Shown in pieces: positions 1-64,000 of a DNA stretch of 64,000 nt. A program made the position numbers and the translations under genes. Positions within the stretch are counted from its first letter, which is position 1; every line of letters begins with the position of its first letter. This DNA is from Podaxis mareebaensis (taxonomy: Eukaryota; Basidiomycota; Agaricomycetes; Agaricales; Agaricaceae), in assembly GCA_018524725.1 (NCBI GenBank), contig JAEUWP010000401.1, positions 1-64,000 on the forward strand, in the 5' to 3' direction. The notes beneath the pieces are model-generated. The model ran no database searches. It was given only the letters and a program-made list of their open reading frames with translations, and had not been told where the DNA came from.

Positions 1-1392
1 GGGAAGGGGTTTGGGTTCCTTGGGGGGGAAGGCGGGCGCCACGATAGGCTTACGCTGAGCAGGGGCGGCTACCGTTTTACGAGGCGCCCGGCGGCGTTTG
101 ACAGTGGACCAGCCACTGGGGTTAGGGTTAGCCTTTTCCTGGCTGGATGGACCAGGAGCGGCAGGGACAGTGGGTTGAGGAGGAGGGGGAGGGAGCATGT
201 CAGCATCAACAATAGATGTTGAGGACTCACCTGGTTTGTTCGGGTTAGCGGGAGGGAGGCGTGAGAGGGTGATTGCTCGAGCAGTGTCCCGTTCGAGTTG
301 CGAATCTGAGCCCTGGAGTATCCCAGAGGCGTCAGGAGTAGGAATAGGGGGAGAGCCCTGGAGAAACCCAGAGGCGTCTTTGGGGGAAGGGGAGGACACT
401 GCCGGTGCTTTTTCAGCCCGACGTTCTTGACGATGCCCTGTTGACATGGGCGTGGGAGTAGGAGAAAGGGTGTGGGAGGGTGGGAACTGCATAGACACAA
501 AGTCGTACAGTTTGAGGTGTCGGTCGCCGAAGGGTACAGACATATTGCGCAATTGTTCAGAATGTGCAACAGTCTGGAAAATATGGATGAGGTAGGGGAC
601 GCCCTCAAAAGAGGAAAGATCGCCTGATTCAGCCCACCTTCCTAACCAGGAAGAGATGAAGCTTAATAAAGAGTTGAGGCAATTAAGCCCCATGATGTCA
701 TTGGTATCGCTGGTGTCGATCATTGCGATCCCATCACCAAGAGTTTCACGGACGGATGACCAATCCGTTCCATGGGTCAGCTGCGCTTCAACATGAGGCT
801 GTGCAGTAGGTGGTTGAGAGGTAGGAGTAAAGGTTGGAATGGTAGGGAGGGGGTCTGATGGTTGGGATTCATCCCAGGCAGCACCCGGAGTAGGTGGAAC
901 GAAGCCGTGAGAGGCAGCGATGGCTTGAGCCGGCGATAGCATCCTATGGGATGAAGGAGCTATTTCTGGAGACATGTCGATCTCCTCCCGAGCCGGCGGG
1001 AGGGATGGAGCAATGGATTTAGGTGTGGAGGTTCCTTGAGAAGCCTCTTGATTATCGTAGTTTTCTTCCTCAGCCGAAGAGACGGAAGCCGCATCGTCGT
1101 CTTCTCGTAACTTCATACTCTTTTCAAGGCGGTTGGAAAGAGAATGGTCGGTGGAGTAGGAGCGTTTGGCTCCAATAGATGGCGAAGGAGAAGGGGGCTT
1201 GTTGGTGGGAGAAGGAGGGCGACGAATGAAATTATCATTGTCCTGTACATCGTTGAATGGGGTGCAAGAGGCAGCCCGTGGTTGAGTGGTCGAGGGCACT
1301 AAACTAGCGCTTGACCGGCGGCGACGAAACAATTTAGAGGTGGCTTTCTGCAGAACGCCAGAAGTACCCGAAGGACCTTTGGAGTCTGCCAT
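1..1392 (-). CDS. LINE ORF1 N-terminal part (gag-like), runs off the window
   Basis: An ATG at 1392 on the minus strand opens a frame with no stop to the window edge, about 464 codons. The protein begins MADSKGPSGTSG, is rich in Pro, Ser and Thr, and has a folded-looking stretch near residues 245-290 (ETLGDGIAMIDTSD, then LNSLLSFISSWLGRW). It ends in a basic segment (GWSTVKRRRAPRK) of the kind seen before the conserved part of ORF1 in Tad-like fungal LINEs. No zinc knuckle is reached. The plus-strand frame at 1455 supplies the missing C-terminal half of such an ORF1, so the two pieces look like one ORF1 split head-to-head. The start is the first ATG after a short AT-rich leader at 1393-1450. 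The family assignment is inferred from layout and composition. Confidence 0.6.
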   Translation of the reverse strand, partial: MADSKGPSGTSGVLQKATSKLFRRRRSSASLVPSTTQPRAASCTPFNDVQDNDNFIRRPPSPTNKPPSPSPSIGAKRSYSTDHSLSNRLEKSMKLREDDDAASVSSAEEENYDNQEASQGTSTPKSIAPSLPPAREEIDMSPEIAPSSHRMLSPAQAIAASHGFVPPTPGAAWDESQPSDPLPTIPTFTPTSQPPTAQPHVEAQLTHGTDWSSVRETLGDGIAMIDTSDTNDIMGLNCLNSLLSFISSWLGRWAESGDLSSFEGVPYLIHIFQTVAHSEQLRNMSVPFGDRHLKLYDFVSMQFPPSHTLSPTPTPMSTGHRQERRAEKAPAVSSPSPKDASGFLQGSPPIPTPDASGILQGSDSQLERDTARAITLSRLPPANPNKPGESSTSIVDADMLPPPPPQPTVPAAPGPSSQEKANPNPSGWSTVKRRRAPRKTVAAPAQRKPIVAPAFPPKEPKPLP

Positions 1393-1454
1393 AGTGAATT
1401 AGAACTGAAATTTGAATTCCTTGTACTACGAATAACCGTTCCACGAAGTAGTAG

Positions 1455-2573
1455 GTGGTGGTTACTGAGAAAGGAAGGGAGTTGCAAAAATATGCAGCTC
1501 TTCAAAATCAATTCCCTTCGATGTCGCCAGTTGATATCATCAACTTCCTACAAAATGCAGGAGACATTAAATTGCCTGCTCCTAAATCTATCTCCTCCTC
1601 CCCATGCCCATCACAACCTAAGGCCACACAGGGCCCTTCCCGGAAGAATGTCATTGTCCCATTCAATGATATCTTCACCCACCTCATGATCACGTCACTT
1701 GATCTTGTTGTAAGGTGCTGTAACAACGAACTCCTTCAAAAAGGCCTCCCTCTCCATGTTGAATCAGCCAGGAAGAACAAGCGCACCCTCTGGCTCAACA
1801 CAAGTTCTGTCGCTACTGAGGCAGAACTTAATGCTATCAAGAAAGGCATCTCCGACTCCAACCGGTCGTCTTTTGCAACCCTGGAAATCAGGAATGCGGT
1901 CAACCTGTCACTCCCGATGTCCAAATCCTTCATCAAACTAACCAACCTCCCATATTTCAAGGAGGATGGTACACCATTTACAGCAGACGACATTAAACCC
2001 ACCATAGATGCCTCTCCCTACGCTGACATCGCTAACCACCTTGTCGGTAAACCCAGGTTTTGCCGAGTGTCGCCTCACTCAGACTCGGCCATCCTCTTCT
2101 TCGACCTCTGGGACTCTCAGACAGCCTCGAGAGTGAAATTGTATATCAACCACACCATTCTCTTCGAGAACAGAGTGTGCACCTTCCATGGAGCAAGCAT
2201 GAGGGTCGCTAGCCCTTTATGCAACCGGTGTTGGAGATGGGGACATCCCACTCACTTATGTAGAGCATGCAATCCCAGATGTGCCATCTGCGGTGATCCC
2301 CACCACACCAACAACCATCGCCGTGATGGGTACTGCTGTCACGGCAAGCCTGGACCCAACCCTCGCCTTCCCACCTCCGCCAATGTCACGGAATGTCCTC
2401 ATGTGACCTCATTCACCTGCTTGTCATGTGGTTCCAAAGATCACCACGTGAATAGCGACAAATGCCCATTCTTCCGACATCGATATGACAAAGAATGGAT
2501 TATGAATTGCCTCAAAGAGATGAAGACTGAGAAGGCGAAAGCCGATTTCAACACCCGAGCTGTTAATGTCTGA
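1455..2573 (+). CDS. LINE ORF1 C-terminal half, zinc-knuckle nucleic-acid-binding protein
   Basis: This frame of about 372 codons has no ATG at its left end; it simply opens after the TAG at 1452-1454, as expected for a 5'-truncated or inverted LINE. A conserved block (VDIINFLQ, residues 27-34) is followed by a middle domain. Three clustered zinc knuckles lie at roughly residues 256-340: CNRCWRWGHPTHLC, CAICGDPHHTNNH and CLSCGSKDHHVNSDKC. In Tad-like LINEs the ORF1 product binds the element RNA and forms the ribonucleoprotein. The frame stops at 2571-2573, and the endonuclease frame opens two bases later in another phase. Confidence 0.85.
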   Translation: MVVTEKGRELQKYAALQNQFPSMSPVDIINFLQNAGDIKLPAPKSISSSPCPSQPKATQGPSRKNVIVPFNDIFTHLMITSLDLVVRCCNNELLQKGLPLHVESARKNKRTLWLNTSSVATEAELNAIKKGISDSNRSSFATLEIRNAVNLSLPMSKSFIKLTNLPYFKEDGTPFTADDIKPTIDASPYADIANHLVGKPRFCRVSPHSDSAILFFDLWDSQTASRVKLYINHTILFENRVCTFHGASMRVASPLCNRCWRWGHPTHLCRACNPRCAICGDPHHTNNHRRDGYCCHGKPGPNPRLPTSANVTECPHVTSFTCLSCGSKDHHVNSDKCPFFRHRYDKEWIMNCLKEMKTEKAKADFNTRAVNV

Positions 2574-2577
2574 ATGA

Positions 2578-5500
2578 TCCCTTTGTAACGATGCTTCATT
2601 ATCTAGCATTTCCATTTGTTCCTTTAATGTACAAAAAAATTGGTCTACCGTAGAATTCTTACTAAACTCTCCTCTACTAAAAGATGTTCACATTCTATGC
2701 ATCCAAGAACCTGCTTTCAGGTTCATTCGCAACATTCCATCCACATCGGCCTCTGAAGGAGACCTGATGGAAGGACCACCTATTCATCAGGATTGGATAC
2801 TACTCCATGATCAATCCATTCCTAAACCGCGTGTCATTACTTATGTTTGCAACTCTATTCGCTCTCTCAACCCTGTTATCCATCCCAACATTATCTCCTC
2901 CCCTGATTTTCAAATGTTCTCACTCTCTATTCCCAGTAAACAATACTTCCTTAATTGTTACTTTGAAACCAATGACTTGTCATCTATAGACTATTTAGAA
3001 TCATGTATCCACTCCTTCCCCAACAATGTTCATTATGCAGGAGGCGATTTCAACACGAGGTCTCTGGAATGGGATCACAATGCACCCCATCATTCAGCAC
3101 ATGCTGACCTACTCAGTGACATCATGGACACAATCGGTCTCACTAGATCGACTCCTATCCAATACTCTCCTACCCACTTCCCCGATGATCCTAACAAATC
3201 AGCCATGGTCATCGATCTCATCTTTGCCATATCGCCACCTGACCTTCCCACTCCTACACATTCCTATCAACATGATTGGAGATCTCGATCCGATCATGTT
3301 CCCCTATTCACATGTGTCCCACTATCCGTGATGGCCAATCCCATCACCGTTAAGTGTACCATACCCAGAGACTCTGAAGAAGAAGCTCTTTTCCTATATA
3401 ATTGCTCCAGGCACATAAGGGCCCTTCCCTCCAGTTTTGACTCTTCCAAGGACGTCAATAAATATGCATCCTCCATTTTTAATATCGTTTCTGAAGAATG
3501 GAATGCAAACACAGTAGAAGTCAAAATCTGTCGCTGCTCAAAGCCCTGGTGGAATAACCAGTGTGCTAACGCCCTACATGCATTTAATGCTCATCACACC
3601 AAACGCAATTGGAGCAACTTTAGACGAACCACTAAGAAAGCAAAGAGAGCCTTCTTCGATGCAAAAATTTTGGAAATCTCAAGGGAAAAATGACGGCCCT
3701 GGGATCTCATGTCATGGGTCAAAAAACATAACCTTCCCCCATCCCAATCCATCCTGCACAAAGGACAACCATGTGACGAGCCAGAGAGCCTATGGAAAGC
3801 ATTGGATGAAACCTATAATTCGGCATCCAATCGGCCTGTCGACCTCAATATAGCCAATCACGCCCCTAAACAGGAAGAGCGACCTTGGCCTCCTTTCTCA
3901 CCCAGGGAACTGACAGATGCCCTCACCCCATGCGCTAACTCCTCCGCTCCGGGCCCAGACCACCTCACATGGGCCCACATCAAATTCCTCATGTCTGATG
4001 ATGTCATCAAATTGAACTTCACATCTTTCACCTCTGCGTGTATTCAATTCCACACATGGCCTGAATACTTTAAGACATCCACCTCGGTTATCATCCCAAA
4101 GCCGAACAAACCTCACTACTCTATGCCTAAAATGTTCAGGCCCATCATCCTTCTTAACACCCTAGGCAAATTAATCGAGAAAATGATATCCAACCGTCTT
4201 CAATTCGAATCAACCCAGTTTGATCTTGTCCACCCCTTGCAATTCAGGGGAATCATCCATCGCTCAACAGAAGATGCTGGCGTCTTTGTCACTCATATGG
4301 TCCACTCCAGTTGGAAAAGAAACTTGAAAACGAGCGTCCTCGCCTTTGATGTTGCTCAATTCTTCCCCTCTATTAACCACTCCCTTTTGATCGAGATTCT
4401 CAAGAGACATGGTTTTCATTCCTCCATAGTTTCTTTCTTTTCTAATTATCTAGTTAATCATGTTACCATGTATTTGTGGAACAATGTATCTTCCCCACCA
4501 TTTCCTGCCTCCGTAGGAGTAGGACAAGGTTCTGCCCTTTCCCCCATCTTGACTGCTTTGTACCTATCACCATTCATGCACAAATTCTCTAACGATGCTA
4601 GGTGTAAACTACTCTCCTTTGTAGACGATGGTCTCATCATTGTACAATCTGACTCTTTCCATACTAACTGTAAATTACTCGCTTCCGTATACCTTAGTTG
4701 CGAACAATTACTAACGTCCATGGGTCTCGCTCTTGAACACGACAAGATGGAGGCCTTCCACTTTTCCAACCGCCCTTGGGCAGAACCCAACCCCCACATC
4801 CTAGTCGATCATCCTACCGATGGCCGCCTCACCTTCATCCCCAAGTGTCATCTTAGATACTTGGGATTTTACTTTGATCAGGTGCTTTCCTTCAAAGAAC
4901 ACATCCACTATTACTCTACAAAGGCGCTCTCTACCATCAAATGCATGCGCCTCCTCGGAAATTCAGTACGAGGACTGTCCCCCCTACACAAGCACCTACT
5001 CTACAGGTCTTGTGTGGTCCCTATCACCATATATGGTTTCCGTCTATGGTTCAATCGCAATGGCCGATACAAAGGCCTCATTAAACAACTCCAACAAATG
5101 CAACAGTCGGCCGCCTTATGGATCACCGGAGCGTTTCGCACAACACCCACGGGTGGCGTTGAGGCCATTGCTGGTCTCATCCCCATCCAACTTCACCTAT
5201 TCAAACTTGCTAAATGATGTTCTCTTCGTTTTCAAACCTTCCCTCCCTCTCACCCCCTTAAAATCCTCACACGTGACATTGACCCCCTTGACGCGCGCTC
5301 TACAAAAACCCGGTCCACAGCACTAGACTTCGTGTCTGACACCCAATTAGTCTCGGATCAGTTCAACCGCCTTCACCCCAGTGCTAAACCCAGTCAGCGC
5401 CTCGTTGATCATTTCAATTCTCAAATTCATTTTCATCAATGCCCCACTCCCGCTGATAACAACATAAAAGCTCGCTATATACAATCTCTTAATGTAGCTA

Positions 5501-6498
5501 GGGATTCTTCTTTTTCCTCTCCAGTATCATTAGTTGTTTCTTCTGATGGTTCAGTTCCCCTCAATCTGCGGCTCTCTGCCACCTCCACCTACATAGTTTT
5601 TGGCTTGTCTGCTTCTGACATTCTCTCTTCTTCTGTTCGCCCCTGCGGGGAAGTACTCCCTTCTGATTCCAAATCATATGCTATCCATCTTGGTCTCTTT
5701 TCCTCTATTTCTCTCGCTATTTCTCACAGCTGCTCTTCTATCTGCTTCTTTACTGACTCAATCTCCTCTGCTAAATATCTTTTTAACTACGGCCCCCACA
5801 GTGCTCACAAAGACGCTTTAGCAGTCATCCCTCTTCTCCGAGAGTGGTTGTCAACATCCCCCCTCAACAACGTCCACTTCTGGTCAGTCCCATCCTCTGA
5901 AAAATGGTCAGTTCACTTCCAAGCGCACAACCTCGCCAAGTCACTGCGCATTCCCAACAACCCACAGTTCCCCATCTGCACCTCTCTGGGTTTCGTTCGC
6001 AACCATTACACCACCAAATGCCTTTCTATGTGGAGGCAGAAAATGAACGTACCCAAATATCGTGGCCACAATTGGCTTCCCCTCACCAATCCCATGGATC
6101 AACTCCTGGAACCTAAATACACCAACGGTGGCACCTGGCTCTCTTCAGGACTTGGTGCCGACCCAAATCTCTGTGCACACTTCACTCGCTGTGTGACTGA
6201 CCACGCACCTATCGGCGCTTTCAGACAGCGCTTCTTCCCAGGGCACTACATCACTTCTTGCCCATGCAGTGAGGAACTTGAAACTCGGGACCACATCATC
6301 CATCATTGTCCCCTTTATCATCGCCCCTACAGTATTCATATGAATATCTACTGGCTTATCGAGTTCCTTCGCGAAAACCTGGCGGCTTTCTCATTCACTG
6401 ACCAGATTCAAGGACCCATCACATTTGAGGACTACAACACTCGGCGGCTTACTCGACGAGAGAGGCTGGCTCTACACGGCACTCCGGATGTTCACTAA
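2578..6498 (+). pseudogene. LINE ORF2: endonuclease, reverse transcriptase and RNase H, interrupted by two TGA codons
   Basis: One frame carries all of ORF2. The endonuclease part (to 3693) shows ILCIQEP, GGDFNTRSLEWD and SDHVPLF, the usual EEP catalytic blocks. The reverse transcriptase (about 3709-5217) shows FRPIILLNTLGKLIEK, VLAFDVAQFFPSINH, GVGQGSALSPIL and the catalytic SFVDDG. The RNase H region (about 5332-6498) has VSSDGS and FFTDSISSAK and ends in a CPCSEELETRDHIIHHC zinc-type motif. In-frame TGA codons at 3691-3693 and 5215-5217 separate the three domains. There is no ATG before 2767, although the conserved endonuclease sequence starts upstream of it. The copy therefore looks inactive, or it relied on reinitiation after ORF1. 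The RNase H block that usually reads as GHxGIxGN is poorly conserved. Confidence 0.85.
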
Positions 6499-6780
6499 AG
6501 GGCCTTTTCTTTTCCATTCTATTCCTGTTCTCTCTCTCCTATGTACGCTTGCCTCTCGCTAGCTCCATCATTCCTCCCCCACTTCAACTTCGTCTTTTCC
6601 TCTCTCTCTTTGAGTAATCATACCCCTTATATTGTGTTGGTTGTCTCTCACTAGCTCCCCCACTCCCCTTCCCTCCCCCTTTTTTTCTCTCTCTCTTCTT
6701 CTCTGTTTCTTTCTCTTGTCTGTGGGTTTCGGTTCTTGGGACTGCTATCGCGCACCCGTTTGTAGTAGCTAGTCTATTGC

Positions 6781-6789
6781 AATAAATGT

Positions 6790-6830
<41 letters not shown>
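6781..6830 (+). terminator. LINE polyadenylation signal and poly(A) tail
   Basis: AATAAA at 6781-6786 is followed ten bases later by an uninterrupted run of 35 A (6796-6830). The length and purity of the tail argue for a fairly recent insertion. The 300 bases before it are CT-rich 3' UTR. Confidence 0.95.
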
Positions 6831-6832
<2 letters not shown>

Positions 6833-7863
6833 ACATGTTATTCTTTTGTGGTGCTCATAAATCAGGTTTGATCTTATGCTAATGATTTATAATTAATATA
6901 AATCTATTATAACTGTAATGGTCAAAAAGTAGTCATAAATTGTGTGATTACATAAGAGGTACAACTGGTTGTACCTCATTTTTACCATATGCTGTACCTG
7001 ACATTATAGTAAAGTTGGGGTGTGTTTGGAACCAAATATGTTTGGCACCTATCCAGGTACTGAGGCTCAATTGGAGATTGACTCAGGACCAGAAAGAAGT
7101 TATTCTAATCTAAGAACAGATAGAAAAACATCTTTAACTTCAAATGCTTCTTCCTATGAATAGAATTGAAGCTTACTAATCATTAAAGTTGTACAAGAAA
7201 TTTTATATAAAAATGAATCAACTATTTTTTTCTAAACTTATGCTCAAAAGAGTCAGAAACAAGACAAACATTCAAAGATATAACACTTCAAAAGATACAA
7301 GTACAAATAGAAACAAAAGATAAAGGAAAATCATAATTGGAATATTTAGCAAATATTCTGAAGTTTATAACAATGCATCAGCATCTTGCCAAATAATTCC
7401 TCAACAACCACATTGATGGCCTGGTAAGATATCCTGACTTGCTGAGTACTGTGACCTTACTATGGCCAGCACTGCCAGGTACTGCAACCCTACTATGTCT
7501 GGTACTGCTACCTACTGCTACCCTACTGTGTCTGGCACTGCTACCTACCACTACCCTACCAGATCCAGTACCACTACCTACTGCTGGGTGCTGCTACCCT
7601 GCCACATCCAGTACCATGCCCAGTACCACTGGATACTGCAGTTCTACCACATCAGTATTGTGTCCATCATTGGGTACCACCCCATAGAGCACCATTGTTG
7701 TAGGTTGGCCAGATTTAAAAGTAGTCATATAGTATAAATGAAATGCCTATTCAGAGATGTTGCACAATAGATCACTAATCTCTAGTGTTTCAGCCTAAAG
7801 ATGCTAACTCTTTATCACCTCACTACTGGCACTAAGTATGTACCAGTGCCACTACCTGACAAA
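6831..7863. other. AT-rich, CpG-free block
   Basis: I read every line of this stretch and found no CG dinucleotide between the end of the LINE tail and position 7863, although CG is common on both sides. No convincing coding frame is present. The left 600 bases are AT-rich and the right part holds degenerate tandem repeats. A perfect hairpin (GAGGTACAAC, two-base loop, GTTGTACCTC) lies at 6956-6977. This is best read as an old repeat whose CpG sites have all decayed, into which the LINE inserted later. Confidence 0.8.
7439..7690. repeat. Degenerate tandem repeats built on GGTACTGC / AGTACCAC words
   Basis: Units of roughly 33-43 bases repeat with drift. Recurring words are GGTACTGC, GCTACCTACTGC, CTACCCTAC and CCAGTACCAC. 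If CpG decay is assumed, words such as GTACCAC correspond to GTACCGC, which is what the 51.78-51.99 kb repeat contains. The relationship is inferred by eye. Confidence 0.55.
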
Positions 7864-8173
7864 CGTGGTAGGTCATGGTACCACCATTTGATGCAGTGCC
7901 GTGGCACAGTACCCTGCGGCAGAGCGCAGGTGCGGGTGCAGCAAATTCATGATGTCCCACACAAGAGCGATGAGTTCATGGATCTACATCAAAGGTCAGT
8001 CTGGAGGCATTACAGTAAGAAACAAAGGGGTTGCCTGATGCATTCAGCCTTTTCATTGGGGAAAATCATCTGAAGCCATTACATACATACGTCAAGGGTG
8101 GAAAAGAAAAACAGCACTAGCGTAATTCAATACATGAGATACAAAGAGAAAGCAACAGAGACAATTCACATTC
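7691..8173. other. Intergenic, 3' side of helicase copy 1
   Basis: No gene is seen. CpG reappears from 7863. A segment near 7922-7953 (GGTGCGGGTGCAGCAAATTC) resembles the end of the 51.9 kb repeat (ACGCGGGTGCGGCAAATTC), which suggests remnants of one repeat family. Confidence 0.4.
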
Positions 8174-11100
8174 CTACTCAAGCTCGCGCCATGGTTTATC
8201 AACCCCAGCATCTGGATCCTCATCGACACCTTCCATAGTCACACTCTCGATACGACGTGTGAAATCGTTCATATCGAGGAGCGCGGTATCCCGAGCAGCC
8301 ATATCGTATCTCCCGGCCTCGTCAACTGGCTCTGACGGGTCCCATGGAATATCAGGTCCTTTCCATCCCTTGTTATTGTAGATATAGTTCAGGAATGATC
8401 TCCAAAGAGGATCGAGACCCAGAACATTCGGATCGCCAATGATGATGAGTAGGGCCTTCGCTCTGGTTACAGAAACTTAAAGGATGTGAGGATGGCGAAG
8501 CAATCCAGTTAAACATGTTCCTACCATTAAAACGCCTTGGACTTGCAACAAATCCAAGGGTGTGACGTATATCATACGAGACGAACTCTTTGCTGCTACG
8601 AACAGTCGAAATGATGATGACATTTCGTTCCTATGTTTCACAGTGTCAAACTCATCATTAAAGAAAACACCCTCACTTACTTGGCCCTGAAACTCTTCAA
8701 CAGAGCCGACCTTGACTTCGCCCGATCCAGCACCAAGAAGTCTGCGGATTCTTTGACATTGTGCGTGATAAGGTGTGATGACACCAATGTCTTGTTCTTC
8801 TATAAACGGGCAGGTATGAGCGCCGAGGAAAATAAGGATATAAACAAGAGGCGAACTTGTCCGGAAGACGCGATCCTCTTTGAGTCGATCAACATATAAT
8901 TTGACCTGTGTGGCTTCATCGATGTTGAAGAACGAAGGAGACGAGGCTTCCCTATCATCCTTTCCGTAAACTGCATGGAAGACGACAGGGAATTTCTTGT
9001 TTGGGAGGTACGAAGACCCAAGGTAAGCATTGATCACCGGCTGGGCACCACGCGACTGCAGGTCGCCACCATAAAATCGTTCATTCGGGAACTTGAGGAT
9101 TGCTTCGTGAGAGCGGAAATTTTGAACCAGCTTAATGATGCTTGTCGGAATTGTAAACGAATCAGCAACTTCGTGAAATGGCGTGGCGTTAGTAAATCAT
9201 ACCTCTTGCCAGCGCCGACTTGCAAATCATACGGAGGCCTGGCCATCAAGCGTTCGAGATAGCTTACTTCGAGGCCGAGTTTGCATGCGATTGCGGAACG
9301 GATAATGGGACCCAACTGCTTTGGGTCTCCGGATAATGCAACATTGGTCGCGGTGTCTGCCATCATCTTGATCGAAACAAACACCTCGGGCTCCGTGGCC
9401 TGTCCAGCCTCGTCGATGAAGATATGACTGAAGTGACCACGAGTCATCCCAATCCCAGGGAGCATGGCTGCAGCTATACATGTGGAAACGATCACCCTGT
9501 AACCCTTCATGGTTGCAAATGGCGGAACACCAAACGAAGGTCGATTTTCCGAATCGTCCCGATAGTATGTGTATGGCAGGAGTTCGTCGGGAACCTGGTT
9601 CTTGTATCTCGACGGGGCATACATGCGGAACATCTCTGTTTCTTTGACGATATCACGGAGTCGGAGTGCAATAAGGTCCGCTGCAGAATTCGACGGCGCG
9701 CAAGCAAGAATCCGGATCTTTGGATCGCTTTTGATGAGCTGCTTGATAGCCTCGACAATGGTGATCGTCTTGCCTGTTCCGGGCCTGTTTCAAAGATATT
9801 GTGAATTCACATAAATAGAAAAGAGGTACGTACGGTCCAAACACAACAAAGGGTAAAGACCCAGCGGGTGCCTTGAGTATAGATGCAACAGCCTGTAATT
9901 GAGGGGGGTTATTCGCAATGAGAGGGTTGAATAACGTAAGGCGGGGTGGAGGAATTGGAGTCATTGGTAAGTGTGAGGAGTCTGGGAAGAGGATACGGGA
10001 CTGCGTAAACGCAGTGTCTAGTGCTTGATGTTGACGCCTGACTGGAATGCGATTCAGCTTGAAACGGATGTGATACTTCTGAGAAGACGACCATCCGCCG
10101 AAGGATTCATGGAAGCGGAGACCAACTTCGCGCTGGTGCACAAAATGGACGTGCCCGGCGTACCAGTGGCCTTGTTCACTATCGATTCTCTTGACGAGAA
10201 TGCGATCACCTTGGAAAACATGTTTTCGATTACGTGCGGCCACGAGATTTAAAAGATGACACACCCATCAGAACGCTCGGGCGTTTCTCTGCGAGTCCAG
10301 GGACGTCCAGGCTAGAGATGTGTTAGACATATTCCAGATTCTAGATGATGAAAGCTACTGGTAGAAGGGCGGGTTTCGGCTGAGTGTCGAGCCGATCATG
10401 TCATAACGTTCAAGATCTTGTCTGCATGAACTTGCATAAGGCAAACGCAACGAAACAGGAAGGAAAGAAACCATACTCCATCTGGTGCTCTTCAATCCAC
10501 AACAAAACCTTGAGGTGCCGTCCGTGAGACTCAGCGTCAAGAACTTTCGGTAAAAACGCGCGCTGAATCGATTCCATGTTCTCCTTCGAGGGGGCTGAAG
10601 AAGCCGTAAGAGCCGAAAGAAGGTGTTTGGGTATCTCTGCTTTTGGTAGTTTCGTGACGTAGGGAATAACGTGTAGGGAAGGTGGTGCGATGCCTTCAAC
10701 GACCCGCGTTTCGGGCTCCCGCGGTGCACGAACGCGTGGAACATAGGGCAACCTAGGCTTCAACTGGTCGTGCATCGAGGGGTCGCCTACGATGGCCTGT
10801 GCCATTCGTGAAATGAAAAAGCGCTTCTTCAGAACGGGGTCCTCGAAATGAATCTCGATCCTGTCCTGATAGCGACCAATGTATTCTTGCTTGAATGTAA
10901 CGTTGATTTTAATGGGACGGAGGGTGGATAGCTGGCGATTGTCGCCCTCAGTTGTCACGTTGAATCTGGGATTATCCTCAAAAAATTTATCAAGTCGAAG
11001 GAGCGTGAACGTACGATGACGGTACTCTCTTGCGGGAGGAGCCCATTTCTGCGCTCAACCTCACAGAGACAAGAGTAACCTTCGCTAGAGGAGCAGTTGA

Positions 11101-11658
11101 GCGAACCTCAATGGACTTCGTGACGCCGTGGCCAGCGGTGCGGGGTTCAACAACGGCAAAATCCAGGTCGCCCTGGATTCCAACATTGTTTTTATCCTTC
11201 TCCGCTTCGGCTTGGGCCATTTTAAACGCAGTATACTCTTGTCCACGCTTGTGCCTTCGGCCGTTGAGATGCTGCGACCAGAGATGATGGAGCATATAGA
11301 CTTGACAAGTCGCACAAAAATGATGAGTGCGTTGGATCTCCACAGGAAGGTCGGTTTCTGGTTCCGCCTCGATAGATACCCCAAGCGACCTGGCTTTGCT
11401 TGCGTGTGCTTTTCCGTTCTTGTGCTGTTGCCACGCGCCAGGGGACATGAAACGAAGACAAATAGGACAAGATACCAGACCATGAGAGACCGCACCAGAA
11501 GCTCTGGAGTTGTGTTTCCGAGTTTTCAGGTGTTGGTTATAGTCGTGAATACTACGACAAACCACATTGCATGCATCACAAGTGAGAACGTTGTGGTTGT
11601 GTGGACAGCTGCCATCATTGCAGGTCCCAGAGGCGAGGAGATTGGGGCAGTTCCTCAT
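8174..11658 (-). CDS. SF1 RNA helicase, MOV10/SDE3 type, with N-terminal zinc fingers (copy 1)
   Basis: A multi-exon gene read from ATG 11658 to TAG 8174-8176. The N terminus carries a CCCH finger (CPNLLASGTCNDGSCPHNH) and three C2H2/U1-like fingers (CDACNVVC..H, CPICLRFM..H, CATCQVYM..H). After a beta-rich region come the Upf1-like helicase motifs: Walker A GPPGTGKT formed across an intron near 9785-9835, ACAPSNSAAD, DEAGQATEPE (near 9400), SGDPKQLGP, LVQNFRSHEAIL, VGSVEEFQGQ and SVTRAKA. Introns with GT-AG ends restore the frame at every apparent break. Motif V, for example, is completed by removing 8630-8686, and motif VI by removing about 8470-8515. So the gene looks intact, unlike the nearby elements. 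Relatives (Arabidopsis SDE3, animal MOV10) act in RNA silencing and retroelement control; the role here is inferred. It is more diverged than copies 2 and 3. Confidence 0.88.
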
Positions 11659-12118
11659 GGCGGCGATATTGGGGGAAGGAAGATACGGAGTGATAGAATC
11701 CAAGCACGTCCCTTTTATATCATCGTTCACACCCTAGGATTCCCAGCGTCCATTGAAACGTACACGAGGATCTTACGTATGGGCGTTCCCACTCAGAGGA
11801 GAGATCTGATAGCGGCGGATAACCAGAGTAGGGAAGGTGCTGGATATCGCGGCCACCGTGGATAGCCGCAAGCCACGAGAAGGGGAGGTGGAAACCACGA
11901 CACCACGAGGATGAAATTTTGGCAACGTGTAAGTGGATATGACTAAAACATCATATGTCAGTGCGTACAGCGAGCATAACCCAGCTCCAACTATCACTAA
12001 GCATGCGGAGTTGGGGGGCAGACCTAAGAGCAGGAAATAGGAAGATAACGATCCAAAGTACAGGGGTGTAGTTAAGGGAGCAATTATGGATTGGACATCA
12101 ACATGTAAAGTACAATAA
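11659..12118. other. Intergenic: helicase copy 1 promoter side and Rpt6 3' flank
   Basis: No coding sequence recognised. Both neighbours are on the minus strand, so this holds the helicase leader and promoter and the Rpt6 3' region. Confidence 0.5.
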
Positions 12119-13668
<1,550 letters not shown>

Positions 13669-14713
13669 GGGTGTGGATATGAGGATGGTGTAAATTAGAT
13701 TTCCGTTAGCATGACGCGTCTTGTATGTGATGTGACAGGCGTGACATATGATCGAAGCGCACTCTCCAAGCATGTACAGTACCCTCCGCGACAGATGAGA
13801 CAGGACAAAATGACGATGCTAAAACCTGTCTCCTTCATATACTAACCACAGAGTGTACTTGTTTAATATGGCGGCTGAGATGTGAGAGGGTAATCCAACA
13901 CAGCAATGACCAAGAAAAACGGCCTACCCCTCGAGCAATAGGAAACCAGCCGAGAACTCACTTAAACCATAGACTCCGAATGGACTGCATCCTGACAAAC
14001 GTAAATAAATTCGAAAAGAAAGCCATAGATAAAGACCTTGTGATAGATACATGGAACGGAATTCTAGAGAAAGATGAAAACTCGCGTGGCGACTGGACGG
14101 AAAAACCTGGGGTTTTAGTGGGCAGCCGTTTCTTCGAGATCAGAGCCCCACACACACCCAAGATGGGAGTGCGTAAAGGCATTTCCTCAGGGGTGGAGAA
14201 AACATCTCGCTAATACCTGCGAAAATCGCGCCCACAAGCCGACTAAAGAAGCGGACATCCCGCCGAGCAGGACCTCGACCAGGAGCTGGTAGTCCGCTGT
14301 CGGAGGTTATAACGGCTCCACCAAAAAAAGGAAATACAGTACCCTCCACGAAGACACAAATTCAGGTTGACGTTGACGACCAACACACTCTATTCTGCTT
14401 AAAGACAGAAAAAAAAACGAAGATGATGGAACACGATACAAGGCAAGAGTAGATGAAGCATCAGAGTATATAGGTCAAATGTCTATGCGCACTCAAGATC
14501 ACTATGAAGCCAGAACCATATCTAAAGGAGACTTTGTCACCGGGAAATACACATGTTACAACAGTGCGATAGGGAGCGGGGATCCAGCAACGGCAATGCG
14601 AATTCACCGCCCAGTGGCAATCACCAGATAAGGAAAGGGGACAGGGCTGGGGAGCAGCACTGGGCGAGCCACTCTCCAGGAGGGTGGGGACTTTTGGAGC
14701 CAAGTTCCAAAAT
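13669..14713. other. Intergenic, Rpt6 promoter side
   Basis: About 1 kb with only short unsupported frames. It contains the Rpt6 upstream region on the left and the 3' flank of the NACHT remnant on the right. I see no RNA gene or repeat. Confidence 0.5.
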
Positions 14714-17021
14714 TTAACAATTTCGGATTGAGAGAGCCCTACTTACATTCAGAAGCGAGTATATTCCTGTTCTCAGTTCATTGACCACGCTCAAACACTC
14801 CATCCAATGCAAGAGATGGGCTTCCAGGGAGTCACACAGAGCAGCGATAAAGGATGTGACAAGTCGCTCGCTTAGATGTGCTGCCCAGTGAATGCATGCG
14901 TATTTCAGTGCCTCAAGAATTTTGCTGGCATTCTCGGGCGGGTTGGTTCTATCTATATGCGAGACGGTCAGCTCTTCGGGGGTGTCACAGATGTTATACC
15001 TGAGCGACGCGTTCATCAACTCCAGGCATTTGAGCGCAAGCTCTGCGTAACCGTCGATGGGAACCAGCGGCGTGAATGGGGGAAAATGATCCCGAGGACA
15101 GCGTTTGGGGTCTCTGAGAAATTCTGGAAAGGATGCATAAAATAGGGTAACCGGGGCATTTTCCTCATTGGGAATGTGAATGACTGAGTTGAGCGACGGC
15201 AGATACTTCTTTGGCTCCGGTATATTGCTCAGCGCAAAGGGCATTAATTGGTAACGGATGTTGGAGAAATACGACGAACAAAAGGAGGGTCTTCATATGA
15301 GGCAATACTCTTTCTTCCTGATCATTAGAGACTTACTTGAAAATGCCTCCGTAGAGCTTGTCGATGGTCAAGGTTTGCTGGTGGCTCCATGTGCCCTCCG
15401 CCAAGAACGTGAGGCGCGCTTTATAAAGGTCCTTGTCGTCTTGAATATAGCGCCGTGCCGTGGATGTGTAGATAAAAGGTTTCCCAGAGTCTTTGACGAC
15501 TTGGAACAGTTCACTGTCTGGCGGCCATCCATTATTGTTATCCGGATCATAGTCCCTCTTGATACCAGCAAGTGATACCTTCAAATACATTCGAATGTCC
15601 TTCTCCACTACGTGTTTCTCGATCTCGTGAAGCAAGAAAGAGTCGTGAAGCAAGAAAGAGTCATGAGGACCCCGCGATGACTTGAAGGCTGAAGTAACGG
15701 GATAGTCGGGTCTGCTGATAAGAAGGAACTTTAGGGGAAGGCTCGGTGCAGGACCGAGAATGAGTTTGGTGAGGCGGTAGGCAATGTAAAGGCCTACACT
15801 CGTCAAGAGCATCAATGACAACAGTCCTGCAAACTCCGACCCAGCCTTTAACGGCGGCCCGTAATGGGTTGCGAATGAGGCCCGGAACTGCTCTTTCAAG
15901 TTATTCGGTTCCGCAAGGTCCTGTTCCTTTCTGAAAGCCTGCACAACCCCCCGCTGTGATAGTAGGCGAACCCTTGAAAAATTGGTGTACCATGCTTGGG
16001 ATGATGCGGCGGGCATCACTAGTCTCTGAGGCCCGAGAACAAAAGAAACTCGCCCCAAGCATCTGCCATTTGTCCATGAGCCCACAAAATGACTGAACAG
16101 TCGTTGACTTTCCGATGCCTGTCATTCCGACGAGCCTACGGGAATTTAACAGCTGAGGATGGAACATATAAGGCTGATCGTACTTCCTCAACCACAAAAA
16201 TACTTACCTGCAACATGTTCTGTACGGTTACGTTGGTGTGCAACTGTAAATCGATCTACGGAACGCAATAGGCACCGTGCACACGCAAGCATGCTCCATA
16301 GTTTGCACGAGCAGGCTGAACACATACGAGGAAGAGATCGCAAACATTGCAGAGATCCTTCAACGCCCTTTATATCGTCCCGGGGTCGTTCGAAACCTCG
16401 GCAACGCGGGTCGCTAATGATCGATCTTGCAAATGCTGGATGACTTCAACCAAGAGCTCGATGGCTCTGTAGGATCGGCAGTGAGAAATCGGCTACGATT
16501 GCAAGAGGTGAGGGCGATACGCATGTGGAGAAACTTCTGACCCTCCCTTCGATCGCCTTCAATACGTCTTTTCCCTCCTTGTATCGTTGCATGAGCGATA
16601 GGATGGCGTTGGATCTTTTCTCGAGGGCTGCTAGCTCCTCCTTATTTGTGGATGCACCCTACCAAGGGGAACTCAATGGCGTGAATATAACGGAAATGGG
16701 TTGTGCACATCGAAGATTTTGTAAATTATCAAGAATCCGGCGGCTCATTTTTAAGGGTGGGCAGAGGTCGGAACATTCCTTGAGACCTTCTCCTACAGCC
16801 ACCAATCCATGAAGAGCTGTGCTGCCTCCTGCCTTTACTTTCTCGAGCAATGTTTGTGGGCTTTGCTGAGGTTCCGATACGACAGCCAGATATTCGCTAT
16901 TAGAGGCGGATGCCGGGGTTTGGACTGTTTGGGGAACCTGAGCGGGGAGGTGTTTCGGCGCTTTGGAAGGCATGAGGAGTTGCAGGAGCTGCAAGGACCG
17001 AGGCGCTTTCGATGAGTGCAC
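14714..17021 (-). pseudogene. NACHT-type STAND NTPase, frame-broken
   Basis: The N terminus (from 17021) has the Agaricomycete NACHT leader: a Ser/Pro-rich start, then VGEGLKECSDLCPPLK and NKEELAALEKRSNAI. The nucleotide-binding core has a P-loop VGMTGIGKSTTVQSFC near 16100 followed by LGASFFCSRASETSDARRIIPS. The Walker B core VVIDALDEC is present near 15800 but in a different frame from the surrounding LKEQFRASFATHYGPP and APSLPLKFLLISRPD. A further frame change is needed between SPTIT and VVQAFRKEQDL, and the first intron does not join in phase. These breaks are too close together for introns. The C-terminal part (LLHWMECLSVVNELRTGIYSLL) is readable to the stop at 14714. Intact relatives are NLR-like proteins of fungal self/non-self or innate recognition. 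Confidence 0.75.
15626..15661. repeat. Exact 18-bp tandem duplication inside the NACHT remnant
   Basis: CGTGAAGCAAGAAAGAGT at 15626-15643 is repeated exactly at 15644-15661. In the minus-strand frame this doubles a DSFLLH segment. It is in frame and looks recent. Confidence 0.95.
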
Positions 17022-17590
17022 AGTGCGCCTCGCGTTTTCCCTTTGGGGCGTTTCAGATAAGAGGACATCGTAAATTGATTAGCCCGGGGCCAGTGCCGGT
17101 CGATGTTGATCAGGGTGGGTCAACGGATAAGAAGGATAGCTGCGAGAGTGACCGCTGGCCTCAAGGCATTCGATTGACGCTCTGTATCAAAACTCTCACG
17201 TCAATCGCGGGCAATTTGGATGGGAAGTTCTCTTAGCGCCTAGAAGCAGCAGGCCTGTACCACCATTCTACCCTTCAACTCCTGGCCATACATTTCCAAC
17301 GTATACCCCTGCATCCTCCACTGTCATCACCTCAATGTATCACAACGCACGCACATACGGAAATTCCACTCGATTCAAACTATATTCACGCCCAATCTGA
17401 TTTCGACAAGTTTAAGGCCTCGATGCATGGCTCCCAATTTCAGCGCTAGAACTTCGAAGGCGCGTATTGAGCTCGAGTTGGTGGCAGATCGGCCGAACCG
17501 GCCGTTTCGGAGGCTTCCAAATATTCCCACACTTCCGCATGTAGGAAAAGGAGTCATAATTACAGGACAGTCTATGTAGCTGGGCCAAAA
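17022..17590. other. Divergent intergenic region between NACHT remnant and aspartate kinase
   Basis: No gene supported. It holds the 5' flank of both neighbours, which diverge from here. Confidence 0.5.
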
Positions 17591-19884
17591 ATGTCAGACG
17601 AACAATCGCCATCGTCATTCGCGCTGGACGAAACCTCTGATCCTCCATCCCCATCCTCCGGATCCCAAACCCCACCCTCCTCTTCAGACGAAGGTCCAGT
17701 GACTCCTCCGAATTTACACCAAAACACAATAGACCCTTCAGCCAAATGGCTCGTGCAAAAGTTTGGCGGGACGAGCGTCGGCAAATTTGCAGTTCAGATT
17801 GCAGAGGACATCGTTGCGTGCGCCCACATTCACGTCAAGAAAGTCAGAAGTTGAAATTAACACGTGTTTGGACTTGCTAGAAATTACATCGACCAACACA
17901 AAGTCGCTATCGTGTGTTCTGCACGATCAGGTTCTACAAAAGCGTTGGGCACAACAAACCTCCTCCTTCGAGCTTCAGCGGAGGCTCTCAGACGCCCCAC
18001 GAACCCAAATGGTAGCAAGCCTACCGAGACGCCAGGTACGGGCACCATCACGCCTATCTCAAGAGGTCTTTTTGGTGTTATGGGTGTTTACTCTGAAGGC
18101 TCGCAATCTCCACCTCTGAGCCCTCGCAGTCGGTCCTCATCGTCTCTTGGGACTGGCCCGTTTGCCGGGCTCGGCTTTACACCGATCAACTCCAAAGGCG
18201 AGAAACCTGCTCCTGCAAGTGTACCAGATTTCGTAAACACCGTGGACCTGTTACGACAAGAACACATCACCGCTGCCAGGGAATGTGTCACCAGACATCC
18301 CGAGGTTTTGCAAGAGTTGGAAGAGGAGATACATAGAGATTGTGATTGGTTGACGAGTTTTTTGTACGCTCTCAAGGTACGTCTCCCTCTCTTCCACGTT
18401 TCCTTGATTCCGATGCATTCGACGAATAGGTCATTGACGAGATTTCTCCACGTTCAAGAGACACGATAATTGGCCTCGGAGAAAAGCTGGCATGCAAGTT
18501 GATGACGGCTATTCTTCGGGATAGGGTACGCGCTTCTCTACTTAATCTTATCGCATCAGCCAAAAGTGTGACATTGGCATCGTTTCCAGGATATAGATGC
18601 TGAATATGTGTCGCTAGAAGATGTCGTCCCGGCTGTTGATGATGCTGATGGCACCCTTGAACAGACGCTGGATCAAGAATTCTATGATAGACTCACGGTT
18701 GCGTTAGGCGAACGGGTTAAACAGTGCGCACCGCGTGTGCCTGTCGTTACTGGTGCGTTGTCAGCGTACCGACAGATTGACAGCCCCTTTCTGATTGCAG
18801 TTTTCGGTGATTCCGCTGGCTAGGCTATTTTGGTCCTGTGCCTGGGTCGCTCTTGCGGCAAGTCGGGAGAGGCTACACAGATTTGTGTTCAGCGCTGCTT
18901 GCTGTGGGCCTCGAGGCGTCTGAACTGCAAATCTGGAAAGAAGTGGATGGGATTTTCACCGCCGATCCAAGAAAAGTGTGCACCGCGCGTTTGATTCCCA
19001 TCATTTCGCCGGATGAGGCGGCGGAATTGACATACTACGGCAGTGAAGTCGTGCATCCATTCACAATGGAACAGGTCATCCGCAGGCGTATACCCATTCG
19101 CATCAAAAATGTTGAAAACCCAAGAGGTGGCGGGACAGTCATTCATCCGGATCCAGACGCGGACGCCCCGCAGTTGCATCAGGATTCATCCAACCCGCCG
19201 AGCATACCCGAACCTGTGTCGCCGATGACGTTACTTGCGCTCGAGGCCGAGGCGGACTCGCCGCACCGGAAGAGACTGCCTACGGCCGTGACGATTAAAG
19301 AGAACATCGTGGTGCTGAACGTACATTCGAATCGGAAGAGCGTATCGCACGGGTTCCTTGCAGGGATATTTTCGACGTTGGACAGGTTTGGGGTTGTTGT
19401 GGATTTGATTACGACGAGTGAGGTGCATGTGAGTATGGCGATTGAGGATGGGCTGGGGAAGAAGTTGTTGGATAGGTTGGTCCGAGAGTTGAAGAAGAGT
19501 GGAACCGTGCGTTTCTTTTTTTTTGGGTTACTCTTTACCTTTTTGTTTTGTCGCTTCAGTGTTTCTTTTCTCCTTTTGGGGTGACACACATGCTGATTTA
19601 GCCATCTCGGTCGGCAGGTGTCAGTGCATAAGGACATGACCATCTTATCGCTTGTAGGGAAGCACATGCGGAATATGGTGGGCATTGCCGGGAGGATGTT
19701 CACGACTCTTGCGCAGGGCAACGTGAACATCGAAATGATCAGCCAGGGCGCTAGCGAGATCAACATCTCGTGTGTGATTGAGTCGCGGGACGCAGTCAAG
19801 GCACTCAATCTCATCCATCAGAGCTGTCTGCAAATCAAGCCGGAAGGTTCGCTGGGACGTGGTGAGTCTGGGTACGAGTGGTAG
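17591..19884 (+). CDS. HOM3: Aspartate kinase (first step of Thr/Met/Ile synthesis)
   Basis: Phosphorylates aspartate to 4-phospho-aspartate (EC 2.7.2.4), committing carbon to homoserine, threonine and methionine. After a Ser/Pro-rich N terminus (residues 1-50) comes the kinase signature VQKFGGTSVGKFAVQIAEDIV. Then follow VAIVCSARSGSTKALGTTNLL, a Ser-rich insert (about 18000-18190), FVNTVDLLRQEHITAAREC, GRGYTDLCSALLAVGL, LQIWKEVDGIFTADPRKV and ELTYYGSEVVHPFTMEQV. Two ACT domains end the protein: NIVVLNVHSNRKSVSHGF and ILSLVGKHMRNMVGIAGRMF. They match the threonine-sensing region of the fungal enzyme. Five introns are apparent, near 17824-17871, 18376-18429, 18525-18588, 18752-18822 and 19507-19617. 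Stop TAG is at 19882-19884. The low-complexity insert is longer than in yeast but keeps the frame. Confidence 0.95.
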
Positions 19885-20259
19885 CTGTTGTTGCAACCAT
19901 GCTAAGCATTATGTTGTGACCTGACACAGTTGGCCCGTGGTTGTTCTGATCAATTGATTGTGGATTGTGATTGGCACGGAGATGCAATGTATGTATTGGG
20001 GTGCAGTGGTACATGGCTATAATTACCCGGGGTGCAGTATGTTGGTTAGATTTGAAGATATGTATATGGATGGAGATAGACTAGTTTACGTATTAGGTTG
20101 ATGGTTCCTCGGTGGGAGAGTGGTGCACGTGTGGGAGGAGTCCATTAATACCCACCCTTGGCCAAGTTCCCAAGCCCACACGCCCGGACTGTGCACGCTT
20201 GATAGTCTTCGCCTGGTATCACTTGGCTCTTTTTCTCTCCCATCCCACACACACATGCC
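19885..20259. other. Intergenic between aspartate kinase and G-alpha-like gene
   Basis: Contains the aspartate kinase 3' flank and the G-alpha upstream region. A CT-rich stretch (CTCTTTTTCTCTCCC near 20226-20240) precedes the start, as is common in fungal promoters. No other gene seen. Confidence 0.5.
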
Positions 20260-22577
20260 ATGCCTGTCCCCGTCGACCCCTTCGACGATATCCTTAGACC
20301 GCCGCCGGACGAGACTCCCGAAGAACGGGCGCTGCGTCTGGCAAAGGAGGAAGAGGCTCGGCAAGTGAGTGCGGCCATTGATGCGAGTATCAAAGCCGAG
20401 CGCAATGCGAGAAGGAAGAAAAGGATTGTCAGGCTGCTGTTGCTGGGCCAGAGCGAGTCTGGTGAGTACTTTCTGATGCTCCTTGGATATTTACGCTCAC
20501 AATGGGCAGGCAAGTCGACGACCTTGAGACGTAAGTTGAGTTTGCATTATATTATTTATTTATCGAGTTACTGAAGAAAGGCTGTGCAGAATTCCAGAGA
20601 CTTTATACTCCCACTGCATTCCGCGAAGAACGCATCCTCTGGCGCGCCGTCATCCAACTCAATGTTGTTCGATCCATACGCACAATACTCGACACTCTGT
20701 CAACACCCACCAACGCCCATACATCCCCGCAGACATCACCCTACTCCTCCCCTCGTTCCCGTGCACGCAGTCTCTCCCGTCACCCACCCCTGCCCGAACT
20801 ACCTGGTGCCCTCGATGTCATGGGCTTCCCTGTCGATCCTTCCCCCGCGCCTTTATCTCCCCCTCGACACGCTCAGGCTCACGCTCGTGGTGTCGACTCT
20901 GACGGAGACGGTGAATCCGATGTGGATTATAACCACCAAACCGGCACCAATTCTGGTCCGGGTACCGGGTCGAGGTCGAATCCCTCCTCATCGACATTAG
21001 CAACGAATTACAGGAATCAGAACCCCAATCACCATCCGACACATTATGCTAGCGGGAGCAACGGCAACTCCCCACCTTTTCCTCCACAACAACAACATTA
21101 CTACTCGCACCATCACACAGGCCATATTGAAGCCCTAAAATCGCGGCTGGCACCTATCAGACATATCGAGCAGATGCTCATCAGTAAACTCGTCCCGCCC
21201 AATGAAGAGGAGGCCACGCATCTGGGGAATGGGAGTATTGGCGGAAACGGGATACATTATATGAGTAGTGCGTATGGCCATGGGCACGGTCTACATGGTG
21301 GTAATGTAGGGAGAAGCAGTGGTACTGGGGAGGTGTTTGTGAGACCGACAAGCGGGTGGAGAGGTGCGCTCGCTCGTGCGAGGGTGAGTTATCCGAGTTT
21401 CTTGGGAGAAGGAAGTCAGAACGGGAGTGGGAGCGGGAATAGTAGTGGGACGGAGAGTATTGGGAGTGACGCGGATAGGTCAGATGAGGCACAGGAGACA
21501 TTGAACACGCTCTGTGGAGACATGATCCAGCTGTGGCAGGATCCTCTCGTGCGGGAAGTATTGAGAAGAAGGAAGATCAGGTTGGAGGAGGGTAGTGGGT
21601 TTTTCTTGAACGATTTGCCGAGGGTCACGTCGCTCAAGTATATGCCTTCTGACGGTGTGTGATACATGTCGTATGCCCTTGCCGAGGCTGAGATTATGTC
21701 ACCTTAACAGACGATGTCCTCAAAGCTCGACTTAAGACTGTTGGTGTCGCTGAGTATAGGTTCGAGATGGAGGTGCCGATGAGTAGAGATACGGGTACAG
21801 AGTGGAGGATCGTTGATGTCGGTGGAAGTCGGAGTCAGGTGAATAGATGCACGTTGCTCCTCTTGCCTTCCACAATGCTAACTAAGCCACCGGACCGTGA
21901 TATCAGCGACGTAAGTCCCAACACCCCAATCCGCACATATAATGCTAACACCCTGCAGCAACATGGGCACCCTTCTTTGACGATGGTTAGCTTTTCGCCT
22001 CTCCTGCTTTTTACCTTACTTATCACTCCTCGCAGTTGACGCGATAATATTCCTAGCCCCAATCTCTGGCTTCGACCAAGTTCTAGCCGAAGACCGCACT
22101 GTGAATCGCCTGGAAGACTCTGTCCTCCTCTGGAAAGCCGTCTGCTCCAACAAACTCCTTGCGAACGTCGACCTCGTGTTGTTCCTCAACAAGTGTGACA
22201 TTCTTGATGCCAAGCTGAAGAGCGGCATTCAGCTGGCAAAGTACGTAAGGAGCTACGGGGATAGAGAGAACGATCTGGACACTGTTAGTAAATGTGAGTG
22301 TTATCGTTTCCCCGTTCATTCGGGTGGATAACATAGGTGTTGGATAGATATGAGGAGCAAGTTTAGCGCCATTCACAGAGAACATTCTCCGAATCCGAGA
22401 AAGTTTTACGCGTTCTGCACCTCAGTGACAGATACAGCTACCACAGCGGGTATCATTGCTAGCGGTTAGTCTTTCTTCTCGCTCATCGAACGTAAGCCTC
22501 GTGTTAACTTGGCGTTCTCATTCGCAGTGAGGGATATGGTGATACGCCAACACCTGAAGCAGTCCAAGCTTCTATGA
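20260..22577 (+). CDS. Divergent heterotrimeric G-protein alpha subunit
   Basis: Ras-like GTPase coupling membrane receptors to signalling. The P-loop GQSESGKSTTLR is split by an intron after the first base of its second Gly codon. Family blocks follow: LYTPTAFREERILWRAVIQLN, a long Ser/Gly/His-rich insert in the helical domain (about 20700-21450), SGFFLNDLPRVTSLKYMPSD, switch I DVLKARLKTVG with the catalytic Arg kept, switch II RIVDVGGSRSQ, DAIIFLAPISGFDQ, LFLNKCDILDAKL and the TCAT-like FCTSVTDT. Switch II normally reads GGQRSE; here the catalytic Gln is Ser. The N terminus (MPVPVDPFDD) lacks the MGxxxS myristoylation signal. At least eight introns are needed, including two flanking a 4-base exon at 21907-21910. 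Stop TGA is at 22575-22577. All joins keep frame, so the gene is probably expressed but a poor GTPase (inference). Confidence 0.9.
21907..21910 (+). other. Four-nucleotide microexon in the G-alpha-like gene
   Basis: The exon before ends GGAAGTCGGAGTCAG at 21838 and is followed by GTGAAT. The next usable acceptor is TATCAG at 21906, 20 bases after a GCTAAC branch-point match. Four bases (CGAC) precede a strong GTAAGT donor at 21911, and the following intron ends CTGCAG at 21958 with its own GCTAAC. Joining gives SQRPTWAPFFDD, which fits the family after switch II. Confidence 0.75.
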
Positions 22578-23249
22578 CATTGGCGCGCGTCTGCTACCTT
22601 CGCCTTTCCTCGATTGCTTTGTGATTATGTGTTTTGTTTTATGTTTTACGGGATACCACACGATACCAATTCTTGACCACCCCCTGATTTTCACATCTCA
22701 TTCTCATCGGATTTGTCCTCAATTTTTGGTTTTGGTTTATGATTGATTGATTTTTATGATGATCTTTTATGATCTCTGTCTCTCCTCATTTGCTTCATTT
22801 TCTTCATTTAGTCTATATATCATTTGGTGTATGGAGCGCGGCGGGTAGGGCCACGGTGAGACGAGGTAAGACAAAATAAGTTTACGATTGTGAACGATGA
22901 TTTACATTTAGACACAACTCTTGGCTGGTCTTAAAACGCAATGCACTATGATTCTTATCCCGCTCTCTCAGGCTTTTTCCTCATCTTATTCCCTCGCTCC
23001 TTCCTTTCCCCCCATCGATTTTCAAGCCACACAGGGACCGTCAACGTCATTGATAACAAAAGGAGATCATCAAAACAAACAACATAAAGCTAATTAGCGC
23101 CAGGAACCCAAAACCCCAAGGGCCCCAATCAACATCGTCAGGCACTGGATCCTGATATTATGCCGAACCCGACTACAGAGGAAGTAAGGATTACGTCCCT
23201 TGATAGAAGGAGTAAACACCAAACCGATCATCGATGATCAGCCATGATA
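22578..23249. other. 3' flank of G-alpha-like gene
   Basis: AT- and CT-rich, non-coding. It includes the G-alpha 3' UTR and the left flank of the TA-flanked transposon. Nothing else recognised. Confidence 0.5.
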
Positions 23250-23289
23250 CTGTTGACGCACCCCGGTTCGGATGGCACCCCGGTTCGGA
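23250..23289 (+). repeat. Left terminal inverted repeat of the TA-flanked element
   Basis: Starts CTGTTGACGCACCCCGG and includes a doubled CCCCGGTTCGGA word. Partner at 24031-24070. Confidence 0.9.
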
Positions 23290-24030
23290 CGAACATTCGT
23301 ATGGTGCTCTACACTCTGTGTAAATTCTCCAAAAATTCATAATAAATGGCTAATAAATAATCAATCTAATTTGCGTGCATTACTGTACTGAAATATGAGG
23401 CGATTGGAGAGAGCGTCGAGCGGGGTCAATATCACTCTCTGTCACTCTAGCCGAGGAATGCCGTGTCGGGGATTGAATACCATTAATGAGACCCACGTCA
23501 TTCATTTGAGGACAATAGTCTGGCTTTGCTTCGACGCTGTGTTTCGAACTCTTCCTTCTCTACCTATGGCGCGGACAAAGGGAGGCTCGTCATGGGGTCC
23601 TCGTCGTGCCTACGAGGACCCAGAATACGAGAATCGTATTATGGCTGTACTGCATCTGGACCGTCTTCAGCAGTCGGGACAAGCACTACTACACAAGCTC
23701 AGCCTGACCATGGTCCTCCAACTGTTCCGGTACACATATTACCCTACGCACCAGCTTCATATCTGCCTTTTCCGCCTAATCCTGGTGACCTTCCAGGGGC
23801 TGTTTATGCTCATTCGAGTTTGCTATCCCATAATTCGTCAGCATACTATTACCATAATCCATATGCCAGTCCATCTAATTACAACCAGTATATAGACTCA
23901 CATCTTCGTTACTGACTACATCAAGCCAGAATACCTAGTACCTACTAGTAATCCCAACATAATCATCTACGTACATAAGTCAGCTGAGTTTGAAAAAAAC
24001 CAGGTGGGAAAGACGTGACTGGGGTGACCA

Positions 24031-24070
24031 TCCGAACCGGGGTGCCATCCGAACCGAGGTGCGTCAATAG
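24031..24070 (-). repeat. Right terminal inverted repeat of the TA-flanked element
   Basis: Inverted copy of 23250-23289 with two to three substitutions, one of which (CACCTC for CACCCC) is a C-to-T change. Confidence 0.9.
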
Positions 24071-25247
24071 TACCTCTGCATCTTTGCCTCGAGGCATATT
24101 GCCGGATATTACGTAAGTGTATATTTCTGGCACGCGCCATGGATTGCCGTGTGCCGTAGCCTCCCACTGCCTACAGGCGCTCAAGTGACTTAAATCGGAT
24201 TCTAGGCCGCAGGTGGTATTGTGGCGATTCGAGTTTTGAAGGCTGGAGATAGGTCTTGGTTTTCCAGCAAGCTTAATGGATACAGGAGGACTTAGGGGTG
24301 ATGATATCCGACCCGCCAAGTCCCTTTCTTTGGTGAGCATCATATTGTGGCACGGTGCACCGTGACCAGTAACCCTGAGGTGGGTGATTTCAGGATGTTG
24401 AGTGGAGTCGAAATTTCTGATAATTCGCGAAGAGCTCGGGGAAATCGACGACAGCCGGGGTTAACTGTGAAAGCGGAGCCAATGGTTTGTGGTCTCGCTT
24501 CCGTCGGAGTCGACTTTGCCAAAAGTCACAAGAAAGCTCACTTAATGGCGTCGTTTTAAGTTGTATCGTGCATGACAAGCATCTTGTGGCGCCCATTACC
24601 TATATGTGCAATCCGGGCATCATGGTATGCAGCTCGGGGACCCGAATGATTCACTGATGACTTGTTAATCGCCCAGCCCGCCCGTGGTGTCGAATTTATT
24701 TGAACATCAGGTGCGCCAGCAAAACTTGACAATGTCCATGTCGCTATCGTTGTCGGGAGGATCAAAAGGTGTATTTGAGATTTGTCAAACTTAGCACCAT
24801 CAGGAAATGTCCCGTTCTTCGGCGGCAATGGTATGGAAGTTGGGTGTTCCAGGTGAAGGCTATAATGAACATCTAATGGGCATCGCAGAATGGTATTTTT
24901 GTCTCGTATGTGCCTGAGGCTTGGGAGCTTGGGCACAGAAATATCTGAAGTCCCTGCGGAGAGTGCCGGCCGGAAGTCTTCCGACTTTCTGGGTGCCATA
25001 CAGCGTCGCTTGGCCTTTGGGTAATGCTGATTAGGGATGTCCCTCTTCGATGATCTGCCAGGTGCTCGTATGATGCGGTCTGAATGCGGGAAAGAGAGCC
25101 TTCAAAGTCATATCCACGAAATTTAGCGATTGTAGGGAACCGAACCCAAGCCCATCATATCACGACCGGCGTGGGAATATTTGCTTCTAACCCGGTTGAA
25201 CCCTGTTGGACTTACTTCGGAAGAGTCCTTTGTCCATCGTGCTCAAG
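24071..25247. other. Intergenic, no supported gene
   Basis: A minus-strand frame of 147 codons (24556-24999) has no recognisable motif and no splice support. The right end is the upstream region of the F-box gene. No repeat or RNA gene seen. Confidence 0.4.
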
Positions 25248-26490
25248 ATGTCAGCAGCCACTCTCGACAAGCTCCCCGCAGAGATTCTGGAAGGAATATT
25301 TGCAGAACTTGAACACGATAGGGATACGCTTGATACCCTCGGACTCACATGTCACGTTCTCCTCGCCCGAACCCGACCTCATCGTTTCCCAATCATCACC
25401 CTCCACAACTACAATTTTGATAACTTCATGGATCTAACCTACGCCTCGCCTTGGAACACCATTCTTCCTCATGTAAAGCAACTAGTTCTAGGAACCACTA
25501 TGTTCCCACTATCGCACTGCTATCCCGGCAAACGGACCACTGACGGAGAGCTCCTTGCCCGGGACCTCACTACGTGGGCTGCCCAGTTTGACGTTCTGCA
25601 ATCTCTTGATTTACGTGGAGCTTTTTGGCCCGCACTTCCACAATATTTCAAAAATGCCTTGCTCAGCTTACGAGTCGAGCATCTACGCGTCTGTCTTGTT
25701 GAGAACTCACTGACAGTCACAGACTTCCGGACAGTCGTGTTCCCCACAATACGTCCCAAGAGCCTTTCAATCTCTGGGCCACTTTGGAGGCGGAAGCTAG
25801 CCCCGTTCTATCCCACTTATTTTCCCGAGACCCCACCATTCTACATTCATTATCTACAACTAGATGAGGCGAAACCGATCCAGGAAATTATTGACTGGCT
25901 ACGGCACCATGACCCTCCACCACCCATCATTCATCTATACGTCGAACTCCCCGGATGGCAGGACTCCCCCTTAGGACATTTAATCATTGAAATTTTGCAT
26001 CTTATCTCTCCCGTCCATCTACAACTGAAACTTCCCACAGTTGTGACAGGTCAGCTCCTCCCTTTATACGTGGTATTGCTGTTGACTTGGGGCTTCAGAA
26101 TGCTTCGAATTCCCCATAGAAACATTTACGCGTTTACGGTCGATTCAAATATCCTCGCTCTACAACGACAAGTACCGTACACCACTGTCATTATCGGATT
26201 CGAGCGTAATTGGCGATCTTCCAGTGGCAGCCAGCATCCTTCAGCAATTTGCTGCTTTGCAAGACAGGATAGAAAACGTCCAGCTTGACTCGGTGTGCAA
26301 CCACCTGAATATCTTCTTTGGGAATATTCCGGAGATCCTGCAGACGTCCTACCTGAGTCTAAAGACGCTTACTCTCACTTTGCGTTCAGGGAAGGCTATG
26401 AGGAGGAAGCAGTTGGAGGAATGGTTGGACCAGAGCCCGTTTGCGCCGCTCAGGTCAAGAGGTGTCGAGTTGAAGATAGAGACTGTATGA
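25248..26490 (+). CDS. F-box-like protein, leucine-rich
   Basis: From ATG 25248 the protein starts MSAATLDKLPAEILEGIF, an F-box-type start (LPxEILxxIF), followed by LDTLGLTCHVLLARTRPHRF and then a Leu-rich region of about 330 residues with LRR-like spacing (LKTLTLTLRSG near the end). One intron at 26050-26098, with a GTTGAC branch-like word, joins PTVV to ECFEFPIETF and carries the frame to TGA at 26490. Proteins of this shape are a large Agaricomycete family of presumed SCF ubiquitin-ligase adaptors. The specific substrate cannot be told. Confidence 0.8.
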
Positions 26491-28366
26491 GCCGACCCAG
26501 CTTCCCTCACGCTCTGATCTGTGCAGGGATTCGACGTTGATATGCGAGGCCGGCTTCAATGTGATACATGAAACTCTTAGCTGCTGTCACCGCAATCTTA
26601 CCAATCATTGTATCAGAGTTGCCTATATCTTGGGGAGAAAAACGCTTACTTTATCATGCCATGGCATAACATTCCTTCGGACAATCAAGACACGTTCAAT
26701 ATCCTATACTCATTCCTTCCCTACCTCTAACACCCTGATCCAAATTCCTTTATGACCCGTCTGCCAGTACATGTTTTCTATTACCTGATATCAAAAGCCG
26801 ACATATTCGTTTCCGCCACCCGGAAAGAAACGATTGGATGGATATTTTACGCATCGAGCGGGAAGAACCATGAAGATTATGTGCACGTAGATCGGCCATC
26901 TGCCACATATTATTGCTGTATATTATTTCCAGCGGTTGCTCGTCGCGCTTGTCTAAGGATGTCTAGGTGGACAAGATAAACGAAGGAGACGCTCATCAAT
27001 ATTTCTCACATGCTTTTGTCAAACTTTCGAAGGGCATACACAATTCGCAACTCTCGGACCCTATTGCTCTCCCACCGTATTCGTCCTGAAATAGCTTCAC
27101 GTTATTGGCCGAGTCATATCACACTCTTCAAAGTATCATCATACAAGAACACCATTCTATTGTGGAGGTCGGACGCCGGCTGGCCATGAAATCGCCATCC
27201 GTCACCCTCCTCCCACTATTTCGACATCCGACGACGCAACATACTTGGACCATCCATACGACGTCACCGCCTATTCAACCACTACCTTCCGCACTCGGAA
27301 AGTGGCTCAACAATGTCGACGACGGAACGGCTCCACCAGCTCGCTATCCCACATACGTCCTTCCGACCTCCGATTACATTCTGAGAATGCCCGTTGTCCC
27401 CTGTGCCTCGAGAATCCCGCAACGTTGGAATTCAGTGTTAGGAGACGAAGTTCCGAGGTGGTGATACAATGCTTACTCGTGACTCATTCTCTTTCTTTTC
27501 ACTCTATTGATGATTTTTCTCAATTTTCTAGTATTTTGCTGTGTTATATACCACACGGCTCGGACCTCGAAAGATGGGTAGTATAAAATGTTGTAGTAGG
27601 TACGACGAATACAACTAACTTACCTCCCCCATTTTCCTCTGCTCTCTCCTCGCCCTCTACTCTCTATCTCGCTTCAATTCACAATCATCTTGCTGCCAGA
27701 CGGACGCTGGCACCCTTCGCTATACACCCCGAACTCGCCTCTTCACTGTCAGCGCCACTATGACTACCGAAACTTCTATAATCTCACAGAAAAGAAGAGA
27801 GATGTTCTGTGGTGACGATGACTTTGTAAATCCCCAGATGAGGATACACCCCAAAAATGAGTCGGAACATCCAGATCAGAGCGTCGCAGACTGCCTTGCT
27901 AGCAAAAAAGCTAACCATGACCGAAAGCTAATGTTCCACTTGGTTCTGGTCAGTTATCTGGGTGTTTGGAACACTCTGAAGTGTTCTTTTGCCCGGTGAA
28001 CGACCATGGTGTGACGCAGGCGTGACGGTTACTCTTTTGAGTCCTCGAAGTCCCACTGCCTCCGTTAGCCCTTCGGCTATTGGCGTTCGCTAAACCCACC
28101 GCAACAGGTCCCAAATCTTCTGGCATTTCTTCTTGGTGTGGGCCGAATGAATTTGAGAACCCCCTCTGGGAAGACTGTTTCTTTCAGTGCCCTCACTACT
28201 CTGTTTGATCCTTTAAAACTCCCAGCCTCAGCACATCGATAGTATAGCATTACGCTGACCATGATTAGACAGATTGGCGCCCTACTTGGCAAACCAATGA
28301 AAAGAAGCGCTTGGGAACGTACCAAAGACCACACCCCGTTCCTTCCGTTTCTCGCGGATCCGACCC
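26491..28366. other. Intergenic, 1.9 kb without a supported gene
   Basis: Only short frames without motifs (such as 27105-27464 and 27760-27999). A CT-rich stretch near 27620-27680 looks like a promoter tract for something transcribed rightward, but no convincing coding sequence follows before the next F-box gene. It may hold gene remnants. Confidence 0.35.
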
Positions 28367-29973
28367 ATGTTCCACTCCTGGTCCCACAAGAATACAAGTT
28401 CATACATTAACCCTCTGTATCCAAAGCCCACACTCACCGCTCTACCTCTCGAGCTCATTGAGGAGACTCTGAAGCTCTTAGATCCCAAAACAGTACTCAG
28501 AATACGACAAGTATGTATCTCCTGTTCAACCATGACACCGCCCATCTTCACAGTGCTCTTTTAAAGACTTGTAGGCTCCTGCATGCCGCATCGAAGTCAC
28601 GACAATTATGGTATGAATTCATTTGGGAGTTGCAAGTGCAACCTGGAATTTCGCCAACTGAAGAACCTCTTCACGATTACACCGTTGAAGAACTGGAACA
28701 TTGGGTGTTGCGACGGCACAGAGTTCGCGCAGCATGGTCATCTCCTCGTGGACCAGCCTTCTGGAGACGCTCCTTCAACGCGCCTTTACGTTATCCCCTT
28801 GTTCTTCCCGGCGGCAGGTGGCTCCTGTCCATAGGTGACTATGGAAGGCTCCTTTTCGCGGATCTCGACGCCATGCAGCCCACGATGAAGCTCCTGTGTG
28901 ACTATATCGACCAAAGGGAAATCCCCGACTATCCGACTTGTTTCACAACCTGGGTAGACCCGACAGAAGCTCGTTTGACATTCCGAGTTGCGATGCTCAA
29001 AGTCAACAATCCCACAGGCCCAGACGGTAATTCTCGATTCTCATCATTGTTCTCAAGCTATCTCACCGGAAAATAGTCAAAGGCATGCTCACGCGTATAT
29101 ACATCTACCAAGTTCGTCTTATTGGCCATGGTCAACGGGCAACTCTCGTTGCGGAACCCTTCCAGATCCTGGAGGCGGCCCTTCCCGGCAGGTCGCACAG
29201 TGAGGCACTCGACGATCGTTATTTCATCCAAATCAAGGGTAATGGACAATGCTGCGAGAATGCTGTCATACACATATTTCGCTACAGTGGTGCAGCAGCT
29301 GGATATCCCTGGCCTATCACTGCTAAGATGGACATGAAAGGTGCAGTATGTCATGCCTCCTCTTGTGCGTAAATAATCGCTTTATGTTGATCTTCAGCTC
29401 GATATCTATATCATCCCCCACGACAGAATAGTTGTCACTCGCAAAACTTGCATTGCAATTTATGCACTCCCCAAATCGCCGGATATCGGGTCGCACAGCC
29501 GACTCACTGCACTGCATATTCTCAACTTCGAGACGTATTTTCCTCGAACTCTCCTTGCTATTCGTTCGCCTTTCCATCACGGACCAAGGTTCGCATCTGC
29601 CGTATATCTGGGTGCAGATTCCCTCACAATTGTCCAAATACCCAATGACCCGTTGCAAGAGCCTCATACATTCAGGTTAACACCGGATTTTTGGCGCCGC
29701 GATACCACAGCGATGGGCCTTTGCCATGCTGTTGACATTTGTCCCCGAAGTTACTTCAATAATTGCCGGGGTTACCTCGATACTTTGACTTACTCATTGG
29801 ATTTTGAATCGGGGGACGAACCCATAACCAGACTCGTGCTCACGCGCGGATCTTCTGGGTTTCCGCTATGTCACCAAGCAATTGCTTACACATGCGGATT
29901 TGACGAAGGGACGGGTAGGCTGATTTGTGTTACCTGGGATGATCAGGTTGAAGTGTATGATACAGTCTATTAG
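28367..29973 (+). CDS. F-box protein with C-terminal propeller-like region
   Basis: ATG 28367. The F-box ALPLELIEETLKLLDPKTVLRIRQ is completed across an intron at about 28510-28566, giving RQTCRLLHAASKSRQLW, the typical second helix. Later exons read LVLPGGRWLLSIGDYGRLLFADLD, then RATLVAEPFQILEAALPG, then LDIYIIPHDRIVVTRKTCIAIYALP. This is the WxLxxGGRWLL and DxIVVxxxxxIxxY pattern of basidiomycete F-box proteins with a beta-propeller-like tail. Introns lie near 29027-29080 and 29344-29398. Stop TAG is at 29971-29973. Presumed SCF substrate adaptor; the substrate is unknown. Confidence 0.82.
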
Positions 29974-30661
29974 GTAGGAGAACGTTGTTGGTACCTTTCC
30001 GACGGTTGATTTAAATAATAACCCTCCACATCCTTCTAGGTGGTCGCTGCACCAGTGATGTCGTTTGCTAGACCGATAAAATAGTTGATTGTTCGTGTCT
30101 TGTGCTGTCATCGCAGAGACATCTCGGTACCTATATTCCCGTTCGACACCCGGAGGTCCCATTGCTGTTGTAAACGCCAGCCTTGCCCGTTTAACTAGAA
30201 TGAGTTGGCGCGAACTGCACACCTTTCCTGGGGGCTAATGCCTAGGACTACCACTAGGACCTATGCTGTCCCACTTGCTTCTCGTCACATACACGTTATT
30301 TATTATTATTTTTGGCTCGAATTTGACCCCAGGCTTGCGAATAACTCGCATGATCTACCAGACTTGCATCTCCCTTATCTCCACCGACCCCCCAACTCAT
30401 AACTTTCGCATACGCGAGCGTCCTCTGAACCCAAATAGTCGGTGGAGGTGGTAAGAATGTAACAAGTATCTTGGGTTAACTTTCTTTCAGGTTTTCACGA
30501 TTTCAACGAGGCCAACGTAGTGCTTATTAACACAACATGTCATAATCTCCGTTAACCCACAGGAAAAAAAATGCCAGAATACAAATCAGTAAACAAGACA
30601 ACAACATATGCCCTGACGAAACACATTTCGCCTTCTGCCAGTATCGCACTCCCTCGGCCGC
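29974..30661. other. Convergent intergenic region
   Basis: Lies between the 3' ends of the plus-strand F-box gene and minus-strand helicase copy 2. Short frames only. Confidence 0.5.
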
Positions 30662-33600
30662 TCACTCATACTCCCTTATAATTGGCCGCTCAATTGCGCC
30701 AGCAACTCCATCTTCTTCACCCTCCTCCCCGTCCACATCCAACGAATCAACATCCAAATCTTCATCCTCATATTTCCTCGCAATCATCGCCCTCAACCTC
30801 GTTATGGTCTCTTCGCTTTCCCTTATCGCTTGCATCCTCCTCTCTGCATCATACGACGGCAGGCTGGCATCGACAGGAGCGTTGGGGTCCCAGTCAATCT
30901 TCTTGCCCTTCCACCCTCCACGAAGGTAAATATAGTTCATGAAGCTACGCCAGAGCGGATCAAGAGAGAGAAGGATCGGGTTGCCGATGACGATGAGCAT
31001 GGCTTGAGCACGGGTGACAGCAACTTGAAAGCGTATTGTTATGAGCTCGTTGATCGAGATACAGGAAAAAGCGTACCATTGAACCGACGTTTGTCAGCGA
31101 CAAAGCCCAAAGACCTGCGCATGTCGGAGACCACGTAGTCTTTGTTGCTCCTGACAGTGGACATGATGATAACGCGTCGCTCCTACGAAAATTCACGGTC
31201 AGACCACACGTATTGAATAACGAAGGAAGCCATACTCACCTGCCCCTGGAATTGCTCGACGCTACCAACAGTAATCCCCTGAAGCTTTGGATTACGATCA
31301 AGCAAGCTCCTGATTTTACACCTCTGAGCAAAGTATGGCGTAATGACACCGATATGCTCTGCACCTGAATAACGTTGGACCGCTCAGCACCGCGTCTTCT
31401 ATATGATCGGGGAGAAAATACGTACGGATGCCATTCTTACGGTTGTCAACCAACGATTCACAATATTTCTTAACCAAACTCGCTTCATCAATGTTAAAGA
31501 ACGAAGGCGACGTCTTCTCCCTCTCATCCTTCCCCACAACACCATGGAAAATAATGGGGAAGCCTTTCTTCGGGAGCTCATCCGCGTTCTCGAGACTACG
31601 AACCATCGGTGCGTCTCCACAAGGCTGCAACTCCGATCTGTAGAACTGTTCATTCGGGAATCGCAGTATGGCGGGATGCGAGCGGAAGTTCTTGACGAGC
31701 TTGACGATACTGCAGGCACATGGCTATTAATAAACGCTCATAAAAAGACAAGTTCAAAAATACAAACGTGACGCCCGAGCCACCGGGCCCATTGTACCCT
31801 TCCTCCACATTATAAATATCCATCGCCATCAACCTCGCAAGGTAACTCTGCCTTAATCCCAACATCCTTGCGGTAGCCGAATGCACAATCGGCCCAAGTT
31901 GCTGATTGTCACCCGCGAGCACAACATTCGTGTCCTTGCCCGCAATGCTCTTGATTGGCACAATCACCTCGGGCTCCTTCCCCTGTCCAGCCTCATCAAT
32001 GAAAATGTGGCTGAAGTGTCCGCGCTTGAGACCTAAACTTGCAGGTATACCGCCAGAAAGACAGGTGGACACGACAACACGATATTTAGCCAGTTCTTCG
32101 GGGGATGGGATAGCGAAAACTGTGTTTTCATTGAGCAGCGAGAAGCGCTTCAATGTCTTTGGCAGCTCCTGGGCGTTGCGTGTAATAGAGTTGAGGCGGA
32201 AGACGACCGAGGGACCAAGGTTCTCGAGCTTCTGGACGAGCAGATCTGCGGCAGAGTTACTAGGTGCACAGGCCAGGATGCGGCTGTTGGGGTTCGCGCT
32301 GAGTATCTGTTGCATCGCCTCGACTAGAGTGACAGTCTTTCCAGTTCCAGGCCTGAACAACACACATCAGTTCTGTGCAACCGAGGAAGAAAAATATGCT
32401 TACGGTCCAAACACAATGAATGGAACGCTCCCAGGAGTCATATTCAAAATCGCAGCAACGGCCCCCAGTTGTTCATCATCATCCGCCAAGAGGCGGTTGA
32501 ACAACACTAAATTCTGCCTCTGAGCTGCTGTCGGTCTTTGAGCATTTCGTATATGCTCAGGACCTGGGAACAACAACCTCTTCGGGTCGAAACTGTTCTT
32601 AAGGATATGATACATCCGACGATACGAAATCCGATTGAATACAAATTGCACATCGAATTTCGTGCCTCGGTAGGTATTGAAATCGTCGCGGAAGCGTAGG
32701 CTGACACGGTCGAGGAAGACCCTATGTACACGACCTTCATACCAGGTTCGTTCTTGACCATCGTCGCCTTCGCCTGAGCGACTTATGAGAATGTAGTCGC
32801 CTACGAGGACAGATGGTCGGCCTTCAGCGAGGCCTTTGACCTCCAAGCTAAAGAGCATATGAGTGGACCTGCTGAAGGGCGGATAACATGGTCTCACTTG
32901 TATCGCGGATAATCAGGTTTGATTTCTGCCTCAGTCAATGCGTAGGCCATGAGGTCTTGCCTGAAGAACACACCTTCTCAGTGCACACTCAAACCTGGCC
33001 GAGAGGGAACCTACCTCATCTGTTCTTCCTCGACGTATAGCAAATACTGGAACCACGTGCCGTACGACTGGGTATTGAATACCTGCGGCATCAACCTCCT
33101 GACGTTCTGCACCGCATTCCCTGCCTGCTTTCCAAATGCCGCCTCGATGACATAAGTCGGAACCTCATACTTGGGTAACCTTTCACTCCAATTCGTCTTT
33201 GTCCACTCAGGCGGCCTTGTGCTGGGTACAATTTTACCAGTGAGGTTCATCGTAGGACCCCTATTGCGAGTATATGGCGCCTCGGGCCGGAGACGGTCAT
33301 GGAGTTCGGGGTCCCCGATCGCAGCAACAAGCTTGCGGGTGATCAAGAATGTGGCGCGTGGATAGAGTTGAACGAAGACGAGTTCAAGGGTATCCTCATA
33401 TCTCCCCACGTCGGACGCGACGAAACGGACGCGAACCGTGCGCCGGGAATTGGGATGAACCATTTTAGACTTGCCCTTTAAGCGCGCTGTGAAGCTAGAG
33501 ATGAACAACGGATCGTCTCGTCAATGGGGTACTTCTCCTGGAATAAAGACGGAATCACTCACGACTTATCCTGTTCTTCCACGCCGTTGTTGCCAACGCG

Positions 33601-34237
33601 ACAAGTCTGCAATGCGATAACCCTTGTTGTGGTGTTAACAATCTGCACCTCGACTTCCAAGATCGTATCGGGCTGCACGACACCAAAGTCCACGCCGTTC
33701 TTCCAGCTGACCTCGATACCGCCTTTGTCTTGTTCGTTCTCGAATATCGTGCCTCGAATCTCGCGCATGCGTTGTTGTTGCGCGTGATTACCCATGTGTA
33801 TGTCATATTGCGATGCAAGGATGAATTTCTTGCAGGTAGGGCACCGTTTAGTATCCTGCGCAGCGTCACCGAGACCTTGCGTGTTCGGCGGAGGCTGTTG
33901 TGATCATTTAAGTCGGTGGAGGAGGATAACAGAGCCAAGAGAGAAATCCCGAAACACGACAGGGACAAAAAATGTCAATTTGACCATACTCGAACAGGGG
34001 AAATTTTTATAAACTCACAGGCACCCCACCTTCCGTCAGCCTCTCAGCCTCCCTCCTAGCCTGCAGCTCGGCCAGAAGTTGTCGGTGTCTCCTTCCTCTC
34101 ATGTGAGCCCTTAGATTCTCCAGCTGAACAGCCAGACCACACGGACATCCCACAATGTCATGCCTAAATTTACACCTCTCCCCCCAGGGACATTCGCCAA
34201 CGATGATATATCGACAGTATGTCGGTGGCAGAGGCAT
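30662..34237 (-). CDS. SF1 RNA helicase, MOV10/SDE3 type, with N-terminal zinc fingers (copy 2)
   Basis: Read from ATG 34237 to TGA 30662-30664. The first exon has a CCCH finger (CRYIIVGECPWGERCKFRH) and CPCGLAVQLENLRAHMRGRRH; the next has CPTCKKFILASQYDIHMGNH. A conserved middle (TWFQYL, KNSFDPKRLLFPGPEHIRN) leads into the helicase core: Walker A GPPGTGKT across the intron near 32355-32404, ACAPSNSAADLL, DEAGQGKEPEVIVP, AGDNQQLGP, the NFRSH motif, SVEQFQGQ and AVTRAQA, then NPILLSLDPLWRSFMNYIYL. The acidic tail (EDLDVDSLDVDGEEGEED) is shared with copy 3. All breaks are explained by short introns, and no frame lesion was found. Copy 3 is the closest relative, about 75-85 percent by eye over core exons. 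The element pair at 34.9-47.3 kb lies immediately upstream. A silencing or element-control role is inferred from family members. Confidence 0.9.
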
Positions 34238-34866
34238 CTTCTAGTGCTAAATGGGTAAGAAAAAAAGGTCAATAAAAGAGAATGAGGTGGGGTAATGGGA
34301 GACAGGTAGAGCGGTTAGTGAGGCGTGCGTGCGGTGCGGACAATGGACGATTAGGTGTATTGTGACCTACACAGCCAAACAGGAATCACGTCAAGTCTTC
34401 ACCCGTGTCACGACCTTCTATACCAAAGCGGTCACTCTGGTGGCGAACAGTGGAAAGACGCGTCAATGGTTGGGTCACGTTGGCTGAATGTAGGTTGGTA
34501 TGATCAACTCCAGTTTAAGCCGCCCGATTTTCAACTCCGCGAACATAGGACCTAAACGTAAAATGCAATCTACAATCGGGGTCGTCAAAACAAATGCAGC
34601 CATTACGTACTCATCATATCTCGACATATCCAACTGGCCAATCGTCTCAGCGATTACTGAACAACATTTCAGGCTTATTTCATGCTGTCCTATTTGTGAT
34701 AAATATAGACCACGGAGGAGACCTTTTCGTTTTTAGAAGGGCTCCTCTTCACGATGCATAGAAGTCGATCTTGAATTAGACGCCCGGAGGTGATGCCGAA
34801 GCGGTCTCTCATATATCTAACACCCCTTGACGAACTTAATTATTACAGTCATAAAGGTTTACAGTA
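34238..34866. other. Upstream region of helicase copy 2
   Basis: Contains the helicase leader and promoter and a block conserved with copy 3. The right edge is the TA at 34865-34866 that flanks the pogo-like remnant. No gene seen. Confidence 0.6.
34514..34552 (-). promoter_or_regulatory. 39-bp block conserved upstream of helicase copies 2 and 3
   Basis: On the plus strand it starts TTTAAGCCGCCCGATTTT and ends CTCCGCGAACATAGGACC. It matches 51394-51432 at 35 of 39 positions, while surrounding upstream DNA has drifted more. It lies about 277 bases before the copy 2 ATG. A promoter role is inferred. Confidence 0.45.
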
Positions 34867-34884
34867 CAGTCGCCTCTGCCTTAT
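34867..34884 (+). repeat. Left terminal inverted repeat of the pogo-like remnant
   Basis: CAGTCGCCTCTGCCTTAT, preceded by TA. Confidence 0.9.
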
Positions 34885-35388
34885 CCTATACTTGTCATAA
34901 CCCATACTCTGTCATAACCCATAGCAAATTCCTTCCACAAAGATGGTTCGCAGGGGTTTTTGACCCATAACCCATAACTCTATATATTCACATAACCCAT
35001 GAGTTTTTGGAGCCGGAAACCCATAGCGCCGGTGACCATATATAGCAGTTGCCTGTATTAGGAGTGTAACAATCTTAGTTGCAAATGATTTTGTACAGTG
35101 AACGGTTGTATTATAGCAGCTGAATAATTTTCTGAGAACCTCAGCTATGCCTCCCTCACATATTCAGACACTGGAAAAGGGCTTAAATACTCTCAAACGC
35201 CAAATTTAATCATGAAAACCCCTGCTCCAGACCCAGTTGAAGCAGGGAAAATAGATCTCCAAAGCAGAGGAGCATTGGCTCAATAATGAAGCCAACCTCA
35301 TTGAGGAAACTCACGTCGTTGCCCTGAGGAAGGAACAGCACAATTTACAGCTTGACGAAGCACAAAGTGTGGTGGTGAAACAGCTAAG

Positions 35389-35658
35389 TGTAAGGGCTGG
35401 GCCCTCGCAGTCACATATTCATTGCTCCATATCATCTTGAGTCACTCGTTGTTAATTAATTAATTATTTTCTTGTTTGTCTTGGACCTTGATGGATTACT
35501 CAATCCATCAGAAAACATTCCTTATAAATCTCATCATCAGCTGTCGTTAGGACAGCTGACCTTATACATACACTTTGTACATCCCAATACATCGGGCTTA
35601 TTGTACGTCGGTGTGAACTTAAGGTCTAAAGCTCCCAGTAAGCCTCAGTAGGCTTACA
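35389..35658 (+). repeat. 5' LTR
   Basis: Begins TGTAAGGGCTGG and ends AGTAGGCTTACA. It contains three perfect hairpins with 8-9 bp stems (35489-35510, 35537-35559, 35638-35657). Confidence 0.97.
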
Positions 35659-35764
35659 TTTTTTTACAATACCCCGCACTTGGGCATGTACCAAGTGAAC
35701 CCATTAAACGCAACCATTGTGCTTAAAGCTTAAAGTAAAAACCCTCTCATCATCACTCACTTAA

Positions 35765-38700
35765 ATGGCCTCACAGCAGAACCACCCCCCTGGACACTAT
35801 GACATGTCTGAAGACATGCAACTGCAATTCGACGTGACGATGTGTGATGTGAGTGCACAAGATGCACACACTCCATCTACACCCCATCCCCCATCTATCC
35901 CCTCACCTCACAATGACCCAACGTCACCAATTCCCATCACCATCCCTCCAACGGATGCGTTGAATCATGACTTGTCCACTACCAGCGAGGAAGCTCCAGA
36001 GGAGCTTCCTCTCTTCCCCGAACTTGAAACAAGACACCCCCTCGCAGCGCAACCCGTGTTGCCCAGCACAACACACCGATCCGATGGTTCACACTCTGAA
36101 CCATCGACGCCAGAATTCTCGCCCCCTGCTCTCAATGACGTGGTCTCCTTAGAAGACCAAGTCAACTCTGTATTCACAGACTATGGCGTTATTAAACGCC
36201 AATGCCAACACCAAATGCTGTTATACACTGAAATGATCGTAGCGGAGTCATACCAGGAAACCAACTTGCCAATAGAAGTCGGCTCCAACTGATTCCGCAC
36301 CACCTACATCAGAGCTTTGACAAAGCTCTGCATGGCCTACCAGAAGGCCCAGGCCACGAAGGTCAAACGAACTGACCTTACACCCATGCATAGTGTATAT
36401 AAAATACAACCCACTCAACAGTACCTCGAGCATGTCCTCGACTCCACTAATGATGGGATCGCCTATGATCCCCTCAATGCCAAAATTAATGAAGCAATCG
36501 AGAGGGCTGAACAACACCCAGTACACGAGCACCATCGTCAACACAATAATGATGGACCACTGGCAACACCTCAACCACAACTTCGCATTGCACCACCATC
36601 ACCCACCGCTCTATTGAACACTGCCCAAGCTGTGGCGCACTTGCATGTGCCCTGGCAACCTGGGGAGACGGACCAGGTGTACAATGAACGCCTTAGCGCA
36701 CAACGATGACATGCACATGGGTACGACCTTAGAGCCACTCACTTTACTATCGAAGAGTCCACCGTCACGGACGGCGAAACTGTCCTGGGAAACGACACCT
36801 TTGTGAACCATCAACAATGCTATGCCCCAACTGGTGGGGCATCACAAATACAACCACCCTCGCTGTTAATGCAGCCTGACCACCAAAGTCAGACTACCAT
36901 CTCAAACTCCCAATGGTCACCATGACTACCCCCTATCCCCTCTCCTAAGGGGAAAGGACTAATGGGCGCACCATCGCTGAGGATGATGATGCAAGGTAAC
37001 AACTACCTTGCAACGAATCTTGCTAAACCAAACTTAGGAACGATAAAACAAACCGCTCCACCCCTGCCAACAGCTGAACCATTGGTCGGCGGTAAATCTC
37101 CAGTGGCTTCAACATCAAATGTCAAAGCCGAACAGCCCTCAGCTACTAGCATTCGGGTAAACACTAATACAATCCAAGTGTCGAGCACGCCGTTCGCACT
37201 ACCCATGGCTAAACAAACCCCTCGTGCCGACAAATGGAGCGACTGTATCGCTCTACAACGAATGCATAACGAAGATATCCACACTCATGGGTTGTCTATG
37301 ATAGACGACCAGTATGTTAGGTTCAACGGACATATACCTGTTGAAGCGACCATGTCGGAACACGAGGAGCAAAAACTCGCTACTCGTGTATTCTTCAGAG
37401 GCCCCCTTAAGACGCCTCGAACATCTGACCCCTGCAAAACAGTTAGGGTGGCCTCCCCACCCCAACAACCAGTACTACTGCCGTCATGGGGACAAAGCTT
37501 GCCCCTGCTACACCACCTAAACCCTCTATGAAACCTTCCTCCAGTAAGAGAGGAAGAAGAAGAGGATGAGGAAGAGGAGGAACGAGAGGTGCGTAACACC
37601 TCACGACTCCCAACACCAAATTGAGGGACTCGTCATTACTCCCTAGTTAGAGAAGCACGCGACAAGTCCGTAACTCCGGGGATCATACAATCCATCCAGA
37701 GTTACAATAATCTAATGTATGATCGTTTACATAGAACGATCGACCAATACCTCGCACAACCAATCGAATATCCAGAAGGTTATAAACCTTTGTTGAACAA
37801 GCTCCCCACAGAAAAGAGCTTGGAGCCATATGGTGGAAGTCACCGATTCAGAGACTTATTGTCATTTGTGACAAGTCTCTGTGCCGACTTCGCCATGAAG
37901 GGACTAGGGGGACAGAACCCCGCCACGAACTGTTTACGTATCCTGACCCTCCAATACTATCTCGTTGGAGAGGCGAAAGAGATGTTTGTTCGCCATGTAC
38001 TTAGCATAGATCGTAGTAAATACGATTGGACTTTCAAGAGTGTCATAACGGCACTCTATGACAGATTTATCAGACCGACATCGATGCATGAGGCTCGCGA
38101 AAGCCTCAAGGGAGTCAAATACAATCCCAAGGAAGGGATTCAACACTATTACGATGCCATCTTGGGCTACTTGCAAGACATGGCAGTACATCCCGATGAT
38201 TATTCTCTCATCGAGACCTTCTTAGAAGGTCTACCACAAACTATGAGACACTTCCTCATGTTTGACAGAGGACTGTCACCTGAAATGAATCAACTTGAAG
38301 ACTTTGTGGCACATGCAGCTGATTACGAGAATCAGATGCAAAGCAGTGCTTTCTTCAAAAGGGTACTGAAACCTTCTCGATCACATGAACCATCGGCAGG
38401 CTTCTCAAAGAAACCTGCCACAGCAGAACCAAGAACGAGGACCGCATGGGTCCCTCGTCGCATATCCGCAGGACGAGATCGTATACCTGCCCATGAGCTA
38501 AGGTGATCCTCGAACACCTTTCCACCAAAGTGACCGTTGAAACCCCGACCTCGACAATACAAACCCAAGGCTCAATTCAAACCACAGGTACAGAGCAAGG
38601 TACCTGTTAAGCAGAACCAAGGGAACAAGGCCACAGAGAAAGGGCCTTGTTACGAATGTGGAAAACATGGTCACTGGGCACAAGAATGCCCAGAGAAGGG

Positions 38701-39079
38701 GAAACAACGCAGCTATGTACAAGCCACGCACACAGTCGTTCCAGCGAACGACGAAGAAGTTCTTCAACAAGAAGTTGAAGAAATCAAACAGGACTCAACC
38801 TCAGATGACAACACTGAGGTCCAAGAAGAACCAGAGCCTAGTTCGTCAAATGGAGACGAACTAGTACAAGTCAAAGTCATTGAATCAGACTACGGATCTG
38901 ACATTGATGATGAATACAATTTCGCCGCCATGATTGGTGATGCAGAAGATGTCAGTGACAAAGATTGCGACGACTTCGATGTCATCGACGCTCTCACTGT
39001 CGAGCCCAGTGAGAAACCAGACCATGAAGTGAGGGTACACCGTGTTACCCTCCATAAAGAGAAGGACAAGATCCTTTGA
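35765..39079 (+). pseudogene. Ty3/gypsy Gag (capsid and nucleocapsid), interrupted by TGA codons
   Basis: ATG 35765 starts MASQQNHPPGHYD and a Pro/Thr-rich region. The capsid-type domain lies at about 37715-38370 (HRFRDLLSFVTSLCADF, YYLVGEAKEMFV, LYDRFIRPTSMHEARESLKG, TFLEGLPQTMRHFL), typical of retrotransposon gag. A CCHC knuckle CYECGKHGHWAQEC sits near 38650, followed by an acidic tail. Eight TGA codons interrupt the frame (36290, 36707, 36923, 37529, 37622, 38504, 38531, 39077) and no TAA or TAG occurs. Gag packages the element RNA into virus-like particles; this copy cannot make a full protein without readthrough. Confidence 0.85.
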
Positions 39080-42000
39080 CCCCAAGCATCCCTCAGCGAG
39101 AAGCAATGTCTCGCTACCCTTGTCAGTGTCAATGGGATTGACGCTTGGACACTGTGGGACTCAGGTAGCACGACTACCAGCATCACCCCCACATTTGCAC
39201 AAGTGGCTGGCATCAGGGTCAACGAACTATTAGACCCTCACACACTGCAACTAGGGACAGTGGGCAGTCAATCCACTGTCAAGTATGGAGCAACAGTAAA
39301 CATCGCCATTGGAAACATATGTACTTGCACGTATGTAGATGTAGCAAACTTCGATTGTTACGACATGATAATCGGTATGCCATTCATGCATACAAACAAA
39401 GTTATCCTCGACTTCATCAAGAATGAAGTCAGAATCGGAAATGAAACCATAGCAGTGGCGAACTTCGCCAGTGAATCAGATACTCGCCTGCGTCGCCACC
39501 GTGCAACCGACAAAAACAAGTCAAGTTGACTTGTGGAGGATGTTCGACGAGATAATATTCGTCGAACATCCATAGAAGAAGTTTGAGATGACGAACAAAG
39601 TTCCCAAGGGGAAACATTACCCCACAATAGCTGTCACCTCCTAGAAGAGGTCGAGAGTTCCACGAACTCTTGAAGGGGGGACGTAGGTCACAGAGGACAC
39701 AAGGTCTCCTCCAAGAGAGACAAACTGAAGGAAAAATCACACCCTTCACCAAACCAAGAGGGACAAAATGCCCCTCATAGACCACAAAAAACAAGAGACA
39801 AATCTCATTTGATGGACAGACCCACTCAGAACCCAATGTTCGAGTGGTACTATGACCCCCGCATGCCTGCAGAATGGAACGCCATGGTCTGTGGCATATG
39901 GGAAATGCGTCATCCTGGGGACGAACTACCAACCTCGACTGGGTTCACACAACCCAACCTCGACAACGTAGTCAAAACCCAGGAGTTTACCAGGGTACAT
40001 TACCCTGATAAAATGGTATGAGATCAACTCTGCAGTATGATCGTCACTCATCTTCCAGTGGAAGACGATTCAGAAACATGAATACAAAACACTCATATCA
40101 ATGCTGAAAAGAGGAATCGCCACCCTGAGCGACAAGGTTGGTATTCCAAGAAAAACATACCGACTCTGCGCCAGCAGTGGTTCAGCAAATTCGAGGACAT
40201 CATGCAAGGTCCTCCCGACGAATTACCACCATTTCGTGAAGTAAATCACGAAATAAACCTCATCGATGAGAACAAGAAGTACAATTACTTCACTCCTCAA
40301 TGCCCTCAATCTCTACACAGGGAGTTTCACCAGAAACTCAACTGTTATGTGAACGCAAGATGGTGGGAGCCACGACATGTCTCCCAAGCAGCGCTGTTAC
40401 TGTGCATTCCAAAGAAAGACGGTTGACTACGAACCATCATAGATGCACGACAACGAAATGAAAACACCGTCAAGGACGCCATGCCCTTGCCAGACCAAGA
40501 TGTCATTCGAGAAGACGTCGCTCGAGTGCAATATCGATCCAAAATCAATCTCGCTGATGCCTATGAACAAGTCTGAATACGTCTGGAAGACGTAGACAAA
40601 ACAGGATTTGCCACAATCGCTGGCATGTATGTTAGCAACATAATGCAGCAGGGGGATTGTAATGCCCCTGCAACCTTTCAGCAGTTAATGACTGCTATAT
40701 TTCGCGATGTCATAGGTATATGTGTACATGTATACCTTGACGACATCTTCATATTTTCTGACTCAATAGATGAACACGAAGATCATCTACGACTTGTGTT
40801 CGAGTGACTGCACGAACACAAGTTATATGTCAAACAATCCAAATGCAATCTGTATGCAGATCGCGTAGACTGCCTTGGTCATATTATCGATGACCAAGGG
40901 ATACACCCAGACGAAGACAAACTGACTCATATTCGGGGATGGTGCAATCCCAGAAACTATACCAACGTCCAATGATTCGTTGGACTCGTCAACTACCTGG
41001 CAAACTTTTTGCCAGATGTATCTGCATACACCGGGCCACTGCTCACAATCACCCAGAATGGAACCCCGTTCCATTGGAGACCCCTTCACCAGCGCTGCTT
41101 TGACATGGTGAAGAGGATCTGCGAGAAGACCCCTATTGTCAAACCAATAGACCCCAGAACTGGGGAACCCATATGGATTATCTGCGATGCCTCAAAGACA
41201 GGCGTCAGAGCTATGTACGGACAAGGACCCACCTGGGCAGACTGCCGCCCAGCAGGATTCATGTCCAAGAAGTTCACCCCCACACAGCAGAACTATGCTG
41301 TGCACGAACTCAAGACACTAGCGATTTTAGAAGCGCTAATGAAGTGGGAGGACAAGCTCGTCGGCTACTGGATCCATGTTATCACGGATCACAAGGTGCT
41401 GGAGTTTTTCAAAACTCAAACGCGATTGTCTAGCCGACAACAATGATGGATGGACTATCTATCGCGCTTTAACTTTGACATTACATATGTCAAAGGAGAA
41501 CGAAATAAAGTAGCAGACTGCTTGTCTCACTACTTTGAAAGCGATGCTCCAGGAGAGGAACACTCCCCTGGAGAATACGTCCAAGTCGACCACAGAATTG
41601 ATCCTCACTGCGAGGACCTACCTCTACAACGAGCTGAGGAGATTGAGCATCTCCTCGACAGAGTCAAGGCAATGGTTGAACGACCATTGCGGAGAAGCAC
41701 CCACCTACGCAAATGACAGGAAGAATGAGAAATCGAAGCTCGTGAGCTTCTAGAAGCAGCCCAGAGACAGGTGGCTCAACAGGAGCCACAAGAACGAATT
41801 GTCAAGTCTCCAACACTGGGAGACGCGCTAATGGGTAACATCACCACCAAAGCTCCAATGGAGCTCCCAGTCGATGTGACAAAAACAATCACATCAGGAT
41901 ACGCATCCGACCCCATATTTTCAGCGGTGCTTGAAGCACCTGAGAAATACAGTGGTTTTACCGTCAACGATGATGGTATTATTCGAAGAACTACCCCCCA

Positions 42001-43355
42001 AGGATGGGAGGTAGTATGCGTTCCCAACGATCGATCCTTAATTACAGAGCTTTTGAATAAAGCTCACGAGATCATTGGTCACTTCGGCAATCAATGGACA
42101 GCAGAGTACCTCTGAAGGTGGTACTGGTGGCCAAAATTAGCCAAAGACACACGCATGTTCTGCAGAACATGCGAAATATGTCAATGCTCGAAGGTCTCGA
42201 ATACGAAACCTTCTGGGACACTGCACTCACTACCAGTCCCAACCAAACCTTGGGATTCCATTGGAATGGACTTCGTCAGTCCATTCCCTGAATCCAAAGG
42301 CTTTGACTACCTCTGGGTCGTCATTTGTAGAATGACGAGTATGGTACACCTGATCCCAGTACATACGCAGATGAAAGCATCCGAGTTATCTTGGATCTAC
42401 CTACGAGAGATCGTGAGGCTACATAGCCTCCCTAGCTCGATCGTGAGCAATCGAGATTCAAAGTTCACCTCCGTTTGGTGGGTAGAACTCCATAAAATTT
42501 TTAGGAGCTAAGCTCCTAATGTCCACATCGTTCCACCCACAAATGGACGGGCAGACTGAACGCATGAACTGGAATGTCGGACAGATATTCCGAGCAATGG
42601 TCAGCCATGACCAGAAAAACTGGGTAGACAAGGTACCCATGACCAAGTTTGCTATAAACTCGAGTATATCAGCCACTACTGGGTACGCACTGTTCAAATT
42701 GAACAATGGATACATGCCCAGTATGATCCAAGAAATACGGGGCAACCTGACACCCCCTAAGGGTGTTAGACTATTTGCTGAAGCTGCCCTGATAAACTTG
42801 GCATCTGCTCATGATGCCATCATAGAAGTGTGGGTTTTCCAAACCTGCCAGGCAAACAGAAAGAGAGGGCCCGAACCTGACATTAAAGTTGGGGATCTGG
42901 TATTCCTCTCCACCAAAAACCTGAACTTGCCGAAAGGCAGAGCTCGAAAGCTCTGCCCAAAGTTCATCAGACCCTTTAAGGTCCTGGAAGCCAAACCTGA
43001 GATGTCTAACTACCGTCTCAAGCTACCACCAGCCCTGCAGGAACGTCGAATACACCCGACGTTCCACATATCCTTGCTTCGGCCCTATAATGCATCGGAC
43101 GATACACTATTCCCTAGCCGAAATAAGCCGGAACCCTACGACTTTGGCGTAGACAACGAACATGAATGGTTCGTCGATGAAATCATCAGTCATCATTTCA
43201 CAAACGATGGCAAGGCAGAATTCCAGGTACGCTGGAGTCTAGGCGATACAACATGGGAGCCGTATCACCATTGTAAAGACCTAGCAGCTCTAGATCAGTA
43301 TCTAGAGCTGAAAGGTGCTAACTCAATTCAACAATTACCACGGATCAGTCAATGA
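39080..43355 (+). pseudogene. Ty3/gypsy Pol: protease, RT, RNase H, integrase, chromodomain; broken
   Basis: Protease: TLWDSGSTTTSIT (DSG core) near 39150. RT: TIIDARQRNENTVKDAMPLP, QGDCNAPATFQQLM and catalytic VYLDDIFIFSD near 40730. RNase H: WIICDASKTGVRAMYGQG. Integrase: an HHCC zinc region (KAHEIIGHFG, CRTCEICQC) and SIGMDF. The second acidic site reads VSNRD rather than VSDRD, so a catalytic Asp (codon 42449) is changed to Asn. The chromodomain near the end reads EFQVRWSLGDTTWEPYHHC. Thirteen in-frame TGA codons lie between 39527 and 42113; several fall where this family has Arg (for example before FVGLVNYL and RWYWWPKL). One extra base in an A4T5 run at 42494-42502 breaks integrase. The frame ends with TGA 43353-43355. 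The copy is inactive. Confidence 0.92.
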
Positions 43356-43481
43356 CTATCTGTGGAAAAATTGACAGTGTCCAAATTTGGACACTTGACC
43401 CTGAGGATCACGTTCCCAATGTTTGGGAACACAAAGATGGGACAAATAACTTTAATTCGTCCTCACTTCAACACCACCACC

Positions 43482-46400
43482 ATGGACGCACAACAACCCC
43501 AACACGCCCAAAATCAACAATATGCATCAGCACAGGGTGACGCGAATCACCCTGCACATCCTGGAGGCCCTCCAACGGGCCTCGAAGGGGGGAGGGCAAT
43601 GGACATATCACCCGACCCGATCCCAGTTCCCCACCACAATGGGCAGCAACTTGCTGCCCAGCAAGTGCTACTATCTAACCTTGTGGGCTTGATACCACAA
43701 GGTCCAAACCAAATGGATCCATTGCATTTACATGCGATGCCTCCGCCACCCCAACCTTTCATGCAGGGTTACCCATACCCTGCATTCTACCCGCCTCCTC
43801 TGCACATGTATGGTTTCGCTCAACCATATGGACCCTACCCTCCTCCATTGGCGCCATACCCACCATACCAACAACCCACCACCGTGCCAATCCAACAAAT
43901 GCTGCCACTTCCACTGCAACCGCAGCTGTCACTGCTGACCCAAGATCGGCCAGCCACAACACCACAACCAACAACGCTGGCCCTGACATCATCATTGGCA
44001 ACCGACATAGGGAGGAACAATGCTCCTCTGTCTCAATCATCCTTGGTCGCCTCAACTCGAGGAAGGAGTAGAACAAAGAACTCCCCAGTGCCCTCATCCT
44101 CTAAGGACAAGGGCAAACATAAATCAACCGAGTCAGCACAGCCTGCCCTTGCCTCAAAAGCCTGAGGAAAGCAAAGAGCTGTAGATATAGAGCTCGAGGA
44201 CAACCAGTATGTCCAAGAGCTGATGAACTGACTCAACGAAGCAGGTCTACCTATAGACCTGATATCAGAAGTAAGCACCAGCTCCTGACATGGTGCTTGT
44301 AATGCAATTATTGAGGAGCTTCTCACAAAGCTCCGTAGTCTGCAAGATCATTTTGTCATGCTTGAAGGATGAAACAGTTTACTACAGAGGCAGGTCTCGA
44401 ACCTGCAACAACAACTAAACGAAAAATCGGACCATGAAGAAGAATGGCCCGCAAAACGATGCACGATGTCTCAATCAACGATGTCGTCTCAACGGGGGGT
44501 GCATAGCACCCCACAGACTCCAATGACCCTGACACCACGCACAGGTAATGAGGTAAAACCATTACCTCGCCAACGTCGTCAACCTTTGCCTCCACCGACC
44601 GTCTCAACCTCACGTCGGCCACCACCACTGCCAGCTGACGTCACCTTACCATACATTGAGGAGGTACCATCTGGGGACATCGATGTCCCCATGACAGAAC
44701 CTCCTCAAACAACCCCATCAAGGTCAGTAAAGCAGACCTCAAGCGGCATTGTCCCATCGGAGTCCCTATTTGAGGGACTCTCCTTTGGCCAACCAATCCT
44801 GGTATGCCCACCAGGAACTCTCCTCCCAGAGCCTGAAATCCAACTACATCATGAATTCGTCCGGTACAGTCCAGACGACCCAGACGAACGATTATCAGGC
44901 CTGGAATACTCGAGCGACGATGACGATTCCACAAAGAATCGTCATAAGAAAAACAAGAGCAAATCAAAGGTGTCGTCATCAAATAATGACGACTGCACTG
45001 ATGTATCAGACCGCATCGGCCGCAGAGGTAGAGTCCCCGACTTCTGGGGACTCTGGGGAACTGAACCCGGCATTCGAGAATGCGACAACTTCATGCGCAG
45101 AATGTTGTCGCATGACGTCTACTACTGCCAGTGAATAAACACTGTGTTCACCAGTACAAATGCCCGAATTGCTGCAAACAGTGAACTCCAAGGTAGGGAG
45201 TTCATTCACAGCAACAAGAAGGGCACCGTCCACCACATCGCAGGCTGGGGTCTACCTACGACCCCGAGACAAGTAATTCGGTTATGGCGGTTCATGAACA
45301 ACCACCACGTCAACATCCACAGCAGGTTCGAAGCATATTTCTTGCTTCGAGAACTGTATCACATCGCCTCCTCGACCCTTCCAGAGCATCACGATGATGC
45401 TATGGAATTCATATTGAACCTTGAGGGTTACGACCCCAAGTTTTTAGCATCTGGGATGCAGGAGGAATACATCACCAGGTTGGAACCCATTGCACACGCC
45501 GTACAAGACCACGGTGCATGCAATATCCTCAAACGAAACGAGGGCAAAGGATTACCAATGCCCTCTGGACCACAACTGTTCGATATTGACCTTTTAGGTC
45601 AATATCTTCTAATACATGGAAACCCTGACATGCGCAATGCCTTTAATGGCATTGCATTCGAACGGTGGAAGCTTGTACACCGCTGTTGCATATTTGGATA
45701 TGGCCTGGGCTGTGCTTTAAGTCCTGACAATAAAAGTGCAGCCCAAAGGTTCGTGCGACTATTTGCAGTACTGGTAGCAACCCCGCACCTCTACCGCAAA
45801 CTCATCACATCGTACAACAGCCACGTTCCTCCAGAACGCACCTTCGCTTCTCAGAATGGGCCCGTATACTCTATACAGCCCCTAGAAATGACTTCGTATG
45901 TGTCCCACAATCTGAGCCTCAATGATGTGGCTCACGTTCTCATCCGCAACAGTATACCCATTTCATGGGTAGACCACTCTTACCTTTTTGGGCTGTGGTG
46001 GTTAAACCACACCTATCGTGGTGACCAATTACACCACGACTTATACGATGAACATGACAACCGCCAGGTCGAGTACCTCGACCGATACCACGAGCCCCCA
46101 GCGATTCCTGAGTGGGATGGTTGGAGACATCCCACTCTCGACGACATTAACCGATTCTTGTACTTTGAGTACAAGAATGCACGACAAGCAAAAGGGGAGC
46201 ACTTTGTTCCCCAAGGGTGGTTACCAGCAGGAGCATTGCCCTTCTTCCGGCTCCTCCAGAACCACAATTACCCCCAATGCCTGCTGGAACCACCCCTCTC
46301 CCAATTGCAGCTGGCCCACCCCCTCACACTGACCCTCACTGGGTCGACACCTACAATCACTGAGGGAGTGGCGCTCGACGCAGACACCCAAATGACAGAG

Positions 46401-46613
46401 GCCAATGCCTCTGTACCCGCTCCCACCACCTCCAACCATCCGTCATTGGATGCAACCATGACCGAGGCCAACGCCTCTGCCCTTGCATCCGATCTGCCTC
46501 CCATTGCCTTCCTGGCTGAGGCCAACGCCTCCGCCCCATCATCCCAAGACGTCGTTGGCGAGTCTTCATCGATCGCCTCCTCCTGCTCACGCTTGTCCTC
46601 GTCACCTTCTTGA
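43482..46613 (+). pseudogene. Extra large reading frame downstream of pol in the Ty3/gypsy element
   Basis: About 1,040 codons from ATG 43482 (MDAQQPQHAQNQQ) to TGA 46611-46613, with five internal TGA and no TAA or TAG. It is in the same frame as the pol 3' part. The N-terminal third is Pro/Gln/Tyr-rich (YPYPAFYPPPLHMYG), the middle basic then acidic (DDDDSTKNRHKKNKSK). A folded-looking domain at 45144-46300 reads HHIAGWGLPTTPRQVIRLW, LLRELYHIASSTLPEHHDDAMEFI, then HSYLFGLWWLNHTYRGD. The C terminus has three EANAS units. I do not recognise the domain. No signal peptide or membrane segment is evident, so an envelope role is not supported. It shares the element's hairpin-dense DNA, so it belongs to the element. 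Confidence 0.75.
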
Positions 46614-46770
46614 ACGAGTCGACCCCAACTTATGCCTTCGTCGAGGTGAACCATCACCTCGTACTAATCCACCCTGCCAGCTGGGCACTATATGTGCCCC
46701 GTCCATCACTCACCTCCACAAGTAGCCACACCACTTGTGTTTCAATTTCCTTGACTGTATTCTACGGTCT

Positions 46771-46782
46771 CAACGGGGGGTG
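46771..46782 (+). other. Polypurine tract of the Ty3/gypsy element
   Basis: CAACGGGGGGTG directly abuts the 3' LTR, where plus-strand DNA synthesis is primed in LTR retrotransposons. A near copy (AACGGGGGGTGC) occurs at about 44491. Confidence 0.65.
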
Positions 46783-47052
46783 TGTAAGGGCTGGGCCCTT
46801 GCAGTCACATATTCATTGCTCCATATCATCTTGAGTCGCTCATTGTTAATTAATTAATTATTTTCTTGTTTGTCTTGGACCTTGATGGATTACTCAATCC
46901 ATCAGAAAACATTCCTTATAAATCTCGTCGTCAGCTGTCGTTAGGACAGCTGACCTTATACATACACTTCGTACATCCCAATACATCGGGCTTATTGTAC
47001 GTCGGTGTGAACTTAAGGTCTAAAGCTCCCAGTAAGCCTCAGTAGGCTTACA
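46783..47052 (+). repeat. 3' LTR
   Basis: Same length as the 5' LTR. I count six differences, all C/T or G/A at a CpG site in one copy, with losses on both sides (two in this copy, four in the 5' copy). Confidence 0.97.
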
Positions 47053-47314
47053 CTAAGGGAGAGAACCTATTGGTTTTATTCAACCGGACACTTTGCCTGA
47101 AGCAAGTAGCCCCACTGAAGGACACCCATATTGGGGATTATTTCGCTCGTAAAACTACTACCTAGCTTGGATTCGCCACAATATGCCAAGTAGGATAGCT
47201 TTTATGATTATTTCAAGTGTAATTATTCAATTTTTAATTGATTTTTTCCGCATATTCTCATAACCCATACTCTGCCAAAACCCACAGCCCAGCCTTGTCA
47301 TGAAGGGGTATGGA

Positions 47315-47332
47315 ATAAGGCAGAGGCGACTG
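47315..47332 (-). repeat. Right terminal inverted repeat of the pogo-like remnant
   Basis: Exact inverted match to 34867-34884, followed by TA. Confidence 0.9.
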
Positions 47333-47537
47333 TATTACATTAGTTGCCTAAAGACACTATTGGCCGCTCGTGACAGACACACTCGTAGGGTTGAACATAA
47401 CAACAGGGACATGACATAGTACTACAATATAATACACCATAGTCCGTCAGGAAGAGTTGAACAAAAAAAAAACATTACTTAATAGAGCAGCCCAAAGCGG
47501 GAGTACACCATCGCCTAAACCCTCTAACCTCGTCCAC
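47333..47537. other. Spacer between the pogo-like remnant and helicase copy 3
   Basis: TA target copy followed by the helicase copy 3 3' flank. No gene. Confidence 0.6.
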
Positions 47538-50500
47538 TCACTCAGCCTCCCTGATAATTGGCCTCTCAATAGCACCAGCAACTCCATCCTCCTCACCCTC
47601 CCCCTCATCCACATACAGTGTATCAACATCCAAATCCTCATCACCATACTTCCTCGCAATCATAGCCCTCAACCTCGTTATCGTATCTTCGCTATCCTTT
47701 ATCGCTTGCAACCTCCTCTCCCCATCATACGATGGGAAGTCTGCATCGACAGGAGTATTGGGGTCCCAGTCAATCTTTGCGCCTTTCCATCCTCCGCCGA
47801 AGTGGACGTAGTTCATGAAGCTACGCCAGAGTGGATCTAGGGAGAGGACGTAAGGGTTTCCAACAACAATAAGCATAGCTTGAGCACGGGTGACAGCAAC
47901 TTGAAAGCGTGTTATTAGGGACTTGGTGATCAAGGTATAGGGGAAAGCATACCATTGAACCGACGCTTGTCAGCGATGAAACCCAAAGACCTGCGTATGT
48001 CGGTGACCACGTAGTTTTGGTTACTTCTAACAGTGGTCATGATGATAACACGTCGTTCCTACGAGAATTCCTGTCAAGTTATATGTAACGAGCAATAAGG
48101 AAAGGCACCCTCACCTGTCCCTGGAAGTGCTCGACACTACCAACGGTGATTCCCTCGAACTTTCGATCGCGAATAAACAACTGCTTGATTTTACACATCT
48201 GTCCATGGTACGGCGCAATGACACCAATGTCCTTCGGACCTAAGTAGCGTCGGATCAGTCAGCACACGCTCTTCTTCACGATTAAGAATGAGTGCGTACG
48301 GATACCATACTTGCGATTATCAATTAATGATTCGCAATACTTTTTAACCAAAATCGCTTCATCGACATTGAAGAATGAGGGTGATTTCTTCTCCCTCTCA
48401 TCCTTCCCCACAACACCATGGAAAATAATGGGGAAGCCTTTCTTCGGGAGCTCGTCTGCATTCTCGAGACTATGAACTATCGGTGCGTCTCCGCAAGGTT
48501 GTAACTCCGATTTGTAGAACCGTTCATTCGGGAATTTCAGGATGTCGGGATGCGAGCGGAAGTTCTTGATGAGCTTGACGATACTGCACATAGACGCTTG
48601 TTAGTAAACAGTCTTGAAAAGAAGAATTCAAGACACAAACGTGATACCACGGCCACCAGGTCCGCTGTATTCCTCCTCTACATTATATATATTCATCTCC
48701 ATCAACCTCGCAAGATAACTCCGCCCCAACCCCAACGTTCTTGCCGTAGGCGAATGCACAATTGGCCCAAGTTGATGGTTATCACCTGCAAGGATAATAT
48801 TTGTGTCCTTTCCCGCGATGCTCTTGATCGGCACCATCACCTCTGGCTCCCTCCCCTGTCCAGCCTCGTCAATGAAAATGTGACTGAAATACCCGCGCTT
48901 GAAACCCAAGCTCGCAGGGATACCACCAGAGAAACACGTAGATACGACAACACGGTACTTGGCCAGGTTTTCGGGACTTGGAACAGCGAAGACCATGTTT
49001 CCGTTGAGGAGCGAGAAGCGCTTGATTGTTGTTGGGACCTCCTCTGCGTTGCGAGTCATGGAGTTGAGGCGGAAGACGACGGAAGGACCGAGATTCTCGA
49101 GTTTGAGAGCAAGCAGGTCTGCGGCGGAATTGCTAGGTGCGCAGGCTAGGATCCGGTTGTTGGGGTTTGCGGCGAGGATTTGCTGGATTGCTTCGACGAG
49201 AGTGACAGTCTTACCAGTGCCAGGTCTATATAGCACACCTGAGTATTATGCGACATGGGGAGATATACACTTACGGCCCAAAGACAATGAATGGAACGCC
49301 TCCAGGTGCCATGTTCAGAATGGCAGCAACAGCGCCCAATTGCTCATCGTCGCCCTCCAACAGACGATTGAATAACGCCAAGCTATTCTTCTGGGCTGCT
49401 GTCGGCCTTTGAACATTTCGTATATGCTCGGGACCAGGAAACAACAGCCTCTTCGGGTCGAAGCTGTTATTCAAGACATGGTACATCCGACGATATGGCA
49501 CGCGATTGAACACAAATTGCACATCAAATGTTGTACCCTGGTAGGTATTGAAATCGTCGCCGAAACGTAGGTGGACATAGTCGAGGTAGACTTTATGAAC
49601 GCGACCTTCGTGCCAGTTTCGTTCTTGGCCATCGGTCCACTCGTCCGCGCGACTTACGAGGATGTAGTCACCAACGAGGACGGACGGGCGATTTTCGGCA
49701 AGACCGCTGACTTTCAAGCTAGGGAGCAAGTCAGGGGACTTGCCGGATGACGAACGACATGGACCTACTCGTATCCTGGATATTTGCGCTCAAGCTCTGC
49801 CCCTTGCAAAGCATATGCCGTTAGATTCTGTCTAAAGACCAGCCCTCTCAGCATATCCAGTCACAGAACACGGTTGAAGGGGGTGACCTACCTCATCTGT
49901 TCCTCCTCAACATACAATAAATACTGGAACCATGTGCCGTACGACTGGATATCGAACACCTTTGGCATCAGTCTCCTGATATTGTGCACAGCGTTCCCCG
50001 CCTTCTTTCCAAAGGCCGCTTCTATGACATACGACGGGACTTGATACTTAGGTAACCTTTCACGCCAACTTGTCGGTGTCCATTGGGGCGGTCTCGTACT
50101 GGGTACGATTCTACCGGTAAGGTTGATCGTAGGACCAGTATTGCCGGTATATGGTGCTTCAGGCCCAAGACGGTCATGAAGATCTGGATCTCCGACTGTC
50201 GCGAGGACCTTACGAGTGATGAGGAAGGCATTTTGTGCATGGGGGTGCACGAAGAGAAGCTCAAGCGTGTCCTCGTACCTCCCTACGTCAGACGCAACGA
50301 AGCGGATCCGAACCGTACGAGGGGAGTTAGGATGGACGTGCTTAGACCTGCCCTTCAGGCGTGCAGTGAAGCTACAGGCAAGGGGAGCATCATCTCATCG
50401 ACTGATATTCCCCGTAAATTAAGGGTAGGAAACTTACAACTTGTCCTGTTCCCTTACGTCCGGTTTACCAATGCGGCAGGTCTGCAATAGGATAGCCTCC

Positions 50501-51150
50501 GCTGTGGTATTCACAACCCGCACCTCAACTTCTACAATCGTATCCGGCGTTACAACCAAGAAGTCCACGCCATTCTTCCAATTCACCTCAATACCGCCTT
50601 TGTCCTGTTCGTTCCCACGTATCGTTTCTTGGATCTCGCGCATGCGTTGCTGCTGCGCGTGATTGTCCATGTGCAGGTCATATTGTGATGTCAGGATAAA
50701 TTTCTTGCACGTAGGACATCGTTTGGTGTCTTGCACGTCATCCCCTAGGCCTCGCATGTTCGGCGGAAGCTGTTGTAATCATTTCCCAGTCATTTCCGGA
50801 CCATAAAAGACGAAGAGAAGGGAAGAAAAAAAGGGAGGAAGAGAAATGATAGGAGAAGCACAGAAAGAAACAGACCAGACCGGGGAGACCAAAGATTAAG
50901 AAAAAAAAGGCAGAAAAATCCGAGCACCTACAGGAATAGAACCCTCCCCAAGACCACCAGGCTCCCTCCCAGCTTGCAGCTCGGCCAACAATTGCCGATG
51001 TCGCCTTCCTCTCTTATGGTTCGTCAAATGTTCCAGCGGAATAACCAGCCCACATGAGCACCCCACGATATCGTGCCTAAACTTGCACCTCTCCCCCTGG
51101 GGACATTCGCCGACGAGGATGTTCCGGCAGAACGGCGATGCCTGAGGCAT
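47538..51150 (-). CDS. SF1 RNA helicase, MOV10/SDE3 type, with N-terminal zinc fingers (copy 3)
   Basis: ATG 51150 to stop 47538-47540. It has the same exon plan as copy 2: CCCH finger CRNILVGECPQGERCKFRH, then CSCGLVIPLEHLTNHKRGRRH, then CPTCKKFILTSQYDLHMDNH. The core has GPPGTGKT across the intron near 49230-49275, ACAPSNSAADLL, DEAGQGREPEVMVP, AGDNHQLGP, IVKLIKNFRSHPDIL, VGSVEHFQGQ joined by splicing to ERRVIIMTTVRSN, and AVTRAQAMLIVVGNP. The acidic tail and final PIIREAE match copy 2. No frame lesion was seen. Copies 2 and 3 lie in direct orientation, so they arose by tandem duplication before the mobile elements entered between them. Substitutions are spread through the gene and both copies keep all motifs, which suggests selection on both (inference). 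Confidence 0.9.
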
Positions 51151-51783
51151 AGTGTAGTGTATATTGGGTAATGGTCAGTAAAGAGCTAATGGGGTGGGGA
51201 AAGAGACCAAGGTAGAGTCGCTGCGAGGCGCCGGGGCAACCTGCGTTCTCGGTGAGGCGTCACCCACACAACCAAACATGCTACCACAACAATCATGCTA
51301 GACCTTCAACAAATCACGAGTGCCCATACAGAAGAAAGAACCACGTCAACAGCTTGGCATGAGTATCTTGATGGTTGATATGATGGATTCTAATTTAAGC
51401 CGTCTGATTTCCAACTCCGCGAACATAAGACCCGAAGAAATATGTAAGCAACAATGTCTACCCACTACACAGCAGGATTATTAAACCCACTTAAGGCATC
51501 CTATATCATCATGGACGTTGCTATCAGGCTGATCACTCGACCAGCCTGAACGGGTGATCGAACCCCCTTCCACCCGAAACATCTCGCATCTGAAATCGCC
51601 CTTAACCAGCTTCTTCTCACTTTATCCACTCCCTGGGATTCAATATGAAACTGTCCAAAACCCCCGTTTCTACAAGGGCCATCCCGCCATTGGTCCGTAG
51701 TTCATGTATTACACATAGATACCACCCAACCAAGGAGTGTAGATACCTTGTTACAGCAACTTCAAACAAGGGATTTTTTACAC
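51151..51783. other. Upstream region of helicase copy 3
   Basis: Alignable in part to the copy 2 upstream region, then unique sequence. No gene recognised. Confidence 0.5.
51394..51432 (-). promoter_or_regulatory. 39-bp block conserved upstream of helicase copies 2 and 3
   Basis: On the plus strand it starts TTTAAGCCGTCTGATTTC and ends CTCCGCGAACATAAGACC. It lies about 244 bases before the copy 3 ATG and is the partner of 34514-34552. Confidence 0.45.
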
Positions 51784-51990
51784 ATAGCGGCATCTAGCGG
51801 TACCGCAGGATCAAACATTTGGCGGGACCCAGTGTGGACATAGCGGTACTTAGCGGTACCGCGGGAAGTGCCGCAGGATTGACCTTGGCGGGACCCCAGC
51901 GGCACTTCGCGGCACCTAGCGGTACTGGGTCCTTGCCCATGCGGGTGTCAGTGATACGCGGGTGCGGCAAATTCTGTAGGCCCGTCTTCA
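51784..51990. repeat. Tandem/palindromic repeats of TAGCGGTACCGC type
   Basis: TAGCGGYA(C/T)CTAGCGGTACCGC followed by AGGATnnA and TTGGCGGGACCC occurs twice in tandem (51788-51831 and 51841-51895), then a shorter third part with GCGGCACTTCGCGGCACC. The GCGGTACCGC core is palindromic. CpG sites are intact here. Confidence 0.65.
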
Positions 51991-52598
51991 ACCATACCAC
52001 TGAATCTACTATCATAAGTCATCCTGGTGCTTTATGAGTACGGAGTTGCCTCTGAAATCGTAGCTAACCTGTCGACGAGATTGCCATGCGCCGTTTATGA
52101 AAGAAAATATTATGGCAATGGGAAACAGGTGTTTCAGGGTTTAAGGATTTTAGTATCAACAAAGAGAAGTTGGAAGTGAGGTGAAGCGAGGAATGATCCT
52201 GTCAAGCAGACTACCCTGATAGGTTTTTGGATCCGAGGGCAAAGGGACAAAGCGGAGGGAAGAACAATAAAGCAAAAATGTATGAATGTGTTGAGCGGCG
52301 TGGAACGTCAAGTCGGGCTTCTGTTCTACGAACTATGCAGGAAATTTGAGATAAAAGAATTGGAGAAACAAAACATGAATACCCAATATGGCGTGAGCAA
52401 TTGGTCGGAGAGGTCACCACATCGAGGGCAGCGGAGGGTCCGCCTCCATACCACACGCGTCAAGGCCCGCAGTAGATCGCCGAGCTCATTATTGATACCT
52501 GCCCGAGCAAGGCATTCACCTTTAAACCGAATATAACGCATCATACCTAATAGGCAAAATCCAGCTTTCTTTGATCTCAGTTACATTGTCTCTAGACA
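51991..52598. other. Intergenic, aminopeptidase P 3' flank
   Basis: Short frames only. No RNA gene or further repeat seen. Confidence 0.5.
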
Positions 52599-55500
52599 TC
52601 ACAAAGGAGACGTCTCTCTCTTCAACCACTCCAACGCCCGCTTATCATGTTGCAATAGCGGCGACACCTTCTCCCAAACCTCAGCATGATAATCATTGAC
52701 CCATTTCTTCTCCTCGTCGTTCAACAAGCTGGTGTCGATCAGTTTCTTATGTATAGGACAGCTACACGTGCAAAGTCAATTGCGAAAACCTAACAGTATA
52801 GGGAAGGATAACGCACAGCGTAACATGCTCAAATCCAAGGTACCCCTTGTCTCCGAAATTATTCGGTGTCTTGACTTCTCGGACGAGGACGATATTCTCA
52901 AGGCGAATGCCGTACTTGCCATCTTCGTAGTATCCGGGCTCATTGGATACAGTCATACCGGCCTTGAGCGGAGCACTATTATAAGCTGGAGCAGATTGTC
53001 AACATTTTTTCGCATAAAATATAGGTGTTGTGACACACCAATTCGTACACCAATACCGTGAGGTCCCTCGTGAACGTTCAGGTAATGACCGACACCGTGG
53101 CCAGTTCCGTGGCTACATAACGAATCAGGACTGCATGGCTGAGCTAAAAGAAATTTGCCTTACCGATAGTCGAGTCCGTCCTTCCACAGGTACCTCCTTG
53201 CCCAGGAATCTCTGTACCGGTTCTCAGCATTCCAATTTCTTTGTGATCAAGTGAGGTTCAAGCATACATCACAAAACCAGTAGTTCCAGTAGGGAAAATT
53301 GCAGTGTCGATCGCGATATGACCTTGGAGTACCCTGGTGAATGATCGTTTCTCGGTTTCTGTAGGAGTGCCGAAGTGCTATCGGGTCCGACCTGTGTCAG
53401 TCGGAGTTTGGGGCCAAACAAAAGGACTACGCTACCCAGGTACGCGTCACATCAGTTGTGCCATCCAAGAATTGCGCTATGCACCGTCGAAAAAGGTTAG
53501 GATAACGGCGGGGGTGGGATAGTGGTATGGAAGACTAACCTCCAGAGTCGCAGAGGTAAATCTAAAGATATCATTAGACATCGTTCCCCTCAAACCTAGG
53601 AAATAGCTCACCTGATCCTTCTTAATAATGGCGCAATCCTCTGGATCCGGCGAATAATGGATAATAGCTTGATATTGACAAACTCAGAATCCTCTTAAGC
53701 CTTTGTAAGCCAGGGACTGCTCACCTCCATTGGGTCCACTAGACGAGATCGTGGTGAAAGAAAGGCCCCTGAACAGGTCCAATTCCCTTCCAAATTCATC
53801 AACCTCTTTGCAACAATAAACCAGCGAAAGGTAATCACTCACGAACGGAACTTCTCCAACTGATCAGCACCCTGACTTTCATTCAGCACCACGCCGTTCT
53901 CCAATTGTTCCTCCAACCACGCAAAGTACCTCGCGAGTGCAACACCATCCCTAATATGGGATTGCCTGAACCCTTCCAACTCCGTCGCATTCTTGATGGC
54001 CTTGAGGTCATTGACAGGCGATCGAGCAATAAGGTAACGATCTTTTCCGATAGCCTCGGCAACAGCGAGCGAGGCTTTATCTCCGATCCAGATTTGCTGC
54101 AGAGGGGTGAGCAAGGGCGGTGAGAAGAAGAGGAGGTGCATACATTTTCCTTATCGAGCTGCAGTTCGTTTGCCAAGTCCTTCAGATGGGGTAAGAACGC
54201 CTCGTATGGCTGAATGTCGGTAACTCCGTCAAGGTACTTGTGCGCGCTTTCGTCGAGCTGGTTTGCGTTCACAAACAGGCTGACCTTGTTCTCGGTCACG
54301 ATCGCATACGAGAAGAATACTTCATCGAATCTCAGGATTCGTCACCACATAGAAAGAACGAGGTGCGACGCACCTGGGTTATAATCGATATCAGATCCGC
54401 GAAGATTGAACAACCAAGCAACCTCGTCCAACATCGTAACAACAACCGCCTTGGCCTTTTTTTTCTTCATTTCCTCCCGAACCTTTGCAATTTTGTCCGC
54501 AGATGATTGACCTATGCAACGTGCGTTGTCGGTTCCCATACTGAAACGAAAAGAAACAAATGAACATACCGGAGTACTTCTCGTCGAGATGGATCACAGG
54601 ATTATGCGGCCGCGCAGGTCGATCAGTCCAAATCTCATCAACAAGGTTCCTCTGAACCGAAACAAGTTTTGAGCCTAACGGTTCAAGTTGTTTGTTCAAC
54701 GACTCCGCGTCCTCTGTCATGCTTAGTGTTCACCGGTGCCAAGCGGTCAGAAGGAGGGCAGGTTGACGCACGAGCAGAGATAAGTGTCGCATCAATTCCA
54801 ATCTTGCTGTCCTTGGGCAGTTTCTGCCATCGGAACATTCGTCAAGGTGGTATGGAGGCAATCTCCAAAGTCGGACTCACCTTGTGTAGAAATTCCTGCC
54901 ACGTTGGGATGTCTACAACTCCTAAGCAACGAAATTATACGCATATATGAACCAGACACACCAGGCATGCCTTGCTTCATCAACGTCCAGTTCCTAGTTA
55001 GGCCCAACTCCAATCAACACCGGTCTAAACCAGTAGAATTTGCGATGGGAGACATACGAGTCGAGCTGCTTCTCCGCCTGCAAAAAGTACCTTCCATCCG
55101 TGAAGAGATATGCTTCAGTGAGCGTGACAATCGCACATCCTATCCAATTCACCACATATCAGTACACACTACACCAGCGTTGCAACATCCATAATAACCA
55201 CATACCAGCGGAGCCATTGAACCCAGAGATATACGCTCGCCTCTGATCGCATTCCGCCAGATACTCGCTCGAATCTACACCCCAGCATGATCGACATCAG
55301 CTTCCTCCGTGGCAAACACCAGAACACGCACGTTGGTCTTCACTCGGCACGACAAACGCATCAACACCAACATCGCCCTGCCTCATCAACCTCCTGATAT
55401 TTTGCAATCGCAGTGTCGTATCGACCGTATATGTTCCCTTAGCGCCCATATTCAAGTCGTTACTCTGTGCTGTGGAACTGGTGGGAGTGGTGGGAGTGGT

Positions 55501-55674
55501 TGGTCGTGTCCGGGTAGTCGCGAAACTCCTCCTTGCTATGCCAAAAACGCGAGCCTTCGTGAATTGCGGTATCCGCGAAGCAGGGACACCAGTGGGAAGG
55601 CAAGTACTGGCAGTACGAGCACACGCTGCGGATTGTCTGATACTTGCCCAAACATGGGCAGTGTGTCTCCACAT
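52599..55674 (-). CDS. Xaa-Pro aminopeptidase (aminopeptidase P, M24B)
   Basis: Removes an N-terminal residue that precedes proline (EC 3.4.11.9), using a two-metal site. From the internal ATG 55449 the protein starts [22 protein letters not shown], then [57 protein letters not shown], the metal ligands DSG and [10 protein letters not shown] (split by an intron near 53490-53545), [61 protein letters not shown] and [10 protein letters not shown]. It ends [13 protein letters not shown] at TGA 52599-52601. About ten short introns are needed and all joins keep the active-site order. An upstream in-frame ATG at 55674 adds 75 residues rich in Arg and Ser with no acidic residue before Asp72, resembling a mitochondrial presequence. 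Either start may be used. Confidence 0.92.
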
Positions 55675-56518
55675 GGCAAGTGACCAAGTCAAAAAGTTAT
55701 TCCTCCGGAACTACGCCTCGTGATTCCTGTTCACCTGTTCATCCACTCGCGCGACACACAACGTGGGTGTGGCCTGCACTTTTTCAGTAGCAGCACAAGG
55801 TCAAGGTGGGAGTTTAGGGAGAAAGAATGATGAAGCAATATTTTCCGTTCCGCGAATTGACTTACGGCACGATTCTCGTTCAGCCCATCCTCAGAGAAGC
55901 CGCCGGCTCGCAAGTCCCTGACGACCCTGCATCCATACCCACGAGGAAAAGCGACGTGTATTTGGCGCGTACAAACCAGAGTACCGACCGATATATAGCC
56001 AAAGGCGATTAAGGTATCAAAGTTGGAATAAAAAAAAAGGAATAAGGAATAAGGTTACGACTGTTATGCTACTACTAGTTATTTGGAATCATCAGGAGGA
56101 CAGTGACGAGGGTGATTGATACAGGATGCGATGGCACGGAAACGAGACAGAACGTGAGGTGCGGGCAAACTGAAAACCGAGAAACACACGGTGGCTGTAC
56201 GGAATGGGGTGAGGGATGCGAGTACGGGAAAGCGTCAGGAGAGGGGTGTATGTTACAAACAGAGGCGATGGGTATGGGTGGACGGATAGTCTGAGACGGT
56301 CAGAACGAAAATGTTCGAGCGACGAATTTTGAAGGTGGACGTGAATATAGAAGAGGAGAAACAATTGCCAGTTGTTACCCTTAGCGAGCGGAAGCTTCCT
56401 AACAAAGTCTTCCGTTCTTACGCTTGTTCTCAAACTGGAGTGGAGGGCGGTATCTCTTGCGTCTATGTCGGAATCTTGAGGTGGGGGCAATAGTTGAGCG
56501 TTGAATGTTGAACGCCGA
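55675..56518. other. Intergenic between aminopeptidase P and Hsp20
   Basis: Aminopeptidase promoter side and Hsp20 3' flank. The minus-strand frame at 56092-56568 has no motif. No gene supported. Confidence 0.5.
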
Positions 56519-57975
56519 TCAATTGATTGGGATCTCTTGCATATCTTGCGCTTCCACAGGCGGTCCAAGATGGATTTTGAGCGTCAGAATCCCCCTTTTC
56601 AACCAAGCTTGGACATCTTCACGCTATACATTCCCGAAACAAAAAGAGGGAAAATACATCAAAATCTCACTCACTCACAGGAATCCAGGATGGAAGACGG
56701 GGAAAGACGTGAAATGAGGGCTAGAATAAGCACGCACTTTCAAATCACTAGGGACCGGGAACGACTTGGAAAACTCCCCAAATTTCCTCTCCCGGATACA
56801 AGACCCAGGAAATTGTCTTACAACCTCGGCACTTGGGGCAGGGAATGCAGGATTCAAAACTCCCCACACCGTGAGCTGCCTCACGCGGTTATGGCGAGCA
56901 GTGGAAAGCGACAATTTCACGTCCTTCTTCTCCACACCAGGGAGCTCGAGTGTGGCAAGCAAAACCCCAGTCTCAGGATCGTAGTGGGTATCTGTCCTAA
57001 GAGTGTAGGTCTTTCGCGTCGGTTGTTGCATGAAGGATGGCGGATTGTCGGGTATGCGGGGCGAAGCATGTAGCAGAGTCGACTGCTGTAATTGTGCGAC
57101 CGGTGAACTAGATACGGACATGAAATGATCAGTGCCCGGTAGCACACCGCACAACAACCGAAAACGTACCTCGCAACCGAGCCTAAGCCCATCACACGGC
57201 CAGACGTGCTTGCGGGCGAGGGCATAGCAGAGGGCAAGGCCGACGGAATGGCCGAAGTAACTGGTACCTGCGCGACCCCAGGAGCCAAATTGTGATGAAC
57301 GAACCTCAGCGGCCCCGGTCCCGATACCTGCGCCTCTCTCATACTCATCGGCCCAGACCGACTCGGTCCAGCGGCAGCAGGGACAGTAGATGGACCTCGC
57401 CCAGACGCCGCGCTCTGTGATCGCCCATAAGGCTGGAGCGACTGCACATACTGCCGTGTCGAGCGTGCAGAACGCACGACCATAGCACTCGAGCTTGGTC
57501 CACTGGCTGTTGACGCTGATGCTGGCGCCCCAGGGGGTTTCGCCGCACCACTGGCACTGCTGCTGCTAGCCTGGTGGTCAATAAAACCGATCATGCCAAT
57601 AAAGTCATCTCTCGGTGTTTCTAACCTTCCTTCTGCAGATCTAAGATCGTGGTGTACGTGGTGAAGGTGAATTGGCGTGTCGTCGATGGTTCCAGACTCA
57701 AGAGAGCCCGGGGGTTGATTTGACTCCATGGATTGGGAATGAGCATCTTCTAGTTGGATAAGTTGAAAAGTCGAAGTAGGTTGAGTGGGCGAATGTTGTT
57801 GTTCTTCTTGCGCTTGCTGGAGTTGCTGTTGCTGTTGTGGTGGTTGTTGGTGCTGGAGTTGTTGCTGTTGTTCTTGTTCACGCTCAACGGTTTCCCATTG
57901 GGGGAAACCATCAATGGGCGTCGGTGGTGTAGAATAACTTTCACCAGAAGTAAATTGTCCGTATGAGTACGACAT
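56519..57975 (-). CDS. Small heat-shock protein (Hsp20/alpha-crystallin) with long disordered N terminus
   Basis: ATG 57975 (MSYSYGQFTSGESYS). The first 260 residues are low complexity: a Gln-rich block near residues 33-60, His/Asp-rich DDTPIHLHHVHHDL, then Ala/Ser/Pro. After an intron near 57100-57170 the alpha-crystallin domain follows: YTLRTDTHYDPETGVLLATLELPGV, KKDVKLSLS, LTVWGVLNPAF, CIRERKFGEFSKSFPVPSDLK. A second intron leads to REDVQAWLKRGILTLKIHLGPP and a stop TGA at 56519-56521. The GVLTLxxP-type motif is kept as GILTLKIHLG. Such proteins hold unfolding clients in the cytosol. The N-terminal extension is far longer than the usual 40-60 residues. TATATAAGG lies about 40 bases upstream of the start. 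Confidence 0.87.
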
Positions 57976-58471
57976 GGCGGTTGAGGAAAACCAGGGAACA
58001 TGGGAGGTATGCCTTATATACCTCCTCCGTCACCTTGAGTCACTTTTCCCGAGTAACGCCCCCCGGACTGGACAAGAATAGAGAACAATGGGGCATGAGG
58101 CGGCTAGACCCCGGAACACAGCCCCGATCAGCCAATCAGATGCGCCTCGGCAAGGCGGGCCGACGCGGGGACCCTGGGAACGCGCCACCTTGGAACGCCA
58201 CGTGATGCGCCTTTATCCATATTTGGAAACGTCTCCCGCCTTCCCGACTTCTCCGCTGCCATCTTTGAGTCGAATCATTCCACTCACCACATAGCACCGC
58301 CTATCTTCCTCCACTCTTACGTTGGGTTACGTGTAGTATGGATACCGCACCGCATTGTGATTCATAAGATAGAATCATTATATTGTCGATACCCATTATG
58401 ATGATACAGTAAGTTCCAAGTCAATTGGAACAAAAACAATGGCTATCACCTTGAATAATTAAATCCCGGCT
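57976..58471. other. Hsp20 promoter region
   Basis: Carries TATATAAGG on the minus strand at 58012-58020. GAA/TTC words are scattered (GGAACG, TTCCCGACTTC near 58190-58250), but I do not see a clean three-unit heat-shock element. No gene. Confidence 0.45.
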
Positions 58472-59826
58472 CTAATTCTCAGAGTCAAAAAACCCAATCC
58501 TAAACCCGCCGACTCGAAATCCTCTAACACGATTTGTGGACGGAGCTTCGGTCGCGGTTGAAGCAATGGATTGGCTCCCAGCGCGACTCCTGGGCATCAA
58601 CGAGCCTGTTTCAGCGATTCGTCCACCGCGCTCGACACTCACACGGTGACTCGTGGAACCACTGGCGTTCCCACTCCGAATATTCCCCGTTTCAGCAGCG
58701 CGACTGGTGCTTCCCCTCCCGGCAAAAGAGTCCCGCCGACTTGAAGGTTCAATAGACGAATGAGGGTGTTGATTAAGTGTCGAGGTCGTGGGTGACCCAA
58801 CAGATGAGGCCAGTGAGGGTGGTGGTACAGAAGGGTATGTGAGAGTTTGAGCAGCGACCATTGCGTTGTGAATTGTCCAAGATTCCGTGGAACTGGGACT
58901 TGTGATATTTGTATTGGTGCTGATATAACTCGCGGGGTTCGTTGATGTGACAGGTGAAAAGGGAAATGGAGACGGGGAGTCTGCGGATGAGGGCGAATGT
59001 GAAAGCGGAGTATTACTTTCGGACAGCGTATTGTGCACAGGCCGATATATTTGCGATGCCGGGCGCGGTATGGGGACGCCGTTCGTCGCTGGGCGAGAAG
59101 ATGGTCCAGCGGACGGATGGTGGATAACTGAAGTCGGCGAAGAAGCCCTAGACAAAGAGCCAGATCTACGGTGTGTAGGCTGCGACAAAGGGTCGGAAGA
59201 ATGACCGATTAGATCGTCCACGGACAAGCCCAGCTGTATGGAAGAGTCAATAACGCATCATAACACCCATTAATCAGAGAAAGAAGCACCCACCCGCCGC
59301 CTATGGTCAATAAGTTCCTCGCGGTAAATATCGTTCAAACGAGTCACTCGAACGTAGTTCCGCTCTGCGGTAACAAGTCTATTTCTCAGCTGCTCGTTCT
59401 CCTGCCTGAGTGCCTCTAACATGGTTTCAAAGCTTGGATCGACAGGGTCCGAAGGGGAGCGGAATCCAAACCTCGCCTCCGGAGACGTGCCCACACTCAT
59501 TATGCCATTGCCCCCAGAGCCGCCGCTTTCCTGCTGTTGCTGTTGCTGGGCTAGCCTCAGCGCCGTGAGTTCCCGCGTGAGCCGATTGACATGGGATTCT
59601 GACTCGGCTTCCAACGTATTCTCAAGGCCAATCTTCTCCTCACGCAGCTACAAAAGACCAGCCTCAGTACGACAGACGTACAATTGTAAGACTCACTGAC
59701 CTTCTCCAGCTTGCGAGACAGGAGATTTATGATACGCTCTTCTTCCGCCTCATACGCATTGATGAGTTCCTCTTGACGACTAGCTGAGCTGGTTGAGAGA
59801 CGGCGAATAGGAGGTGAAATGGACAT
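58472..59826 (-). CDS. Coiled-coil protein related to CCDC6 (DUF2046)
   Basis: ATG 59826 (MSISPPIRRLSTSS). A coiled coil reads EELINAYEAEEERIINLLSRKLEK, then across an intron (59645-59699) LREEKIGLENTLEAESESHVNRLTRELTALRLAQ, then ETMLEALRQENEQLRNRLVTAERNYVRVTRLN. The EEERIINxLSRKLxxLxxEKxxLENxLExExExxVNRL pattern is that of CCDC6. Another intron near 59232-59292 precedes a long Ser/Pro-rich tail ending GFRVGGFRIGFFDSEN, stop TAG at 58472-58474. The fungal role is not known. The QQQQQQ and Ser-rich parts vary in such proteins. Confidence 0.8.
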
Positions 59827-60331
59827 CGGTGAGAGCGGTGAGTGGTGCAACGGTGTTAATAAGGGGGAAAAAAGAAGGGTGTAGTGCTGTTCTGGCCACT
59901 AACCAGTTGGGCCAGGAGATTTTTTACGTGGAATGAGACAAGTGTGGCCATTTGTTGATTAACCCAGTATAGCGATCCAGTTACCCGAAATCCCGGCGGA
60001 CGCCAGGACAACCGTGTGGCCCTGTCCCTTCCCCCTCAGCTGCTGTTTAGACCCCTCGCGTCATCCCATTCCTCACCACATACTGCAAACTCCACCAGGC
60101 TAATTTCCGTGCGTTTATCTCGATTTTTTCAGGATTTTTCAGGATGTACACTATTAATATGTTTCTTTCCATGGTAGTCGGACTCTCTCACAGTTCACTG
60201 AACAAAGACTAGCAAAGTGACATCGGAGATGATGTACCCCATACTAAACAGTACACTGATGGCCACGCTCCATTTGATTGAGGCAAAGCAAATGTCATGA
60301 GTTACGTGAACGCAATGTTGCCGCCTCCAAC
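59827..60331. other. Intergenic between CCDC6-like and F-box-like genes
   Basis: Promoter side of the CCDC6-like gene and 3' flank of the F-box-like gene, both minus strand. No gene seen. Confidence 0.5.
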
Positions 60332-61814
60332 TCAAACGCCGCTATGAAAACAACACCGACAAGACCCTTCACCATCAAACCGTACCAACAACTTTGCTTT
60401 TTCATCAAACATGCGGAAAGCCCCTTGGCGCAGGGCCTCCTCGACCCGCTCGCATCGAAACTTTGAGCCTCCCCGAACGACTACAACCAGCTCCTTGTCT
60501 TGGGCAAACTGACCACCGCCAGACCATCCATAATCGAGTCCTTGTCTAAGCCAACCTTTCTCAAGTATTTCAGGGGTTCTTCCCCAATCGAACTCCTGAA
60601 ACAACGCGACGTCCGGGATCCCAAAGTACGCAAACATATTCCGAACCTGTGGGTCAATCTCAACTGTCAACGTCACATTCTGCAAGTGTGGTCCACCCGA
60701 GCAATTCACTATCTTCTCCAAAAGCATATCAAGGTTTCCCCGTTGGTCCCTTTGATTCAATGAACCGACTCGGAAACCCTCGATATGGACTGACCGAAGA
60801 TTATCGCAAGGGCTTAGGTCCAGGGACTCCAGTACCTCCGCTCCTGCCTAACAATCAGCAACCGGCTCCGGGTAAGTTTTGATATAGTTTTGACCACTCA
60901 CCACTATGTCCCGGAAACGCGATATGGAGGTGCTCAACATTTGACCCAACAACCTCAACAAACCTCTTCAAAAATTGCACATCACACGCACCCCCACCAT
61001 CCCAAAATCCACTCCGATTACACCCAATCCTCAGATTCGTCACACGCGGCACAGGAGTCTGCCCCATCAACCACCGTACAACCTCAAACTGGTCCCAAGT
61101 CCCAATATCCAACAATGGAATCCTCATCCTCCCCGCATTCTTCACCTTGCACCTAAACGACCCTCGTGACAAAGCCGGCTCTACCAATTCCAAAGATCCT
61201 GCCTTCGACGCCGATCGAAACACCGATAACTCCTCAAGTTCCGGAAGCCCACACACCCACTCCACCACGAACTCCGAAATCGCCCTATTCTCAATCTCCA
61301 CCTCTCGTACACCTTCCAATCCCTCAAGGAACCTCCAAAACGCACAACCACCATTCCCCCCGGAACTCGGAGGTACGCCTTCCAATCGAACACACGTCAC
61401 ACCCTGCAAAATCCTCATCACCTCTCGCGAAACCACCGGCATCGGCAAACACGCCGAAACCGAAAACCCTCCATCAGCGCGTTCCACAGACGCATACGAC
61501 AAGAATGGTGACGAATAGGGCGAAGTGCTTGATTGTACAAAAGAACCAGAACGACTATGACTCCTCTTCGTCGTCTTCTTCCCGAGGCGCAAACACCGTA
61601 AGACAGGTGCAGCGGTCGATAATGGATTATCAATCGCCTTCAAAAACCCACCCAACTCTCCATACTCCACGCTGACCGTTGAGAACATTCGATAACGACA
61701 GGACGGAAGGAATATCCGTCCTGCCAGACTGCATGCGGATAATGCCCACTGGTCGTCCCCAAGCTCCCTGACGATGGCGTCGATCGCTTCACGAGGAAGG
61801 TCGTACAATGTCAT
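60332..61814 (-). CDS. F-box-like protein
   Basis: The likely first F-box residue block is MTLYDLPREAIDAIVRELGDDQWALSACSLAGRIFLPSCR from ATG 61814, a degenerate F-box (LPxEAIDxIV). An upstream exon ending near 61886 is possible, since a GTGAGT donor and an ACAG acceptor flank this start. Leu-rich segments follow (FLEGLEGVREVEIENRAISEFVVEW, VTNLRIGCNRSGFWDGGG). An intron near 60795-60880 leads to the second exon (LNQRDQRGNLDMLLEKIV to CCFHSGV), stop TGA 60332-60334. Presumed SCF adaptor; the substrate is unknown. The C-terminal exon has VEIDPQVRNMFAYFGIPDV, common in this Agaricomycete family. Confidence 0.75.
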
Positions 61815-62351
61815 TTGATCTGTATCGCAAAAGATGGATGTCAATTTTTGGTCATCTGTTCGTCGGAGGGTGGCTGACTACTCACCTGGAGTGCAAAAAC
61901 TGTTGATATCGATCAGAGCAAGGAGGCATTCCGAGTCGGGGAAGGTTTGAGAATTTATATGAAGTCTCCGTTGTCAGGGACGATGGCGAATCCGTCACGT
62001 TTAATGTTTACTCATTCGAATTCGGCTGTGGGCCTTCCTATGCTATCATAAATGAATCAGCTGGCATTGTTAGGAAAAACTAGAAGCAGTTCATCATGGC
62101 GGAGCATCACGAACAAAGTTATCACCATCTGTTCCCCGCAGTCTGAAACTGATATTCAAATCATGGCTTTCGTTCAAACCTCCCATCATCAGCTATCAGT
62201 TGGCCCAGATCTAGTATGCACGAGGGTACCTTAATTTGGTCCTCAGAAAACGGCAAGCGTCCCGATCACTTCAGAAAAGGTATCATGAATGAGAAGCTAT
62301 ATATATCAACTAGTCCACAGCCACAAATCAAACGGAACAGTACCGAAACTA
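61815..62351. other. Intergenic
   Basis: F-box-like gene upstream region and ChAPs 3' flank. A possible short 5' exon of the F-box-like gene lies near 61887-61932. Nothing else seen. Confidence 0.45.
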
Positions 62352-64000
62352 TCAGAAATCAGATCCCTCAATCTTAAAGACCTTGCCATATTCTAGGTAG
62401 CTCTCCATGATCTTCAAAATAGGTTCGGGAAGACCCATGCTCAACAGAGTGTACTTGATCTTCGCATGTCCGTGCAACCGCCCCAGCTTAAAGAAGCTGC
62501 GGGCTATATGCGTGGGGTACTGTGAACAGCTTTCAGAACTCCATCAAGACGGAAAAAGAATAACACGTACTGTCATTTCGGTGTATTCAGCATATTGATA
62601 GGCGGCCACGCGGATGGCGGTTTGTATCGTTCTCTGGATGTCACCTTCCTCAGCGTACATTTGCATGAGCTTCAACCACGGTTTAGCTGAGTAGCGGGGT
62701 GTATCCAGACAACGCTGATAAGCTTCCTTAGCCTCTTCTCGGTGATGTAAGCGCATCCCCAGGTCCCCAAGTATCTCCCATTCGAGCCCAGTTTTACGGT
62801 ATGCCACATGTTGGGTTTTGAAATGAGCAACCTCTGCGCGGAAGATGGTCCAGACCCGAAGGTCCTGAAATATAGATCAGGCGGATAGCCCCACAGTTTA
62901 TGAAAGCAATTACCCACTTCATAAAGCACCATGAACAAGTTGTCCAGCCAACGCTCACACAGCCGTTTATTGCTGAAGGAGAATGGTTCCTGGTTCGGAG
63001 AAGGGGATGGGTCCGATGAATCCTTCTCTTCGCTGGCCGCAGCTTGTACAGGCTTCTCTAAGCCCTGGATTTCCTGAGTTCCATTCTCCTGGGATTCACC
63101 GTTGTCGGAAGAATGAGTGATGAGGGTCTCCTCTCTTGTTGCGCGATCGGATTCCGTTGAGACCCTGATAGTAGGTATTGGTATCGGCCCGTCGTTTCCA
63201 TCGGCAGCCGAAGGACCGTTGGGACTGGACGGCGACAGCATGCCTCGGGTCGATGCGTTATCATCTGCTGGAATACGAACAGTCCCATCCTCGTGAATGA
63301 CAATCCTACCAACGCCACCATCCACATTTGTATCCTCACCATGTCCATTAACAGCGGCAGCCTTCTGGATATCAGCCTGCGCTTTCTGCATGCGGTACTC
63401 CTCTTCCATGACGAAAACACTGCTCCGTGTCTTGAGGAGCTCATCCCAGCCAATCTGGGAGACGAGTCGAGTGAGGAGAGCATATGCCCTAGCCCAGGTG
63501 CCTCGGAGGCCAGGAGCTGGTAGACGTTGTAGTGCAGGATCCGCCTAAGGCATGGTTAACAGCTGGGTTGGGAAGGTGACGAGAGAGCTGACCTCATCGT
63601 CTTCTGTCTTCGTTTTCTCAGGCAGGATCTCTCCGATAGCGCGGTGGAAGGGAAGATGGATTTTAGCAGGGGATATAGGGCGATGCATGTCTCGGCCATT
63701 GAAGGTGAACATAGGACAGGAGTTCAGAGTAAGGAGGGCCTAGATGCGCAAGTAAGAAGTGATGGATGTAGGACCGTTGGGTTGCACATACTGATTCATA
63801 TTGACCAAGGTCAATATACAGCTCCGTCAACTTTTCCCAGGTCACAAACTCGCTAGGCGCACAGTTAACGGCTTGACGAGCCAGTTTTAGCGCCCATTCT
63901 AATTTGCCCTTGGAACGTAAGAAATCGCATTGGACGTGAAGTAGGGTATGAGATTGAGGAGTTTGTTTCATTGCAGATGACATTATTTGCACGGCCTTGA
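62352..64000 (-). CDS. ChAPs family protein (exomer cargo adaptor, Bch1/Chs6-like), 5' end outside window
   Basis: In yeast, ChAPs proteins with Chs5 form exomer, which sorts chitin synthase and other cargo from the trans-Golgi to the plasma membrane. The visible part, from the window edge, reads LLHVQCDFLRSKGKLEWALKLARQAVNCAPSEFVTWEKL, a TPR-type unit; then TFNGRDMHRPISPAKIHLPFHRAIGEILPEKTKTEDDE. Next come LRGTWARAYALLTRLVSQIGWDELLKTRSSVFVMEEEYRMQ, a variable Ser/Asp-rich insert (63050-63350), FSFSNKRLCERWLDNLFMVLYEDLRVWTIFRAEVAHFKTQ, EILGDLGMRLHHREEAKEAYQRCL and GRLHGHAKIKYTLLSMGLPEPI. It ends FKIEGSDF at TGA 62352-62354. Four introns are visible. The conserved blocks are intact. Confidence 0.9.

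Follow-up and report, generated by a model that had tools for sequence, protein, structure and literature searches.

A Ty3/gypsy chromovirus in the window (the whole 64,000-nucleotide stretch of Podaxis mareebaensis DNA analysed here) is rich in short perfect hairpins from LTR to LTR. The other copies examined show the same excess, as do two cousin-family loci, and the stems are conserved within the family. At loop lengths of 0–14 nt the element contains 62 stems of at least 8 bp versus 2.4 in 60 dinucleotide shuffles, 35 of at least 9 bp versus 0.5 and 19 of at least 10 bp versus 0.1, which exceeds the first-pass annotation's count of at least 25 stems of 8 bp or more with about 2 expected by chance. 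We consider it probable (roughly 0.7) that this is a chromodomain Ty3/gypsy element whose RNA carries a genome-scale ordered RNA structure (GORS) kept by selection.

Organisation of the element

The features of the element are listed in Table 1. As in chromoviruses, the LTRs have TG...CA ends, the element is flanked by a 5 bp target-site duplication, and RT (located before RNase H in the C122 copy) precedes RNase H and integrase, with the chromodomain after the integrase. The RNase H and integrase domains of the pol part were assigned via the domains of P0001, which comes from copy L002; the window copy has four in-frame TGA codons in this part. The RNase H, H2C2 and SH3_Tf2-1 domains scored above the cut-off, and rve and Chromo below it. 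The two extra downstream frames jointly evolve like coding sequence. The plus strand of the element has a mild A/C skew.

Table 1. Features of the element in the window (polypurine tract and 5′ LTR read from the sequence).
Feature	Position	Strand	Remarks
Ty3/gypsy chromovirus	35389-47052		11.7 kb; hairpin-rich LTR to LTR
Target-site duplication CTAAG	35384-35388 and 47053-47057		direct repeat flanking the element
5′ LTR	35389..35658	+	270 bp, TGTAAG...CTTACA
5′ LTR hairpins	35489-35510, 35537-35559, 35638-35657	+	
R-region 7-mer TATTGTA	35599..35605	+	perfectly complementary to the putative primer-binding 7-mer
Internal region	35659..46782	+	56 perfect hairpins with stem ≥8 bp, 103 with ≥7 bp
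Putative primer-binding 7-mer TACAATA	35665..35671	+	self-priming type
Gag capsid-like frame	37715..38506	+	Retrotrans_gag E 5e-4, under curated cut-off
Nucleocapsid-like frame	38537..39079	+	CCHC zinc knuckle
Longest perfect hairpin	39538..39571	+	13 bp stem, 8-base loop
Pol part: RNase H / integrase zinc-binding / integrase core	40976..42448	+	match to P0001 (copy L002)
Integrase C-terminus	42519..43355	+	Tf2-1-like SH3 domain and chromodomain (chromodomain under cut-off)
Extra downstream frame	44466..45134	+	hairpin-rich; without Pfam match
Extra downstream frame	45144..46613	+	489 aa; without Pfam match
Polypurine-tract-like AACGGGGGG	46772..46780	+	5′ of 3′ LTR; role inferred
3′ LTR	46783..47052	+	270 bp
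3′ LTR hairpins	46883-46904, 46930-46954, 47032-47051	+	

Chromoviruses of the Tf1/sushi type are self-primed and feature an SH3_Tf2-1 domain, a chromodomain and a primer-binding site (PBS) complementary to part of their own LTR. The element resembles them in all three features. In the window copy, TGG is absent immediately 3′ of the 5′ LTR, and the complementarity of the PBS and LTR 7-mers is maintained by three covarying allele pairs in 7/7 readable copies (4 of the 11 copies were unreadable). Judging by this complementarity, and with the 5′ start of the RNA assumed, the element appears to belong to the self-primed type. To our knowledge, hairpin saturation has not been reported for Tf1/sushi-type elements.

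Hairpin excess in the window and in other copies

All 16 hairpins named in the first-pass annotation are perfect inverted repeats at their coordinates; those at 40873-40899 and 40231-40254 are each one bp longer than was given, and that at 44673-44690 grows outward by one further pair. The hairpins run through gag, pol, the extra frames and both LTRs, as had been claimed, with three in each LTR. The neighbouring sequence, said to be unlike the element, indeed has a hairpin density near that of shuffles: 6 stems of at least 8 bp versus 6.7 expected in the left flank (35.4 kb, 20 shuffles), 7 versus 3.5 in the right flank (16.9 kb) and 13 versus 10 in both together (52 kb). The excess also survives codon-preserving shuffles, so that codon constraint alone does not explain it. 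The eight open frames of the element contain 29 stems of at least 8 bp versus 1.5 ± 1.3 when codons were permuted among synonyms (maximum 7 in 100 shuffles), and the flank frames 8 versus 4.8. Sequestering of splice-site motifs by the hairpins was examined and found no support.

A DNA search yielded 30 loci, the window locus included, of which 29 carry 13–24 stems of at least 8 bp per 2.8–3.6 kb, where 0.3–1.2 are expected; the sole low locus (L029) lies at the end of a contig and includes just 422 bp that match the element. Ten copies were fetched as two halves and contained 21–36 and 23–49 such stems (24 and 38 in the window). All ten are hairpin-rich, in line with the expectation that other family copies would carry stems. 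Stem sharing was counted for the 57 of the 62 window stems of at least 8 bp that were comparable in at least five other copies. A perfect stem of at least 7 bp with the same centre was present on average in 82% of copies in the upstream half (21 sites) and in 68% in the downstream half (36 sites, two of them with the window stem in no other copy). L029 was left out of the core alignment and L030 handled separately; L021, L024 and L013 were excluded as partial or divergent (one count kept L013), and L017 and L028 were also excluded from that count, the arm comparison with cousin L030, core diversity and the G.U/A.C counts.

Two loci of the cousin family share the hairpin excess, and it is absent in the two next-nearest families sampled. 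Across the 15 copia loci of the same genome there are 14 stems of at least 8 bp where about 11.6 would be expected; a further 14 RT pieces have 9, with about 3.4 expected. Copia, LINE-like and other gypsy pieces of the genome have at most a mild excess. No DNA relatives of the element were found in viral contigs, and two bacterial-bin contigs with distant relatives (28–37%) have no stems of at least 8 bp. One of the two, L084, does have 31 stems of at least 6 bp versus 16.4 expected.

Stem conservation and predicted folding energy

Fixed differences between subfamilies (three versus eight copies, CpG-masked, extra frames) occur at 15/314 stem, 25/149 loop and 153/958 other positions (P = 2e-8), and at third codon positions the counts are 11/98, 14/42 and 100/272 (P = 7e-7). 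When stem positions were shifted by multiples of 3, 15–20% differed. Sites at which a third position pairs with a third position differ in 3/30 cases versus 125/470 (P = 0.05). In the non-coding LTR, 7/81 stem positions differ versus 36/133 of the rest (P = 0.001); LTRs were recovered for 16/22 ends, and up_C37 was excluded from the LTR subfamily count. In the core region, third-position diversity is 0.078 in stems, 0.111 elsewhere and 0.134 in loops, a milder constraint than in the extra frames. In the aligned copies, paired positions are less variable than unpaired ones, a pattern that indicates purifying selection on the stems in both coding and non-coding parts.

Aligned copies were also checked for covariation of the stems. 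Double changes within the family keep pairing beyond the level of slid registers, in 15/19 column pairs versus 65/156 (P = 0.003), slid pairs also being required to have a Watson–Crick state. The core, up/dn and LTR alignments overlap, and therefore only up and dn were pooled for covariation and the G.U/A.C counts. An early double-change excess was largely CpG decay of dead copies, and CpG sites were then masked; CpG was left unmasked in the cousin-L030 arm comparison and in between-family covariation. Between the two families compensation is weak, with pairing kept in 39–50% versus 34–37% in slid registers. Only 3 to 5 of the 30–37 stems of three main copies are fully paired in cousin L030 and, in the reverse direction, 2 to 4 of 27 L030 stems in the main copies. 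Hairpin positions turn over between the families, and individual pairings are poorly conserved between related genomes.

Single-sided shared stem variants include 65 A.C and 46 G.U column pairs (both halves, CpG masked), a ratio near our own estimate of the base-composition expectation. Thus no greater tolerance of wobble pairs than of mismatches is visible. The 34 fixed interruptions (2 G.U, 11 A.C) are likewise near base composition. Special avoidance of G.U was considered and dropped, as the G.U share of RNA phages, measured against their shuffles, is about the same.

The predicted folding energy lies well under that of dinucleotide-matched shuffles along the whole element. The excess is 28.8% on the plus strand (33 segments of 350 nt) and 21.1% on the minus strand (RNA energy parameters only), versus −2.6% and 0.0% in the flanks. 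It amounts to 16–33% in 20/20 halves of the ten other copies, 25.7% and 24.4% in the two cousin loci, 7.2% in 14 other gypsy/LINE-like pieces of the genome and 9.3% in copia (5 of the 15 loci). Phages MS2, Qbeta and PP7 show 25–31%, similar to the element.

Origin and meaning of the hairpins

We infer that the folding has a function: the hairpins would form in plus-strand RNA, and natural selection would maintain them for a global rather than a per-hairpin benefit. The RNA of the element would be a string of local hairpins from LTR to LTR, with perfect stems of 6–13 bp and loops mostly of 3–8 nt, and most of the RNA being folded would count more than which hairpin is present. The likeliest benefits would be compaction of the ~11 kb genomic RNA into Gag particles and/or shielding it from silencing factors such as antisense small RNAs. 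Of the causes proposed in the first-pass annotation, selection on locally folded RNA is supported by the constrained stems, the pairing-preserving changes and the phage-like predicted folding energy. Several observations point the other way. Plain RNA selection predicts wobble tolerance, and none is visible for G.U; between-family compensation is weak, third-position constraint in the core is milder and stem GC does not drop as stems lengthen. The stems are far more often unbroken than phage stems, a perfection that selection for stability alone does not need, and the folding itself is a prediction.

The other proposed cause was template switching that perfects near-palindromes. Here reverse transcription would write the hairpins, the nascent strand folding back, copying its own arm and returning (quasipalindrome correction), with selection being minor. 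The dominance of unbroken stems fits this: the element has 100 stems of at least 7 bp (loops 3–14) versus 32 one-interruption helices, whereas the three phages pooled have 34 versus 50, and perfect stems of at least 8 bp with such loops number 61 in 11.7 kb of the element versus 14 in 11.4 kb of the leviviruses. So does the skew of the arms, G-rich on the 5′ side and C-rich on the 3′ side (98:52 stems of at least 6 bp by A+C content, P = 2e-4), although L030 shows it for C:G (101 to 62) and not for A:T (91 to 117). Further points in favour are the lack of preference for G.U over A.C and the comparison of main-family hairpins with L030, where the 5′ arm differs more (82:60, 80:56 and 92:79 in three copies, which are not independent) and arm unevenness is 1.74, 1.82 and 1.61 versus 1.43, 1.36 and 1.57 in controls. 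However, L030 hairpins against the same three copies show no such unevenness, giving 1.37, 1.35 and 1.26 versus 1.43, 1.40 and 1.49, with arm changes of 59:67, 67:71 and 69:66. Within the family (151 variable sites; those with at least four supporting copy pairs counted; L001 excluded from the core part as a repeat of the window), the larger-arm share is 0.79 versus 0.78 in control stretches at 42 sites with three changes and 0.66 versus 0.72 at 14 sites with four, and 128 changes fall in 5′ arms versus 132 in 3′ arms. Thus changes are not concentrated in one arm within the family, and three of six between-family comparisons lean slightly towards such concentration and three do not; in addition, pure copying predicts otherwise than the slow evolution of non-coding and third-to-third stem sites. 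We regard this origin as unlikely. A combination, equally unlikely in our judgement, is that fold-back copying on the nascent minus strand writes the hairpins and RNA selection then keeps them; it would explain the perfect stems, the arm composition and the 5′-arm lean and, if true, a retrotransposon polymerase would be generating the folding of its own RNA.

Selection of hairpins in single-stranded cDNA, for example protecting or shaping minus-strand DNA, appears improbable. The equal treatment of G.U and A.C fits strand-symmetric or DNA pairing, and the A-rich plus-strand loops (0.367 versus 0.307 in non-hairpin sequence) would be T-rich on cDNA, but the predicted excess in folding energy is greater for the plus strand, as computed with RNA parameters only. 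The G.U share is, moreover, about equally reduced relative to shuffles in the element (0.055/0.080) and in RNA phages (0.099/0.132), which makes the element ordinary for a folded RNA. Dispersed packaging signals have an MS2-like precedent, and the spread of hairpins across the whole element and both LTRs would suit the idea that every hairpin is bound by one and the same protein, for instance Gag; this is very improbable given the lack of a prominent loop motif (best 4-mers with 6–9 occurrences among 607) and the irregular spacing (CV 0.87 versus 0.79 ± 0.07 under random placement). Chance, base composition or codon usage, which have nothing more than the A/C skew in their favour, can practically be dismissed in view of both kinds of shuffles and the copia and other RT pieces of the same genome.

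Selection on the folded RNA has its closest parallel in GORS viruses, which are described as having several hundred consecutive stem-loops along the genome, a large folding-energy excess over shuffles, less variable paired sites and individual pairings poorly conserved between relatives (PMC3950689). The element shares with these descriptions the genome-long stem-loops, the energy excess, the constrained pairs and the turnover of pairings; its excess is above the highest value given there for vertebrate RNA viruses, 23.4%, at equal fragment length and program family and with a different step and shuffle number (PMC3950689). It differs in its carrier, an LTR retrotransposon, and in its mostly perfect stems. 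Not being a positive-strand RNA virus genome, the element works like GORS and is no strict member of the class.

The structure of yeast Ty1 genomic RNA has reportedly been mapped by SHAPE, as has that of Ty3. Ty1 and Ty3 resemble the element as LTR retrotransposons whose RNA has stable structure. In Ty3, about 20% of the sequence is reported to form a well-folded core; the Ty3 report gives no shuffled-sequence comparison, and Ty3 and the element are therefore not directly comparable (PMC11381356). Maize Sireviruses have palindromic LTR motifs, and miRNA-like structures are described in maize transposable elements (PMC10760457). As in the element, these are hairpins of LTR retrotransposons, thought in maize to interact with small-RNA silencing; in maize they are concentrated in copia LTRs, and Ty3 elements lack an obvious peak (PMC10760457). 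Among the papers listed by the literature searches, none showed GORS in an LTR retrotransposon. The statement that no described element has this property is thus uncontradicted for LTR retrotransposons by those papers, but positive-strand RNA viruses are well known to have structure of the same kind.

Genome-wide RNA folding in RNA viruses has been linked to persistence and escape from host sensing, as candidate functions. GORS-like folding, known from positive-strand RNA viruses, would here be present in an LTR retrotransposon family, and dozens of copies of a clade with this trait, beside relatives in the same nucleus without it, offer a natural paired comparison. Other LTR elements of the genome are intermediate (7–9%), which suggests that LTR retrotransposons more generally may have folded genomic RNA as an overlooked trait.

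Organisation of the element

The features of the element and its surroundings are listed below.

Features of the Ty3/gypsy element and the adjoining sequence
Feature	Position	Description
Chromovirus element	35389-47052 (+)	11.7 kb
LTRs	35389-35658 and 46783-47052	270 bp each, TGTAAG...CTTACA ends
Target-site duplication		CTAAG, read from the sequence
Gag frame		capsid-like; profile match below cut-off
CCHC knuckle, RNase H, integrase, Tf2-1-like SH3 domain, weak chromodomain		coding part of the element
Putative primer-binding 7-mer	35665-35671	after the 5' LTR; exact complement of the 7-mer at 35599-35605 in the same LTR
Further frames downstream of pol	44466-45134 and 45144-46613	substitution pattern of coding sequence
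Kilobase with lowest stem share	36388-37387
Diverged direct duplication flanking the element	30652-33121 and 47528-49998	71-87%; spacing about 16.87 kb; right duplicate with open frames helicase-like by eye

The primer-binding 7-mer and its LTR counterpart covary in all seven copies with a readable anchor (four of the 11 copies lack it), as three allele pairs: TACAATA/TATTGTA, TACAGTA/TACTGTA and TACTGTA/TACAGTA. This complementarity and covariation with the element's own LTR point to self-priming of reverse transcription.

Outside hairpins, the two downstream frames show fixed differences of 9.4% at first, 6.4% at second and 36.8% at third codon positions. No Pfam match was found for frames within 44466-46613, and a 489-aa frame has only three homologues at E 0.001 among 5.8 billion proteins in a search requiring shared 5-residue words. 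Among the best 120 of 514 matches to the pol protein, named relatives are mostly Agaricomycetes (for example Hypsizygus, 73% across 47% of the query length, and Armillaria, 54% across 95%), which makes an agaricomycete host probable.

Hairpin excess and its distribution

All hairpins listed in the first-pass annotation are present at the positions given there, and its count of at least 25 stems of at least 8 bp, against about 2 at random, proved conservative. The element contains 62 such perfect stems versus 2.4 ± 1.5 in 60 dinucleotide shuffles (loops 0-14 nt), 184 versus 32 at a threshold of at least 6 bp and 19 versus 0.1 at at least 10 bp, whereas the 52 kb of flanks hold 13 stems of at least 8 bp versus about 10. 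When synonymous codons were permuted in eight element frames, 29 stems of at least 8 bp were observed versus 1.5 expected. Stems of at least 6 bp occupy about 22% of the element and, as had been claimed, occur in all its parts: 11-29% of bases per kilobase, and 25% and 30% of the two LTRs. Loops are mostly 3-8 nt long.

Predicted folding energies in 350-nt windows, compared with each window's own shuffles, gave an excess stability of 28.8% for the plus strand (28.4% in a repeat run), 21.1% for the minus strand, and -2.6% and 0.0% for the flanks. RNA phages MS2, Qbeta and PP7 reached 28.6%, 31.1% and 25.1% by the same measure. Values published elsewhere are 15% for SARS-CoV-2, 7-9% for hepatitis C virus and 23.4% as the highest value among vertebrate RNA viruses (PMC7642675). 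Compared with the three phages together, the element has fourfold more perfect stems of at least 8 bp (61 vs. 14) but fewer one-interruption helices (32 vs. 50).

A DNA search of the genome (37 Mb, 429 contigs) scored 40 matches; besides the window itself, 28 lie at 87-96% identity to it and a further 11 at 73-76%. As the first-pass annotation would predict, 29 of the 30 loci cut from this search carry 13-24 stems of at least 8 bp each, including the cousin-family locus L030 (18 versus 1.0 expected); another locus of the cousin family carries 10 stems of at least 7 bp in 1.2 kb versus 0.7. In 15 copia loci there are 14 stems of at least 8 bp versus about 11.6 expected, and in 14 other gypsy and LINE-like reverse transcriptase pieces nine versus about 3.4. 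Folding excess is absent from the two next-nearest gypsy families (one piece each, 37% and 40% amino acid identity; -7.1% and 1.9%). Since the excess is found in the family and its cousins, and little or none in the other elements sampled, hairpin saturation seems to belong to one clade within this genome. Unlike the flanks, the copia and other pieces show 1.7-1.9 times the shuffled number of stems of at least 6 bp and a mild predicted folding excess (9.3% for copia, five of 15 loci folded; 7.2% for the 14 other pieces).

The copies appear mosaic. Between the window's subfamily (three copies) and the other eight, the upstream half has three fixed differences in 3885 CpG-masked sites, and the downstream part roughly 10-26% per 300 columns. 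LTRs are 76-96% identical to those of the window, and one copy, C37, has 5' and 3' LTRs unlike each other. Such mosaicism suggests recombination among copies.

Stem conservation and turnover

Most copies are dead, and CpG decay proceeds independently on the two stem arms; CpG sites were therefore masked. In the dead copies, decay is largely CpG to TpG/CpA and stops are mostly TGA, as expected of methylated repeats. In the downstream half, fixed differences between the subfamilies of three and eight copies number 15/314 in stems, 25/149 in loops and 153/958 elsewhere; at third codon positions the counts are 11/98, 14/42 and 100/272. Third positions paired with third positions differ in 3/30 cases versus 125/470 (P 0.05), and LTR stems in 7/81 versus 36/133 for the rest. 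Stem constraint thus extends beyond the shadow of protein constraint, being present in third-third pairs and in LTRs. It is milder in the core region (23 copies).

Covariation of stems was also found: within the family, of 19 column pairs with double changes 15 still pair, versus 65 of 156 with the partner slid. Between families, without CpG masking, pairing is preserved in 39-50% versus 34-37%. Few stems remain fully paired between families and hairpin density is similar, so hairpins are replaced over time while their number is maintained. Coronavirus genome-scale ordered RNA structure is reported to share this pattern, pairings turning over while the degree of folding stays (PMC7642675).

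Copying process and folded RNA

The first-pass annotation proposed two causes, template switching during copying and selection for folded RNA. Within the family no rewriting of one arm was seen, and a contribution of such copying is unlikely; it is retained because several results fit folding poorly. Variants giving G.U are not commoner than those giving A.C (46 to 65 over two halves; by our own estimate, base composition predicts about 1 to 1.4), the arms are asymmetric (5' G-rich, 3' C-rich), and stem perfection exceeds that in phages. Main-family hairpins compared with L030 also differ more in the 5' arm (82:60, 80:56 and 92:79 in three non-independent copies, CpG unmasked), but the reverse comparison, from L030 hairpins, shows no such lean.

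Selection for folded RNA is favoured by the conserved stems and pairing-preserving double changes. Consistent with the annotation's claim of novelty, no LTR retrotransposon of this kind was described among the open-access matches listed.

The plus-strand RNA would fold in the cell into consecutive local hairpins, and selection would act on the degree of folding. That hairpins occur in LTRs, coding frames and extra frames alike speaks in favour of a global benefit rather than a single packaging site. In vertebrate cells, structured transcripts are reported to evade sensing (PMC3950689). For the element, the benefit may be compaction for particles or denied access to silencing.
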